A stretch of DNA of 52,543 bases from Hyphomicrobiales bacterium. GTDB lineage: Bacteria > Pseudomonadota > Alphaproteobacteria > Rhizobiales > Rhizobiaceae. Location of the stretch: NCBI GenBank assembly GCA_017305935.1, contig JAFKJU010000038.1, positions 1 through 52,543 of the forward strand. Direction: 5' to 3'. Below, piece by piece: positions 1 through 52,543 of the stretch (within the stretch, counting starts at the first letter, position 1; each line of letters starts with the position of its first letter). A program made the translations under genes and the position numbers. The notes under the pieces were generated by a model. It searched no databases. It saw nothing but the letters and a program-made list of their open reading frames with translations, and was not told where the DNA came from.

Positions 1-84
1 CCTTTCCGAACACGGCCGTGAAAAACCCCTGCGCCAATGGTACTTCGTCTCAAGACGCGGGAGAGTAGGGCGCTGCCAGGTCTG
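1..84 (+). rRNA. rrf: 5S ribosomal RNA, 3' part
   Basis: The first ~84 bases match the 3' two thirds of a rhizobial 5S rRNA: the loop with CCGAACACGGCCGTGAAA, the helix with GGTACTTCGTCTCAAGACGCGGGA (two thirds of it seen as 19-base blocks), and the terminal CCAGGTC at 76-82 that pairs with the 5' end of the molecule, which lies outside the window. The exact 3' end is inferred from that terminal helix and could be a few bases off. The following tRNA-fMet shows the usual rhizobial rRNA operon order. Confidence 0.9.
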
Positions 85-266
85 CTAAACGCAAAACAAA
101 ACTTCCTTCTCAATCACAAAAAAGGGCAAAGCCCAAATCGAGGCCGCCCCGCAAGCGGCCTTCATCTGTCGGTCCAGCAGATCAAAACCTCGAAATAGAA
201 CGGTATCTTGCCAAAGGCAAAACCGGCCCAAATAAAACGGCGTTTTGCCAAGGCAAAACACCATGG
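85..266 (+). other. 5S to tRNA-fMet spacer with three hairpins
   Basis: No gene is visible. The spacer holds a small GGGC/GCCC hairpin (123-133), a 7-bp GC-rich hairpin with arms AGGCCGC and GCGGCCT (141-161), and a perfect 8-bp arm pair GTTTTGCC/GGCAAAAC with a 2-nt loop (243-260) just before the tRNA. None is followed by a T tract, so they look like processing signals of the rRNA-tRNA precursor rather than terminators. This is inference. Confidence 0.5.
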
Positions 267-343
<77 letters not shown>

Positions 344-356
344 GCTTTACTTGCAA

Positions 357-394
357 CCCCGCAGCCTTGCCCGCTGCGGGGTTTTGCTTTTTTT
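357..394 (+). terminator. Rho-independent terminator of the rRNA-tRNA operon
   Basis: Arms CCCCGCAG (357-364) and CTGCGGGG (374-381) form a perfect 8-bp stem with a 9-nt loop. It is followed by TTTTGCTTTTTTT (382-394). It lies 13 bases after the tRNA CCA end and partly overlaps the 3' end of the convergent amidase gene. Confidence 0.9.
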
Positions 395-1826
395 ATGGCT
401 GGCTTTGGTTGTCATGCGTCATGCGGTACGGGTTGGAAAACAGCACCTCCAGGCTCGCGGCAGCGGCAAGAACCCGGGCATCCTCGCCCCGCGCCCCGAT
501 GATCTGGAAGCCGACCGGAAGCCCGGCCTCGGTCATGGCGCAGGGAACGATACAGGCAGGCTGCTGGCTGAGATTGATCGGAAAGCTGAAGCCCGCCCAT
601 TCCGTCCAGCGGCCGTATTCATCGCCGACCGGCACTTCCAGGCCGGCCTCGAAGGCCGGCAGCGCCGTGCCCGGCGAGACCAGGAAATCGTAGTTTGAAA
701 GCAGCCGGTCCATCGCCGCCCCGAAATCTGCCCGGCGCACCTGCGCCTTGACGAGATCGGTCGACGAATAGGCCGCGCCCTGCCGGGCAATGTCGAGAAA
801 GCCGGGATCGATCTCTCCGTGCGTGTCGGCGGGGATGGCCGACAGCCGCGCGGCGGCGCCGGTGAACCAATGGTGATGGAAGAGATCGAGAAGATGATCA
901 CCGGGCAGGGACACATGCTCGACGATGGCGCCGGCTGCTTCCAGCTTCTTGACGGCGGCATCGATCAACGCGCCCATCTGCGGATCCAGCCGGCCGCTTG
1001 CCGGCTGCGACCAGTAGCCGATCTTCGTGCCGGCCAGCGAAACGGGATCCGACGACAGTTGCGGAAACACGCCGGCGCCCTGCGCCCAGTCGCGAAGGTC
1101 GCGCCCGGACATCGCCCGCAGCATGGCGAGCGCATCGGCGGCGTTGCGGGTCATGGGGCCTATATGGGCGACCGTCCCGAAGGCACTTGCCGGATAGGCG
1201 GGAACGCGGCCGAAGGTCGGCTTGTGGCCGACGATGCCACAGAAGGAGGCCGGAATGCGGATCGAGCCGCCGCCATCGGTGCCGAGATGAAAGACGCCGG
1301 CGCCGGTTACAGCCGCGACGGCCGCGCCGCCGGAGGAGCCGCCGGCGGTCTTTTCCAGGTTCCACGGATTGCGGGTGATGCCGCAAAGCGCGCTGTCGGT
1401 CACGGCTTTCCAGCCGAATTCCGGCGTCGTCGTCTGGCCGATGAACACCGCGCCCGCTTGGCGCAGCCGGGCGACGGACGGCGCATCGGTATCGCAAGGC
1501 GCAGCTGGCGTCGTGGTGCTGCCGTAGCGCACGCTCCAGCCCTTGACCCAGACGATGTCCTTCAATGTCGTCGGAATGCCGTCGACAGGGGAAAGCGGCG
1601 CCCCGTCGCGCCAGCGGCGTTCGGAGGCGGCGGCCGACGTGAGCGCGCCTTCCCGATCGAGGAAGGTAAAGGCGTTGCAGCCCGGATTGATTTCCTCGGC
1701 CCGCGCGATCGTCGCCTCTGCTACCTCGACAGGCGAGACTGTGCCCTTGGCATAGACATCGGAAAGCTCTGCGACGGATAGACGGCATAGCTCGCCCGCC
1801 CCCATGAGAGGATTGATCGGCGACAT
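393..1826 (-). CDS. Amidase signature family hydrolase
   Basis: A 477-residue protein of the amidase signature family, which hydrolyses amide bonds with a Ser-cisSer-Lys triad. Numbered from the upstream TTG two codons before the chosen ATG, the sequence shows Lys91 (TLKD), the GGSSGG loop with Ser166, and nucleophile Ser190 in [11 protein letters not shown]. Spacings of 75 and 24 match the family. Length is normal. ATG at 1826 is chosen because AAGGGGAG lies 8 nt upstream; the TTG at 1832 would sit only 2 nt from that site. No signal peptide is seen, so it is probably cytoplasmic. The substrate is unknown (amino-acid amide, urea derivative or aryl amide are all possible). It is divergent from a LysR regulator that may control it. 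Confidence 0.88.
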
Positions 1827-1919
1827 CAGCAATGCTCCCCTTTTCTGGTCCGCGTTGTTTTTGCGCGAACCCTGTCATTGAGGTCAGTGTGCCGCTATCG
1901 CTGTCTTCGATAAAATGTA

Positions 1920-1932
1920 TTCTTTCGCAGAA
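1920..1932. promoter_or_regulatory. Possible LysR-type T-N11-A box
   Basis: TTCT-N5-AGAA (1920-1932) is a short palindrome of the T-N11-A form used by LysR regulators. It lies 32 bp upstream of the lysR-type start and about 94 bp upstream of the divergent amidase start. The surrounding stretch is AT-rich. Placement fits autoregulation and control of the amidase, but a motif this short can occur by chance. Confidence 0.4.
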
Positions 1933-1964
1933 CTTCTTTCATTTCATGTAAGGATGGCCTCGCA

Positions 1965-2921
1965 ATGAATCTGACGGTTCGGCAACTGCGCTATGTCAGC
2001 GAGGTGGCGCGTCTCGGCAGCGTGCAGGCGGCGTCGAGCGCGTTGCACATCTCGCAGTCCTCGATCCTGGCGGCGATCACCCTTGCCGAGGGCGAGATGG
2101 GCGCGCGCATCTTCGAGCGCCGCCCGGCGAGGGGCGTGCAGATCACGCCCGCGGGCGAACGCTTCGTGCAAGCTGCCCGCATCATGCTGTCGGCGGCCAA
2201 CGAGTTCGACCGCGCGATCGGCGACCTGTCCGAACGCGTGCCGAAGATCCTGCGCATCGGCTGCTTCGAGCCCTTTGGCGCATTGTTCATGCCCGCCGTA
2301 CTGCGCCGCTATGTCGATAGCGTCGGGGACGTGGAAATCGTGCTCATCGAGGGCGATCAGGTCGAAGTGCAGCGCTGGCTTGCGGAAGGCCTCATCGACC
2401 TCGGCGTGATCTATGATATCGGCCATATCGAGGTCGGCAGTATGACGAAGATCTGCAAGGTGCCGGCGCATGCGGTGCTGCATGTCGACGATCCGCTGGC
2501 GCAGCATCAGGCCGTGTCACTGTGCGACATCGCCACACGCCCGCTGGTCCTGCTCGACATGCCGCAGACATCGACCTATCTTTTGACGCTGTTCGACATT
2601 CTGGCCGAACGCCCGCAGGTCCGCTTCCATACCCGTTCCTATGAGACCGTGCGCTCCGCCGTCGCTTCCGGCTTCGGCATGTCGGTGCTCAACATGAGGC
2701 CGGTGGGCGGAGCCAATGGTGATTCCGCCCTGATCGTCCGCCGCCCCATCCTCGACGAACTGCCACCGCCGTCGATTTCGATCATCGATCTCTATGGCCA
2801 TTCGAAGCCGCTTTTCCTGCGGCTGTTCATCGATGTCTGCCGCCGCTTCTTCCGCGAGGTCGGACCCGACGGTTTTTCTGTCGCGCGGAAGGAGACCCAC
2901 GCGTCGCTTCTGTGGAGCTAA
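1965..2921 (+). CDS. LysR-family transcriptional regulator
   Basis: A 318-residue protein with an N-terminal winged helix-turn-helix (residues ~1-60; LRYVSEVARLGSVQAAS then LHISQSSILAAI) and a C-terminal substrate-binding domain from ~90, the LysR layout and usual length. The ATG has AGGA 10 nt upstream. It diverges from the amidase gene with a 138-bp shared upstream region, so the amidase is its most likely target and an amide or its product its likely inducer; this is inference from position. The C-terminal ~20 residues extend beyond the conserved domain. Confidence 0.92.
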   Translation: MNLTVRQLRYVSEVARLGSVQAASSALHISQSSILAAITLAEGEMGARIFERRPARGVQITPAGERFVQAARIMLSAANEFDRAIGDLSERVPKILRIGCFEPFGALFMPAVLRRYVDSVGDVEIVLIEGDQVEVQRWLAEGLIDLGVIYDIGHIEVGSMTKICKVPAHAVLHVDDPLAQHQAVSLCDIATRPLVLLDMPQTSTYLLTLFDILAERPQVRFHTRSYETVRSAVASGFGMSVLNMRPVGGANGDSALIVRRPILDELPPPSISIIDLYGHSKPLFLRLFIDVCRRFFREVGPDGFSVARKETHASLLWS

Positions 2922-2926
2922 AGTGT

Positions 2927-2957
2927 GCGGATATCCTGCGCTTTGTCGGATATCCGC
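2927..2957 (+). terminator. Hairpin downstream of the LysR-type gene
   Basis: Perfect 10-bp arms GCGGATATCC (2927-2936) and GGATATCCGC (2948-2957) with an 11-nt loop begin 6 bp after the lysR-type stop. There is no clear T tract, so termination here is likely but not certain. Confidence 0.5.
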
Positions 2958-3033
2958 CTTAACGCGGCGGGTATCAGACCAGATGGTGATATAGATGGGT
3001 TCACTTTCTGTAAGCGCTACGGATCGAAAGAGG

Positions 3034-3063
3034 CGGAGGAGGGCGCGGCAATCGCGCCCTCCC
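3034..3063 (-). terminator. Terminator-like hairpin after the DapA-family gene
   Basis: Perfect 10-bp GC-rich arms (3038-3047 and 3053-3062, GGAGGGCGCG paired with its complement) with a 5-nt loop lie 8 bp past the stop of the leftward gene. On the minus strand it is followed by a pyrimidine-rich stretch (TCCGCCTCTTTCG), a weak tail but a plausible operon end. Confidence 0.6.
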
Positions 3064-3070
3064 GTCCAAC

Positions 3071-3967
3071 TCAAGCGTTCTCGTATCGGAGGACGTTCGC
3101 CAGTTCGCGTTTGATGTTTTCAAGCTGGGCTGGCGTGGTGTTCGGCATCGGCATACGCGGCAGGCCGGCTTGCGTGCCCTGCAACGCGATGGAGGTCTTG
3201 ATGTTTGCCGGCAGGTTGTCCGCATAGATCGCGTTCCAGAAGCGCAGCAGCGCCTCGTGGATATCCTTGGCGAGCTTGTGATCGCCACGCTGGACGGCGT
3301 CCCATAGTGCGATGCACACGCCCGGAACGGCGGCCGGGTTCGCGGCGATCGTGCCGTGGCAGCCGATGGCGAAGGATGGATAAAGAAGCGCATCGACCGC
3401 CGAATAGACCTTGCAGCCCTGCGGAACGTTCAACATCAGGTCGGCCATCAGCTTCAGGTCGCCGGCGCTCTGCTTGACGCCCTGGACGCCGGGAAGCTCG
3501 GTCATCAGCCGCACCAGCAGCGCCGGGCTCAGATAGTTCCACGGCACGACATTGTAGATGATGACGGGAACATCCGTGGCTTCCGTCAGCGCCTTGAAAT
3601 GCGCATAGGTGGCCTCTTCGTCGGGCTTGAAGACATAGTGAACCGGCGTCACCTGCAATCCCTGCACGGACAGGTGCGAAATCGCCTTGGCGCGACGGAT
3701 CGCGTCACGCGTGGAATTGGCGATCATCCCGGCCAGAACCGGGATGGCACCGTTGACCTCCTCGACGGTGATTTCCATCAGCCGGGCGAATTCCTCGACG
3801 GTCAGTGTGTGGCCTTCGCCGGAGCTGCCGCCGACGCAGACGCCGTGTACCTTCTTTTTCAGGTTGAACTTGACGATATCGCGGAATGCCGCCTCGTCGA
3901 TATCGCCATTGGCGTTAAACGGGGTGACGATCGGCGGAATGATGCCATTGACCTTGTCGAGATTCAT
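3071..3967 (-). CDS. DapA/NanA-family pyruvate aldolase or dehydratase
   Basis: A 298-residue TIM-barrel enzyme of the dihydrodipicolinate synthase/N-acetylneuraminate lyase family. The Schiff-base lysine is Lys165 (GVKQSAGD), with Tyr138 in IIYNVVPWN and the pyruvate-carboxylate loop GGSSGEG at 46-52. It is probably not a true DapA: the Arg that holds aspartate semialdehyde after the YNVP motif is absent, and the second Tyr of VTPYY is His110. That leaves a catabolic 2-oxo-acid aldolase or dehydratase. ATG at 3967 has AAGGG upstream. It is the last gene of a leftward operon behind a DHA-type kinase and an aminotransferase, which suggests it cleaves the 2-oxo acid made by the aminotransferase. 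Exact substrate unknown. Confidence 0.88.
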   Translation of the reverse strand: MNLDKVNGIIPPIVTPFNANGDIDEAAFRDIVKFNLKKKVHGVCVGGSSGEGHTLTVEEFARLMEITVEEVNGAIPVLAGMIANSTRDAIRRAKAISHLSVQGLQVTPVHYVFKPDEEATYAHFKALTEATDVPVIIYNVVPWNYLSPALLVRLMTELPGVQGVKQSAGDLKLMADLMLNVPQGCKVYSAVDALLYPSFAIGCHGTIAANPAAVPGVCIALWDAVQRGDHKLAKDIHEALLRFWNAIYADNLPANIKTSIALQGTQAGLPRMPMPNTTPAQLENIKRELANVLRYENA

Positions 3968-4007
3968 GTTCGGATTCCCTTGGATGTTAAGGTTTGGGGG
4001 GTGTTTC

Positions 4008-4043
4008 CAGGACGCGCGGGATCGTTCGCCCGGAGGCGTCCTG
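4008..4043 (-). other. Intercistronic hairpin, kinase to aldolase
   Basis: Eight-bp arms CAGGACGC (4008-4015) and GCGTCCTG (4036-4043) with a 20-nt loop sit in the 113-bp gap between the kinase and the DapA-family gene. It could stabilise an mRNA end or attenuate read-through. There is no T tract. Confidence 0.4.
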
Positions 4044-4080
4044 AAAATTTCGTGGTGAGAGTGTCGATGCGGGCGCGGCG

Positions 4081-5754
4081 TCAGAGCCTGTCGGCGATCG
4101 CCCGCATCCAGATCGAGACGGCGACGGCGCCGCCGTCCGGGCTGCCGACGGCCCGTTCGCCGAGATAGCTGGCGCGCCCGAGGCGTGGGGTCATGGCGGC
4201 GGTCGCCGCAGCTCCGGCCGTGGCGGCGTCGGCGGCGGATTTCCAGCTTCCGCCGGCCCGGAGCGCTTCGAGCGCGGGATGCAGGGCATCCACCATCGTT
4301 CGGTCGCCGGGTTTTGCGCCGCCGATTTCCTGGATGGCCTGCACGGCAATCGCGAAGGCGTCCCGGAATTCGCAAAAGCCGGGGCGCTCGAAAACCGCCA
4401 GATGCCGGCCCGCCCGTGTCAGGGCGATCGCGTAGAACGGGCCGGAGCTGCCGGCAATATTCCGGCGCAGCGTGTTGCCGATGGTGACGAGCGCGTTGGC
4501 GGGCGTTGCCCAAGCCGTCTCGGGAAGCGCGCGGATGGCCTCCGCGCCGCGCATCATGCTGGCGCCGAGGTCGCCGTCGCCCGCCCGGCTGTCGAGATCG
4601 GTCAGCTGCGCCTCGGCTGCTTCCAATGCATCGGCGACGGCAAGGCCGATGGCGCGCAACCCTTGCGGATCGAAGCTGGCCGCATGGCCGATTACGGTAT
4701 CGTCGGCCTTTTCCCCTCCTGCCGCCACCAGCAAGGGTTTTTCGGGCACGAGCCCGCCTCTCGGCCAGGCGGACGCGGAGGTTGGCGCATCCAGCAGCGC
4801 CGCCGCGCCATCGTCCAGCATCATCACCGACAGCGAGCAGCCGGGCATTTCGATGGCGGTGAGGAAATTTCCGCTCCAGGCGCGCTTGACGGTGAGGCCG
4901 TGTGTTTTCAAAACAGCGAGCGCCCGGCGCGCGACGATCGCAAGCTCCATCGGCGGCGTCGCGCCAAGCCCGTTGACCAGCAGCGCGACCTCGGTCCCGG
5001 CGGGCAGGTTCATGTCGGACAGGATGGTGGCGACCAGGGTCTCGGCGATGGCGTCGGCGGAGAGAAGCTCCACCCGTTTGACGCCCTTCTCGCCGTGAAT
5101 GCCGAGGCCAAGCTCGATCTCGTCGTCGCCGAGGGAAAAGCTCGGCCTCCCCGCAGCCGGTACGGTGCAGGAACCGAGGGCAACGCCCATGGTGCCGATA
5201 CGCGCGGCCGTGTCGCGGGCGATGGCCGCGACCTCGGCCAGCGTTCTGCCGGCGGCGGCTGCGGCGCCTGCGACCTTGTGGACCAAAACCGTGCCGGCGA
5301 TGCCGCGCCGGCGCTCGCGCGGGACCACCTCCGACAGTGCCACATCGTCCGCGACGACAACAAGCTCGGTCAGAATGCCCTCGAGCGCGGCAAGCTCGCC
5401 CGCCAGCCCGAAATTCAACCGGTCGCCGGTATAGTTCTTGACGATCAGCAGCGCGCCGGCCGGTCCCGCCGTGGCGCGGATCGCCGCCAGCACCGCATCG
5501 ACGCTTGGCGACGTAAACACCTCGCCGGTGACGGCAGCGGTGAGCATGCCCTCGCCGACATAGCCAGCATGGGCGGGCTCATGCCCGGCGCCGCCGCCGG
5601 AAATCAGCGCCACCGGACGGGATTCGCGGCCGGGGATATCGGCGCGCAGCACGACGTTTTCGGTATCGAGCAGCGCCAGGCCGGAGGTCATGGCGACGAT
5701 GCCCTCCAGCATTTCGCGCACCACGTCGGTCGGCCGGTTGATGATCTTCTTCAT
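4081..5754 (-). CDS. Dihydroxyacetone-kinase family (DhaK-DhaL fused)
   Basis: A 557-residue ATP-dependent kinase with the single-chain DhaK (residues ~1-335) plus DhaL (~360-557) architecture. Substrate-site features are SGGGAGHEP (52-60), KNYTGD (106-111) and His220 (GLGIHGEKG), the residue that holds the ketose covalently in Citrobacter-type enzymes. The DhaL domain shows D388, D393 and D395 (DLDSRAGDGD), which bind Mg-ATP. Members phosphorylate dihydroxyacetone or related short ketoses such as erythrulose. ATG at 5754 has GGAG 9 nt upstream. It sits between an aminotransferase (14-bp gap) and a pyruvate-type aldolase, suggesting it traps a small ketose or aldehyde released by the aldolase. 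No PTS components are nearby. Confidence 0.92.
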   Translation of the reverse strand: MKKIINRPTDVVREMLEGIVAMTSGLALLDTENVVLRADIPGRESRPVALISGGGAGHEPAHAGYVGEGMLTAAVTGEVFTSPSVDAVLAAIRATAGPAGALLIVKNYTGDRLNFGLAGELAALEGILTELVVVADDVALSEVVPRERRRGIAGTVLVHKVAGAAAAAGRTLAEVAAIARDTAARIGTMGVALGSCTVPAAGRPSFSLGDDEIELGLGIHGEKGVKRVELLSADAIAETLVATILSDMNLPAGTEVALLVNGLGATPPMELAIVARRALAVLKTHGLTVKRAWSGNFLTAIEMPGCSLSVMMLDDGAAALLDAPTSASAWPRGGLVPEKPLLVAAGGEKADDTVIGHAASFDPQGLRAIGLAVADALEAAEAQLTDLDSRAGDGDLGASMMRGAEAIRALPETAWATPANALVTIGNTLRRNIAGSSGPFYAIALTRAGRHLAVFERPGFCEFRDAFAIAVQAIQEIGGAKPGDRTMVDALHPALEALRAGGSWKSAADAATAGAAATAAMTPRLGRASYLGERAVGSPDGGAVAVSIWMRAIADRL

Positions 5755-5768
5755 GGATGAGATCTCCG

Positions 5769-6956
5769 TTACTGGTCGCGCAGGAAGGTTTCGAGCCGGC
5801 GCGCGCCCTCTTCGATCAGCGCGGGATCGACCGCGAAGCAGACACGCAGGAAAGCCTCGCCACCCTGCCCGAAGGCGGAGCCGGGCGCAACGCCGACGCC
5901 GGCCTGCTTGAGGATGCGCCGGGCCATCTCATAGCCGCTGTTCATGCCATGCACGGAAAAGAAGAAGTAGAAGGTCCCTTCCGGCCAGAAGACGCGCACG
6001 TTCGGCAGCCGGTCGAGCGTCGAGCAGATGATCTCGCGGCCCTTGGCCGAGCGCTCAACCAGCGACTTGATGAAATCATCGCCCTGATCGAGCGCGGCGA
6101 CGGCCGCATGCTGGCTGAAGGTCGAGACGCTGGTGGTGTTGTACTGGCTGAGATTGTCGAAGATCGTCGACATGCCCGCAGGATAGACCAGCCAGCCGAC
6201 GCGCCAGCCGGTCATGCACCAGTTCTTGGAAAAGGTGTTGGTGACGATCAGCCGGTCGGTCGGCTCGGTGATTTCGAGAAAGGAGGGCGCCAGCTTGCCG
6301 TCATAGGTAAAGTGCGAATAGACCTCGTCCGACACGATCCAGATGCCGCGCTCGCGGGCGAAATCGCGCACCGCGATCATCTGTTCGCGCGGCATGATCC
6401 AGCCGGTCGGATTGGACGGCGAATTGATGGCGATGACCCGGGTCTTCGGCGTGACGGCCGCGAAAAGGTCGTCGAGGTCCAGCGTGAATCCGCCGGCCTC
6501 GCGGGTGCGATAGGGGACCGGAACGACCTTGCCGCCGAGAATGCCGACGATTTCCACGAGGTTCGGCCAGGCCGGAACCGGAACCACCACCTCGTCGCCG
6601 GGATTGAGAACGGCCTGAAAAGCCTGCATGATCGCCTGCACGCCGCCGGCCGTCGCGCTGAAGCGATCGGCACTGACATCGACGTTCCAATGGCGCTTGT
6701 GGTAGCGGCTGAGCGCCTCGCGCAGCGCCGGAACGCCGAGCGCATAGGTATAGCGCGTCTGTCCGGCATCGAGGGCGGCAACCGCCGCGTCGCGGATGAA
6801 GCCTGGTGTCGGCAGATCGCCTTCGCCGATCCACAGCTTGATGACATCGGGATCTTCGCGCGCCAGATCGGCGATATCGCAGATCTGGTTGAGCTCGATC
6901 GTGTTGATGCGCGCGGGTGTGCCGAGAACCGGCCAGTCGGCCGCCCGATAGTTCAT
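5769..6956 (-). CDS. PLP-dependent class I/II aminotransferase
   Basis: A 395-residue fold-type I aminotransferase. Visible features are the PLP lysine Lys244 in NTFSKNWCMTGWRVGW, Asn182 in SPSNPTG, Asp210 and Tyr213 in SDEVYS, and phosphate-binding Arg252. It resembles aspartate/aromatic aminotransferases acting on a small amino acid and 2-oxoglutarate or pyruvate. ATG at 6956 is preferred to one 12 codons upstream because GGGAG lies 7 nt before it. It is the first gene of the leftward operon, directly behind a divergent amino-acid ABC transporter, so it probably deaminates the imported amino acid. Its expression is probably set by the palindrome at 7021-7035. Confidence 0.93.
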   Translation of the reverse strand: MNYRAADWPVLGTPARINTIELNQICDIADLAREDPDVIKLWIGEGDLPTPGFIRDAAVAALDAGQTRYTYALGVPALREALSRYHKRHWNVDVSADRFSATAGGVQAIMQAFQAVLNPGDEVVVPVPAWPNLVEIVGILGGKVVPVPYRTREAGGFTLDLDDLFAAVTPKTRVIAINSPSNPTGWIMPREQMIAVRDFARERGIWIVSDEVYSHFTYDGKLAPSFLEITEPTDRLIVTNTFSKNWCMTGWRVGWLVYPAGMSTIFDNLSQYNTTSVSTFSQHAAVAALDQGDDFIKSLVERSAKGREIICSTLDRLPNVRVFWPEGTFYFFFSVHGMNSGYEMARRILKQAGVGVAPGSAFGQGGEAFLRVCFAVDPALIEEGARRLETFLRDQ

Positions 6957-7020
6957 GCCTTCTCTCCCAAAAACCACCTTCGGACAGCGCATCCATCGAT
7001 TTTTGATGGATCCCGATTTA

Positions 7021-7035
7021 TTCCGAATTGCGGAA
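7021..7035. promoter_or_regulatory. Putative IclR operator, aminotransferase side
   Basis: TTCCG-AATTG-CGGAA is a perfect 5+5 palindrome 65 bp upstream of the aminotransferase start. It matches the second site at 7142-7156 in both arms and four of five spacer bases (AATTG against AATAG). The pair brackets the divergent promoter region of a locus that ends with an IclR-family gene, so IclR binding is the natural reading. Binding itself is inference. Confidence 0.7.
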
Positions 7036-7092
7036 CATAAAGTCTTGTATTGCGAAGCTAATTGATTTTCTCCGTATCCGTCAACATCAAGG

Positions 7093-7120
7093 TTGATAGA
7101 TGTCGAAAATTATGTAGATA
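7093..7120 (+). promoter_or_regulatory. Possible sigma-70 promoter of the ABC transporter operon
   Basis: TTGATA (7093-7098), a 16-bp spacer and TAGATA (7115-7120) resemble -35 and -10 boxes. Transcription would start near 7127, so the second palindrome at 7142-7156 would lie just downstream, where a bound regulator could block elongation. Confidence 0.35.
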
Positions 7121-7141
7121 TATGTTTGCAATCTAATCATA

Positions 7142-7156
7142 TTCCGAATAGCGGAA
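7142..7156. promoter_or_regulatory. Putative IclR operator, transporter side
   Basis: TTCCG-AATAG-CGGAA lies within the 17-bp near-palindrome ATTCCGAATAGCGGAAT (7141-7157), 25 bp upstream of the binding-protein ATG. It is spaced exactly 121 bp from the copy at 7021. See that entry for the reasoning. Confidence 0.7.
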
Positions 7157-7181
7157 TTAACTATAATTGGGAGCTGATGAA

Positions 7182-8087
7182 ATGAAAAAATGGGCAGCGC
7201 TCGCGTTCGGCCTCGTGATGGCCTTTGCTTCGGCGGCCTCCGCCGCAGAAGACTCCCGGGGAACGTTGGGAGAAATCGTCAAAGCCAAGAAGATCGTCAT
7301 CATGAATGACCTTTCGGCGGCGCCGTGGCAGTTCAGGGACGCGAACGGCAATGCCGCCGGCTTCTCGGTCGACCTGAACCGCCTGATCGCCGCCAAGCTG
7401 GATGTGGATCTGGAAATGCGCAATGTCGAATGGGCCGGCCTCATTCCCGGCTTGCTGGCGCGCAAGTCCGATATTCTGGCAACGAGCATGTCGACCACCT
7501 TCAAGCGCGCGCAGCAGATTCTGTTCACGCAGGGAAGCTGGTATTCGACGGGCGTCGTCGCCATCGTCAAGCCGGAAAACAAGGACAAGTCCTGGGAGGA
7601 GCTGAACCAGGAAGGCAAGCGCATCGCCGTCAAGGCCGGCACCAATGCCGTGGACGCCGCCAAGCAGTTCTTTCCCAAGGCCGAGCTTCAGACCTACCCC
7701 AATGACGTCGACACCTATCAGGCCTTGAAGACCGACCGCGTTGACGCGACGCTGAACGACCTTGCGGTTCTCGGCGTTGTCAAGGCCGAATATGGTTTCG
7801 AGGCGATGACGGCGCCGCGCCAGCTCATCACCACCGATACCTGGGGCTTCGCGGTTCGGCCGGGCGATACCTATACGTGGCAGTTCCTCGATTTCTTCAT
7901 GGCCAAGATCAAGGAAAGCGGCGAGCTCGATGCCCTCAAGGCCTATTGGGTCGACGGCGAAACCTGGAAGGCCGATTTTCTGCAGAAGAACAGCGGCGTC
8001 TCCGAAGAGCGCAAGAAGCTCGTCGAGCTTCTCGGCATCGGCGCCTACGTGCCGGAAAGCAACGGCAACCGCATGAGCTTGCAATAA
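7182..8087 (+). CDS. Amino-acid ABC transporter, substrate-binding protein
   Basis: A 301-residue periplasmic binding protein of family 3 (HisJ/GlnH type). A signal peptide is clear: MKKW, a hydrophobic core, and cleavage near ASAAED at ~21-22. The mature part shows ligand-site blocks such as SAAPWQF and SMSTTFKRAQ, then NDLAVLG in the second lobe. ATG at 7182 has GGGAG 8 nt upstream; the TTG five codons earlier has no such site. It heads the transporter operon (binding protein, ATPase, two permeases, IclR). The family carries polar amino acids and opine-like compounds. Together with the divergent aminotransferase operon the ligand is probably an amino acid or amino-sugar derivative, identity unknown. 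Confidence 0.93.
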   Translation: MKKWAALAFGLVMAFASAASAAEDSRGTLGEIVKAKKIVIMNDLSAAPWQFRDANGNAAGFSVDLNRLIAAKLDVDLEMRNVEWAGLIPGLLARKSDILATSMSTTFKRAQQILFTQGSWYSTGVVAIVKPENKDKSWEELNQEGKRIAVKAGTNAVDAAKQFFPKAELQTYPNDVDTYQALKTDRVDATLNDLAVLGVVKAEYGFEAMTAPRQLITTDTWGFAVRPGDTYTWQFLDFFMAKIKESGELDALKAYWVDGETWKADFLQKNSGVSEERKKLVELLGIGAYVPESNGNRMSLQ

Positions 8088-8103
8088 GCCGTCCCTGCGC
8101 GGG

Positions 8104-8126
8104 CGACGGAGCGTTCGGCTCCGTTG
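8104..8126 (+). other. Intercistronic hairpin after the binding-protein gene
   Basis: A stem with arms ACGGAGC (8106-8112) and GCTCCGT (8118-8124), extended by C-G and G-U pairs and closed by a GTTCG loop, lies in the 74-bp gap before the ATPase gene. There is no T tract. Hairpins here commonly protect the upstream mRNA, so the binding protein is made in excess over membrane parts; applying that here is inference. Confidence 0.5.
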
Positions 8127-8161
8127 CCGCCTGTATGATGCTTCCGGGTCGGGAGAAACCG

Positions 8162-8902
8162 ATGGCCTATTTCGAGGCGCGCAACGTCAATCTGCATTTC
8201 AGTTCGTTCCATGCCCTGCGCGACGTTTCGTTGTCGCTGGAAAAGTCCGACGTTCTGGTGATCTGCGGGCCGTCCGGGTCCGGCAAGAGCACCTTCATCC
8301 GCGCCATAAACCGGCTGGCCGGGCCCCTGTCGGGCGGCGCCATGTCCTTCGACGGCGCCGATCTGGCGAGGATGCCGGCGCGCGACCTGCATCGCCGGAT
8401 CGGCATGGTGTTCCAGCGCTTCAACCTGTTCCAGCACCTGACGGTGCTCGACAATATCGCCCTGCCGCAGCGGCGCGTGCTGGGGCGCTCCAAGGCCGAA
8501 GCGCGGGCAAGGGCAATGGCGCTGCTCGAACGTGTCGGGCTGGCGGAAAAGGCCTCCGTCTATCCGGTGCAGCTCTCCGGCGGCCAGCAACAGCGCGTCG
8601 CCATCTGCCGGGCGCTGGCGATGGATCCGGCCATGCTGCTGTTCGACGAGCCGACATCGGCGCTCGATCCGGAAATGGTGGGCGAAGTTCTGCAGGTGAT
8701 GCGCGAACTGGCCGCCTCCGGCATGACCATGATCGTCGTCACCCACGAGATGGGCTTTGCCCGCGAACTGGCAAGCGAAATCGCCTTTCTCGAATCCGGT
8801 CAGGTGGTCGAGAAGGCGCCACCCGGCGAATTCTTTGCCCATCCGCGCGAAGAACGAACGCGCCTCTTCCTTTCGCAGATCCTGCATCATCAGGCCGGGT
8901 GA
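8162..8902 (+). CDS. Amino-acid ABC transporter, ATP-binding protein
   Basis: A 246-residue GlnQ/HisP-type ATPase that powers uptake at the cytoplasmic face. Walker A is GPSGSGKST (~35-43), followed by the Q-loop at VFQRFNLF, signature LSGGQQQR, Walker B MLLFDEPTSALDP and the switch His in VTHEM. ATG at 8162 has GGGAG upstream, and the protein starts in the usual place for the family (AYFEARNVN). The next gene, a permease, begins 5 bp after its stop, so translation is probably coupled. Confidence 0.95.
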   Translation: MAYFEARNVNLHFSSFHALRDVSLSLEKSDVLVICGPSGSGKSTFIRAINRLAGPLSGGAMSFDGADLARMPARDLHRRIGMVFQRFNLFQHLTVLDNIALPQRRVLGRSKAEARARAMALLERVGLAEKASVYPVQLSGGQQQRVAICRALAMDPAMLLFDEPTSALDPEMVGEVLQVMRELAASGMTMIVVTHEMGFARELASEIAFLESGQVVEKAPPGEFFAHPREERTRLFLSQILHHQAG

Positions 8903-8906
8903 CGAC

Positions 8907-9578
8907 ATGCTTTCCGACGCCTACGATCTCTTCTGGCAATATCAGGACACCTATCTTGCGGGGGTGCGCAATGCGCTCACGGCGGCGGGTCTCGGGCTCG
9001 TGCTCGCGCTTATGGTCGGCCTTCTGGTCGGGATGGTGCGCTTCACCTCGCGCGGCCGCCTCGGAAAAGCGATGGCGGTCTACGTCTCGCTGGTGCGCAA
9101 TACCCCGCTTCTCGTGCAGGTCTATTTCATCTATTTCGGCCTGCCGGCGCTGGGGTTGACGCTATCGGCCTTCTGGACCGGCGTCCTGGCGCTGACCTTC
9201 AATTCCGGTGCCTATATTTCGGAAATGGTGCGGGGCGGATTGAACGCCATTCCCAAGGGCCAGACGGAAGCGGCGCTCGCGCTTGGCCTCAACCAGCGCC
9301 TGCTGCTGGCGAAAGTGCTGCTGCCGCAGGCCGCGCCGACGGTGCTTCCGGCCGTCACCGGCCAGTTCGTGCAACTGATCAAGGATACCTCCCTGCTCTA
9401 CACCATCGCCGTGCTGGAAATCACCAAGGCCGCCGATGACGTCGGCAACGAAACCTACCAGTTCCTGCCGGCCTATCTGGTCAGTTGCGTGCTCTATATC
9501 GGCATCTGCGTCGTTCTCAACCTTCTGGTCGATCTCTACGAAAGCCGCGCCGGCTTTTCCAAACACAAGCGAGCGTGA
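8907..9578 (+). CDS. Amino-acid ABC transporter, permease 1
   Basis: A 223-residue inner-membrane permease of the HisM/GlnP type with about five hydrophobic segments. The cytoplasmic EAA loop that contacts the ATPase is visible at EMVRGGLNAIPKGQTEAALA. LVRNTPLLVQVYFIYFGLP is the usual family block near residue 70. ATG at 8907 follows the ATPase stop by 5 nt. It likely pairs with the next permease as a heterodimer. Confidence 0.94.
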   Translation: MLSDAYDLFWQYQDTYLAGVRNALTAAGLGLVLALMVGLLVGMVRFTSRGRLGKAMAVYVSLVRNTPLLVQVYFIYFGLPALGLTLSAFWTGVLALTFNSGAYISEMVRGGLNAIPKGQTEAALALGLNQRLLLAKVLLPQAAPTVLPAVTGQFVQLIKDTSLLYTIAVLEITKAADDVGNETYQFLPAYLVSCVLYIGICVVLNLLVDLYESRAGFSKHKRA

Positions 9579-9580
9579 GC

Positions 9581-10246
9581 ATGAGCGAGATTCTTTCCAC
9601 CGCCAGCGATGCCTTTCGCCTCATCGTCACCGGACTTCCAATCGTCCTGCTTCTGACCTTCGTCTCTTTCTTCCCCGCGCTCGGCATCGGCATCCTCGGC
9701 GGGCTGCTGGCGTCCTCGCGCGTGCGTGCGCTGCGGTTCCTGGTCGGCATTTATGTCTATATCTTCCGTAGCACGCCGTTTCTGATGTTCATCTTCCTCG
9801 TCTATTACGGGCTGCCGGAATTCGGCATCGACATCGGGCCGGTTGCGACCGCGATCATCGCTCTGTCGCTGTCGCATGGTGCCTATATGACCGAGATCAT
9901 CCGCGGCGGCCTCGGCAGCCTCGACAAGGGTCAGAACGAGGCGGCGATCGCGCTCGGTTTCAGCCTGTTCCAGCGCCTGCGCGACATTACGCTGCCGCAG
10001 ACGCTGATGGCGATCATCCCCTCATTGCTGGGGCAGGCGATCCTGATCGTCAAGGATACGTCACTCGTTTCCGTTGTCGGCATCAGCGAGATCACCCGGC
10101 TGGGGCGAGAAGTTGTCATTCGCACCAATGAACCATTTGTTGTATTCAGCCTGCTTGCGCTAACCTATTTCGCCGTCTGCTTCGTGCTGGAAACAGCGGC
10201 GCGAAAGCTGGAAGTCAAGGCGCGGCTGGTAATATCGGGACATTGA
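9581..10246 (+). CDS. Amino-acid ABC transporter, permease 2
   Basis: A 221-residue HisQ/HisM-type permease, the likely partner of permease 1. It shows the same RSTPFLMFIFLVYYGLP block and an EAA loop at EIIRGGLGSLDKGQNEAAIA. ATG at 9581 lies 2 nt after the previous stop (with GTGAGC before it), indicating translational coupling. The 3' end overlaps the TTG candidate start of the IclR gene by 3-4 bases, so the regulator is in the same transcript. Confidence 0.94.
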   Translation: MSEILSTASDAFRLIVTGLPIVLLLTFVSFFPALGIGILGGLLASSRVRALRFLVGIYVYIFRSTPFLMFIFLVYYGLPEFGIDIGPVATAIIALSLSHGAYMTEIIRGGLGSLDKGQNEAAIALGFSLFQRLRDITLPQTLMAIIPSLLGQAILIVKDTSLVSVVGISEITRLGREVVIRTNEPFVVFSLLALTYFAVCFVLETAARKLEVKARLVISGH

Positions 10247-11073
10247 AAGTGAATACGGGCATGGACAGTCACGCCGAGAACGAGGATGGGTCAGTTGCCG
10301 AGCCGGCAACGGAAGGCGCTCATGAAAGCCGCGATGCGGGCGCGAAATCGCTGCGAAAGATGGCGTTGGTCCTCGACAGTTTCTCCCGCCACAAGCCGAG
10401 CATGACAGTGGCGGAGCTTTCCCAGGCGACGGGCCTGCCGAAAACCACGATCCACCGGATCGTGGTTTCGTTGCGCGATGTCGGCATGCTGGATCAGGAT
10501 GGACGGCGTCAGGGGTACCGCCTCGGCCTGAAGATGTTTCATTACGGCAGCAGCGTGCTGGCAAGCCTCGACACCCCGACGCGCGCGCATCCGCATGTCG
10601 CCAAGTTGCAGCAACTGACGGGTGAGATCATCCATCTGCACATGTTCGACGGCAGCCAGATGATCTGCGTCGAGCGCGAGGAAATGACGTCCGCCAGCCG
10701 CACGACGCTGCAGGCGGCGCCCACCTATTGCACCAGTGTCGGCAAGGCCTTTCTCGCGTTTCAGAACGAAGAGCTCATCCGCCGTATCGTCGGCGGAGGC
10801 TTGCAGCGCTACACGCCGAACACGATAACCGACCTCGACACGCTCCTTGCCGAACTGGCCGTTATCCGCCAGCGTGGCTACGCGATCGACGATGAGGAAA
10901 TCGAGACCGGACTGCGCTGTATCGGCGCGCCGATCCGCGATTCCACCCAGCGGGTCTTCGCCGCTGTCAGCGTATCAGGACCTGCCGAGCGCATGCCGGA
11001 CGGCCGCCTTCTTGGCCTCGCGCCGGTCGTCATCCAGACAGCCAACGAGATATCCGTGGCATTGGCGGAATAG
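10243..11073 (+). CDS. IclR-family transcriptional regulator
   Basis: A protein of up to 276 residues with an IclR winged helix (~35-95: SLRKMALVLDSF, then LSQATGLPKTTIHRIVVSL) and a C-terminal effector domain with TSVGKAFLAF and the RQRGYAIDDEE motif. The start is uncertain: TTG at 10243 overlaps the permease stop, GTG at 10249 and ATG at 10261 are alternatives, and none has a strong ribosome site. All lie before the DNA-binding domain. It is the last gene of the transporter operon and the best candidate to bind the two TTCCG-N5-CGGAA palindromes at 7021 and 7142. Repression lifted by the transported compound is the simplest model (inference). Confidence 0.92.
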   Translation: MKVNTGMDSHAENEDGSVAEPATEGAHESRDAGAKSLRKMALVLDSFSRHKPSMTVAELSQATGLPKTTIHRIVVSLRDVGMLDQDGRRQGYRLGLKMFHYGSSVLASLDTPTRAHPHVAKLQQLTGEIIHLHMFDGSQMICVEREEMTSASRTTLQAAPTYCTSVGKAFLAFQNEELIRRIVGGGLQRYTPNTITDLDTLLAELAVIRQRGYAIDDEEIETGLRCIGAPIRDSTQRVFAAVSVSGPAERMPDGRLLGLAPVVIQTANEISVALAE

Positions 11074-11248
11074 ACATCTCGCCACTGCTTCGGTGCTTGT
11101 CAGCCAATGGGGTCCGGTGTTCATGAGCCGCCAACCAGTATGAGACGGCGGTCTCCGGCGCGTCGATCTCATGCATCATACCGCCGGGAACGATGATGGC
11201 GTCACCGGCGGCGAATATCGGGCCGCCTCCATCGATCGTGGCCCGCAC
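11074..11248 (-). pseudogene. Remnant of a cupin-fold protein
   Basis: Reading leftward from a GTG at 11248, the frame encodes IDGGGPIFAAGD then IIVPGGMMHEIDAPE and YWLAAHEH. That is a good match to the second cupin motif (G-x5-P-x-G-x2-H). There is no first cupin motif, an in-frame TAA lies three codons upstream of the GTG, and the frame runs on into the 3' end of the iclR gene with no recognisable end. It looks like the relic of a longer cupin gene between the catabolic locus and bioB. A small intact one-motif protein is possible but less likely. Confidence 0.4.
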
Positions 11249-11254
11249 CCGCCC

Positions 11255-12268
11255 TTAAGACGGATCGCATCGCTGAACCGGCTCAACGATCTCATTCGGC
11301 GGCAAGCGAGGTGGCTTTTCTCTCGCCGGCGCAAAGCGCATTCCGAGCTTGCCGATCATGTCCTCATCCTGCCATGCAGCGGGATTGCCGGTCGTCAGCA
11401 GGGCATCGCCGACGAATATGGAGTTCGCGCCGGCGAGAAAGCAAAGCGCCTGAAGTTCTTCGCTCATGCCGGTCCGCCCGGCCGACAGCCGCACCACGCT
11501 TTCCGGCATCAGGATCCTGGCAAGGGCGACCGTTCGGACGAGCGCCAAGGGATCGACCGGTTTCGCCCGCTTCTGCACGGGCGTATTGCCGATCTCGTTC
11601 CAGAGGTTGATCGGGACACTGTCTGGATGAGCAGGCAGGGTCGCAATCGTTACAAGCATCGCGATACGATCCCTGACTTCCTCTCCCATTCCAAGGATAC
11701 CGCCGCAGCACACCCTGATGCCGCCCTTGCGCACGCGATCAAGCGTTTCCAGGCGGTCATCCATCGTCCGGGTGGTCGCGATCTCGCGGTAATATTCGGG
11801 CGACGTATCGATATTGTGGTTGTAGAAATCGAGGCCCGCAGCCTTCAGGCGTTCGACATGTCCCGGCGAGAGCATGCCGAGCGTCATGCAGGTTTCCAGC
11901 CCCATGTCGCGCACACCCTCGACCATCGCGCAGAGCTTGTCCATGTCGCGATCCTTCGGGCTTCGCCAGGCCGCGCCCATGCAAAATCGCTGCGCGCCGG
12001 ATGCTTTCGCCCGCCTCGCAGCGCCGAGGACAGCCTCCAGTTCCATCAGCTTCGTCGCCTTGACGCCGGTGTCGTGATGGGCACTTTGCGAACAATAGCC
12101 GCAATCCTCCGGGCATCCCCCCGTCTTGATCGACAGAAGGCTCGCGGTCTCGATCACGGTCGGGTCGAAGTGGCGGCGGTGAACGTCCTGAGCGCGATGG
12201 ATGAGATAGGGGAAGGGCAGGTCATGAGTGGCCTGCGCTTCTTCGAGAGTCCAGTCGCTGCGGATCAT
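11255..12268 (-). CDS. bioB: Biotin synthase
   Basis: A 337-residue radical-SAM enzyme that inserts sulphur into dethiobiotin, the last step of biotin synthesis. The CxxxCxxC motif for the 4Fe-4S/SAM cluster is C52, C56, C59 (CPEDCGYC). The 2Fe-2S cluster ligands are seen in [12 protein letters not shown] and VCCGG, with the Arg in RLSAGR. Length is typical. ATG at 12268 overlaps the bioY stop by 4 nt (ATGA), so both are co-translated. No bioF, bioA, bioD or bioZ lies in the window. The promoter upstream of bioY carries a BioR box. Confidence 0.97.
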
Positions 12269-12825
12269 CGCGCGGCGCCGCTCCGCAGGCTGCGCCAGCC
12301 GCAGATCATCGCCACGCCGAGCCCGATTTTCAGCAGGTCGCCGGGAAGGAAAGGAGCAAGGCCAACCGAGACGAGGGAGCGTGCCGGCACGAACATGACC
12401 AGCCACGCAAGCCCCAGCGCATAGACGACGGCAAGACCGGCCATCATCGCGCCAGCGATCCGCAGGGCGCCGCCCTTGCCGGCCAGCCGGCCGGTCAGCC
12501 AGCTTGCGACCAGAAAGCCGAGAAGGTAGCCGCCAGTCGGTCCCACGGCATAGGCCAAACCGATACCTCGCTCGGGCGAACCCGAAAAGACGGGAAGGCC
12601 CGCAAGTCCGGCGCAAAGGTAAGTCGCCATGGCCGCCAACCCGAGGCGTGGCCCCATTGCCGCGGAAAAGCCGAGAACCGCGAGCGTGTGCAGCGTCATC
12701 GGCACGGGCCAGAAAGGAATCTGGACCTTGGCGCTGGCGGCAATCAAGGCCGCTGCGCCGATGGCGAGCCCGCAAGCCCTCAGGCGGCGCAGCGAATGAG
12801 AATTGAACGAAACTGCGTGTTGCAT
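12265..12825 (-). CDS. bioY: Biotin transporter S component BioY
   Basis: A 186-residue membrane protein with about six hydrophobic segments and the BioY blocks [12 protein letters not shown] and [12 protein letters not shown]. BioY is the substrate-capture subunit of ECF-type biotin uptake and may work alone or with EcfAT/BioMN encoded elsewhere. ATG at 12825 is chosen because GGAG lies 9 nt upstream; the ATG at 12834 would touch that site. It is the first gene of a bioY-bioB operon, with a BioR box 67 bp upstream of this start. Confidence 0.94.
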
Positions 12826-12892
12826 CGAAATCATCTCCGGTCGTTACGAATAATCGATAAAAATCGGGATTCGACGCTCGCTGCAATACAGA

Positions 12893-12902
12893 TTATAGAT
12901 AA
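12893..12902. promoter_or_regulatory. BioR box upstream of bioY-bioB
   Basis: TTATAGATAA (TTATCTATAA on the other strand) equals the alphaproteobacterial BioR recognition sequence. It abuts the 3' end of bioR and lies upstream of the bioY start, so BioR should repress bioYB when biotin (as biotinoyl-AMP or protein biotinylation state) is adequate. Confidence 0.85.
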
Positions 12903-13568
12903 TTACTCGAGAAGCTTTTCGACCACTTGAATTTCCACGCTCGGCCTTGGGCTTTTGCGCCGCCCCATCCAGCCGACATGACGGGCGAGCAGATCGCAGG
13001 CAACATTCACCTGTCCCCGGCGCAGCGCCGCAAGAATGGCGCGATGGTCGTAGTCGGTGCGTGCTTCCCAGTCGGATCGCCATGCGGCAAACAGGAACCG
13101 TGCGCTGGCGAGGTGAAGATCGTCTATCGAGGCCAGCAGGCGCGGCATGCCGCAGGGTTCGAGAATCATGCGATGAAACGCCCGGTTTGCCTCTTCCCAC
13201 TCATGAACATTCTGCGCCCTTTCCGCCCGGACGGTGGCCTGCTCGGCTTTCGCAAGAAGCGCGGTGGTGAGATTGGGGGCGGCCTGTTTGAGGGCAAGCG
13301 ATTCCAGCGAAGCCCGCATCTCCGCGACCTCGCGCAGTTCCGCGACGTCGAAGGATGTGACGCGAACGCCCTTGTGAGGCTCGCTGAATGCCAGCCCTTT
13401 AGCCTCGAGCCGCCGGAAGGCTTCACGCACCGGCACATGGCTCACGCCGAATTCCTCGGCAATATGATCCTGCCGCAGCCGCGATCCGGGCTGTAGCCGA
13501 CCGGATATGATCCGGTCGCTCAGGGTCATTTCGATCTTTTTCGCGAGTGTCTCGTCAGGTTTGTGCAT
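12903..13568 (-). CDS. bioR: GntR-family biotin regulator BioR
   Basis: A 221-residue GntR regulator: N-terminal winged helix (~15-75, with LRQDHIAEEFGVSHVPVREA and FRRLEAKGL) and a helical FCD-type C-terminal domain. Identity as BioR rests on its position next to bioY-bioB and on two copies of the BioR box TTATAGATAA, one just upstream of its own start and one at the bioY promoter. In related bacteria BioR represses bio genes and itself. ATG at 13568 begins 3 bp after its own box, so a bound repressor would cover the translation start region. Confidence 0.93.
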   Translation of the reverse strand: MHKPDETLAKKIEMTLSDRIISGRLQPGSRLRQDHIAEEFGVSHVPVREAFRRLEAKGLAFSEPHKGVRVTSFDVAELREVAEMRASLESLALKQAAPNLTTALLAKAEQATVRAERAQNVHEWEEANRAFHRMILEPCGMPRLLASIDDLHLASARFLFAAWRSDWEARTDYDHRAILAALRRGQVNVACDLLARHVGWMGRRKSPRPSVEIQVVEKLLE

Positions 13569-13571
13569 GGA

Positions 13572-13581
13572 TTATAGATAA
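13572..13581. promoter_or_regulatory. BioR autoregulatory box
   Basis: TTATAGATAA sits inside the perfect dyad GGATTAT-AG-ATAATCC (13569-13584), 3 bp upstream of the bioR start codon. The position is unusually close to the ATG, so the promoter or a very short leader overlaps the operator. Confidence 0.85.
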
Positions 13582-13655
13582 TCCATCCCGAAAATATCCG
13601 GCAAGGAAAATGATCCATTTCCCGACTGCGACGGTCTTCGATGGCGTCGAAAACC

Positions 13656-14456
13656 TCAGGAAACCTCCACATACGCCTTGACCGGCAGGTGGTCCGATGC
13701 GACCCGCGACAATGCGCTGTCATGCGCGCCGTACCAGCCGATCAGGCCCTCCCGGTCCGAAACGATCCGGTCGAGGGCAAACAAAGGCAGCCGTGACGGA
13801 AAGCTCGCGACCGGCGCAGGGACATCGCAGAACAGGGGCGTCAGCCCCGCCAGCGACGAACTTCGCCCCAGCCGCCATTCGTTCAAATCGCCCATCAAGA
13901 CAGTGGGGATGTCGCGCCGGGACGCCACGAAACCGGAGAGCGCATTGGCCTGCAACCGGCGGGAATGGCGCAACAGGCCGAGATGGGCGCCGATGACGCG
14001 CAGGCGGGCGCCGCTCTTCAACTCCAGTTCGGCGACGAGGGCGCCGCGCGGTTCCAGGCCGGGCAGGGTGACGGGGTGCAGATCGCGAACGATGCTGTGG
14101 CGGGCAAGAACCACGTTGCCGTGCCAGCCATGCGCCCGTGTGGCGCCGATCGTGCCGACCCAGCTCAGGCCCACCTCGCGCTCCAGATGGCCGAGATCGA
14201 GCAGGCCGACCCGCTCGCCGAAGCGTTTGTCGGCCTCTTGAAGGGCAATGATGTCGGGATCGATTTCCTTGATGACCTGGGCGATGCGGCCGGGATCGAA
14301 ACGGCCGTCCGTACCGACGCATTTGTGGACGTTATAGGAGGCGATCAGCAGCCGGCGTCCGTCATGCAGCTTGGCATTGGCCGTCAGGGGGCGGTTCTTG
14401 CGGTTGCGGATCGCCGCGGCGATCTGCGTCCTCAGCCGAAATGTGTCCGGGTCCAT
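13656..14456 (-). CDS. Endonuclease/exonuclease/phosphatase (EEP) family protein
   Basis: A 266-residue metal-dependent phosphoesterase of the DNase I-like EEP superfamily. Catalytic blocks are YNVHK, ALQEADKR (metal Glu), MGDLNEW (Asp-x-Asn) and SDHLPV (catalytic His). No signal peptide is seen. It is the second gene of a two-gene operon behind a cardiolipin-synthase-like PLD protein (41-bp gap). The same pairing exists in Escherichia coli as ybhP with clsB, which suggests a lipid-related phosphoesterase role rather than a DNA-repair nuclease. Substrate not known. Confidence 0.88.
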   Translation of the reverse strand: MDPDTFRLRTQIAAAIRNRKNRPLTANAKLHDGRRLLIASYNVHKCVGTDGRFDPGRIAQVIKEIDPDIIALQEADKRFGERVGLLDLGHLEREVGLSWVGTIGATRAHGWHGNVVLARHSIVRDLHPVTLPGLEPRGALVAELELKSGARLRVIGAHLGLLRHSRRLQANALSGFVASRRDIPTVLMGDLNEWRLGRSSSLAGLTPLFCDVPAPVASFPSRLPLFALDRIVSDREGLIGWYGAHDSALSRVASDHLPVKAYVEVS

Positions 14457-14497
14457 CGCATCTCACTTTTCCGTCTTCGCCATGTCGCGCCCGGCCA

Positions 14498-15976
14498 TCA
14501 AAGATAAGGCGAGCCGAGCCACAATATCCTGTCGATCAGCCGCAGCGGGAAGGGGCGCGACCTGAGACCCTCCAGCGTCACGGCGCGCGCACCGGCGAGC
14601 GCACGGCCGATTCGCATTTCGATCTCCGTTGAAAAGGTGGTGTCGAGAACCTCGATGTCAACTTCGAAATTCAGCCGCAGCGAGCGCGGATCGAGATTGG
14701 AAGAGCCGACATAGGCCCAGCAGCCGTCGACGGAAAGCAGTTTCGAATGATCGAAGTTGCCCTCGGCCCGCCAGATGCGGCAATAATGCTTGAGAAGCTG
14801 GTCGAACTGCCCCGTCATGGCATGGTCCACCAGGGTCAGGTTGTTCTTGGCCGGCACGACGATATCGACCTCGACGCCGCGCCGCGCGGCGGTGATCAGG
14901 GCGCTGATCAACTCGCGGTCCGGCAGGAAATAGGGCGACATGATGCGGATCGAGCGGCGCGCCACCGAAAAGGCGCCCATCAGCATCTTGTGATTGGTTT
15001 CGAGGTTGCGGTCCGGGCCGGAGGCGACGACGCGCATCAGCACGCCCTCGCCCGGCGGGCAGACCGGCTCGGCGATGGTCCAGCAGGCATCGTTCAGCGC
15101 CTCGCCGCTGGCAAAACGCCAATCCTCGGCGGCGACGGCGAAGAGATCGGCAACGACCGGGCCGCGGAGGCGGAAATGCGTGTCGCGGCCGGTCAGTTCT
15201 CCGGCGAATTCACGCGCGAAACCCTCGCGGATGTTCATGCCGCCGGTGAACGCGACGGCGCCGTCGACGACGATGATCTTGCGGTGGGTGCGCAGGTTGG
15301 CATAGGGCAGGCGCAGGCCCATGATGACATTGCCGTTGAAGACATCGACGGTCACGCCGCGCTTGCGCAGATGTCCCAGAATGCTCGGCACCGAATAGCG
15401 GGCGCCGACGGCATCGACGAGCACCCGGACCGTCACGCCGCGCCGCACGGCGGCAACAAGGGCCGAGGCGATGCGCAGCCCGATGCGGTCGCGGTCGAAG
15501 ATATAGGTTTCGAGCAGGATGGAGCGCTCGGCGCCTTCGATCGCCTGCCGGATGGCGGCATAGGCTTCATCGCCGGTGCCGAGCAGATCGATGGCGTTGC
15601 CGGCGACGAGGCGGCTTTTCGTCACCCGGTCGCCCAGGGTTTTCAGCGCGCTAAACCGGTTGCCGTAGGTCTGGGCGATCATCGCCGGTTCGACGTGGAA
15701 ACCTTCGAAGGCGGGACGGCCGGTTTCTGTCTGGATCAGGTGATGCTGCAGGATCGAGGCACGGCGGATTCGGTTGATGCCGGCGATCAGGTAGATCGCC
15801 GCGCCCACCAGCGGCGACAGGACGATGACGCCGACCCAGCCGATGGCGGAGCGGACATCCTCCTTCGTCATGGCGGCGTGAACGGCGCCAAGCGTGCCGG
15901 TCACCAGCGAAATCGCGGCCAGGATATGCGGCCAATAATGGGCGAGCGCGTCGAGCATGGCGAAGATATAGAGCAT
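14498..15976 (-). CDS. Cardiolipin synthase-like phospholipase D protein
   Basis: A 492-residue membrane protein with two N-terminal transmembrane segments and two phospholipase D domains. The HKD motifs are HRKIIVVDG (domain 1) and HSKLLSVDG (domain 2, followed by VGSSNLDPRS). This is the architecture of bacterial cardiolipin synthases, which transfer a phosphatidyl group between phosphatidylglycerol molecules at the inner membrane. ATG at 15976 is chosen, but ATG at 15958 is possible; neither has a good ribosome site, and the first ATG lies inside a palindromic repeat (15973-16016). It forms an operon with the EEP gene. Length is close to the family norm. Confidence 0.88.
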   Translation of the reverse strand: MLYIFAMLDALAHYWPHILAAISLVTGTLGAVHAAMTKEDVRSAIGWVGVIVLSPLVGAAIYLIAGINRIRRASILQHHLIQTETGRPAFEGFHVEPAMIAQTYGNRFSALKTLGDRVTKSRLVAGNAIDLLGTGDEAYAAIRQAIEGAERSILLETYIFDRDRIGLRIASALVAAVRRGVTVRVLVDAVGARYSVPSILGHLRKRGVTVDVFNGNVIMGLRLPYANLRTHRKIIVVDGAVAFTGGMNIREGFAREFAGELTGRDTHFRLRGPVVADLFAVAAEDWRFASGEALNDACWTIAEPVCPPGEGVLMRVVASGPDRNLETNHKMLMGAFSVARRSIRIMSPYFLPDRELISALITAARRGVEVDIVVPAKNNLTLVDHAMTGQFDQLLKHYCRIWRAEGNFDHSKLLSVDGCWAYVGSSNLDPRSLRLNFEVDIEVLDTTFSTEIEMRIGRALAGARAVTLEGLRSRPFPLRLIDRILWLGSPYL

Positions 15977-16016
15977 TTCCCGGAAAAGTGGATACCGATT
16001 TCCCGTCCGGAAATGC
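15973..16016. repeat. 44-bp dispersed palindromic repeat, copy A
   Basis: Arms GCATTTCC (15973-15980) and GGAAATGC (16009-16016) flank a core with CGGAAAAGTG and ATTTCCCGTCC. It belongs to the same family as copies at 18058, 29151, 39431 and 48758. This copy overlaps the proposed start of the PLD gene and lies 50 bp past the end of the FadJ-like gene. Confidence 0.8.
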
Positions 16017-16065
16017 AATAAAACAAGGAGTTAGCACTCGATTGACATGTTCGACCGGGAAGCAG

Positions 16066-18027
16066 TCAGGCCTTGCGGCGATCCGCAAGAAACATTGGTC
16101 CGCCCCTGTGAGCCGGAAAACCGTAGCCGTTGATCATCACCAGGTCGATATCGCCGGTGCTGCGGGCGATGCCCTCGGCGATCAGGGCACAGCCTTCGTC
16201 GGCCATAGCTTCGAGGATCCGGCTCACGATCTCGGTGTCGGCGATTTCCCGCGTGAGGATTCCCTTGGCGGCGCGGCTATCGCGGATCATGGTTTCGACT
16301 TCCGGGTCGACCTGCTTGCGGCCCTCGTTGTAGCGATACCAGCCAAGGCCGGATTTCTGGCCGAAGCGGCCGGCTTCGCAGAGCCGGTCGGCGATATCGA
16401 CATAGCGCGCGGCCGGATCGCGGGTGGCGGCCTGCCGCTTGCGGCGCGCCCAGGCGATTTCGAGGCCGGCGAGATCGAAGACCGCGAACGGCCCCATGGC
16501 CATGCCGAAACCTTCCATCGCGCGATCGACATCCTGCGGCAGCGCGCCATCCTCGATCAGGAATTCGGCCTCGCGGCGATAGCGGGAAAAGATACGGTTG
16601 CCGATGAAGCCTTCGCAGACGCCGCAGACGATCGGCAGCTTGCCGAGGCGCTTGGCGACGGCAAGCCCGGTGGCGAGTACGTCAGGCGCTGTCGCAGCGC
16701 AATCGACCACCTCGACCAGCCGCATGATGTTCGCCGGGGAGAAGAAATGCAGGCCGAGGACGCGGGACGGATGCGCGGTCGCGGCGGCGATGGTATCGGG
16801 ATCGAGATAGCTGGTGTTGGTGGCGAGGATGGCGTCCGGGCGGACGATGCCGTCCAGTGTCCTGAACAGCGCGGTCTTGACGTCGAGATCGTCGAACACG
16901 GCTTCGATGACCAGATCGGCCCCGGCCAGCGCCGTGGGCGTACCCGCGACCGTTAGCCGGCTCACGGCCTGCGCATGGGCGGATGGCGTCATGCGGCCGG
17001 AGGCGAGATTGCGGTCGAGAAGGCCGGTGATGCGTTTCCGGCCCTTTTCGGCGGCTTCGTCCGTCTGCTCGATGCCGATCACGGTGTAGCCGGCGGTCAG
17101 GGCGGCGACGGCGATACCGGAGCCCATCAGGCCGGTTCCGACGATGCCAATGGTGTTGACGGCGCGAGGTTGGATGCCTTCCAGGGCTGGGATTTTTGCG
17201 GCGTCGCGTTCGGCGAAAAAGACGTGGCGCAAGGCGGCCGCCTGTTCGGAATCGCGAAGCCGCAAAAAGGTTTCGCGCTCATCGGCGAGGCCTTCGGCAA
17301 GCGTTCGTTCGGCTGTCTGGCGAACGAGGCGGGCGGCCTCGGCCGGCGCGGTCTGGCCACGGCTGCGGGCGAGGAGTTTGCTGGCGATGCCATCGAGATC
17401 GTCAACGGCCGGCGGCACGGGTAACTGGCCGGTGCGGCGCAGCGGGGTGCCGGCCAAGCGTTTTGCGGCGGTGATGGCATCCGCGACCAGAGTTTCCGAG
17501 ACGGCGTCGATCGTGCCATTGGCTTGTGCGGCGGCGGCATCGACCGGCTTGCCGGTAACGATCATGTCCAGCGCGGCGGCGAGACCGATCAGGCGCGGCA
17601 GGCGCTGGGTGCCGCCGGCGCCGGGCACGAGGCCAAGCTTGACTTCCGGCAGGCCGAGTTTCGCGCCGGCGGCGGCGACGCGATAATGGCAGGCGAGCGC
17701 CACTTCCAGCCCGCCGCCCAAGGCCGCGCCATTGATGGCGGCGACAACGGGTTTTTCGAAGGCTTCGATGGCGTCGATGACGGTCGGCAGCAGCGGCTCG
17801 GCCGGCGGCTTGCCGAATTCCTTGATGTCGGCGCCGCCGATGAAAGTTTTTCCTGCCCCGGTGATGACCATGCCGGCAATTGCCGGATCGTCCTTGGCAA
17901 AAACGAGTGCTGCCATCAGGCCGGCGCGGACATCCTGCGACAGGGCGTTGACCGGTGGATTGTCGATGGTGACCACCAGAACGCCGTCATCGGCCAGGCC
18001 GCTGACATGGGTTGAAAAACGCTGCAT
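16066..18027 (-). CDS. FadJ-like enoyl-CoA hydratase/3-hydroxyacyl-CoA dehydrogenase
   Basis: A 653-residue two-domain beta-oxidation enzyme. The N-terminal crotonase domain (~1-190) keeps both catalytic acids (GGGLEVALAC and LPEVKLG). The NAD-binding hydroxyacyl-CoA dehydrogenase domain starts at GTGLMGSGIA (~300), with catalytic His in LGLHFFSPANIM. The C terminus stops at GGPMFLADRRKA, some 40 residues short of most relatives, which continue after GGPMF-AD. The last dehydrogenase helices are therefore missing or altered. It is the final gene of the aromatic-CoA operon and would hydrate and oxidise the ring-opened acyl-CoA. ATG at 18027 has a purine-rich CCCGGAGGCC stretch upstream. Confidence 0.92.
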   Translation of the reverse strand: MQRFSTHVSGLADDGVLVVTIDNPPVNALSQDVRAGLMAALVFAKDDPAIAGMVITGAGKTFIGGADIKEFGKPPAEPLLPTVIDAIEAFEKPVVAAINGAALGGGLEVALACHYRVAAAGAKLGLPEVKLGLVPGAGGTQRLPRLIGLAAALDMIVTGKPVDAAAAQANGTIDAVSETLVADAITAAKRLAGTPLRRTGQLPVPPAVDDLDGIASKLLARSRGQTAPAEAARLVRQTAERTLAEGLADERETFLRLRDSEQAAALRHVFFAERDAAKIPALEGIQPRAVNTIGIVGTGLMGSGIAVAALTAGYTVIGIEQTDEAAEKGRKRITGLLDRNLASGRMTPSAHAQAVSRLTVAGTPTALAGADLVIEAVFDDLDVKTALFRTLDGIVRPDAILATNTSYLDPDTIAAATAHPSRVLGLHFFSPANIMRLVEVVDCAATAPDVLATGLAVAKRLGKLPIVCGVCEGFIGNRIFSRYRREAEFLIEDGALPQDVDRAMEGFGMAMGPFAVFDLAGLEIAWARRKRQAATRDPAARYVDIADRLCEAGRFGQKSGLGWYRYNEGRKQVDPEVETMIRDSRAAKGILTREIADTEIVSRILEAMADEGCALIAEGIARSTGDIDLVMINGYGFPAHRGGPMFLADRRKA

Positions 18028-18057
18028 GATGGCCTCCGGGATGCGTCAGACAGGAAA

Positions 18058-18099
18058 GCAATTCCGGAAACAGCGTGAGCGCGGTTTTGCCGGAATTGC
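18058..18099. repeat. Dispersed palindromic repeat, copy B
   Basis: Perfect 10-bp arms GCAATTCCGG (18058-18067) and CCGGAATTGC (18090-18099) enclose a core containing GCGCGGTTTTG. It lies in the 85-bp gap between the RidA-like gene and the FadJ-like gene. Confidence 0.8.
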
Positions 18100-18112
18100 A
18101 ACAGACAAAAAA

Positions 18113-18508
18113 TCAATCGGGGATGACGGCGATGGCCTGGATCTCGATCTTGGCGCGTTCCTCGACCAGCGCCACCACCTGCATGGCGGCCATGGCCGGG
18201 AAATTCTTGCCCATGACTTCGCGATAGGCCGCGCCCAGTCCCTTGAGGTTGGCGAGGTACTCGGCGCGGTCGGTAAAGTACCAGGTCATGGTGGTGACGT
18301 GTTCCGGCCCCGCGCCGGCCTCGGCCAGAACGGCGACGATGTTTTTCAGCGTCTGGCGCACCTGCTCGACGAAATCGTCGGACTCGAACTGGCACTCAGC
18401 ATTCCAGCCGATCTGCCCGCCGACGTAAACGGTGCGCCCTTGCGCCAGAATGCCGTTGGAATAACCAAGCGGCTTGGCCCAGCCTTCGGGTTGCAGGATT
18501 GTGTGCAT
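18113..18508 (-). CDS. RidA/YjgF-family protein lacking the catalytic arginine
   Basis: A 131-residue small protein of the Rid family, which forms trimers and hydrolyses enamine or imine intermediates. The fold is recognisable from TVYVGGQIGW, VEQVRQTLKNIVAVL and the C-terminal KIEIQAIAVIP. The arginine equivalent to Arg105 of E. coli RidA is Leu114 here (VVALVEERAK), so it belongs with the non-RidA subfamilies of unknown or pathway-specific function. ATG at 18508 has GGAGAG upstream. Its place in a 2-aminobenzoyl-CoA-type operon, where the monooxygenase/reductase product is an enamine, suggests a deamination or tautomer role; this is inference. Confidence 0.88.
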   Translation of the reverse strand: MHTILQPEGWAKPLGYSNGILAQGRTVYVGGQIGWNAECQFESDDFVEQVRQTLKNIVAVLAEAGAGPEHVTTMTWYFTDRAEYLANLKGLGAAYREVMGKNFPAMAAMQVVALVEERAKIEIQAIAVIPD

Positions 18509-18552
18509 CGATTCTCTCCGGTCAAATGGACTGGTCAAAGGAGAGCCGGCGG

Positions 18553-19752
18553 TCATGACCGCGGCTCGGCTTTCAGCAATTCGCGGGCGACGATCAGTTT
18601 TTGCACCTCGGTCGCCCCTTCATAGATGCGCAACGCGCGGATCTCGCGGTACAGCTTTTCGACGATCTCGCCGCTGCGCACGCCGCGGCCACCGAACATC
18701 TGCACGGCGCGGTCGATCACGCCTTGCGCGGTTTCAGTGGCGGTCATCTTGGCCATAGCCGCCTCCATGGTGGTCGGCAGGCCCTGCACGTCGCGACGCC
18801 AGGCGGCGCGATAGGTCAGCAGGGCGGCGGCATCGATGCCCGTCGCCATGTCGCCGAGGCCGGCCTGCGTCAGTTGCAGATCGGCCAGCTTGGCTCCAAA
18901 CATCGGACGAGCCTTTGCGTGCGCAACGGCTTCATCCAAGGCGCGGCGTGCAAAGCCGAGGGCGGCGGCGGCCACTGAGGCTCGAAAAATGTCGAGCGTG
19001 CGCATGGCGATCTTGAAACCTTCGCCGGGCGCGCCCAGCCGGCGCGCGGCGGGAATGCGGCAGGCGTCGAAGCGGATGGTCGCCAGCGGATGCGGGGCGA
19101 TCACATCGATGCGCTCGGATATGGAAAAGCCGGGATCGTCGGCAAAGACGACGAAGGCGGAAATGCCGCGCGTGCCGGGCGCCTCGCCGGTGCGGGCAAA
19201 GACGGTGTAGACGTCGGCGATACCGCCATTGGAAATCCAGGTCTTTTCGCCGTCGAGAATGTAAGCGTCGCCCTCGGCGCGGGCGGCGCAGGCCATGGCC
19301 GCGACATCCGAGCCGGCTTCCTTTTCCGACAGCGCGAAGGCGGAGAGCCATTGCCCGCTCGTCACCTTGAGCAGCACGGCGTCCTTCAGTTCCGGCGTGC
19401 CGGAGAGGCCGATGGCGCCGGTGCCCAGTCCCTGCATGGCGAAGGCGAAATCGGCGAGGCCGTCATGCCAGGCGAGCGTTTCGCGAGCAAGGCAGACGCG
19501 GCGGGAATCGATGGCGCTGCGGCCGGCATCCCCGGTCGCTGCGGCCAGCAGGCCGGCTTCCCCGAGCAGCGCAACCAGCTTGCGGCAGGCGGCATCCGTA
19601 TCGGCATGATCGACCGAGGCGAGCACGCCGGAACCGGCGAAGGCATCGAGCCGCTCCACGAAATCGCGATGCTCCGGCCCGAAGAAGGGCCAGTCGAGAT
19701 GCTCGCGCGTCGGGCCGGCCAGGGAAAAGGGAAGAGAGGAGGGCGCGGCCAT
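18553..19752 (-). CDS. Acyl-CoA dehydrogenase
   Basis: A 399-residue flavoprotein with the usual N-terminal helices, central beta domain ([22 protein letters not shown]) and C-terminal helical domain (QMFGGRGV). The catalytic base is the Glu in [11 protein letters not shown], the position used by short-chain and isovaleryl types. It would introduce the alpha-beta double bond into a CoA thioester after ring reduction or opening. ATG at 19752; its start lies 4 bp after the stop of the upstream crotonase gene. A role in the aromatic-CoA pathway rather than general fatty-acid oxidation is inferred from the operon. Confidence 0.93.
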
Positions 19753-19756
19753 GGTC

Positions 19757-20599
19757 TCAATTGCCCTCGAAGGCGGGTTTGCGCTTGGCGGCGAAGGCCT
19801 CGAAAGCGCGGCGGAAATCCTGCGTCGCCATGCAGATCGCCTGCGCCTGTGCCTCGGATTCGACCATTTCGTCGATGCCCATCGCCCATTCCTGGTTGAA
19901 CATCGTCTTGGTGATGCCATGGGCGAACCACGGGCCGTCGGCCAGCGACTGCGCCAGCTTTTCCGCTTCCGCGTCCAGCGCGTCGGCTGCATGCAGGGCG
20001 TTATAAAAACCCCAGGCATGGCCCTCGGCGGCGCTCATCGAGCGGCCGGTGTACAAAAGCTCGGCGGCGCGGCCCTGGCCGATGATGCGCGGCAGGATGC
20101 CGCAAGCGCCCATGTCGGCGCCGGCGAGGCCGACGCGGGTAAAGAGGAAGGCGGTCTTGGCTTCCGGCGTCGCAAGGCGTAGATCCGAGGCCATCGACAG
20201 GATGGCGCCGGCGCCTGCGCAGATGCCGTCGACGGCGGCGATGATCGGCTGCGGGCATTTGCGCATCGCCTTGACGACATCGCCGGTCATGCGGGTGAAG
20301 GCCAGCAGGTCGGGCATCGTCATCCGGGTCAGCGGCTCGATGATTTCGAAGACGTCGCCGCCGGAGGAAAAGTTGCCGCCGGCGCCCTTCAGCACGATGG
20401 CGCGGACATCCGAGGCATAGGCGAGATCGCGGAACAGGTCGCGCAGCTCGGCATAGCTGTCGAAGGTCAGCGGGTTCTTGCGCTCCGGCCGGTTGAGCGT
20501 CAGCGTCGCGACGCGGCCGTCCTCGCTGACCGACCAGAGGAAATGCTTCGCCTGGTAATCGCGAAATTCGCGCTTCATCTGTGTCATCGCATCGCTCAT
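19757..20599 (-). CDS. Crotonase-family enoyl-CoA hydratase-like protein
   Basis: A 280-residue crotonase-fold enzyme with the oxyanion-hole blocks [11 protein letters not shown] and [17 protein letters not shown]. Of the two hydratase glutamates, the one matching Glu164 of the rat enzyme is kept (AAELLYTG). The one matching Glu144 is replaced ([13 protein letters not shown] instead of the usual PE-containing segment). It may therefore be an isomerase, a C-C hydrolase or a hydratase with another acid such as the Asp of GADMG. ATG at 20599 has AAGGA 9 nt upstream. It lies between a cupin gene (separated by a 140-bp repeat) and the acyl-CoA dehydrogenase. A ring-opening or double-bond-shifting step is possible. 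Confidence 0.9.
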
Positions 20600-20638
20600 C
20601 GTCGTCGTCCTTTTCGTGTGCGTTCGTGCCTTTCGGCT

Positions 20639-20778
20639 GCCCCTCATCCGGCCTGCCGGCCACCTTCTCCCCGCCTTGCGGGGCGAAGGGGATAGGCCGC
20701 GCCGGCTTCCCCAACCAAGGCCGTTCGTGGGCCAAGTCCCCTCTCCCCGTTTGCGGGGAGAGGGCTAGGGTGAAGGGC
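20639..20778. repeat. RIME-like composite palindromic repeat
   Basis: About 140 bp with inverted ends (GCCCCTCA at 20639 and TGAAGGGC at 20771-20778) and two internal palindromes: CTTCTCCCCG-CCTTG-CGGGGCGAAG and CCCCTCTCCCCG-TTTG-CGGGGAGAGGG. This layout and sequence are those of the mosaic intergenic elements found in many copies in rhizobial chromosomes (recognised from memory, not searched). It lies inside the catabolic operon, between the cupin and crotonase genes, and its hairpins could act as an mRNA processing point. Confidence 0.8.
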
Positions 20779-20788
20779 TTAAATCAAA

Positions 20789-21235
20789 TCAATCATTCGC
20801 TTCCGGCGGCAGGAAATCGACGTCGTGTTCGGCCGAGAGCCGGACGATCTCGCCGATATCGCTCTTGTCGTGAAGCTGCTTGAACAGGTCTTCGAGCTTG
20901 CCCGCCGGCGAGACCCAGAACAGGGCGCGGCAGGGCGTTTCGGACTTGTTGAAATAACCATGCGGAATGCCGCGCGGCATGCGCACGAGATCGCCGGCCT
21001 TCGCCTTGAACCATTTGCCGTCGAGCTTCAGGTCCAGCTCGCCCTCCTGCACCAGGATGAATTCGTCCTGGGTCGGGTGGATATGCACCGGCACGAACTG
21101 GCCGGGCGCGCTGTTGGTCTCGAAGGCGAAGCTGTCTTCGCTGACGGCCTTCGGAAAATAGACCTGGCCGAGAATATTCCATTGCGTGCCGTTATAGCCG
21201 GCGCCGTTTGCGGTAATGCCTTTTTCCAATGCCAT
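20789..21235 (-). CDS. Small single-domain cupin protein
   Basis: A 148-residue cupin with a full metal site: His51 and His53 (PVHIHP), Glu58 (QDEF) and His92 (GIPHGYF), the three-His-one-Glu set. Such proteins are dioxygenases, isomerases or non-catalytic sensors. ATG at 21235 has GGGAGG 5 nt upstream. It lies between an SDR gene and a crotonase in the aromatic-CoA operon. The family is seen with aromatic and phenylpropanoid degradation genes, but no specific reaction can be assigned. A ring-cleaving or diketone-cleaving dioxygenase is one option. Confidence 0.88.
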   Translation of the reverse strand: MALEKGITANGAGYNGTQWNILGQVYFPKAVSEDSFAFETNSAPGQFVPVHIHPTQDEFILVQEGELDLKLDGKWFKAKAGDLVRMPRGIPHGYFNKSETPCRALFWVSPAGKLEDLFKQLHDKSDIGEIVRLSAEHDVDFLPPEAND

Positions 21236-21278
21236 GCTCGCCTCCCGGTTTGAATGTTCCTGATGATTCACTGACGGT

Positions 21279-22067
21279 TCAGCCCGCCATGACTTCCCCG
21301 CCGGCCACGGCAATTGCCTGGCCGGTGATCGATGCAGCACCGGGCGAGGCGAGCCAGAGGACGGTCGAGGCGACCTCCCGCGGCTGGATCAACCGCCCCT
21401 GCGGATTGGATTTTGTGAATTCGGCGAGCGCCGCCTCGCGCGTGCGGCCGGTCTTTTCGGCAATCGCCGCAATCGAGCGCTCGATGATCGGCGTATCGGT
21501 AAAGCCCGGGCAGACGGCGTTGACGGTCACGCCCTTCTTTGCCAGTTCCAGCGCCAGGGCCCGCGTCAGCCCGACGACGCCATGCTTGGCGGCGCAATAG
21601 GCCGAGACATAGGCGTAACCGATCAGCCCCGCCGTCGAGGCGATGTTGATAACGCGCGCGCCCTCGCCATGCGCCTTGAGATCGGGCAGGACTGCCTGTG
21701 TCACGTGAAACACGCCGGTCAAATCGGTGCCGATCACATGGCCCCACATGTCCAGGCTGGTCTTTTCGAAAGGCGCGCTCGGCGCTTCGCCGGCATTGTT
21801 GACGAGGATCGACACCGGGCCGAAGACGGCGCGGGCGGCATCGAGGCCGCGGGCGATGGCGGCGGGATCGGTGACGTCGAAACCATCGGCGACGAAGGCA
21901 TTTTCGCCCAGTTCCGCCGCCAGCGCCTCCAGCGGCGCGCGCCGCCGGCCGGCGAGCGTCACCCGCGCACCCTCCGCCGCAAGCGCCCGGGCGATGGCGG
22001 TGCCGATGCCGGAGCCGGCGCCGGTCACCAGCGCGTGTCGTCCGTCGAGTGTGCCGCTGCCGCTCAT
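21279..22067 (-). CDS. Short-chain dehydrogenase/reductase
   Basis: A 262-residue classical SDR. The NAD(P) motif is TGAGSGIG (15-22), NNAG is at 90-93, and the catalytic set is Ser144, Tyr157 and Lys161. The Asn of the classical tetrad is Asp115 (IGTDLTG). The residue after the second beta strand (AGRRR at ~39-43) is basic, which favours NADP(H). ATG at 22067; it starts 9 bp after the monooxygenase stop, so it belongs to the same operon. It probably oxidises or reduces an alicyclic hydroxyacyl-CoA intermediate. Confidence 0.93.
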   Translation of the reverse strand: MSGSGTLDGRHALVTGAGSGIGTAIARALAAEGARVTLAGRRRAPLEALAAELGENAFVADGFDVTDPAAIARGLDAARAVFGPVSILVNNAGEAPSAPFEKTSLDMWGHVIGTDLTGVFHVTQAVLPDLKAHGEGARVINIASTAGLIGYAYVSAYCAAKHGVVGLTRALALELAKKGVTVNAVCPGFTDTPIIERSIAAIAEKTGRTREAALAEFTKSNPQGRLIQPREVASTVLWLASPGAASITGQAIAVAGGEVMAG

Positions 22068-22076
22068 CGCTTTGCC

Positions 22077-24398
22077 TTACTTCGCCGGTGTCGCCGTCGC
22101 CGCGCGGGCGAGGTTGGTTTCGAACTGGTACTTGGCCGATTGGTACTGTTTCGGCCAGGCGATGTTGGTCAGGCCGATCTTCGCCGCCTCATGCAGGATC
22201 CAGGAGGGATCGGCCAGATGCGGGCGGGCGATGGCGCAGAGATCGGCGCGGCCGGCGGAGATGATCGAATTGGCGTGATCGGCCTCGGAGATGGCCCCGA
22301 CCGCAATGGTGGGAATGCCGACCTCGTTGCGGATCTTGTCGGAGAACGGCGTCTGGAACAGGCGGCCATAAACCGGCTTTTCCTCCTTCGACACCTGCCC
22401 CGAGGAGCAGTCGATCAGATCGGCCCCGGCCTCCTTGAACATTTTCGCGAAGATCGCCGCATCGTCAGGCGTATTGCCGGCCCCCTCCACCCAGTCGTGG
22501 CAGGAGAGGCGCACGGAGATCGGCTTGTCCTGCGGCCAGACGGCGCGGACGGCCTTGAAGACTTCCAGCGGGAAGCGGGCGCGGTTTTCATGGCTGCCGC
22601 CGTAGTCGTCGATGCGATGGTTGGTCAGCGGCGACAGGAAGCTGGAGAGCAGGTAGCCATGGGCGCAATGCAGTTCCAGCCAGTCGGCGCCGGTGGTGGC
22701 GGCAAGCTCGGCGGCGCGGACGTGATCGGCCAGAACCCGGTCCATGTCGGCCCGGTCCATCGCCTTCGGCACCTGGCTGTTCTTGAGATAAGGAATGGCC
22801 GAAGCCGAGATCAGCGGCCAGCCGCCCTCTTCCAGCGGCTGGTCGATACCGTCCCAGGCGAGCTTCGTCGCCCCTTTCCGGCCCGCATGGCCGATCTGGA
22901 TGCCGACCCTGGCATGGCTGTTGCCATGCACAAAATCGACGACGCGCCGCCAGGCCGCCGCCTGTTCGTCGTTCCACAAGCCGAGGCAGCCGGGTGTGAT
23001 GCGCGCATCCGGCGAGATGCAGGTCATTTCGGCAAAGACGAGACCGGCGCCGCCCATGGCGCGGGCGCCCAGATGCACCATATGGAAATCGCCGATCAGC
23101 CCGTCCGTCGCCGAATACATCGCCATCGGCGAGACGACAATGCGGTTGGCGAGCGTGACGCCGCGCGCCGTGAACGGCGTGAACATCGGCGGCAACGGTC
23201 GTCCGTCGCCATTCTTAAGGCCGGAATGCTCCGCGAACCAGCGCTCGAAACCTTCGAGCCAGGCCTTGTCGCGCAGGCGCAGGTTTTCATGGCTGATGCG
23301 CTGCGAGCGCGTCAGCATCGAATACATGAACTGTTCCGGCTCCAGCGTATCGGCATAACGTTCACCGACGACCTCGAACCATTCCATGGCGTTGCGCGCC
23401 GCGTTCTGGATGCGGGCGACGTCGACGCGGCGGATGTCCTCATAGGTTTCGAGCACGGCCGGGATCTTGTCCCTGGTATGCCCATGAACCTGGAACTGTC
23501 GCGTCAGCTCGATGGCGTCGTCGATGGCGAGCTTGGTGCCGGAACCGATGGCGAAATGGGCGGTATGGGCGGCGTCGCCCATCAGCACCACATGCGACTG
23601 GCCGTTGAAATGACTCCATTTGCCGCAGATCAGCCGGTTGAAATTCAGCCAGGCCGAGCCGCGCAAATGGCGGGCATTGGTCATCAGCTCGGCGCCCTCA
23701 AGCACCTCCGAGAACAGATCCTGGCAGAAATCGATCGAGGTCTGCTGGTCCATCTCGCCGAGGCCGTGCTTTTCATAGGCCTCCTCGGTGGTCTCGACGA
23801 TGAAGGTCGAGGTCTGGTCGTCGAACTTGTAGATATGCGCCTGGAACCAGCCATGCTGCGTCTTGCGGAAATCGAAGGTGAAGGCGTCGAACAGCTTGTG
23901 GGTGCCGAGCCAGATATAGCGGTTCGGACGAACCACGAGGTCGGGCTGGAACACGTCCGGATAACGGTTGCGGATCTTCGAGTTGAAGCCATCGGAGGCG
24001 ATGATCAGGTCCGCATCGGGATAATCGAGATCGGAATCGACGTCGGTCTCGAACACCAGCTCGACACCGAGCGCCTCGCAGCGGCGCTGCAGGATGTTAA
24101 GCAGCTTCTTGCGGCCGATGCCGACAAAGCCGTGGCCGGTGGTGCGCTGGCGCGTGCCCTTGAACAGGACTTCGATATCGTCCCAGTGGTTGAAGGCGTC
24201 CTCGATTTCGGCCGCACTTTCCGGATCCCAGGCGCGCATCGCCACCATGGTCGCATCGGAAAACACCACGCCCCAGCCGAAGGTATCGTAGGGGCGGTTG
24301 CGCTCGACGACGGTGATATGGTGGGCGGGGTGCAGCTTCTTCATCAGAAGGGCGAAATAGAGCCCGGCCGGGCCGCCGCCGATGCAGACGATACGCAT
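22077..24398 (-). CDS. Fused FAD monooxygenase/OYE-like reductase (aryl-CoA type)
   Basis: A 773-residue fusion. The N-terminal ~390 residues are a flavin aromatic hydroxylase ([10 protein letters not shown] at ~7; [14 protein letters not shown] near 290). The C-terminal ~370 residues are an old-yellow-enzyme-type FMN domain ([11 protein letters not shown] near 415; [28 protein letters not shown]). This is the architecture of 2-aminobenzoyl-CoA monooxygenase/reductase and of proteins called salicylyl-CoA 5-hydroxylase. The former hydroxylates and then reduces anthraniloyl-CoA to a non-aromatic enamine ketone. The beta-oxidation-type neighbours favour the 2-aminobenzoyl-CoA role. ATG at 24398 is chosen for AAGGAG 6 nt upstream. 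It is the first gene of the leftward operon and diverges from iorA. Confidence 0.93.
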
Positions 24399-24551
24399 TG
24401 CCATCTCCTTCAAGCGTCACGCGATGCAAGGTTGCGTCGCAATATTTTAAGTTTAAACTATATACGCGCTTCGCTTGTCGTCAAGTCCGAAAGACGGCGT
24501 ACCGTCGCGATGGCAAAAGAAGCAAAGTCCGCCCAAGGCCCAATATGGAAT

Positions 24552-24585
24552 TTCATGCGCAAGCATATATATGCCGCCGCATGAA
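24552..24585. promoter_or_regulatory. 34-bp dyad in the divergent iorA/monooxygenase promoter
   Basis: Outer arms TTCATGCG (24552-24559) and CGCATGAA (24578-24585) are perfect complements. Between them is the perfect 12-bp palindrome GCATATATATGC (24563-24574). In all, 14 of 17 pairs match. It is centred between the two divergent operons of the catabolic island, upstream of the TTGACA promoter of iorA. A regulator site is likely, and the nearby MarR protein is the best candidate binder (inference). The AT-rich palindrome GTTTAAAC at 24451-24458 lies nearer the monooxygenase start. Confidence 0.6.
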
Positions 24586-24629
24586 GCAAGCTGCATCGCC
24601 CCGACGGCCAAAGCCGTATGGAATGCCGA

Positions 24630-24659
24630 TTGACAGGTCACGTCGCCTCAAAATATGAT
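24630..24659 (+). promoter_or_regulatory. Sigma-70-like promoter of iorA-iorB
   Basis: A consensus -35 TTGACA (24630-24635), an 18-bp spacer and TATGAT (24654-24659) place the transcription start near 24666, about 53 nt before the iorA ATG. The short leader can form a stem with arms CGGGCGG and CCGCCCG around 24678-24697. Confidence 0.6.
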
Positions 24660-24718
24660 TTTGCAAATAAATGGGCTCGGGCGGTCATGCCCGCCCGCAC
24701 GATAAGGGAGTTGCCGCC

Positions 24719-26872
24719 ATGGCGGAACGGTCGTTCGCGCGTGAGGTCGAGGATCTGAAGCTCGGGGAGGGCGAGATTTTTCGCGGCGAGGGCATTCTGG
24801 CGATCACCAAGGCCCTCTTGCAATCCGGCGTCTCCTATGTCGGCGGTTACCAGGGCTCGCCGATCTCGCATCTGATGGATGTGCTGGCTGATGCCAAGGA
24901 CGTGATGGAGGAGCTCGGCGTCCATTTCGAGACCTCGGCCTCGGAAGCCGCCGCCGCCGCCATGCTGTCGGCCTCGGTCATGTATCCGGTGCGCGGCGCC
25001 GTCACCTGGAAATCCACCGCCGGCACCAATGTCGCCGCCGATGCCCTGTCGAACCTCTCCTCCGGCGGCGTCACCGGCGGCGCGATGATCATCATCGGCG
25101 AGGACTACGGGGAGGGCTCCTCGATCATGCAGGAGCGCAGCCATGCCTATGCGATGAAATCGCAATTGTGGCTTTTGACCCCGCGCCCCAACCTGCCCTC
25201 GATCGTGCGGGCGGTGGAGGAGGGTTTCGAGCTGTCGGAAGCCTCGAATACGCCTGTCATGCTGCAGGTCGGCATCCGCAGCTGCCATGTTCACGGCCAG
25301 TTCGTCGCCAAGGACAATCGCCGCCCTGCCTTCACGCTGCGCCAGGCGCTGGAAAACCCGGTGCGCGACGTCAGCCGAATCGTGCTGCCGCCGGCCTCCT
25401 TCGTGCATGAGAAGGAGAAGCTGGAGCGCCGCTGGCCGGCCGCGGTGGAATTCATCAAGGCGCGAAAAATCAACGAGCATTTCGGGCCGGAGACCGGCGA
25501 GGTCGGCATCATCCTGCAGGGCGGGTTGTATAACGGCGTCATGCGGGCGCTGCAGCAGCTCGGCCTTGCCGATGTCTATGGCGAATCGGCCGTGCCGCTC
25601 TATGTGATGAACATCTCCTATCCGCTGATCGACGACGAAATCGTCGATTTCTGCGCCGGCAAATCGGCGGTGCTGATGGTGGAGGAGGGCGCCCCCGAAT
25701 ATATCGAGCAGGCGCTGAACACGCTTTTGCGCCGCCGCGATCTCCAGACCCGCGTTTCCGGCAAGGACGTGCTGCCGATGGGCGGCGAATACACCGCTCC
25801 GGTTCTGGTCAAAGGCATAAAATCCTTCCTCGAAACCCATCAGCGCGTGCTGCTCGGCAACCAGCCGCCGCTGCCCGATCCGACCCCGATCCTGCAGGAT
25901 CCGAAGATCAAGGCGTTGGCGGAAGTCGTGCCGCCGCGCCCGCCGGGTTTCTGCATCGGCTGTCCCGAGCGGCCGATCTTCGCCGCCATGAAGATGGTGG
26001 AGGAGGAGCTGGGGCCGCATCACATTTCCGGCGATATCGGCTGCCATCTGTTTTCCATCCTGCCGCCCTTCAATATCGGCAGCACGACCATGGGCTATGG
26101 CCTCGGCCCGGCGGCGGCCTCGGCCTTCAACGTCAAGTCGGACAAGAAGGCGATTGCCGTCATGGGTGATGGCGGCTTCTGGCACAATGGCTTGGCCACA
26201 TCGGTCGGCAATGCGGTGTTCAACAAGCAGGACAATGTCATCCTGATCGTCGACAATTATTATTCGGCGGCGACCGGCGGGCAGGACATTCCCTCCTCCC
26301 GGGCGCTCAATCCGCGCCGCAAGACCAACAATTCCATCGTCAATGCGGTCAAGGGCCTCGGCGCCACCTGGGTGCGCCAGATCGACCGCACCTATGACGT
26401 GGCGAAAATGCGCGACACGCTGCGCGAGGCGCTGACCAGCAAGGACGAGGGCCCGAAGATCATCGTCGCCTCCTCCGAATGCATGTTGAACAAGCAGCGC
26501 CGCGTCAAACCGCAATTCGCCAAGGCGGTGAAGGACGGCAAGCGCATGGTCAAGGAGCGTTTCGGGGTCGATGAGGATGTCTGCACCGGCGATCACGCCT
26601 GCATTCGCCTCTCCGGCTGTCCGTCGCTGTCAGTGAAACATACCGACGATCCGCTGAAGGACGATCCGGTCGCCGCTATCGATAACAATTGCGTCGGCTG
26701 CGGCAATTGCGGCGAGGTTTCGGAGGCCGCCGTGCTCTGTCCGTCCTTCTACCGCGCCGATATCATCCACAATCCCAGCGGCTGGGATCGCTTCGTCGCG
26801 AGCCTGCGCGCCAAAGTGATCGGCTGGCTGCAGGCGCGGCGCGATGCCGCCCGCATCGTCTTTGCCGATTGA
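24719..26872 (+). CDS. iorA: Indolepyruvate ferredoxin oxidoreductase, alpha subunit
   Basis: A 717-residue thiamin-diphosphate enzyme subunit that decarboxylates arylpyruvates to arylacetyl-CoA with an electron carrier. The N-terminal pyrimidine-binding domain has YQGSPISHLMD. The TPP domain has FCIGCPERPIF and GDGGFWHNGLA, ending VDNYYSAATGG. A C-terminal iron-sulphur domain shows CTGDHACIRLSGC and CVGCGNCG. In the first cluster motif the second Cys is Asp (CTGD where many archaeal IorA have CTGC), so one cluster may be absent or differently ligated. ATG at 24719 has AAGGGAG 8 nt upstream. It is co-transcribed with iorB and diverges from the aryl-CoA operon. Confidence 0.92.
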   Translation: MAERSFAREVEDLKLGEGEIFRGEGILAITKALLQSGVSYVGGYQGSPISHLMDVLADAKDVMEELGVHFETSASEAAAAAMLSASVMYPVRGAVTWKSTAGTNVAADALSNLSSGGVTGGAMIIIGEDYGEGSSIMQERSHAYAMKSQLWLLTPRPNLPSIVRAVEEGFELSEASNTPVMLQVGIRSCHVHGQFVAKDNRRPAFTLRQALENPVRDVSRIVLPPASFVHEKEKLERRWPAAVEFIKARKINEHFGPETGEVGIILQGGLYNGVMRALQQLGLADVYGESAVPLYVMNISYPLIDDEIVDFCAGKSAVLMVEEGAPEYIEQALNTLLRRRDLQTRVSGKDVLPMGGEYTAPVLVKGIKSFLETHQRVLLGNQPPLPDPTPILQDPKIKALAEVVPPRPPGFCIGCPERPIFAAMKMVEEELGPHHISGDIGCHLFSILPPFNIGSTTMGYGLGPAAASAFNVKSDKKAIAVMGDGGFWHNGLATSVGNAVFNKQDNVILIVDNYYSAATGGQDIPSSRALNPRRKTNNSIVNAVKGLGATWVRQIDRTYDVAKMRDTLREALTSKDEGPKIIVASSECMLNKQRRVKPQFAKAVKDGKRMVKERFGVDEDVCTGDHACIRLSGCPSLSVKHTDDPLKDDPVAAIDNNCVGCGNCGEVSEAAVLCPSFYRADIIHNPSGWDRFVASLRAKVIGWLQARRDAARIVFAD

Positions 26873-26885
26873 GGAGGCGGGATCG

Positions 26886-28433
26886 ATGAACGAACATGTG
26901 ACGATGACGCCCCGCCACGCCACCGACAAGCCGCTGTCGCTCGCCGTGCTCGCCATGGGCGGGCAAGGCGGCGGCGTGCTCGCCGACTGGATCGTGTCGC
27001 TCGCCGAAGAAAACGGCTGGATGGCGCAGACCACCTCGGTGCCGGGCGTCGCCCAGCGCACCGGCGCGACGATCTATTATATCGAGATGCTGCCGACCCG
27101 CGACGGCAAGGCGCCGATCTTCTCGCTGATGCCGACGCCGGGCGATGTCGACGTCGTGCTCGCCGCCGAGCTGATGGAGGCCGGCCGCTCCGTCTTGCGC
27201 GGTCTGGTCACCCCGGACAAGACCGTGCTGATCGCCTCGACGCACCGCGCCTTTGCCGTCAGCGAAAAGCAGGCGCCGGGCGACGGCGCCGGCAATCCGC
27301 TTGTTGTCATCGACGCCACCGATTTCGCTGCGAAGAAAACCATCGCCTTCGATATGGACAAGCTGGCGGTGGAAAAGGGCAGCGTCATTTCCTCCGCCTT
27401 GTTCGGCGCGCTGGCCGCCGCCGATGTCCTGCCCTTCGCACGCCAGGCTTTCGAGGCGACGATCCGCGCCGGCGGCAAGGGCATCGAGGCGAGCCTGCGC
27501 GCCTTCGACGCCGCTTATGCCCGCGCCAAGGACAAACCGGCGGAAAAACTTTCCGCCATCCCGGAAAAACGCCTCGACCCGCTGCCGGCCTCCGCCGGCC
27601 ATGCCGAACTCGACCGGCTGCTGGCCCGTATCCGCAACGATTTCCCTGATGCATCGCAGGCGATGCTGTTTGCCGGCGTCAAACGCCTCACCGATTTCCA
27701 GGATCCGGCCTATGCCGGCGAATATCTCGACCGCATGGCCGCCCTCCATGCCCTCGACCGCCAGCACGACGGCGAGACCAAGGAATTTTCCTTCACGGCG
27801 CAGGCGGCAAAATATCTCGCCGTCGCCATGGCCTATGACGACGTCATCCGCGTGGCCGATCTTAAAGTGCGCGCCAGCCGCTTCGACCGGGTGCGCCGCG
27901 AGGTCGGCGCCAGGGACGACCAGATCGTCTACATGACAGAATACATGCATCCACGCATGGACGAGATCTGCGGCACGCTGCCGAAATCCTGGGGCCTGTG
28001 GATCGAAAATCGCCCAACGCTGTTCAAGCGGCTCGACAGTGTCGTCAACAAGGGCCGGCGGGTGAAGACAGGCACGCTGTTCTGGTTCCTCGGCCTCTAC
28101 GTTGTCTCCGGCCTGCGCCGCATCCGCCGCGGCACGCTACGCCACCAGCGCGAGATGGCGCACCGCGACGAATGGCTGGCGAAAGCGACGCAGACGCTTA
28201 ACCGCAATTACGACCTCGCCGTCGAAGTCCTCGCCTGCCGCCGGTTGGTAAAGGGCTATTCCGACACCCATGCCCGTGGACTGTCGAAATTCGATCGTGT
28301 GCTATCGTCCCTGCCGCTGCTGGTCGAGCGCGAGGACGGCGCCGACTGGCTCCGCCGCCTGCGCCAGGCCGCGCTGCTTGATGAGGCCGGCACGGCGCTG
28401 GATGGTGCGCTAAAGACGGTGGCGACGCTGTAG
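26886..28433 (+). CDS. iorB: Indolepyruvate oxidoreductase, beta subunit with long C-terminal domain
   Basis: A 515-residue protein. The first ~190 residues are the gamma/beta-type domain of 2-oxoacid oxidoreductases (AVLAMGGQGGGVLADW; VPGVAQRTGATIYYIE). The remaining ~320 residues are an extra all-helical domain found in aerobic proteobacterial versions; archaeal IorB is only about 200 residues. ATG at 26886 has GGAGG upstream and follows the iorA stop by 13 bp. With IorA it forms the complex that would make indoleacetyl-CoA or a related arylacetyl-CoA. The function of the extra domain is not known. Confidence 0.9.
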   Translation: MNEHVTMTPRHATDKPLSLAVLAMGGQGGGVLADWIVSLAEENGWMAQTTSVPGVAQRTGATIYYIEMLPTRDGKAPIFSLMPTPGDVDVVLAAELMEAGRSVLRGLVTPDKTVLIASTHRAFAVSEKQAPGDGAGNPLVVIDATDFAAKKTIAFDMDKLAVEKGSVISSALFGALAAADVLPFARQAFEATIRAGGKGIEASLRAFDAAYARAKDKPAEKLSAIPEKRLDPLPASAGHAELDRLLARIRNDFPDASQAMLFAGVKRLTDFQDPAYAGEYLDRMAALHALDRQHDGETKEFSFTAQAAKYLAVAMAYDDVIRVADLKVRASRFDRVRREVGARDDQIVYMTEYMHPRMDEICGTLPKSWGLWIENRPTLFKRLDSVVNKGRRVKTGTLFWFLGLYVVSGLRRIRRGTLRHQREMAHRDEWLAKATQTLNRNYDLAVEVLACRRLVKGYSDTHARGLSKFDRVLSSLPLLVEREDGADWLRRLRQAALLDEAGTALDGALKTVATL

Positions 28434-28472
28434 CCAGCATTCGATGAAAAATGTTGGCTGGAGGCACCCGGT

Positions 28473-28503
28473 TTCCTTCTCCAAGAGGGGAGAAGGAATT
28501 TTG
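28473..28503 (+). terminator. Rho-independent terminator after iorB
   Basis: Perfect 10-bp arms TTCCTTCTCC (28473-28482) and GGAGAAGGAA (28489-28498), a 6-nt loop, then TTTTG. It lies 39 bp past the iorB stop and before the convergent MarR gene. Confidence 0.85.
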
Positions 28504-28552
28504 TCGCGCCGCCCGCCCGCCCCTTGGGCAAAGCTGCCATTCACCGGAAAAA

Positions 28553-29059
28553 TCAGATATCGTGCTTGCGGATATTGTGCAGCACCCGATGCAGCACCGA
28601 AAGGAAGGCGCGGTATTCGTCTTCCTCGACACCGTCGAACATTTTCAGCAGGCTGTCATACATGGTGGGCCAGACCTTGTCGAAGACGGTGCGGCCTTCC
28701 TCGGTGATGGTGACGTCGCGCACCCGCATGTCCTCGACGCGCGGTTGGCGGCGGATGAAGCCCTGCTCCTCCAGCGAATCCAGCGTCCGGCTCATGGTCG
28801 ATTGCTCGGTAACGGCAAAGACCGACAATTCGTTAATGGTGACCGAAGGGGTGATGGAAAGAACGGCGAGCGCCCGCATCTTGGCGGTGGAGAGATCCAT
28901 CGCCTTGAGATCCTCGGCCATATTGGCGTTCCAGCGAGCGATGACCCGGTTCATCAGATAGGGGGCGAACTGGTTGAGGCCGATTTCGCCGAGTGTGGGC
29001 GCCGGCTCGGCCGTATCCCGCTTGCGCTTCAGCGCCATGCCTGCGAACCGGTCGTCCAT
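28553..29059 (-). CDS. MarR-family transcriptional regulator
   Basis: A 168-residue MarR protein with a winged helix: SVTINELSVFAVTEQSTMSR (recognition part), then LEEQGFIRRQPRVEDMRVR (wing). MarR proteins commonly sense aromatic acids or their CoA esters and repress catabolic genes. ATG at 29059 has AGGGA upstream; the frame stays open a further 47 codons into a palindromic repeat, which is not part of the gene. It lies next to the cyclase gene and convergent to iorAB, and is the only regulator in the island, so the divergent promoter at 24400-24718 is its likely target. Confidence 0.92.
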   Translation of the reverse strand: MDDRFAGMALKRKRDTAEPAPTLGEIGLNQFAPYLMNRVIARWNANMAEDLKAMDLSTAKMRALAVLSITPSVTINELSVFAVTEQSTMSRTLDSLEEQGFIRRQPRVEDMRVRDVTITEEGRTVFDKVWPTMYDSLLKMFDGVEEDEYRAFLSVLHRVLHNIRKHDI

Positions 29060-29116
29060 GCTGATCCCTGAAAAATATCGCCTCGTGTGTTCGCTGCTGG
29101 TTAACAGAAGAGGGAT

Positions 29117-29146
29117 GCGCCCGCCAGCGCCAAAGCGGGCGGGCGC
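29117..29146 (-). terminator. GC-rich hairpin after the cyclase gene
   Basis: Perfect 9-bp arms GCGCCCGCC (29117-29125) and GGCGGGCGC (29138-29146) with a 12-nt loop. On the minus strand it is followed by ATCCCTCTTCTGTT, a weak T-rich tail. It may terminate the cyclase transcript before the MarR gene. Confidence 0.4.
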
Positions 29147-29150
29147 CGAA

Positions 29151-29194
29151 GCATTTCCGGGAAAAGTGCGCAGCGGTTTTCCGTCCGGAAATGC
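29151..29194. repeat. Dispersed palindromic repeat, copy C
   Basis: Perfect 10-bp arms GCATTTCCGG (29151-29160) and CCGGAAATGC (29185-29194) enclose a core with AAAAGTGCGCAGCGGTTTTCC. It is 44 bp like copies A and E and begins 16 bp past the cyclase stop. Confidence 0.85.
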
Positions 29195-29210
29195 CTGCAA
29201 GGAGCCAGAA

Positions 29211-29999
29211 TCAGCTGGCCACGAGCGCCAGCGCCCGCACGGGCGAGCCGGTGCCCTTGACGAATTTCAGCGGCGCGGCGATCAGCACGGCGCCCTTGGG
29301 CGGAAGCTGGTCGAGGTGACACAGGCTGGCGAGGCCGTAGCGATTGGCCTTGTGCATCAGGTTGTGGGCCGGGAAGGGCGGGTTCATCCCGCCGGCGGAA
29401 CCGGCATCGGTGCCGACCGTTTCCGAGCCCCAGCCGATCACGCCCTTGCCGATCAGATAGGTGATCGCCTCGGCCGTCGGCCCCGGCGAATGCGGGCCGT
29501 TCTCGTCGGCATTGAGGAAGGTTTCGGTCGAGCCGTTGCGCTTGTACCAGTCGCTGCGCAGCAGCACCCAGCTTCCCGCCTCGATCTCGCCATGCTCGGC
29601 TTCCCATTCCTGGATGCTTTCGACCGTCAGCAGGTAATCGACGTTTTCAGCCACTTCCTTCGAGCGGTCGATGACGTTGACCGGGGCGACGAAATTCTGC
29701 GGCGGAATGGTGTCGGTGGTGTTGTCGGGATGGTCCTTGCCGGTGATCCAGTGGCAGGGCGCATCGAAATGCGTGCCGGTATGTTCGCCGAGTTCCAGCC
29801 AGTTCCAGGCCCAGAAGGGGCCGTTCGCGTCATATTCCGAGATGGTGTGAACCTTGACGCTCGGCGTATTGCTGCCGAATTGCGGCGGCAGGTAGATGAC
29901 CGGCGTTTCGGGCCCGAGCGGCGCGGTGAGATCGACGACCTTGACGGCGCCGGACAGAAGCGCGGAACCGAAGCCGGAGAGAATATCGGATGTAGTCAT
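29211..29999 (-). CDS. Cyclase-family metal hydrolase (isatin hydrolase/kynurenine formamidase type)
   Basis: A 262-residue protein with the metal-binding motif His73-Thr-Gly-Thr-His77-Phe-Asp79-Ala-Pro-x-His83, the HxGTHxDxPxH signature of isatin hydrolase and bacterial kynurenine formamidase. Either reaction yields an anthranilate precursor: isatin to isatinate, or formylkynurenine to kynurenine. That would feed the 2-aminobenzoyl-CoA-type operon nearby. No signal peptide is seen. ATG at 29999 has GGGGAA 8 nt upstream. The length suits this family; the exact substrate cannot be told from the sequence. Confidence 0.88.
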   Translation of the reverse strand: MTTSDILSGFGSALLSGAVKVVDLTAPLGPETPVIYLPPQFGSNTPSVKVHTISEYDANGPFWAWNWLELGEHTGTHFDAPCHWITGKDHPDNTTDTIPPQNFVAPVNVIDRSKEVAENVDYLLTVESIQEWEAEHGEIEAGSWVLLRSDWYKRNGSTETFLNADENGPHSPGPTAEAITYLIGKGVIGWGSETVGTDAGSAGGMNPPFPAHNLMHKANRYGLASLCHLDQLPPKGAVLIAAPLKFVKGTGSPVRALALVAS

Positions 30000-30415
30000 T
30001 GGATCTGTTCCCCATGAAGAGATCGCGGTGGCCCTCACGGCCCGGCATCAGCCGGTTTCCTCTGGCCGCAGGGCACGCGTCCGAGAGGGAGCCTAGGGGA
30101 CAGAATATGAAATTGCAAGTAATCTGAGAAGCAATCGCTATGCGAAATGACCCTGCCCGCGCCCTATTGTAAAGCCGCATTGTCGAAGCGCGGTCGCCTT
30201 ATTATATGCAGATGCGAATAATTGCAGGCGATGCCGTTGGCCATGCCGGCGGCTCCAGCGGGGCAAAGGCGCTCTGGCGATCTTGCCATTCGCCTTCCTT
30301 CGGCATAGCTCTGCGGCAAGAAGCATGTCCATGAAAAAGCGGGAACCGGTTTTCGGTTGGAGAATGCGTCAAACAGAAATCGGAGCGGCCGTGCTCCCGG
30401 TCCGGAATGGAAGCG
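30000..30415. other. Divergent intergenic region, cyclase to recF
   Basis: About 416 bp without a gene. It holds an AT-rich imperfect dyad at 30201-30222 (outer arms ATTAT/ATAAT, inner GCA/TGC, 8 of 11 pairs), possibly a regulator site about 200 bp upstream of the cyclase. It also holds a repeat at 30323-30367. No clear sigma-70 promoter was identified. Between 30039 and 30190 nothing specific stands out. Confidence 0.5.
30323..30367. repeat. Variant dispersed repeat
   Basis: GCATGTCC (30323-30330) and GGAGAATGC (30359-30367) bracket a core with AAAAAGCGGGAACCGGTTTTC. The core layout (A-rich, then CCGGTTTTCGG) and the GCAT/ATGC ends are like the 44-bp family but diverged; it may be a second rhizobial subfamily. 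Confidence 0.55.
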
Positions 30416-31540
30416 ATGGTGCAAAAGGTCAGTCTGGGCCGCCTGAAACTCGGCGATTTCCGCAATTATGCCGAGTTGTCCCTCGCCTTCGATCCGCGCC
30501 ATGTGGTGCTGACCGGCGACAACGGCTCGGGGAAAACCAATCTTCTCGAAGCCGTCTCCTTCCTGTCGCCGGGCCGTGGCTTGCGGCGCGCGCCGTATGA
30601 CGACGTCGCTCGCGTCGGGGCGCCCGGCGGCTTTTCGATCTTCGCCGATGTCGAAGGCATGGATGGCGAGGTCGCCATCGGCACCGGCACGGAAAGCGGC
30701 GAGGACTCCGCTACCCGCAAGCTGCGCCTCAACGGCACGCCGGCGCGCACCATCGAGGAACTGACCGATCACTTGCGCGTGCTTTGGCTGACGCCGGCGA
30801 TGGATGGCCTGTTCACCGGCCCATCCGCCGACCGGCGCCGCTTCCTCGACCGGCTGGTGCTGTCGCTTGATCCGGCGCATGGCCGCCGCGCCAGCGATTT
30901 CGAGCGCGCCATGCGCAGCCGCAACCGGCTGCTCTCCGAAGGCCGCTTCGATCCCTCCTGGTTGACCGGCCTCGAAAGCCAGATGGCGAGCCTCGGCATC
31001 GCCATGGCGCTGGCGCGGCAGGAAATGCTGGGCCTGCTGACCCGGCTTGTGGCCGAGGGCGGCGACGGCACGCCCTTCCCGATGGCGGCGCTGACGCTTT
31101 CCGGCTTCCTCGACGGCCAGTTCGACCGCCCGGCCGTCGATCTCGAGGAAACCTATGAACTGATGCTGCAGGACAGCCGCCACCGCGACGCGGCGGCGGG
31201 ACGAACGTTGGACGGCCCCCACCGCGCCGACCTTCTGGTGCGCCATGCGGCCAAGGATATCGAGGCCGAGCGCTGCTCGACCGGCGAGCAGAAGGCGCTG
31301 CTGATCGGCCTCATCCTCGCCCATGCCCGGCTGGTCGCCAACATGACCGGCCATGCGCCGGTGCTGCTGCTCGACGAGATCGCCGCCCATCTCGATCCCG
31401 GCCGCCGCGCCGCGCTCTTCGATCTCGTCGACGCGCTCGGCGGCCAGGCCTTCATGACCGGCACCGATGCCGGGCTGTTTTCGGCGCTTGGCGAACGGGC
31501 ACAATATTTTACCGTCTCCGGGGGAACCGTGAGCCGTTAA
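30416..31540 (+). CDS. recF: DNA replication and repair protein RecF
   Basis: A 374-residue SMC-like ATPase that loads RecA on gapped DNA with RecO and RecR. Walker A is GDNGSGKT with Lys40; the signature is STGEQKALLIGLILAHA; Walker B is VLLLDEIAAHLD. The start at 30416 (MVQKVSLGRLKL) is preferred over the ATG three codons upstream because rhizobial RecF proteins begin at this point. Neither start has a strong ribosome site. It is not next to dnaN or gyrB here. The next gene, moeB-like, follows after 42 bp on the same strand. Confidence 0.96.
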   Translation: MVQKVSLGRLKLGDFRNYAELSLAFDPRHVVLTGDNGSGKTNLLEAVSFLSPGRGLRRAPYDDVARVGAPGGFSIFADVEGMDGEVAIGTGTESGEDSATRKLRLNGTPARTIEELTDHLRVLWLTPAMDGLFTGPSADRRRFLDRLVLSLDPAHGRRASDFERAMRSRNRLLSEGRFDPSWLTGLESQMASLGIAMALARQEMLGLLTRLVAEGGDGTPFPMAALTLSGFLDGQFDRPAVDLEETYELMLQDSRHRDAAAGRTLDGPHRADLLVRHAAKDIEAERCSTGEQKALLIGLILAHARLVANMTGHAPVLLLDEIAAHLDPGRRAALFDLVDALGGQAFMTGTDAGLFSALGERAQYFTVSGGTVSR

Positions 31541-31582
31541 GGCGGCGTTTGCGGCCGGCGAAAGCGATGCTATAGCTTGGGC

Positions 31583-32344
31583 ATGGACACGCTCAGCCCC
31601 GATGAAATCGCCCGCTACAAACGCCATATCCTGCTGCCGGAAGTTGGCGGCGCCGGCCAACAGAAGCTGAAGCACGCCCGCGTGCTGGTCATCGGCGCCG
31701 GCGGGCTCGGCGCGCCGATCCTGCAATATCTGGCCGCCGCCGGCGTCGGCACGCTCGGCATTGCCGATGACGACCGTGTCTCGCTGTCCAACCTGCAGCG
31801 CCAGGTGATCCACGACACCGGCACCATCGGCGAACTGAAATCGCAAAGTGCGGCCGATGCCATCGCCCGGCTCAATCCGCATGTCACGACGCTGCGTTTC
31901 GAGGAACGTTTTTCGCCGGAAACGGCGGCAATGCAGCTGTCCGGTTTTCACCTGCTGATCGATGGTTCCGACAATTTCGACACGCGTTATGCCGCCGCCG
32001 ATGCGGCGGAGGCGGCGCGCATCCCGCTGGTGACAGGCGCGGTCGGTCGTTTCGACGGGTCGCTGACGGTGCTGAAACCCTATGAGAGCGGGCCGGACGG
32101 AGCGCTCTATCCCGCCTATCGCGATCTCTTTCCCGAAAAGCCGCCGGAAGGCCTGATCCCCGCTTGCGCCGAGGCCGGCGTCATCGGCGCGCTCACCGGC
32201 GTCATCGGCACGCTGATGGCCATGGAAGCGATCAAGCTGATCACCGGCGCCGGCGAGCCGTTGATCGGGCGGCTGATGCTGTATGATTCGCTGGCCGGCC
32301 GGTTCGATATGGTGAAATATCGCCGTCGCAAGCCGAAGGCGTAA
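31583..32344 (+). CDS. MoeB/ThiF-family adenylyltransferase lacking zinc cysteines
   Basis: A 253-residue E1-like enzyme that adenylates the C terminus of a ubiquitin-like sulphur carrier (MoaD or ThiS). GAGGLG (38-43), Arg73, Lys86 and Asp130 align at the same numbers as E. coli MoeB. Both CxxC pairs that hold structural zinc in MoeB are absent: the first region reads ALYPAYRDLFPE, and the chain ends YRRRKPKA with no second pair. Only Cys195 (IPACAEAG) remains in the later half. ATG at 31583 is used; a TTG lies two codons upstream. Molybdopterin versus thiamin function cannot be settled here. Confidence 0.9.
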   Translation: MDTLSPDEIARYKRHILLPEVGGAGQQKLKHARVLVIGAGGLGAPILQYLAAAGVGTLGIADDDRVSLSNLQRQVIHDTGTIGELKSQSAADAIARLNPHVTTLRFEERFSPETAAMQLSGFHLLIDGSDNFDTRYAAADAAEAARIPLVTGAVGRFDGSLTVLKPYESGPDGALYPAYRDLFPEKPPEGLIPACAEAGVIGALTGVIGTLMAMEAIKLITGAGEPLIGRLMLYDSLAGRFDMVKYRRRKPKA

Positions 32345-32351
32345 GGGGGAT

Positions 32352-33353
32352 TTATCGCCCCGGCAGCACCCGGTTCGGCGGGCGGTGGCCGTCGAAGAAG
32401 GTGCGGATGTTGATGATCACCTTGTCGCCCATGTCGATGCGGCCTTCGATGGTCGCCGAGCCCATATGCGGCAGCAGCACCACCTTGTTCTCGTTGGCGA
32501 GCCGCACCAGCTTCGGGTTCACCGCCGGCTCGTTCTCGAAGACATCGAGCGCGGCGCCCGCGATCTTGCCTTCCCTGAGGCATTTGATCAGCGCCGCCTC
32601 GTCGATCACATCGCCGCGGGCAGTGTTGATGATCACCGAGGTCGGCTGCATCAGCGCCAGGCGGCGCGCCGAGAGCAGATGGAAGGTGGCGGGTGTCGAG
32701 GGGCAGTTGACCGAAACGATGTCGACGCGGGCCAGCATCTGGTCGAGGCTGTCCCAATAGGTCGCTTCCAGCTCGTCCTCGGTCGCCGGGCTGACGCGCT
32801 TGCGGTTATGGTAATGGATCGAAATGCCGAAGGCTTTTGCGCGGCGGGCGACGGCGGTGCCGATGCGGCCCATGCCGATGATGCCGATGCGCTTGCCCCA
32901 GATGCGGCGGCCGAGCATCCAGGTCGGCGACCAGCCGGCCCATTCGCCGGGTCGGTCGGTCAGCACCCGCGCACCCTCCACCAGCCGCCGCTGCAAGGCG
33001 AGAATCATGGCGATGGTCATGTCGGCGGTGTCTTCGGTCAGCACGTTCGGCGTGTTGGTGACGGTAATGCCCTTGCGCGCCGCCGCCTCGACGTCGATAT
33101 GGTCGGTGCCGTTCGAGAAGCAGGCGATCAGTTTCAGGCCCGGCCCCGCGGCCTCGATCAGCCCCTCGTCGATGCGGTCCGTGACGGTCGGCACCAGCAC
33201 GTCGGCCGACTGCACCGCCGCCAGCAGTTCCTCGCGCGAACGCGGCACGTCGTCGACGTTGAGGTCGGCATCGAACAGCTCGCGCATCCGCGTCTCGACG
33301 GCATCCGGCAGCTTGCGGGTGAGATAGACCTTGGGTTTTTTCTTCGCTGTCAT
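32352..33353 (-). CDS. D-2-hydroxyacid dehydrogenase (glyoxylate/hydroxypyruvate reductase type)
   Basis: A 333-residue NAD(P)-dependent dehydrogenase of the D-isomer family. The Rossmann motif is GIIGMGRIG, followed by the basic NRKR at the end of the second strand, which favours NADPH. Catalytic residues are Arg in NTARGD, Glu in ENEP and His in LPHMGSAT. It probably reduces glyoxylate or hydroxypyruvate. It converges on the moeB-like gene with 7 bp between the stops and diverges from the SH3-domain gene. Confidence 0.93.
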   Translation of the reverse strand: MTAKKKPKVYLTRKLPDAVETRMRELFDADLNVDDVPRSREELLAAVQSADVLVPTVTDRIDEGLIEAAGPGLKLIACFSNGTDHIDVEAAARKGITVTNTPNVLTEDTADMTIAMILALQRRLVEGARVLTDRPGEWAGWSPTWMLGRRIWGKRIGIIGMGRIGTAVARRAKAFGISIHYHNRKRVSPATEDELEATYWDSLDQMLARVDIVSVNCPSTPATFHLLSARRLALMQPTSVIINTARGDVIDEAALIKCLREGKIAGAALDVFENEPAVNPKLVRLANENKVVLLPHMGSATIEGRIDMGDKVIINIRTFFDGHRPPNRVLPGR

Positions 33354-33541
33354 GATGGACGCCGGCGCCTTGTTCAGAGGTCTTTAACCAAGTGGGGCGA
33401 TAATTCTCCCGTTCACGGCATTTTCTATCACTCCCGGTCGCGAAGACAAACAAAACTCGCAGAGAGCGGACGCAATTTGTGGGACGTATCGGGAAAGACG
33501 AGAAAATTCAACACCATGACCCGTGGGATGGAAACAGTCGA

Positions 33542-34090
33542 ATGAAAGTGATGCGACGTATCGCGCTGAAAGCCGCGCTTGTCCTGCCGCTGTCGCTTGC
33601 CGTGCTCGCCGGCGGCGTCGAGCTTGCGGGCGCCCAGTCGGCGAAGGGGGCGAGCGGCCTGCCGCTGCCGCGTTTCGTCAGCCTGAAATCCAAGCGTGTC
33701 AACCTGCGCGTCGGTCCCAGCACCGATTACGCGACCTCGTGGATGTATACCAAGGCCGGCCTGCCGGTGGAGATCATCCAGGAATACGACAACTGGCGCC
33801 GCATCCGCGATGCCGACGGCACCGAAGGCTGGGTCAATCATGCGCTGCTGTCGGGCGAGCGCACGGCGATCGCCGCCCCGTGGATGCGCGGCAAGGGCGA
33901 GGCGGTCTATGTCAACATGCGCCGCGACCCGCTGCCGTCGTCTTCAGTCATCGCCAAGCTGGAGCCCGGCGTCGTCTTCCGCGTCAAGGAATGCACCGGC
34001 GACTGGTGCCATGTCGATGCCGGCGGCACCGAGGGCTGGGTGGCGCAGAGCGAAGTCTGGGGCGCCTATCCCGGCGAAGCCTTCAAGTAA
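33542..34090 (+). CDS. Secreted tandem SH3-domain protein
   Basis: A 182-residue protein with a signal peptide (MKVMRRIALKAAL, hydrophobic core, AGAQS near residue 32) and two bacterial SH3 domains. The first starts at RVNLRVGPSTDYATSW and ends EGWVNHALL; the second starts at VYVNMRRDPLPSSS and ends EGWVAQSEVWG. Such proteins sit in the periplasm and are thought to bind peptidoglycan. There is no catalytic domain. ATG at 33542 is chosen; ATG at 33551 is an alternative. Confidence 0.9.
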   Translation: MKVMRRIALKAALVLPLSLAVLAGGVELAGAQSAKGASGLPLPRFVSLKSKRVNLRVGPSTDYATSWMYTKAGLPVEIIQEYDNWRRIRDADGTEGWVNHALLSGERTAIAAPWMRGKGEAVYVNMRRDPLPSSSVIAKLEPGVVFRVKECTGDWCHVDAGGTEGWVAQSEVWGAYPGEAFK

Positions 34091-34135
34091 GCGAACCGGC
34101 GGCGATTGGCCGACGCAATCGTCTCCGGCCGAATG

Positions 34136-35128
34136 TCAGGCGAGCCCTGCCTTCTTCGCCGCCTCGGCCAGCGAGGCCATCGGCCGCGGGCCGATCTGCT
34201 GGATGACGATGCCGGCCGCCAGGCAGCCGAAACGGCCGCAATCTTCCAGCGAGCGCCCCTGCGTATAACCATGCAGGAAACCGGCGGCGAACAGGTCGCC
34301 CGCGCCCGTGGTATCGACGAGCTGGCCGATCCTGGTCGCCGGCACATGGATGCGCTCGCCGCCGCGCACGATCATGGCGCCTTCCTCGCTCATCGTCACC
34401 GCCGCCAGCTTGCAATCGGCGCCGATCTTCGTGAGCGCCAGGTCGAAATCCTGGGTTTCGTAGAGCGACAATGCCTCGTCGCGATTGGCGAAGACGATAT
34501 CGACCGCGCCGGAGCGCATCAGCTCGAGGAATTCGCCGCGATAGCGTCCGACGCAGAAACTGTCGGACAAGGTCATCGACATTTCCCGGCGATTCGCATG
34601 GGCGATGCGGGCGCAGGCGAGAATGGCTTCCTTGGCGCGCGGCGGATCCCAGAGATAGCCTTCGAAATAGGTAACCTTCGATTCGGCGACGACTCTTTCC
34701 TCGACATCCTCGGGGCCGAATTCGACGCAGGCGCCGAGATAGGTGTTCATCGAGCGTTCGCTGTCCGGCGTGACGAAAATCATCGAGCGCGCCGTTGGCG
34801 CGCCGTCTTCCAGCGGTTCGGTCTGGAAATAGACGCCCTGGGCGCGGATGTCGTGTTCGAAGATCTCGCCGAGCTGGTCCCTGGCCACCTTGCCGAAATA
34901 GGCGGCGCGACCGTTGAAACTGGCGACCCCGGCGGCGGTGTTGCCGGCGCTGCCGCCGGATGCCTCGACCGCCGGTCCCATGCGCGAATAGAGCAGTTCG
35001 GCGCGCTCCGCGTCGATCAGGTTCATCGCGCCCTTGGTGATCGCGTTGTCGATAAGGAAATCGTCGTCGCAACGCGAGATGATATCGACGATGGCATTGC
35101 CGATGGTCAGAACGTCGTAAGTCGCCAT
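34136..35128 (-). CDS. PfkB-family carbohydrate/adenosine kinase
   Basis: A 330-residue ribokinase-fold kinase. The N-terminal PfkB signature is ASGGSAGNTAAGVASF, and the C-terminal signature DTTGAGDLFAAGFLHG holds the catalytic Asp and anion-hole GAGD. The overall sequence (MATYDVLTIGNAIVDII) resembles alphaproteobacterial adenosine kinases, which salvage adenosine to AMP. Substrate is a family-level inference. ATG at 35128 has no clear ribosome site. A 449-bp region rich in hairpins lies upstream. Confidence 0.92.
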   Translation of the reverse strand: MATYDVLTIGNAIVDIISRCDDDFLIDNAITKGAMNLIDAERAELLYSRMGPAVEASGGSAGNTAAGVASFNGRAAYFGKVARDQLGEIFEHDIRAQGVYFQTEPLEDGAPTARSMIFVTPDSERSMNTYLGACVEFGPEDVEERVVAESKVTYFEGYLWDPPRAKEAILACARIAHANRREMSMTLSDSFCVGRYRGEFLELMRSGAVDIVFANRDEALSLYETQDFDLALTKIGADCKLAAVTMSEEGAMIVRGGERIHVPATRIGQLVDTTGAGDLFAAGFLHGYTQGRSLEDCGRFGCLAAGIVIQQIGPRPMASLAEAAKKAGLA

Positions 35129-35577
35129 GAAAGAGAAAGTCCCGGATAGATGCGCGCCCCGCGCGTTTCGGGGCCAGGAAGCGTTTCGGGCCGAGAAGCC
35201 CGCCGGTGTCAGGTCATAGCGCATTTCCCGGCATTTGGAAGAAAAAATGCGAAAAGCTTGGGCGCGCCCGCCTGTCATTGCCGCGTCACGATAGCGGATT
35301 ATAGATGTGTCCAAGTTGATCCGGACGAGGGTATCCGAAGCCGGAGATGACGAGGCATGAAGCCTCGCGCAGCGATCGGCGCCCTGACCACGGATGAACT
35401 GGCGGCGGCAACGAGGCGCATCGCAGGATGCGCGGCAAAGCAGGGTTTCGGCCCTGCTTTCGGCGTTTTGGACGGGCCGCAAATCGCGTCGTCGCGCGGC
35501 GCCATCGGCCTTTGCCTTTTCCATGCGATCCTTTAAGCCCTTGGCATCCCCGTCCGATCCCAAGGTTCCGCCCGACG
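35129..35577. other. Hairpin-rich intergenic region
   Basis: A 449-bp divergent gap between the PfkB kinase and the AEC transporter with no convincing gene. It contains a palindrome fragment at 35221-35250 (GCATTT/AAATGC ends). It also has four successive stems: TCCGG/CCGGA (35320-35345), CGAGGC/GCCTCG (35351-35367), GCGCATC/GATGCGC (35416-35433) and AAAGCAGGG/CCCTGCTTT (35437-35460). The density suggests a structured RNA, either a small RNA or a leader of one of the flanking genes. No known family was recognised. Confidence 0.45.
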
Positions 35578-36525
35578 ATGTCCGCCACGCTCCTGAATGT
35601 CCTTCCGGTCTTCCTGATGATCCTGCTTGGCTGGCTGCTGGTGCGCTTCGGCCTGTTCAAGGATCATGTCGGCGAGGCGCTGGGCGAATTCGTCTTCAAG
35701 ATCGCCGTGCCGGTGCTGCTGTTTCGCACCATCGCCGAAGCACAGTTCCATGGCGCCTCGCCCTTTCGGCTGTGGATCGCGTATTTCAGCGGCGTGACGG
35801 TCACCTGGGCGGCCGGCCACCTGCTGGCGACGAGGGTTTTCGGCCGCGATTCGCGCATCGGCGTGCTCGCCGGCGTTTCCTCCGCCTTCGCCAACAATGT
35901 GTTCATCGGCCTGCCACTGGTCGGACGCACCGTCGGCGACGATGGCGTCGTGGCGCTGTCGATCCTGCTCGCCGTGCATCTGCCTGTCATGATGGTCGTC
36001 GGCACGCTGCTGATGGAACAGGCCGAACGCAAGGAAAGCGGCATCGCCGGGCGCGGCCTCCTGGGCGTGCTGCGCCAGGTCGGGGCCAATCTCGCCCGCA
36101 ATCCCCTGGTGATCGGCCTTGCCGCCGGCATCGTCTTCCACCTGACCGGGCTGCCGATGCCGGCAGTGGCGGCAAGCGTCGTCGATCCGATCGCCGGCAT
36201 GGCCGGGCCGGCGGCGTTGATCTCGCTCGGCATGGCGCTGCGCAAATACGGCATTTCCGGCAATATCGGCATTTCCGCCTGCATGTCGGTGCTGAAGCTG
36301 GTGCTGCTGCCGGCCAGCGTCTGGGCGGCCAGCCGCATTCTCGGTCTGACGCCGGAATGGACGGCGGCAATGGTGCTGACCTCCGCGGTGCCGACCGGCG
36401 TCAATGCCTGGCTGATCGCCAACCGCTTCGGCGTCGGCCACAGCCTCGCCGCCTCGACCATCACGCTCACCACGGCCGTCGGCGCGCTGACGGTCACGGC
36501 CTGGAGCCTGCTACTCGCGCATTGA
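35578..36525 (+). CDS. AEC-family membrane transporter
   Basis: A 315-residue integral membrane protein with about ten hydrophobic segments, of the auxin efflux carrier family. The two-fold repeat is visible: VLPVFLMILLGWLLVRFG at the N terminus, and later segments with ALISLGMALRKYG and TSAVPTGVNAWLIANRFG. Members move organic acids such as malate or malonate. ATG at 35578 is chosen because the membrane domain begins there; upstream codons are hydrophilic and lack family resemblance. Substrate unknown. Confidence 0.9.
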   Translation: MSATLLNVLPVFLMILLGWLLVRFGLFKDHVGEALGEFVFKIAVPVLLFRTIAEAQFHGASPFRLWIAYFSGVTVTWAAGHLLATRVFGRDSRIGVLAGVSSAFANNVFIGLPLVGRTVGDDGVVALSILLAVHLPVMMVVGTLLMEQAERKESGIAGRGLLGVLRQVGANLARNPLVIGLAAGIVFHLTGLPMPAVAASVVDPIAGMAGPAALISLGMALRKYGISGNIGISACMSVLKLVLLPASVWAASRILGLTPEWTAAMVLTSAVPTGVNAWLIANRFGVGHSLAASTITLTTAVGALTVTAWSLLLAH

Positions 36526-36531
36526 GATGAC

Positions 36532-36571
36532 GTCAAAGAAAAACCCGACTGCGATCTCTCACAGCCGGGTT
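36532..36571 (-). terminator. Rho-independent terminator of cycM, possibly bidirectional
   Basis: Arms AACCCGACTG (36542-36551) and CAGCCGGGTT (36562-36571) pair with one A-C mismatch. On the minus strand the stem is followed by TTTTTCTTTG (36541-36532). It lies between the convergent stops of the AEC transporter and cycM genes and could serve both. Confidence 0.85.
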
Positions 36572-36594
36572 CGTCGAATGGTATCCAGCAGGCC

Positions 36595-37179
36595 TTAGTT
36601 GGTCGCGGCCAGCGTATCCGGAGCGGCCGGATCGGGCAGGGCGACCGGCGCGTCTGCCATGGTGTGTAGATAGAGGATCAGGTTGGCGCGATCCTCTTCG
36701 CTCTTCAGGCCGGCAAAGCCCATGGCGGTGCCGGGCACGAGCTTCTTCGGCGCCAGCAGGAAGTGGTTCAGGTGATCGAAATCCCAGACCACGGTGCTGC
36801 CCTTGGAAAAGTCCTTCATGGCGGCGGAATAGGCGAAGCCTTCATGCGAGGCGATCGGACGGCCGACGACACCGTAAAGGTTCGGACCGGTCTTGTTCGG
36901 CCCGTCCTTGGTGTCGGTATGACAGCTCTGACACTTCTTGAAGACGGTTTCGCCGGCCTTGGCATCGGCCTTGCCGAGCAGGGCGGCGATCGGCGTCATG
37001 GCCGCTGCGGCGGCGCCTGCGCCAGCACCTTCGGCGGAGGCTTCCTCGGCGACGATCGTGAAGCCCGGCTTTTCAGGCGCGGGCGCGTGAAAGATGCCCT
37101 CGGAGGCAATGGACACGGACATCAGGACGAAGCATGTGCCAAGCAGCGCGCCCAAACCCATGTTCATATAAGAATTCAT
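36595..37179 (-). CDS. cycM: Membrane-anchored cytochrome c (CycM type)
   Basis: A 194-residue class I cytochrome c held in the inner membrane by an uncleaved N-terminal segment ([20 protein letters not shown] and on). An Ala/Gly/Glu-rich linker (~35-62) leads to the haem domain with C83-x-x-C86-H87 and the axial Met153 in PGTAMGF. In rhizobia CycM passes electrons from the bc1 complex to the aa3 oxidase. ATG at 37179 has GGGGAG 9 nt upstream. It diverges from kdsB. Confidence 0.93.
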
Positions 37180-37334
37180 CTGGACATGCTCCCCTTGCAT
37201 CCCGGCGGTCACAGACCGGTCCCATCTTGAAATCGCGCGGAACCTATGTCTTTTGATCCGCAGTTGCAACAGTCATTATCGTGGTCACGGTGAGACTTTT
37301 TGCCACTTTTTCCCAGACATTAGAAGGCCGGGCC

Positions 37335-38093
37335 ATGAAGAATGCGATTTTCGACCAAACTTTGGTTCTGATCCCGGCGCGCATGGCTTCCACCCGCCTT
37401 CCCGGCAAGCCGCTGGCCGATATTTGCGGCCTGCCGATGATCGTGCAGGTTGCCATGCGGGCCAGAGAAGCCGACGTGGGGCGAATCATCGTCGCCACCG
37501 ACAGCGAGGATATCGTCGCCGCCGTCACCGCCGCCGGCTTCGATGCCGTCCTGACCGGCGCCCACCACCAGTCCGGCTCCGATCGGATCTTCGAGGCGTT
37601 GCAGATGGCCGACCCGGACGGCAGGGTTCGCACCGTCATCAATGTCCAGGGCGACCTGCCGACCATCGAGCCGGAGACGATCCGCGCCGCGTTGCGGCCG
37701 CTGGAGGAAGCCGCCGTCGATATCGCCACGCTGACCGTCGAGATCGCGGATGAAGAGGACAGGCGCAATCCGAACATCGTCAAGGTGGTCGGCTCGCCTC
37801 TGTCGGAACGCCGGTTGAAGGCGCTCTATTTCACCCGCGCGACCGCGCCTTACGGCGACGGCCCGCTCTACCACCATATCGGCCTCTATGCCTATCGCCG
37901 CGCCGCGCTGGAGCGTTTTGTCGCGCTCGGGCCCTCGGCGCTCGAAAAGCGCGAATCGCTGGAGCAGTTGCGGGCGCTCGAAGCGGGCATGCGCATCGAT
38001 GTGGAGATCGTTGACTCCGTTCCGCTCGGCGTCGATACTCCCGCCGACCTCGACAAGGCGCGGGCTATCCTTGCCGCGCGCATCCCCTCATGA
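37335..38093 (+). CDS. kdsB: 3-deoxy-manno-octulosonate cytidylyltransferase
   Basis: A 252-residue enzyme that activates Kdo to CMP-Kdo for lipopolysaccharide core synthesis. The nucleotide-binding start [16 protein letters not shown], then VATDSEDI, the [11 protein letters not shown] block, NVQGDLP and [11 protein letters not shown] are typical. The length is standard. ATG at 37335 has AGAAGG 7 nt upstream. pheA follows 10 bp after the stop, as in other rhizobia. Confidence 0.97.
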
Positions 38094-38103
38094 TGGTGAC
38101 CCG

Positions 38104-38964
38104 ATGAATCTCAAGACCAACCGCATCGCCTTCCAGGGCGATTTCGGCGCCAATTCCGACATGGCCTGCCGCGACATGTTCCCGGCCATGGAGCCGCTGC
38201 CCTGCCCGACCTTCGAGGATGCGTTCGTGGCGCTGGAAAGCGGCGAGGCGGATATCGCCATGATTCCGATCGAGAACACCATCGCCGGCCGCGTCGCCGA
38301 TATCCATCATTTGCTGCCGGAATCGCGCCTGCACATCATCGGCGAGTATTTCATGCCGATCCGCTTCCAGCTCATGGTGCTGCCGGGTGTGACCAAGGAC
38401 GAGATCCGCACCGTCCACAGCCATATCCATGCGCTCGGCCAATGCCGCAAGATCATCCGCCACAATGGCTGGAAGGCGGTCGTCGCCGGCGACACCGCCG
38501 GCGCCGCCAAGCTGGTCTCGGAAAAGGGCGACCGCTCCATGGCAGCTCTTGCGCCTCGCCTCGCCGCCGATCTCTATGGCCTGGATATCGTCGCCGAGAA
38601 CGTCGAGGACACCGAAAACAACGTCACCCGCTTCGTCGTCCTGTCGCGGGACGAGAACTGGGAACAGCGCCGGACGCCGGACGAAATGCTGGTCACCACC
38701 TTCGTGTTCAACGTCCGCAATATTCCGGCGGCGCTTTACAAGGCGCTTGGCGGCTTCGCCACCAACGGCATCAACATGACCAAGCTGGAAAGCTACCAAC
38801 TGGGCGGCAAGTTTGTCGCCACCCAGTTCTATGCCGATATCGAGGGGCATCCCAACGACGCCAATGTCCGCAGGGCGCTGGAAGAGCTGCGCTTCTTCTC
38901 GGAAAAGGTCCGCATCCTCGGTGTCTACAAGGGCCATCCGATGCGTGGCGACCTGCAGATCTGA
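38104..38964 (+). CDS. pheA: Prephenate dehydratase
   Basis: A 286-residue monofunctional enzyme converting prephenate to phenylpyruvate in phenylalanine synthesis. The catalytic domain shows the Thr-Arg-Phe motif in NNVTRFVVL and IPIENTIAGRV. The C-terminal ACT domain shows NIPAALYKALGGFATNGINM and LESY, where phenylalanine binds for feedback inhibition. There is no chorismate mutase domain. It is likely co-transcribed with kdsB. Confidence 0.97.
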   Translation: MNLKTNRIAFQGDFGANSDMACRDMFPAMEPLPCPTFEDAFVALESGEADIAMIPIENTIAGRVADIHHLLPESRLHIIGEYFMPIRFQLMVLPGVTKDEIRTVHSHIHALGQCRKIIRHNGWKAVVAGDTAGAAKLVSEKGDRSMAALAPRLAADLYGLDIVAENVEDTENNVTRFVVLSRDENWEQRRTPDEMLVTTFVFNVRNIPAALYKALGGFATNGINMTKLESYQLGGKFVATQFYADIEGHPNDANVRRALEELRFFSEKVRILGVYKGHPMRGDLQI

Positions 38965-38988
38965 TTCGCGCGCAGGGTAGAAAGGACG

Positions 38989-39360
38989 TTATTCCTTATC
39001 CGGCTCACAAACCCTGAGGCGATGGCCGTCCGGGTCGGCGATGACGAAGGTCGGGCCGAAATCCATCACCGTCAGCGGCTGAAGAATTTCATGGCCGGCC
39101 GCCTTCCAGTCCTCGAAGGTCTTGGCGATGGCATTGTCGCCAGCGATCATGAAGGCGACTTCGCTGCGCGCCTCGCCGCCGGCCGTCGGCGGCTCGACTT
39201 TCTCCTGCCGCCACAGGCCAAGCGTAAATCCGCCATCCAGCGGGAAGGCGACGAAATTCGGCGCGGCGACCGCCGGTTCACGGCCGAGCAGTTTTCGGTA
39301 GAACCGGGCGCTGGCGGCCGGGTCCTTGACGTAGAGAATGAAGAGGTTGGGGTTGGCCAT
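38989..39360 (-). CDS. VOC-superfamily (glyoxalase-like) protein
   Basis: A 123-residue vicinal-oxygen-chelate protein with two beta-alpha-beta-beta-beta units. The first has LFILYVKDPAASARFYRKLLG, and the second ends DPDGHRLRVCEPDKE. Members are glyoxalases, dioxygenases or antibiotic-binding proteins; the metal ligands are not complete enough to assign one. ATG at 39360 has GGAG in AAAGGAGATCGAC upstream. A WYL-type regulator on the same strand, 115 bp upstream, may control it. Confidence 0.88.
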   Translation of the reverse strand: MANPNLFILYVKDPAASARFYRKLLGREPAVAAPNFVAFPLDGGFTLGLWRQEKVEPPTAGGEARSEVAFMIAGDNAIAKTFEDWKAAGHEILQPLTVMDFGPTFVIADPDGHRLRVCEPDKE

Positions 39361-39430
39361 GTCGATCTCCTTTCGTGTCGATGAAAGGAGATTAGCGTGG
39401 CCTGCTGACAGATTCCGGCAGCAGCCTGAA

Positions 39431-39474
39431 GCAGTACCGGACGCAAAACCGCTGTGCATTTTTGCCGCAATCGC
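39431..39474. repeat. Dispersed palindromic repeat, copy D (degenerate)
   Basis: Read leftward the sequence is GCGATTGCGGCAAAAATG, a middle ACAGCGGTTTTGCGTCCGG, then TACTGC. This follows the 44-bp family consensus (as in copy E at 48758) with several changes in the arms. It ends 1-2 bp from the stop of the WYL regulator gene. Confidence 0.65.
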
Positions 39475-39475
39475 T

Positions 39476-40174
39476 TTACATGTCCGCCTTGATCTTCTGC
39501 GTTTCCCGCCACTGCTTGAGCAGCGCCGCCCGCGACGTCCGGTAACGCCGCCCGGCCGGCTCGACCGCGCCGATCCGGTCGGTGCGAAAATGGCGAAAAT
39601 CCTGCCGCAACTCGCACCAGGCGACCAGCACCCGCACCCGCTCGAAAAAGCCGAGCGCGAAGGGCCAGACGCAGCGGTCGCTGGCGCGGCCGGCCTCGTC
39701 CTCATAGGCAATGAGATGCAAGACTTCGCGCTCGCGGATGGCGGCGCGCAGCAGGGCGATGTCGATACCTTCGGGTGCGCCCTTGGCCGGCCCGACCAGC
39801 AGCGTCGAGGCATCCACCTCTTCGCGCAACTCGGCCGGCAACACTGCGGCGATGCGGGCGAGCGCATTGACGGCCGCGCGCGCCAACCCGGGATCGCCGC
39901 TGCGCCCGACCCAGCGAATGCCGAGCGCCAGGGCCTCGATCTCGTCCTGCGAAAACATCATCGGCGGCAGCATGAAGCCCGGCCGCAGCACATACCCGAT
40001 GCCGGCCTCGCCCTCGATATCGGCGCCTTGCGCCTGCAGGCTGGCGATATCGCGATAGAGCGTGCGCAGGCTGGTGCCGAGTTCGGCGGCCAGCGCCGCT
40101 CCGGTGACCGGACGGCGATGGCGGCGCAGCACCTGCAGCAGCGCAAGCAACCGTTCGGCGCGGGGCGCGGTCAT
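39476..40174 (-). CDS. YafY-type HTH/WYL-domain regulator
   Basis: A 232-residue protein with an N-terminal helix-turn-helix (AERLLALLQVLRRHRRPVTG, LAAELGTSLRTLYRDIASLQ) followed by a WYL domain (LHLIAYEDEAG; CVWPFALGFFERVRVLVAWC). WYL proteins sense nucleic-acid or nucleotide ligands and act on DNA damage or neighbouring genes. In this subfamily the neighbour is often a VOC or SRPBCC protein, as here. ATG at 40174; nudC lies 4 bp upstream on the same strand, so the two may be co-transcribed. Confidence 0.9.
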   Translation of the reverse strand: MTAPRAERLLALLQVLRRHRRPVTGAALAAELGTSLRTLYRDIASLQAQGADIEGEAGIGYVLRPGFMLPPMMFSQDEIEALALGIRWVGRSGDPGLARAAVNALARIAAVLPAELREEVDASTLLVGPAKGAPEGIDIALLRAAIREREVLHLIAYEDEAGRASDRCVWPFALGFFERVRVLVAWCELRQDFRHFRTDRIGAVEPAGRRYRTSRAALLKQWRETQKIKADM

Positions 40175-40178
40175 CGGG

Positions 40179-41138
40179 TCAGCGTTTCCACTCCACCCAG
40201 TCGCGGATCAGGCGATGGGCGATCGCGCCCAGCGGCGGCGTGTGATCGCCGGTGCCGGGAATGCGCTCCAGCATCTGCGCCGCCTCGTCGCGGCTGAACC
40301 AGCGGCAATCTTCCAGCTCCGCTTCGTCGCGCTTGACCACGAGGCTTTTCGCCTCACCATAGCAGCCGATCATCAGCGAATGCGGCATGGGCCAGGGCTG
40401 CGAGGCGTGATAGCGCACCCGGCCGATACGGATCGCCGATTCCTCTAGGGTTTCGCGGCGCACCGCGTTCTCGATGGTTTCGCCGGGCTCGACGAAGCCG
40501 GCGAGCGAGGAATACATGCCCGGCGCGAAATGCGCCCCGCGCCCGAGCAGGCAGCGGTCGCCCTCGACGTCGATCGCCAGCATGATGACGACCGGATCGG
40601 TGCGCGGAAAGATCGTGTGATCGCAGGCGGCACAGACGCGCTTGTAGCCGCCGATCCTCATCTCCATCGCCCCGCCGCAGCGTCCGCAAAAGCGGTTGTC
40701 GCGGTTCCAGGTAATCAGCGACGCCCCTTGCGCGAATTCGCCGAGCAGGGCGTCGTCGACCAGCCCGTCGCGAAACAGGCTGCGCCCGTCGGTCGGCTTG
40801 TAATGGCTGGCAAGGTTTTCCTCGTCGATGCCGACCGGGACGGCAAGCCGCGGCTCGCCGGTCTGGCGATGGCCGAGCAGGATGGCATTGTCCAGATCCG
40901 GCTGCAGGTCGGAGAGTTCGTAAAGCGCAAACAGCGGATCAAGCACCTGCCCGTCATGCTTGAGGATCAGGCGATTGCCGGAAAAGGCGAGGATATGGGC
41001 GCCGTCCACGGAGAGCGCCGTCTCGACGCAATCCTCGGCGCGATGCTCCGAATCGCGGGCGAGGTCGTTGAGGGCGAAGGCGGTCAGGGCGCTGGGCTCG
41101 GGATGGGGCGAATCGGTGTCGAACAGGGATCGGATCAT
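40179..41138 (-). CDS. nudC: NAD(+)/NADH diphosphatase NudC
   Basis: A 319-residue Nudix hydrolase that splits NADH to NMNH and AMP and removes NAD caps from RNA. The zinc ribbon is seen as CGRCGG and CAACDH (~150-172). The Nudix box runs from GFVEPGETIEN to RRETLEESA. The diagnostic SQPWPMPHS for NADH-type members follows. ATG at 41138 overlaps the stop of the upstream HIT gene by 4 nt, indicating coupling. Confidence 0.95.
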   Translation of the reverse strand: MIRSLFDTDSPHPEPSALTAFALNDLARDSEHRAEDCVETALSVDGAHILAFSGNRLILKHDGQVLDPLFALYELSDLQPDLDNAILLGHRQTGEPRLAVPVGIDEENLASHYKPTDGRSLFRDGLVDDALLGEFAQGASLITWNRDNRFCGRCGGAMEMRIGGYKRVCAACDHTIFPRTDPVVIMLAIDVEGDRCLLGRGAHFAPGMYSSLAGFVEPGETIENAVRRETLEESAIRIGRVRYHASQPWPMPHSLMIGCYGEAKSLVVKRDEAELEDCRWFSRDEAAQMLERIPGTGDHTPPLGAIAHRLIRDWVEWKR

Positions 41139-41545
41139 GCGGAAAGGACTTTCAATAGTCGGCTAACGAATTCGTCTTTGATGGCGTCGTCATAGGGTTC
41201 GGCCTTGCCGAAGCCCCACACCGGGCCGGGCCAGTTGTCGTCGCCCTCGGCGCGGGCGATGACATGCACATGCAGCTGGCGCACGATATTGCCGAGCGCG
41301 CCGATATTGATCTTCGTGGCATCGGTCACGGATTTCAAGGCGGCCGCGACGCGGGTGGTTTCGGAAAGCAGCGCCGCCTGATCTTCTGGCGGGAGGTCGA
41401 AGATCTCGCTCATGCCGTTTCGCTGCGGCACCAGCACCAGCCAGGGCCAGCGGCGCTCGTTTTGCAGCCGCACCTGGCAAAGGCCAAGCTCGGTCAACAA
41501 AATGCTGTCGCGGGCCAGTCTTCCATCCAGTTCAAAGCCTTGCAC
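41135..41545 (-). CDS. HIT-domain protein
   Basis: A 136-residue histidine-triad protein. The motif is QLHVHVIAR, so the first His of H-x-H-x-H is Gln, while the middle (nucleophile) and last His are kept. HIT proteins hydrolyse nucleotide phosphoramidates or dinucleotide polyphosphates. A GTG start at 41545 is chosen: GGGAGG lies 8 nt upstream and the protein then begins at the family position (VQGFELDGRL). An upstream ATG in the same frame (41665) would run through ffs and its promoter. It is coupled to nudC. Confidence 0.9.
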   Translation of the reverse strand: MQGFELDGRLARDSILLTELGLCQVRLQNERRWPWLVLVPQRNGMSEIFDLPPEDQAALLSETTRVAAALKSVTDATKINIGALGNIVRQLHVHVIARAEGDDNWPGPVWGFGKAEPYDDAIKDEFVSRLLKVLSA

Positions 41546-41598
41546 GCCTGTCCTCCCGTTCGTCTTTTTCCTGTCTAGCAGTTTTTTGAAAGGCTGGC

Positions 41599-41627
41599 TT
41601 GCATTTGCTGACGAGATTGCCGATATG
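41599..41627 (+). promoter_or_regulatory. Putative ffs promoter
   Basis: TTGCAT (41599-41604), a 17-bp spacer and GATATG (41622-41627) lie just before the 5' end of the SRP RNA at about 41632. It is divergent from the HIT gene. Confidence 0.45.
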
Positions 41628-41631
41628 TGCG

Positions 41632-41731
41632 GCGGGAGGTTGGTGGTGGACGCGCCGCTCGCCAACCGGGTCAGGTCCGGAAGGAAGCAGCCCTAACGAT
41701 CCCGGCACGGGTCATCGTGCCAGCCTCCCAC
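41632..41731 (+). ncRNA. ffs: Signal recognition particle RNA (4.5S, small type)
   Basis: About 100 nt forming a long hairpin: GCGGGAGG at the 5' end pairs with CCTCCCACC at 41724-41731. The apical domain holds the universal GGTCAGGTCCGGAAGGAAGC segment (41669-41689 region) with the GGAA-type tetraloop and the symmetric loop with AGCAG. The RNA binds Ffh to target membrane proteins. Position directly upstream of dnaX is the standard alphaproteobacterial location. Exact ends are inferred from the terminal stem. Confidence 0.95.
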
Positions 41732-41833
41732 CCTTTGCGTTCCCGGCCCCGGTCGATTTTCGGCCGCAGGGCCTCCCATATCCCGGCGGCCAACAATCCT
41801 GGAGCGGGGTCACCAACAACGCTTGGCAGGGCG

Positions 41834-43693
41834 ATGAGCGACACCGAACCGAAACAGGCTGAGACCGGCGCGGCATACCGCGTTCTGGCGCGCAAATACC
41901 GTCCCAAGGATTTTACTGACCTGATGGTCGGCCAGGAGCCGATGGTCCGCACGCTGACCAATGCGTTCGAGACCGGCCGCATCGCCCAGGCCTATATGCT
42001 GACCGGCGTGCGCGGCGTCGGCAAGACGACCACCGCCCGCATCCTCGCCCGCGCCCTCAATTACAAGACCGACAGCGTCGACCGCCCGACCATCGACCTC
42101 AAGATTCCCGGTGAGCATTGCCAGGCGATTATGGAAGGCCGCCATGTCGACGTGATCGAGATGGACGCCGCTTCGCATACCGGCATCGACGATATCCGCG
42201 AGATCATCGAGCAGGTGCGTTATCGCCCGGTTTCGGCGCGCTACAAGGTCTATATCATCGACGAAGTGCATATGCTGTCGACGGCGGCCTTCAACGGGCT
42301 TTTGAAGACGCTGGAAGAGCCGCCGGAGCATGTGAAGTTCATCTTTGCGACCACCGAGATCCGCAAGGTGCCGATCACGGTTCTGTCGCGCTGCCAGCGC
42401 TTCGACCTGCGCCGCATCGGCGCCTCCGATCTCGTCGGCCTGTTTTCCACCATCGCCGCCAAGGAGGGCATTTCGGTCGAGCCGGAAGCGCTGGCCATGA
42501 TCGCGCGCGCGGCTGAGGGGTCGGCGCGTGACGGGTTGTCGCTGCTCGACCAGGCAATCGCCCACGGCGGCGGTGCGGTGGTGACGGAAGCGGTTCGCGC
42601 CATGCTCGGCCTTGCAGACCGCGCCCGCATCGTCGATCTGTTCGAGCATATCGTCAAAGGCGATGTTAGCGCCGCCCTGCATGAATTCGGCGCGCAATAC
42701 GAGGCCGGCGCCAATCCGGTGGTGGTGCTGACCGATCTTGCCGATTTCACCCATCTCGTCACCCGCCTGAAATACGTGCCCGATTCGGCCGACGATCCGT
42801 CGCTCAGCGAAGTCGAGCGCCTGCGCGGCCGTGAATTTGCCGAAACCATCGCCGTCACCACCCTGTCGCGCATCTGGCAGATGCTGTTGAAGGGTATCGG
42901 TGAGGTGGAAGCCGCTGCCCGCCCGGCCGGTGCCGCCGAAATGGTACTGATTCGCCTTGCCCATGCCGCGCATCTGCCCTCGCCGGAAGAGGCCGCGCGC
43001 CGCATCGCCGAATTCGCCAATGGCGAAGCGCCAAGCCGGCCGATGCCTTCCGGCAACGGCAATGGCGGCGGGGCGCAGGCCTTTGCGAGCGCCCCGGTCA
43101 CCGCCCGCGCCGTCGAGGCCGCGCCCGCCCGTTCCTCCGGTTCGGTGACCATGCTGCGCCCGACCGCAGCCGCCGCGCCGGCTGCGGAGCCGATGGCGGT
43201 CGGCCGGGTCGAGGCGCCGCCGCAGGCGAGTGAGCCGAAGGTCAAGGTCTCCTCGCTGGCCGATATCTCCGAACTCTGCACCAAGAACCGCGATTTCAAG
43301 CTCAAGGCGCAGATGCGCGCCTTCGTGCGGCCCGTAAAGCTGGAGCCGGGGCGGCTGGAAATTTCCCTGGTGCGCGATGCGCCGAAATCCATGGCCGGCG
43401 ACCTGCAGAACCGTCTGCAGGAATGGACCGGCATCCGCTGGATGGTCATCCTCTCGCGGGAGGAAGGCGGGCCGACGCTGGCCGAGCAGGAGGAGAGCGC
43501 CCGCGAGGCCCGCCTCGTCGATGCGAGGCAGGATCCGGATGTGGCGGCGATCCTGTCGCGCTTTCCGGGCGCGCGCATCACCGACGTGCGGGTGAGGGCG
43601 GCCGAGGTCGAAGACGAGGAGGAGGCCAAGGCCCCCGCCGTTGCCGAATCCGCCGAGGGCGATATCCTGCCCGGCGACGATATCGAGTTTTGA
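41834..43693 (+). CDS. dnaX: DNA polymerase III subunit gamma/tau
   Basis: A 619-residue clamp-loader ATPase. Walker A is GVRGVGKTT (Lys64), Walker B is IIDEVHML, and sensor 1 is LSRCQRF. A Pro/Ala-rich linker (~405-475) leads to the tau C-terminal domain ([20 protein letters not shown] to the end) that binds the alpha subunit. The zinc module is reduced: only one Cys remains in the segment [13 protein letters not shown], where E. coli has four. No obvious slippery A-AAA-AAG frameshift site was seen, so a short gamma form may not be made. ATG at 41834; ybaB follows 22 bp after the stop. Confidence 0.96.
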
Positions 43694-43715
43694 CAGCAAT
43701 TTCAGGAGACGAGAC

Positions 43716-44039
43716 ATGCGCGACATCATGGGCATGATGGGCAAGGTCAAGGAAATGCAGGCCAAGATGGAGCAGATGCAGGCGGAAATCGCCGCGCTCG
43801 AAGTCGAGGGCCGGTCCGGCGGCGGCCTCGTCACGGTCCGCCTCAACGGCAAGGGCGAGATGCTCGGCCTGAAGATCGATCCGTCGCTCGCCAAGGAAGA
43901 CGAGTTGGAGATCCTCGAAGACCTGATCGTCGCCGCCCACAAGGACGCCAAGACCAAGGCCGACAGCGAGACGCAGGAAAAGAGCAAGGCGCTGACATCA
44001 GGCCTGCCGATCCCGCCCGGCTTCAAGCTGCCTTTCTGA
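43716..44039 (+). CDS. YbaB/EbfC-family nucleoid-associated protein
   Basis: A 107-residue DNA-binding protein with an N-terminal coiled coil ([20 protein letters not shown]), the central [20 protein letters not shown] sheet, and a C-terminal [12 protein letters not shown] tail typical of the family. ATG at 43716 has AGGAG 7 nt upstream. It is in an operon with dnaX. Its stop codon abuts the stop of the convergent hydrolase with no gap. In most relatives recR follows directly; here it lies 2.8 kb further on. Confidence 0.95.
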
Positions 44040-44927
44040 TCAGGCGAATACCCGCCTCGGCCAGGGATTGATGCCATCGCGCAGCCAAAGCAGGCTGTCG
44101 ATCCAGAAGCTCGATCCATGCCGGGCATGGAACAGGTCGAAATGGCCGACCCTGGTCACGCCGAGGTCGGCCGGCTCGAGCATGACCTTCAGCCGCTCGG
44201 CCGAGGTGTAATAGGACAGCGCCCGGTTGACGGCGCTGTGCGTGGCGAAGGGATCGTCGGAGACGCTGAGCGCCAGCATCGGCGCCTGCACGGCGGCGAA
44301 GCGATCGAGGATCGTGGCCCGCAACGGCTCCTTCAGCCGCGCCTCCATGCGAGGCCCGCGAAAACTCCATTCCAGCGCCACGCCGGCCGGCAGGTCTTCC
44401 AGCCAGCCGAGGCCGCGCCCGGGAAAGAAACCGAGCGCCAGCGTGATCGCCGGCATCGCCACATGCCATTTCAAGAACAGCGACAGCCGGTCCTTGCGGC
44501 GGTAATCCGGCCAATAGGCATATTGCGCCCCGACCGTCAGCAGCCGGGAAATGCGGGCAGCACTCGGCGCATAGCCGGGTAAAAAACCCCCGATGCTGTG
44601 GCCGACCACCAGTGGATCGCCACCCTCTTGCGCCAGCGCATGGGCAAGCGCCGCCTCGAAATCCTGTTCGCCCCATTGCCGCCAGGTAAAACCCGTTCCC
44701 TTCAGCCGCCCGGCCGGGCGCGACAGGCCGATGCCGCGATAGTCATAGGTCAGCACCGGAAAGCCGTGTTCGGCGAGGAAGGCGGCGTAGCGGTGATAAT
44801 AGGCGGCCTTCACCCCCGTCGCCGCATTGATGACGACGGGATTGCGGGTGGTGCCGTCTGTGCCCCACCAATGGCCTTTCAGCACCACGCCGTCGGCGCA
44901 TTCGAATTCGGTCTGCCTGCCGTCCAT
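44040..44927 (-). CDS. Alpha/beta-hydrolase
   Basis: A 295-residue alpha/beta-hydrolase. The nucleophile elbow is GHSIGGF, the oxyanion region is NAATGVKAAYYHRY, and the catalytic His is probably that of GHFDLF near the C terminus. DYRGIGLSRP is the usual strand-4 block. The substrate is unknown (esterase, lipase or peptidase). ATG at 44927 has GGAG 8 nt upstream. It diverges from a TetR gene, with a clear 22-bp palindrome in the shared promoter, so it is probably under TetR control. Confidence 0.9.
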   Translation of the reverse strand: MDGRQTEFECADGVVLKGHWWGTDGTTRNPVVINAATGVKAAYYHRYAAFLAEHGFPVLTYDYRGIGLSRPAGRLKGTGFTWRQWGEQDFEAALAHALAQEGGDPLVVGHSIGGFLPGYAPSAARISRLLTVGAQYAYWPDYRRKDRLSLFLKWHVAMPAITLALGFFPGRGLGWLEDLPAGVALEWSFRGPRMEARLKEPLRATILDRFAAVQAPMLALSVSDDPFATHSAVNRALSYYTSAERLKVMLEPADLGVTRVGHFDLFHARHGSSFWIDSLLWLRDGINPWPRRVFA

Positions 44928-44971
44928 GCCTGTTCTCCTGGATCGGCAATCTAGCCAGAAGCCGCGCTTGT

Positions 44972-44993
44972 GTATACTCACCGGTCAGTATAC
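44972..44993. promoter_or_regulatory. TetR operator palindrome
   Basis: GTATACT-C-ACCGGT-C-AGTATAC is a 22-bp palindrome broken only at one symmetric pair. It starts 45 bp upstream of the hydrolase ATG and ends 9 bp before the tetR ATG. Shape and length are those of TetR-family operators. The position covers the likely promoters of both genes. Confidence 0.8.
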
Positions 44994-45002
44994 TTTCGCC
45001 TC

Positions 45003-45566
45003 ATGACCCAGCCCGAAACCCCCACCCGCCAGCGCATCGTCGAAGCGGCCAACCGCCTGTTCTATCGCGAGGGCATCCGCGCCGTCAGCGTCGATGCGGT
45101 CGCGGAAGAGGCAGGCATCACCAAGCGTTCGCTCTATTACCATTTCAAGAGCAAGGACGATCTGGTCGCCGCCTATCTCGACCACCGCGACCAGCCCAAT
45201 CTCGATGCCTACAGCCGATGGTTCGCCGAAGCGGAGGGCGATGTCTCCAATCGCATCGCCGCGATCTTCGAAAAGCTGGCCGCGCGGGCCGAACGCCCCG
45301 GCTGGAAGGGCTGCGGTTTCCTGCGCACCTCGGCGGAGCTCGCCAATCTGCCCGGCCATCCGGCGCTGAAACGCGGCGCGGCCCACAAGAAGCGCATCGA
45401 GGACTGGCTGGCCTCCGTGCTGCGCGAAGCCGGCCGTCCGACGCCCGAGACGGTCGCGCGGCAGATCGCCCTGTTGCTCGACGGCAGCTTTTCCGCCGCC
45501 ATGCTGCATCGCGACGCCTCCTATTTCCGCACCGCCGGCGCGGCGGCTCGGGCATTGTCCTCTTGA
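45003..45566 (+). CDS. TetR-family transcriptional regulator
   Basis: A 187-residue TetR protein with the N-terminal helix-turn-helix (RIVEAANRLFYREGIRAVS, EEAGITKRSLYYHFKSK) and a helical ligand domain. ATG at 45003 has no ribosome site and lies 9 bp after the operator, so the mRNA may be nearly leaderless. GTG at 44970 would place the operator inside the gene. Likely targets are itself, the divergent hydrolase and perhaps the LysE-type exporter that follows 45 bp downstream. Confidence 0.92.
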   Translation: MTQPETPTRQRIVEAANRLFYREGIRAVSVDAVAEEAGITKRSLYYHFKSKDDLVAAYLDHRDQPNLDAYSRWFAEAEGDVSNRIAAIFEKLAARAERPGWKGCGFLRTSAELANLPGHPALKRGAAHKKRIEDWLASVLREAGRPTPETVARQIALLLDGSFSAAMLHRDASYFRTAGAAARALSS

Positions 45567-45611
45567 CCGGAGCGGTTCGGCGGGCGCAGTCTGCCTGCCT
45601 GTGGAGGAGAG

Positions 45612-46226
45612 ATGATGACGCTGTCTTCATTGCTGGTCTTTGCCGGCGCGCTGCTGGTCGCCGCCGGTTCGCCGGGGCCGAGCATCGCGGCGCTGGTCGC
45701 CCGGGTGATCGCCAAGGGGTATCGCGATGTATTGCCGTTTCTGATGGCCATGTGGCTGGGTGAGGTGCTGTGGCTCAGCCTCGCCGTCGCCGGCCTCGTC
45801 ACCATCGCCGAAAGTTTCCATGCCGTCTTCGTCGCCATCAAATGGCTGGGCGTCGCCTATCTGCTCTATCTCGCCTGGAAGATGTGGTTCGCGCCGGTCA
45901 AGGTCGAGGATGGGGCGCTGCCGGAGCGCGATTCCGCCGGGCGGCTGTTTTTCGCCGGGCTGACGGTGACGCTCGGCAATCCCAAGATCATGATGTTCTA
46001 TGTGGCGCTGCTGCCGGCGATTATCGATCTCGCCGGCGTGACGCTGGTCGGCTGGGGCGAACTGGTCGCCACCATGCTGGTGGTGCTGGTCGCGGTCGAT
46101 TTCTGCTGGGTGGCGCTGGCGGCGAAAGCCCGCCGGCTGCTGCGCAGCGAACGCGCCGTCCGCGCCGCCAATCGCACCAGCGCCGGCCTGATGGCGGGGG
46201 CTGCGGCGGCTATTGCCACCCGCTAG
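45612..46226 (+). CDS. LysE/RhtB-family exporter
   Basis: A 204-residue membrane protein with about six hydrophobic segments and the family start SPGPSIAALVARVIAKGYRD and motif GLTVTLGNPKIMMFY. It exports amino acids or similar small molecules across the inner membrane. ATG at 45612 (or 45615) has GGAGGAG just upstream. It lies downstream of the TetR gene on the same strand. Its stop overlaps the stop of the convergent MOSC gene by 3-4 bases at a CTAG. Confidence 0.92.
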   Translation: MMTLSSLLVFAGALLVAAGSPGPSIAALVARVIAKGYRDVLPFLMAMWLGEVLWLSLAVAGLVTIAESFHAVFVAIKWLGVAYLLYLAWKMWFAPVKVEDGALPERDSAGRLFFAGLTVTLGNPKIMMFYVALLPAIIDLAGVTLVGWGELVATMLVVLVAVDFCWVALAAKARRLLRSERAVRAANRTSAGLMAGAAAAIATR

Positions 46227-46831
46227 ATTTCAAGCCGCTTGCGAAGCCGTTCGGCAATCGGTGCGGCCAGCATTCGGCTCCGTTCGTCCTCGGAAACGCG
46301 ACCATAGGCCGCCATCATCCGCGGAATCGGAATACGTTCCCCGACATAGGGCGTCATCGCCACATCCATGCCGGCCTCGACGAAGCCGCCCGCGATCACC
46401 CGCGCATAAATGCCCGGCCGCCCGACCTGCGCGAACCGTTTGACGAGATGCGGGTCGCCCATCCAGGCCGCCAGCGTCGCGCAGGGCATGCGCGGCGCCG
46501 TCGCCTCCAGCACCACATCGCCGACGGCAAACCGGTCGCCGACCGCGACATCGCCATTCTCCAGCCCGGCGATGACGAGATTTTCGCCAAAACTGCCGGG
46601 CGGCAGGTCGCGGCCCAGTTCCGTCCGCCACCAGTCAAGGGTGCGTTCGCCTTCGATCAGGATCGCTTGGTCGGGTCCGCCGTGATGCTTCTTGTTGCAG
46701 ACCTTGTCGCCGACGAGGCCGAGGCGGTCGATCATGGCCGGGCCGCCGATGGCGCGCTTGTCGATGCCGGTGCGATAGGATTTGCCGGGCAGCTTTTGCG
46801 AGGCGCCGATGCAGACGGCGATGATTTTCAT
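46223..46831 (-). CDS. MOSC-domain protein (YiiM-like)
   Basis: A 202-residue protein with a MOSC domain: [18 protein letters not shown], then [12 protein letters not shown] and [12 protein letters not shown], whose Cys is the conserved molybdenum-cofactor-linked residue. Related proteins (YiiM, YcbX) reduce N-hydroxylated compounds using the molybdenum cofactor. ATG at 46831; it diverges from recR with a 58-bp gap. Confidence 0.9.
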
Positions 46832-46889
46832 GCGGCTTCTCTCATCCAGATCATTTCTTCGCGTTCAAACATGGGATAAAAGCGCGGCC

Positions 46890-47495
46890 ATGGCAAAACG
46901 AGTCACCGGCCCGGAAATCGAAAAACTCATCCAGCTTCTGGCGAAAGTACCGGGTCTCGGGCCCCGGTCGGCGCGGCGCGCGGCGCTGCACCTCGTCAAG
47001 AAGAAGGACCAGCTTCTCGGCCCCCTGTCCCAGGCGATGGACGAGGCCTACCAGAAGGTGCGCATCTGCTCCACCTGCGGCAATGTCGATACGATCGACC
47101 CCTGCACGGTCTGCACCGATATCCGCCGCGACCAGTCGGTCATCATCGTCGTCGAGGATGTCTCCGACCTCTGGGCGCTGGAGCGCGCCGGCGCCATGAA
47201 CGCTGCTTACCATGTGCTCGGCGGCACGCTGTCGCCGCTCGACGGCGTTGGCCCTGACGACCTCAACATCCGCACGTTGATCGACCGGGCGCAGGCGGGC
47301 GGCGTGCGCGAGATCATCCTCGCCGTCAACGCCACCGTCGAGGGCCAGACCACGGCCCATTACATCACCGACCAGCTCTCCGGGCTGGAGGTGAAGATCA
47401 CGAGGCTTGCGCATGGCGTTCCCGTCGGCGGCGAGCTGGATTATCTCGACGAGGGCACGCTGACGGCGGCGCTGCGCGCCCGCACGGCGATCTGA
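46890..47495 (+). CDS. recR: Recombination protein RecR
   Basis: A 201-residue RecFOR component that rings DNA and helps load RecA at gaps. The helix-hairpin-helix is [17 protein letters not shown]; the zinc finger is [16 protein letters not shown]; the Toprim domain begins [14 protein letters not shown]. The length is standard. ATG at 46890 has no strong ribosome site. The usual dnaX-ybaB-recR string is interrupted here by four genes. Confidence 0.96.
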
Positions 47496-47514
47496 GTTTC
47501 AACGGGACGGCTTC

Positions 47515-48756
47515 ATGCGCACATTGCTGAAAACATTGCTGATCTGCGGTCTTTCCCTGCTGCCGCTGCCGGCCTTCGCCCTGGATAAGGCAACGGTCGA
47601 AAAACAGTTCCATGGCTGGATCGAGGCCGAGATCTGGCCGCAGGCGAAAGCCTCGGGCGTCTCGCGGGCCAATTTCGACGCCGCCTTTGCCGGCGTGACG
47701 CTGAACTGGGATCTGCCCGATCTCGTGCCGCCCGGCACCAGGCCGCCGAAGGAGCAGGCGCAGACCCAGGCCGAGTTTTCCGCCCCCGGCGGCTATTTTT
47801 CCGAAAAGCGCCTGAGTGGCCTCGCCGCAACCGGCAAATCGCTCGCCGCCACCCATGCGGCGACCTTGAGGCGCATCGAAAAGACCTATGGCGTGCCGGG
47901 CGCGGTGGTGCTGGCCATCTGGGGCCGCGAAAGCGGTTTTGGCGCGGCGAAGATTCCCTATTCGGCCGTGCAGGTATTGGCGACAAAAGCCTTCATGTCG
48001 ACCCGCAAGGACATGTTCCGCACCGAGCTGATCGCGGCGCTGCATATCGTCGATGGCGGCGACGTGACGCCTTCCGTGATGAAGGGATCCTGGGCCGGCG
48101 CTTTGGGCCAGCCGCAATTCATGCCGACCAGCTACCTGAAATATGCCGTCGATTTCGACGGCGACGGCCATCGCAACATCTGGACCTCGGTGCCGGATAC
48201 GCTGGCCTCCATCGCCAACTATCTGGTCAAGAAGGGCTGGAAGCCCGGCCGCAACTGGGGCTACGAGGTGACGATCCCCGAAAACGTCTCCTGCGCGCAG
48301 GAAGGCCCGGATCTGGCAAAGCCGCTCTCCGCATGGACCGGCATGGGCATCGCCCGCATCTCGGGAAAAGCTTTTCCGCCAAACGAGGCCAAGGCCGAGA
48401 GCATGATGCTGCTGCCCGCCGGCCGCCACGGCCCGGAATTCATCGTCTCGCCGAATTTCTACGTGCTCAAGGAATACAACAATTCCGACCTCTATGCGCT
48501 GTTCATCGGCAATCTCGCCGATCGCATCGCCGGCGGTTCCGGCCCGTTCAAGGCGACCTGGGGCGATGTCGGCAAGATGCTGCGCTCGGATGTGCTCGCC
48601 ATGCAGAAGACGCTCGCCGCCAGGGGTTACGACGTCGGCAAGGTCGACGGCCTGCCGGGCTACAAGACCCGCCGCTCGCTCGGCGACTGGCAGGGCAAGA
48701 ACGGGATTGCCGCGACCTGCTATCCAGACGAATCCCTCAAGAAACGGCTCAAATAG
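47515..48756 (+). CDS. Lytic murein transglycosylase (MltB-like)
   Basis: A 413-residue periplasmic peptidoglycan lytic enzyme. The signal peptide ends near PAFA-LDK (residue 23); there is no proper lipobox at Cys11. The transglycosylase domain has catalytic Glu139 in WGRESGFG, GALGQPQFMPTSYLKYAVD and the DFDGDGHRN loop. A C-terminal peptidoglycan-binding domain begins near RSDVLAMQKTLAARGYDVG. ATG at 47515 lies 19 bp after the recR stop. Rhizobia usually keep this gene near recR. Confidence 0.94.
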   Translation: MRTLLKTLLICGLSLLPLPAFALDKATVEKQFHGWIEAEIWPQAKASGVSRANFDAAFAGVTLNWDLPDLVPPGTRPPKEQAQTQAEFSAPGGYFSEKRLSGLAATGKSLAATHAATLRRIEKTYGVPGAVVLAIWGRESGFGAAKIPYSAVQVLATKAFMSTRKDMFRTELIAALHIVDGGDVTPSVMKGSWAGALGQPQFMPTSYLKYAVDFDGDGHRNIWTSVPDTLASIANYLVKKGWKPGRNWGYEVTIPENVSCAQEGPDLAKPLSAWTGMGIARISGKAFPPNEAKAESMMLLPAGRHGPEFIVSPNFYVLKEYNNSDLYALFIGNLADRIAGGSGPFKATWGDVGKMLRSDVLAMQKTLAARGYDVGKVDGLPGYKTRRSLGDWQGKNGIAATCYPDESLKKRLK

Positions 48757-48757
48757 A

Positions 48758-48801
48758 GCAATTCCAGCAAAAGTGTGCAGCGGTTTTGCGTCCGGAATTG
48801 C
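48758..48801. repeat. 44-bp dispersed palindromic repeat, copy E
   Basis: Arms GCAATTCC (48758-48765) and GGAATTGC (48794-48801) with core AGCAAAAGTGTGCAGCGG followed by TTTTGCGTCC. It starts one base after the transglycosylase stop. It is the cleanest match to the consensus shared with copies A to D. Confidence 0.85.
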
Positions 48802-48874
48802 GTCGGAATAAGCCGGTCCTTGCAATTTGCGCCGATCGCGCGTATATCAACGTCAAATTCTTGATCGTTCGATG

Positions 48875-48906
48875 AAGAGTGGGCCCTGTCGGACCCGCTC
48901 TTTTTT
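48875..48906 (+). terminator. Terminator-like leader upstream of rimP
   Basis: Arms AAGAGTGGG (48875-48883) and CCCGCTCTT (48894-48902), with one T-G wobble, form a 9-bp stem. An inner CC/GG extension and a run TTTTTT (48901-48906) follow. It lies 44 bp before the rimP start, in the leader rather than after a gene end. It fits the premature terminator described for rimP-nusA-infB operons (rimP leader). Attenuation, perhaps autogenous through NusA, is inference. Confidence 0.75.
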
Positions 48907-48949
48907 ATTACCGCGATCATGCTTATCCGAATTTTCAGGGAGAGATCGC

Positions 48950-49552
48950 TTGGCCGATATCCAGGCTGAAGACGCCAACGAACCGCGGCTGATCGTCGAG
49001 ACCGGCGTCGACCGCCGCATCGCCGACATCATCGAGCCGGTCATCGTGCCGATGGGCTACAAGCTGGTGCGCGTGCGCCTTCTGAACCAGAACGGCCTGA
49101 CGCTGCAGGTGATGGCCGAACGCAACGACGGCACCATGACCGTCGAGGACTGCGAAGCGCTGTCCATGGCGATTTCGCCGGTGCTGGATGTGGAAGATCC
49201 GGTCGACAAGGCGTATCATCTGGAAATGTCGTCGCCCGGAATCGACCGTCCCATGGTCCGCAAGTCGGATTTTTCGCGCTGGCAGGGCCATATCGTCAAG
49301 TGCGAGACCTCGGTGCTGCTCGACAACCGCAAGCGGTTTCGCGGCAAGATCGCCGAAGTCGACGCCGAAGGTTTCACGCTGGAGCGCGACCAGGCCGCCT
49401 ACGGCGAGTCCCCGCGCGTAAAAATCCCGTTCAGCGCGCTGGCGGAAGCCAAGCTGGTGCTGACCGACGACCTGATCCGCGACGCGTTGCGCGCCGACAA
49501 GCTGGCCAAGGCGGAAGCCGCCAACCAGAACGAACAGAGTGACGACGAGTAA
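48950..49552 (+). CDS. rimP: Ribosome maturation factor RimP
   Basis: A 200-residue protein needed for assembly of the 30S subunit. Family blocks are [26 protein letters not shown]-type [10 protein letters not shown], and [14 protein letters not shown]. The start is a TTG at 48950: GGGAG lies 7 nt upstream and homology begins just after it. The frame is open upstream but runs through the terminator hairpin. The unusual start codon may keep expression low. It is the first gene of the rimP-nusA-ylxR-infB operon. Confidence 0.95.
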
Positions 49553-49616
49553 TTTTCGACAATCCCGCGGCCCGCACGAGGGGTCCGCGATTTGAATTGG
49601 CTGATGGAGAACGAGA

Positions 49617-51245
49617 ATGGCAGTCAGTGCGAACCGGCTTGAACTTCTGCAGATCGCAGATGCTGTCGCGCGCGAAAAGGTAATCGACCGCGAGATCGTG
49701 CTGGCCGCGATGGCCGACGCCATCCAGAAGGCGGCGCGCTCGCGCTACGGTTCGGAATCCAACATTCGCGCCGACATCAATTCCAAGACCGGCGAAATCC
49801 GCCTGCAGCGTCTGCTGGAAGTGGTCGAGCAGGCCGAGGACTATTCGACCCAGATCCCGCTGCTGCTGGCCCGCGACCGCAACCCGGACGCCAAGATCGG
49901 CGATTTCATCGCCGATCCGCTGCCGCCGATGGATTTCGGCCGCATCGCCGCCCAGTCCGCAAAGCAGGTCATCGTTCAGAAGGTGCGCGAAGCCGAGCGT
50001 GACCGCCAGTTCGACGAGTTCAAGGACCGCGTCGGCGAAATCGTCAACGGCACCGTCAAGCGCGTCGAATATGGCAACGTCATCGTCGATCTCGGCCGTG
50101 GCGAAGGCATCGTCCGTCGCGACGAGATGATCCCGCGCGAAAACGTCCGTTACGGCGACCGCATCCGCGCCTATGTCTACGACGTGCGCCGCGAGCAGCG
50201 CGGTCCGCAGATCTTCCTGTCGCGCACCCATCCGCAGTTCATGGTCAAGCTCTTCACCATGGAAGTGCCGGAAATCTATGACGGCATCATCCAGATCAAG
50301 TCGGTCGCCCGCGATCCGGGCTCGCGTGCAAAAATTGCCGTCATCTCCAACGACAGCTCCATCGATCCGGTCGGCGCCTGCGTCGGTATGCGCGGTTCGC
50401 GCGTCCAGGCGGTCGTCGGCGAGCTGCAGGGCGAGAAGATCGACATCATCCCGTGGTCGAACGAGCCGGCGAACTTCGTCGTCAACGCGTTGCAGCCGGC
50501 CGAAGTCGCCAAGGTGGTCCTCGACGAGGATTCCGAGCGCATCGAGGTCGTGGTGCCGGACGAACAGCTGTCGCTGGCCATCGGCCGTCGCGGCCAGAAC
50601 GTCCGCCTCGCCTCGCAGCTCACCGGCTGGGACATCGACATCATGACGGAAGCCGAGGAATCGGAGCGCCGCCAGAAGGAATTCAACGAGCGCTCGAAGC
50701 TGTTCATGGATTCGCTCGACGTCGACGAGATGGTCGGTCAGGTTCTGGCTTCGGAAGGTTTTGCCGCCGTCGAGGAGCTCGCCTATGTCGACCTGGAGGA
50801 AATCTCCTCGATCGACGGCTTCGACGACGACACTGCTGTCGAAATCCAGACCCGCGCCCGCGAATATCTCGACCGCATCGAGGCCGAGATGGACGAGAAG
50901 CGCAAGAAGCTCGGCGTTTCCGACGAGCTGCGCCAGATCGACGGCATGACAGCGCAGATGATGGTCGCGCTCGGCGAGGAAGGCATCAAGACGATCGAGG
51001 ACTTCGCCGGCTGCGCCGCGGACGATCTCGTCGGCTGGTCCGAACGCAAGAACGGCGAGACCAAGAAGTTCGAGGGCGTGTTCTCGAAGTTCGACGTGTC
51101 GCGCGTCGAGGCCGAGAACATGATCGTGCAGGCGCGTCTCGCAGCCGGCTGGATCACCGAGGAAGAACTGGCGAGCCAGCAGGTCGAAGAGACCGATGCC
51201 GAGGCCGAAGCCGGCGATGAAACGGGCGACGAGCAGGACGCATGA
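49617..51245 (+). CDS. nusA: Transcription termination/antitermination protein NusA
   Basis: A 542-residue RNA-polymerase-binding factor. The N-terminal domain spans ~1-130 and the S1 domain ~135-200 ([18 protein letters not shown]). Two KH domains lie at ~230-350 ([37 protein letters not shown]). C-terminal helix-hairpin-helix acidic repeats cover ~370-520, and the tail is strongly acidic. ATG at 49617 lies 64 bp after rimP. The stop overlaps the ylxR start. Confidence 0.97.
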
Positions 51246-51931
51246 TGGCCGGGCCATTGCGCAAGCGCGAGGGCGACGACGATGCGGCCGGTGACGACGT
51301 GAACGGCCGCATGTGCATCGTCACCCGCGAAAGCGGGACGCCGGAGGCGCTGATCCGCTTCGTGGCCGGGCCCGACGGTTCCGTCGTGCCCGACCTGAAG
51401 CGCCAGCTTCCGGGACGCGGCTGCTGGGTCAAGGCCGAGCGGACGCTGGTGGACAAGGCGGTGGCGAAGAAACTTTTCGCCCGCGCCCTCAAGACGGAGG
51501 TGACTGTCGCGGCCGATCTCGGCGCGATGGTCGACCGGCTGCTGGCTGCCCAGCTTGCCGGCATGATGAACCTGGGGCGCAAGGCCGGCGGCTTCATCAC
51601 TGGCTCGGCCAAGGTCGATGCGGCGGTGCGTTCGGGCGAGGCCTTGGCGGTGTTCCACTCGCTGGATGCCGCCGCCGACGGTGTGAGAAAGATCGACCAG
51701 GCCCGCAAGGCCTGGCACCTCGGAATGGAAACCGAGGCGGAAATTCCCTCGTTTCGCTTGTTCACGGACAGCGAAATGCAGGAACTGATGGGCCAGAATG
51801 CTTTTATCCATGCTGCGGCGCTTGCAGGGCAGGCGGGTGAAGGTGTAGTGAAGCGCGCAAACCTGCTCGAACAGTACCGCAATGGCGGTCAGTCCCGGGC
51901 AATTGGCGTCGCTGCCCAGACAAGACAATGA
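51242..51931 (+). CDS. YlxR/L7Ae-fold RNA-binding fusion protein
   Basis: A 229-residue protein. The N-terminal part (~20-90) is a YlxR (DUF448) domain with MCIVTRESGTPEALIRFV and PGRGCWVKAERTLVDKAV. The central part (~95-190) is an L7Ae-like fold (MMNLGRKAGGFITGSAKVDAAV). Firmicutes encode these as separate ylxR and ylxQ genes between nusA and infB; alphaproteobacteria fuse them. ATG at 51242 overlaps the nusA stop; ATG at 51245 is an alternative. It likely binds RNA and modulates RNase P or ribosome function (family knowledge). Confidence 0.92.
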   Translation: MMAGPLRKREGDDDAAGDDVNGRMCIVTRESGTPEALIRFVAGPDGSVVPDLKRQLPGRGCWVKAERTLVDKAVAKKLFARALKTEVTVAADLGAMVDRLLAAQLAGMMNLGRKAGGFITGSAKVDAAVRSGEALAVFHSLDAAADGVRKIDQARKAWHLGMETEAEIPSFRLFTDSEMQELMGQNAFIHAAALAGQAGEGVVKRANLLEQYRNGGQSRAIGVAAQTRQ

Positions 51932-52030
51932 CGCGGTCACCGGCGGGTGCCGGTCGCGACTTCGAGTTTAAGGTATGTAAAGACAGGGTCTGATGTCGCA
52001 TCCGTCCCTGCCCGAAGGAACAGGAACGGA

Positions 52031-52543
52031 ATGACCGACAACAAAGACGACAAGACAATCAGCGTACCGGGCAAGAAAACCCTCACCCTGAAGCCAACGG
52101 GCGTGACGCAGGGCACGGTGCGTCAGGATATGGGTCGCGGTCGCACGAAAGCGGTGGTCGTCGAAACCCGCAAGCGGCGCCCGATGCGCCCTGAAGACGA
52201 AAAACCGATCACGCCGGTGGCGAGCACGCCCGCTCCGGCGGCCCGCGCGCCCGAGCCGCAGGCGAGCCAGCCTGCGCGCCCGGCGCAGCCGCAACCGCGC
52301 ATCCACCAGCCGAACCAGCAGCGTCCGCAGCCTGCGCGCCAGGACCGTGACAACCGCGACCGTGACAACCGCGATCGCGATCGTCCGCGCGGCCAGGTCC
52401 TGCACGGCCTGTCGGCCGGCGAAATGGAAGCCCGCCGCCGCGCGCTGATCGAAGCGCAGGCGCGCGATCTCGAAGACGCCAAGCGTCGTGCCGAGGAAGA
52501 GGCGCGCCGCAAGGCGGAAGAGGAACTGCGCGCCGCCGAGGCC
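52031..52543 (+). CDS. infB: Translation initiation factor IF-2, N-terminal part
   Basis: The first 171 codons of infB; the gene runs off the window end. The start [20 protein letters not shown] is the normal alphaproteobacterial IF-2 N terminus. It is followed by a low-complexity Pro/Gln/Ala/Arg region with the repeated unit RDRDN (near residues 112-123) and the start of the Glu/Ala/Arg-rich helix ([17 protein letters not shown]). The G domain is not reached. ATG at 52031 has AGGAA upstream; the gap from ylxR is 99 bp. Confidence 0.95.

Follow-up and report, generated by a model that had tools for sequence, protein, structure and literature searches.

Positions 3071-11073 of the window, by which we mean the whole 52,543-nucleotide stretch of DNA analysed, from a soil bacterium of the Hyphomicrobiales, encode a real unit made up of a DapA-family protein, a kinase with fused Dak1 and Dak2 domains, an aminotransferase and an amino-acid ABC importer. 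We read it as an IclR-controlled catabolic unit in which amino-acid import, transamination, cleavage by a pyruvate aldolase and phosphorylation of a ketose would follow one another, a reading to which we give a probability of roughly 55%.

Gene layout and family assignments

The enzyme genes lie on the minus strand and encode the DapA-family protein (3071..3967; PF00701, 194.7 bits), the fused Dak1-Dak2 kinase (4081..5754; PF02733, 386.7 bits, and PF02734, 139.2 bits) and a class I/II aminotransferase of the PRK06108 subfamily (5769..6956; PF00155, 209.5 bits). Divergent from them, on the plus strand, are genes for a family-3 periplasmic binding protein (7182..8087; PF00497), the importer ATPase (8162..8902), two permeases (8907..9578 and 9581..10246), the last three assigned by profile and Pfam matches, and an IclR-family regulator (10243..11073; PF01614 and PF09339). 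The gene starts given are our own reading of the sequence. Every gene that the initial annotation had named here was borne out by profile or domain matches. An amidase gene (393-1832) and a LysR gene (1965-2921) adjoin the unit; since no relatives of either were present among the labelled neighbours of nine other cassettes, they were taken as unrelated to it.

The DapA-family protein belongs to the DapA/NAL superfamily, as indicated by PF00701, a Schiff-base lysine, a catalytic tyrosine and a match to the TIM-barrel fold. The catalytic Lys165 and Tyr138 are invariant in 46 aligned sequences, window included, as are Tyr111 and Trp143, the latter position being His in L048, a more distant relative beyond the 46. 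The AlphaFold model (mean pLDDT 93.5) matched DapA and N-acetylneuraminate lyase folds with a TM of about 0.9, and the 50 chains listed share 23-31% of residues with the protein; these structure-search matches, listed without ligands, included no close relative with a substrate known to us. The protein shares with DapA (4-hydroxy-tetrahydrodipicolinate synthase) the barrel, the catalytic Lys and Tyr and, by implication, pyruvate Schiff-base chemistry, but it scored 176.1 bits with the dapA model (cut-off 206.15), and the missing DapA substrate arginine remarked on earlier was confirmed, with a Trp stretch, NVVPWN, aligned against NVPGRT of the solved DapA 6mqh. Scores were also below the cut-offs for N-acetylneuraminate lyase (nanA TIGR00683, 115.4 versus 382; PRK04147, 130 versus 281), archaeal KDG aldolase (NF040954, 101.5 versus 390) and 5-dehydro-4-deoxyglucarate dehydratase (KdgD, 102.4 versus 373.95). 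We propose that the protein is a class I pyruvate aldolase that would split a 4-hydroxy-2-oxo acid.

The kinase is a member of the Dak family by its Dak1 and Dak2 domains, its His/Asp/His motifs and a score of 650 bits with PRK14479, above the cut-off of 492. It retains the GGGAGHEPAH, KNYTGDRLNF and IHGE stretches of solved dihydroxyacetone kinases, its closest solved relative being 1un9. Because it fell short of the glycerone-kinase equivalog TIGR02361 (508.9 bits versus a cut-off of 574.95), its sugar may differ from dihydroxyacetone. Split kinases of other clusters have HLP[LV]F or HFPLF and GNYGGD instead of HEPAH and KNYTGD, so that a related ketose may be the substrate in some clusters. 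The fused kinase is proposed, from its sequence, to phosphorylate the ketose released by the aldolase.

The aminotransferase scored 496.2 bits with PRK06108 (cut-off 422), a model that defines no substrate, and is proposed to convert an amino acid to its 2-oxo acid. Relatives with at least 80% identity were present in one genome besides its own among 397 and in 6 of 13 plasmid records, and each of them lies next to a binding-protein or an aldolase gene belonging to a cassette of this kind; the next-best relatives in both collections reached at most 52%. The binding protein was similarly rare, occurring in 2 of the 397 genomes of the order, its own included. Its Arg114 and Asp198 are invariant in 11 aligned sequences and line up with an Arg and an Asp in ancestral binding proteins (AncCDT-1), which we take to be the ligands for the alpha-carboxylate and alpha-amine of the amino acid. 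By this alignment the transporter is a polar amino-acid ABC importer; the AlphaFold model of the binding protein had a pLDDT of 33.5, too low to support any claim about its pocket. Structure searches for the binding proteins of the clusters (TRAP, branched-chain and amino-acid types), listed without ligands, returned no relative with a ligand known to us; the nearest entry, 4p47, matched the TRAP binding protein encoded in the second cluster of this genome with 286 bits.

The divergent promoter contains two palindromes that are candidate IclR operators, TTCCGAATTGCGGAA at 7021..7035, 64 bp upstream of the aminotransferase start, and TTCCGAATAGCGGAA at 7142..7156, 25 bp upstream of the binding-protein start. 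Of 11 amino-acid cassettes examined, that of the window among them, 9 carry palindromes of the form TTCCG-N5-CGGAA in the divergent promoter; in the five with strict copies of both sites, again counting the window, the spacing is 119-121 bp. The IclR proteins of nine other amino-acid cassettes are 74-80% identical to that of the window. We infer that the unit is under IclR control through these palindromes. Across the genome the strict pattern TTCCGNANNNCGGAA matched at both window palindromes (one of them reported on each strand) and at two further places, C25 and C80, whose symmetry is incomplete. A wider regulon was sought with a looser 13-base form; because its 26 matches did not exceed the 33 of the reversed control, the palindrome defines no wider regulon.

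Recurrence and exchange between feeder types

Neighbourhoods were examined for 80 relatives of the DapA-like protein, drawn from 549 encoding stretches found in one scan, and neighbours were labelled by blastp against about 70 reference proteins, whose sources were the window and annotated plasmid records; for ATPase and permeases the labels rest on S. meliloti proteins. A Dak kinase gene lay within 10 kb of the aldolase gene in 59 of the 80 loci and in 0 of 20 control neighbourhoods (Fisher p 5e-10, loci counted without correction for kinship). Clustering 78 of these aldolases at 85% identity gave 27 groups, of which 18 include one or more members with a Dak gene in the locus. The kinase is not a universal partner, as no Dak gene was found within 10 kb in the other 21 loci, 13 of which are among the 63 flanked on each side by 8 kb or more. 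Within the same distance, a GlcD-like FAD-linked oxidase, proposed to be a 2-hydroxyacid dehydrogenase, was present in 34 loci, an aminotransferase in 7, both in none, and neither of these feeder enzymes in 39. The conservation check that had been suggested for the enzymes and the transporter was positive, all seven aminotransferase loci also holding amino-acid ABC permeases and a Dak kinase. The gene set recurs in other genera and is therefore more than a chance association.

Compared with the S. meliloti R28 cassette, identity was 85% for the aminotransferase, 78% for the binding protein, 77% for IclR, 68% for the kinase and 48% for the aldolase; the R28 aldolase shares 63% identity with one from Devosia that has no aminotransferase beside it. 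On 43 chosen rows, placing the aminotransferase-linked aldolases in a single clade lowered the log-likelihood by 160.8 and was rejected (p-AU 4e-106). The L057 cassette has a split kinase that is 73% identical to the kinase of a TRAP/oxidase cluster, with a palindrome at its start. In Shinella oryzae, a cassette with no detectable kinase of its own lies about 12 kb from an oxidase-kinase-aldolase cluster, so this island holds both feeder types and one detectable kinase. The cassette has evidently swapped its aldolase and, once, its kinase with the oxidase-fed type. This exchange fits the order of transamination, aldol cleavage and phosphorylation put forward in the initial annotation, whereas the aldolase-kinase pair proved not to be specific to amino acids, most relatives having the FAD-linked oxidase or carboxylate importers alone.

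Proposed route and alternative readings

Gene content, conservation, the exchange of aldolase and kinase and the common palindromes are read directly from the DNA, and from them we infer the reactions and compounds as follows. The importer would take in a neutral, hydroxylated alpha-amino acid, which the aminotransferase would convert to the matching 4-hydroxy-2-oxo acid. Using Schiff-base chemistry, the aldolase would then cleave this acid, releasing pyruvate together with a carbonyl compound that ends in HOCH2-C(=O)-, the likeliest candidate being dihydroxyacetone. The kinase would trap the ketose as its phosphate (dihydroxyacetone phosphate if the ketose is dihydroxyacetone), and both products would flow into central metabolism. 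A 2-oxo acid of this kind may, in related clusters, be made from a 2-hydroxy acid by the GlcD-like oxidase or enter by direct uptake. Dihydroxyacetone as the ketose would point to 2-amino-4,5-dihydroxy-4-(hydroxymethyl)pentanoate (trihydroxyleucine), or something closely related, as the amino acid; in the one paper found, PMC11976203, trihydroxyleucine is mentioned solely as a constituent of a fungal natural product. Points that weigh against this route are that rarity in the literature, the loci with no nearby Dak gene or with neither feeder enzyme, the regulators of another family in some loci and the kinase score below the glycerone-kinase cut-off. Other substrates were set aside by reasoning: homoserine, 4-hydroxyglutamate and 4-hydroxyleucine because their products (formaldehyde, glyoxylate and acetone) need no such kinase, and isosaccharinic acid because the hydroxyl carbon beside its carboxylate cannot become a 2-oxo group.

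The carbonyl product might instead be glyceraldehyde, with 2-keto-3-deoxyhexonate as the oxo acid, a glyceraldehyde kinase and 2-amino-2,3-dideoxy-hexonic acid as the imported amino acid, although we know of no such natural amino acid. DapA-superfamily aldolases that cleave 2-keto-3-deoxy sugar acids are well known, and Dak kinases accept glyceraldehyde. Such a route would agree with the sugar-type ABC importer that is accompanied by an aldolase paralogue in Shinella islands, and it has a precedent in the fungal pathway yielding pyruvate and L-glyceraldehyde (PMC5488244). We nevertheless consider it unlikely, since the window protein scored far below the archaeal KDG aldolase cut-off. It is likewise improbable that the feeder types use different 2-oxo acids and share a broadly specific aldolase, a breadth that the exchanges would reflect, which would make the oxidase-fed clusters uninformative about the amino acid. 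The Shinella plasmids carry aldolase paralogues of about 50% identity near each other and beside different importers, suggesting related but different substrates; against this stand the one kinase found for both types in the S. oryzae stretch and the similar palindromes that precede genes of both.

Poorer still are the prospects of a DapA-family protein that would dehydrate, decarboxylate or deaminate a sugar acid or cyclic amino acid, with the kinase serving another branch under the same regulator. The superfamily does include such enzymes, KdgD-type dehydratase models gave 102-121 bits, and the loci without a nearby Dak gene would be expected. However, the KdgD cut-off was missed, the kinase stands beside most relatives and no controls, and aldolase and kinase both swap between feeder types. 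Extending the preferred reading, that of a ketone-releasing pyruvate aldolase followed by a ketose kinase, we offer tentatively, and with more doubt than belief, a new pathway that would be widespread among Alpha- and Betaproteobacteria and present in some Gammaproteobacteria. Its 2-oxo acid, a branched tertiary alcohol derived interchangeably from a trihydroxyleucine-type amino acid or its 2-hydroxy acid, would be split by a ketone-releasing class I aldolase to pyruvate and dihydroxyacetone, with plug-in importers and feeders, under IclR in one branch and apparently GntR in another. In about 30 loci, mostly of Burkholderiales, the regulator adjacent to the aldolase belongs to the other family, GntR/FCD, as seen in one representative of this cluster.

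Relation to known systems

In hydroxyproline breakdown a 4-hydroxy amino acid is also transaminated and a DapA-superfamily 4-hydroxy-2-oxoglutarate aldolase then releases pyruvate; the other product is glyoxylate and no kinase is needed. Non-phosphorylative 2-keto-3-deoxy pathways give glyceraldehyde as the triose, with no aminotransferase known to feed in. Dihydroxyacetone and erythrulose kinases, which have the fused Dak1-Dak2 architecture and site motifs of the window kinase, are usually linked to glycerol or tetritol dehydrogenases, whereas the window kinase is linked to a pyruvate aldolase. The 2-keto-3-deoxy sugar-acid pathways, with archaeal KDG aldolase or fungal 2-keto-3-deoxy-L-galactonate aldolase (PMC5488244), likewise use a pyruvate aldolase of the superfamily to form pyruvate and a triose. 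A UstD-type decarboxylative aldolase also joins dihydroxyacetone and trihydroxyleucine by one C-C bond, as PMC11976203 describes, but that enzyme is engineered and works in the synthetic direction, and we claim no sequence relation to the window aldolase.

Among the matches listed from the open-licence full-text literature no description of the window gene set was found, and the annotated records examined label the aldolase group only as 'dihydrodipicolinate synthase family protein'. If true, the proposed route would give a function name to a DapA-family group with hundreds of members and would direct attention to a class of soil and rhizosphere compounds worth searching for. For the synthesis of tertiary alcohols, a ketone-releasing class I aldolase would also be useful. 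Because aldolase and kinase swap between feeder types, the pathway question can be tested with few assays.

Gene content and proposed pathway

The initial annotation read 3071-11073 as an amino-acid ABC transporter with an IclR gene, divergent from an aminotransferase, a fused DhaK-DhaL kinase and a DapA-family enzyme, and this list was borne out for every named gene. On the minus strand, the aminotransferase (5769..6956), a fused Dak1-Dak2 kinase (4081..5754) and the DapA-family protein (3071..3967; hereafter, with its relatives, the aldolase) are read outward from a promoter region shared with the plus-strand genes for a family-3 binding protein (7182..8087), an ATPase (8162..8902), two permeases (8907..9578 and 9581..10246) and an IclR regulator (10243..11073). 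Alignment agreed with the earlier claim that the DapA substrate arginine is absent from the DapA-family protein. The Schiff-base lysine and tyrosine are kept, the predicted model has the DapA/N-acetylneuraminate lyase fold, and the protein reached none of the curated cut-offs for dapA, nanA, KDG aldolase and KdgD. The kinase carries the site motifs found in dihydroxyacetone kinases of solved structure, with canonical dihydroxyacetone-site letters, and scored above the broad Dak family cut-off and below the glycerone-kinase equivalog cut-off. Because the unit departs from DapA, nanA, KDG aldolase and glycerone kinase in their tested cut-offs or residues, we filed it outside these, as a kind of pyruvate-aldolase catabolic operon.

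In the proposed pathway, the ABC importer would take up an amino acid and transamination would yield a 4-hydroxy-2-oxo acid; the predicted aldolase would split this by a retro-aldol reaction into pyruvate and an HOCH2-C(=O)- compound, on which the kinase would act. The ligand of the binding protein is likely an amino acid because, in the family alignment, the protein keeps the conserved Arg and Asp, the residues with which members of this family bind an alpha-amino acid. Dihydroxyacetone is a first guess for the ketose because of the kinase site letters, and the corresponding amino acid would then be trihydroxyleucine. In PMC11976203, trihydroxyleucine is synthesised from dihydroxyacetone and is stated to be part of a fungal natural product. 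Another ketose (hydroxyacetone, glyceraldehyde or erythrulose) would imply another amino acid. A literature search of open-licence papers found no description of this gene set among the hits listed.

Conservation of the gene set, feeders and importers

A species-genome collection scanned with an alignment of the DapA-like protein gave 549 related stretches, the best 80 of which were kept as loci, near-copies such as L129 and L076 included. Of these best 80 of 549, 59 had a Dak gene no more than 10 kb from the aldolase and 47 had an IclR relative (at least 48% identity); where both flanks reached 8 kb or more (63 loci), the numbers were 50 and 40. None was found in the 20 control neighbourhoods, which surround other DapA-family genes 28-33% identical to that of the window and probably mostly dapA, a weakness of the control. 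When 78 of the 80 aldolases were grouped at 85% identity, a kinase was present in at least one member locus for 18/27 groups.

Several results count against the reading. In 21/80 relatives the aldolase had no Dak gene within 10 kb, and about half of the loci (39/80) had within 10 kb neither of the feeders proposed to supply the 2-oxo acid, an aminotransferase or a GlcD-like FAD-linked oxidase. The amino-acid-fed version, or cassette (aminotransferase, aldolase, amino-acid ABC importer, IclR and usually the kinase), is also rare: a close binding-protein relative occurs in 2/397 genomes of the order, own genome included, and the identity of aminotransferase relatives in one search falls from 86% straight to 52%, with no intermediates. 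Part of the family has another regulator, and neither a ligand nor a closely related solved structure pointed to one particular substrate.

Aminotransferase relatives were present in 7/80 loci, all with amino-acid permeases and a Dak gene. An FAD-linked oxidase was present in 34/80, with GlcD as nearest model at a score under its cut-off; the GlcD-like family converts 2-hydroxy acids to 2-oxo acids. The two feeders never occurred together within 10 kb (0/80; Fisher p 0.019, kinship ignored). Importers among the 80 loci comprised TRAP (16), TctA (16), branched-chain ABC permease (19) and MFS (22) types, the last with shikimate and tricarballylate carriers among its relatives. The same MFS adjoins the aldolase in five of the seven aminotransferase cassettes and one cassette has a TctABC set, which would fit uptake of the acid form as well.

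The window's genome has a second aldolase-kinase cluster (contig C1:27800-41600; 5862-19606 of locus L035) with TRAP and branched-chain-type ABC importers, an oxidase, a split kinase and an IclR gene. It also contains a relative of 2,4-didehydro-3-deoxy-L-rhamnonate hydrolase (370 bits, below the cut-off of 500). Further Dak1 genes at C1:109204, C1:112081 and C97:120200 bring the genome total to five. In Devosia neptuniae (L047, 13562-15786), an RraA-family protein, a FadR regulator and an SDR oxidoreductase adjoin the aldolase-kinase cluster, and this trio occurs also in genome G041 (L037). RraA relatives include other pyruvate aldolases.

Exchange of aldolase and kinase between cluster types

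Between the window and the Sinorhizobium meliloti R28 cassette, identity was 85% for the aminotransferase, 78% for the binding protein, 77% for IclR, 68% for the fused kinase and 48% for the aldolase. The S. meliloti aldolase shares 63% identity with its counterpart in a Devosia cluster that lacks the aminotransferase; for the window aldolase and an Azospirillum cluster of this kind, the figure is 66%. In a tree of 101 aldolases, the aminotransferase-linked ones fall in two places with at least three label changes, one being a relative without aminotransferase within the window's clade. A single clade was rejected (log-likelihood 160.8 lower, p-AU 4e-106; 43 chosen rows), in a test with long branches near the S. 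meliloti row and a group picked after the first tree was seen.

The kinase varies as well. In the cassette of Rhizobium sp. 16-488-2b (L057), no fused kinase separates the aminotransferase from the aldolase. On the far side of the importer genes stands a split kinase, 73% identical to the oxidase-cluster type, and the cassette palindrome is found at its start. On Shinella oryzae pZ25, no kinase was detected alongside the cassette; within 17 kb of it are an oxidase, a split kinase, TRAP, TctC and two further aldolases. No other stretch seen combines the two feeder types, which are here about 12 kb from each other, each with its own aldolase. If parts replace one another, the simplest reading is that they act on the same molecule or on closely similar ones. 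The pZ25 region (L189, 18000-45000) is a catabolic island where one kinase was found and three aldolase kinds adjoin an amino-acid ABC, a sugar ABC and a TRAP/TctC set. In Shinella sp. H4-D48 (L191 and L045), at least two aldolase kinds stand beside sugar ABC, TRAP and TTT genes.

Candidate operators and neighbouring genes

The window has two palindromes of the form TTCCG-N5-CGGAA, one 64 bp ahead of the aminotransferase start and the other 25 bp ahead of the binding-protein start. At least one strict copy was present in the divergent promoter of 9/10 cassettes examined, window included; the exception (L042) has a one-mismatch copy only, and an eleventh cassette, from S. oryzae, has variants only. 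Across 89 related loci, window excluded, 21 strict sites occurred in 15 loci, several of them outside promoters, where single-letter shuffles expect 1.4; 20 control loci held one. Looser copies preceded the aldolase in 23/71 non-cassette loci versus 1/23 controls (shuffles 7%). We infer that these palindromes are candidate operators bound by IclR. In about 30 loci (a 30-locus cluster, one representative tested; e.g. L074, 9066-9887, and relatives), a GntR/FCD regulator replaces IclR directly before the aldolase, therefore IclR control is not general.

An amidase (PRK06169, 557 bits, over its cut-off) and a LysR regulator adjoin the unit at 393-2921; relatives of neither were found among the labelled neighbours of nine other cassettes. 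The IclR gene is followed, on the other strand, by bioY-like and bioB-like genes (11255-12834), judged from translations read by eye. A tRNA call at 18368-18455, with a four-letter anticodon, is probably spurious. The stretch 16090-24410 matches plasmid genes annotated as salicylyl-CoA 5-hydroxylase, acyl-CoA dehydrogenase and enoyl-CoA hydratase, and is probably an aromatic acyl-CoA degradation cluster.
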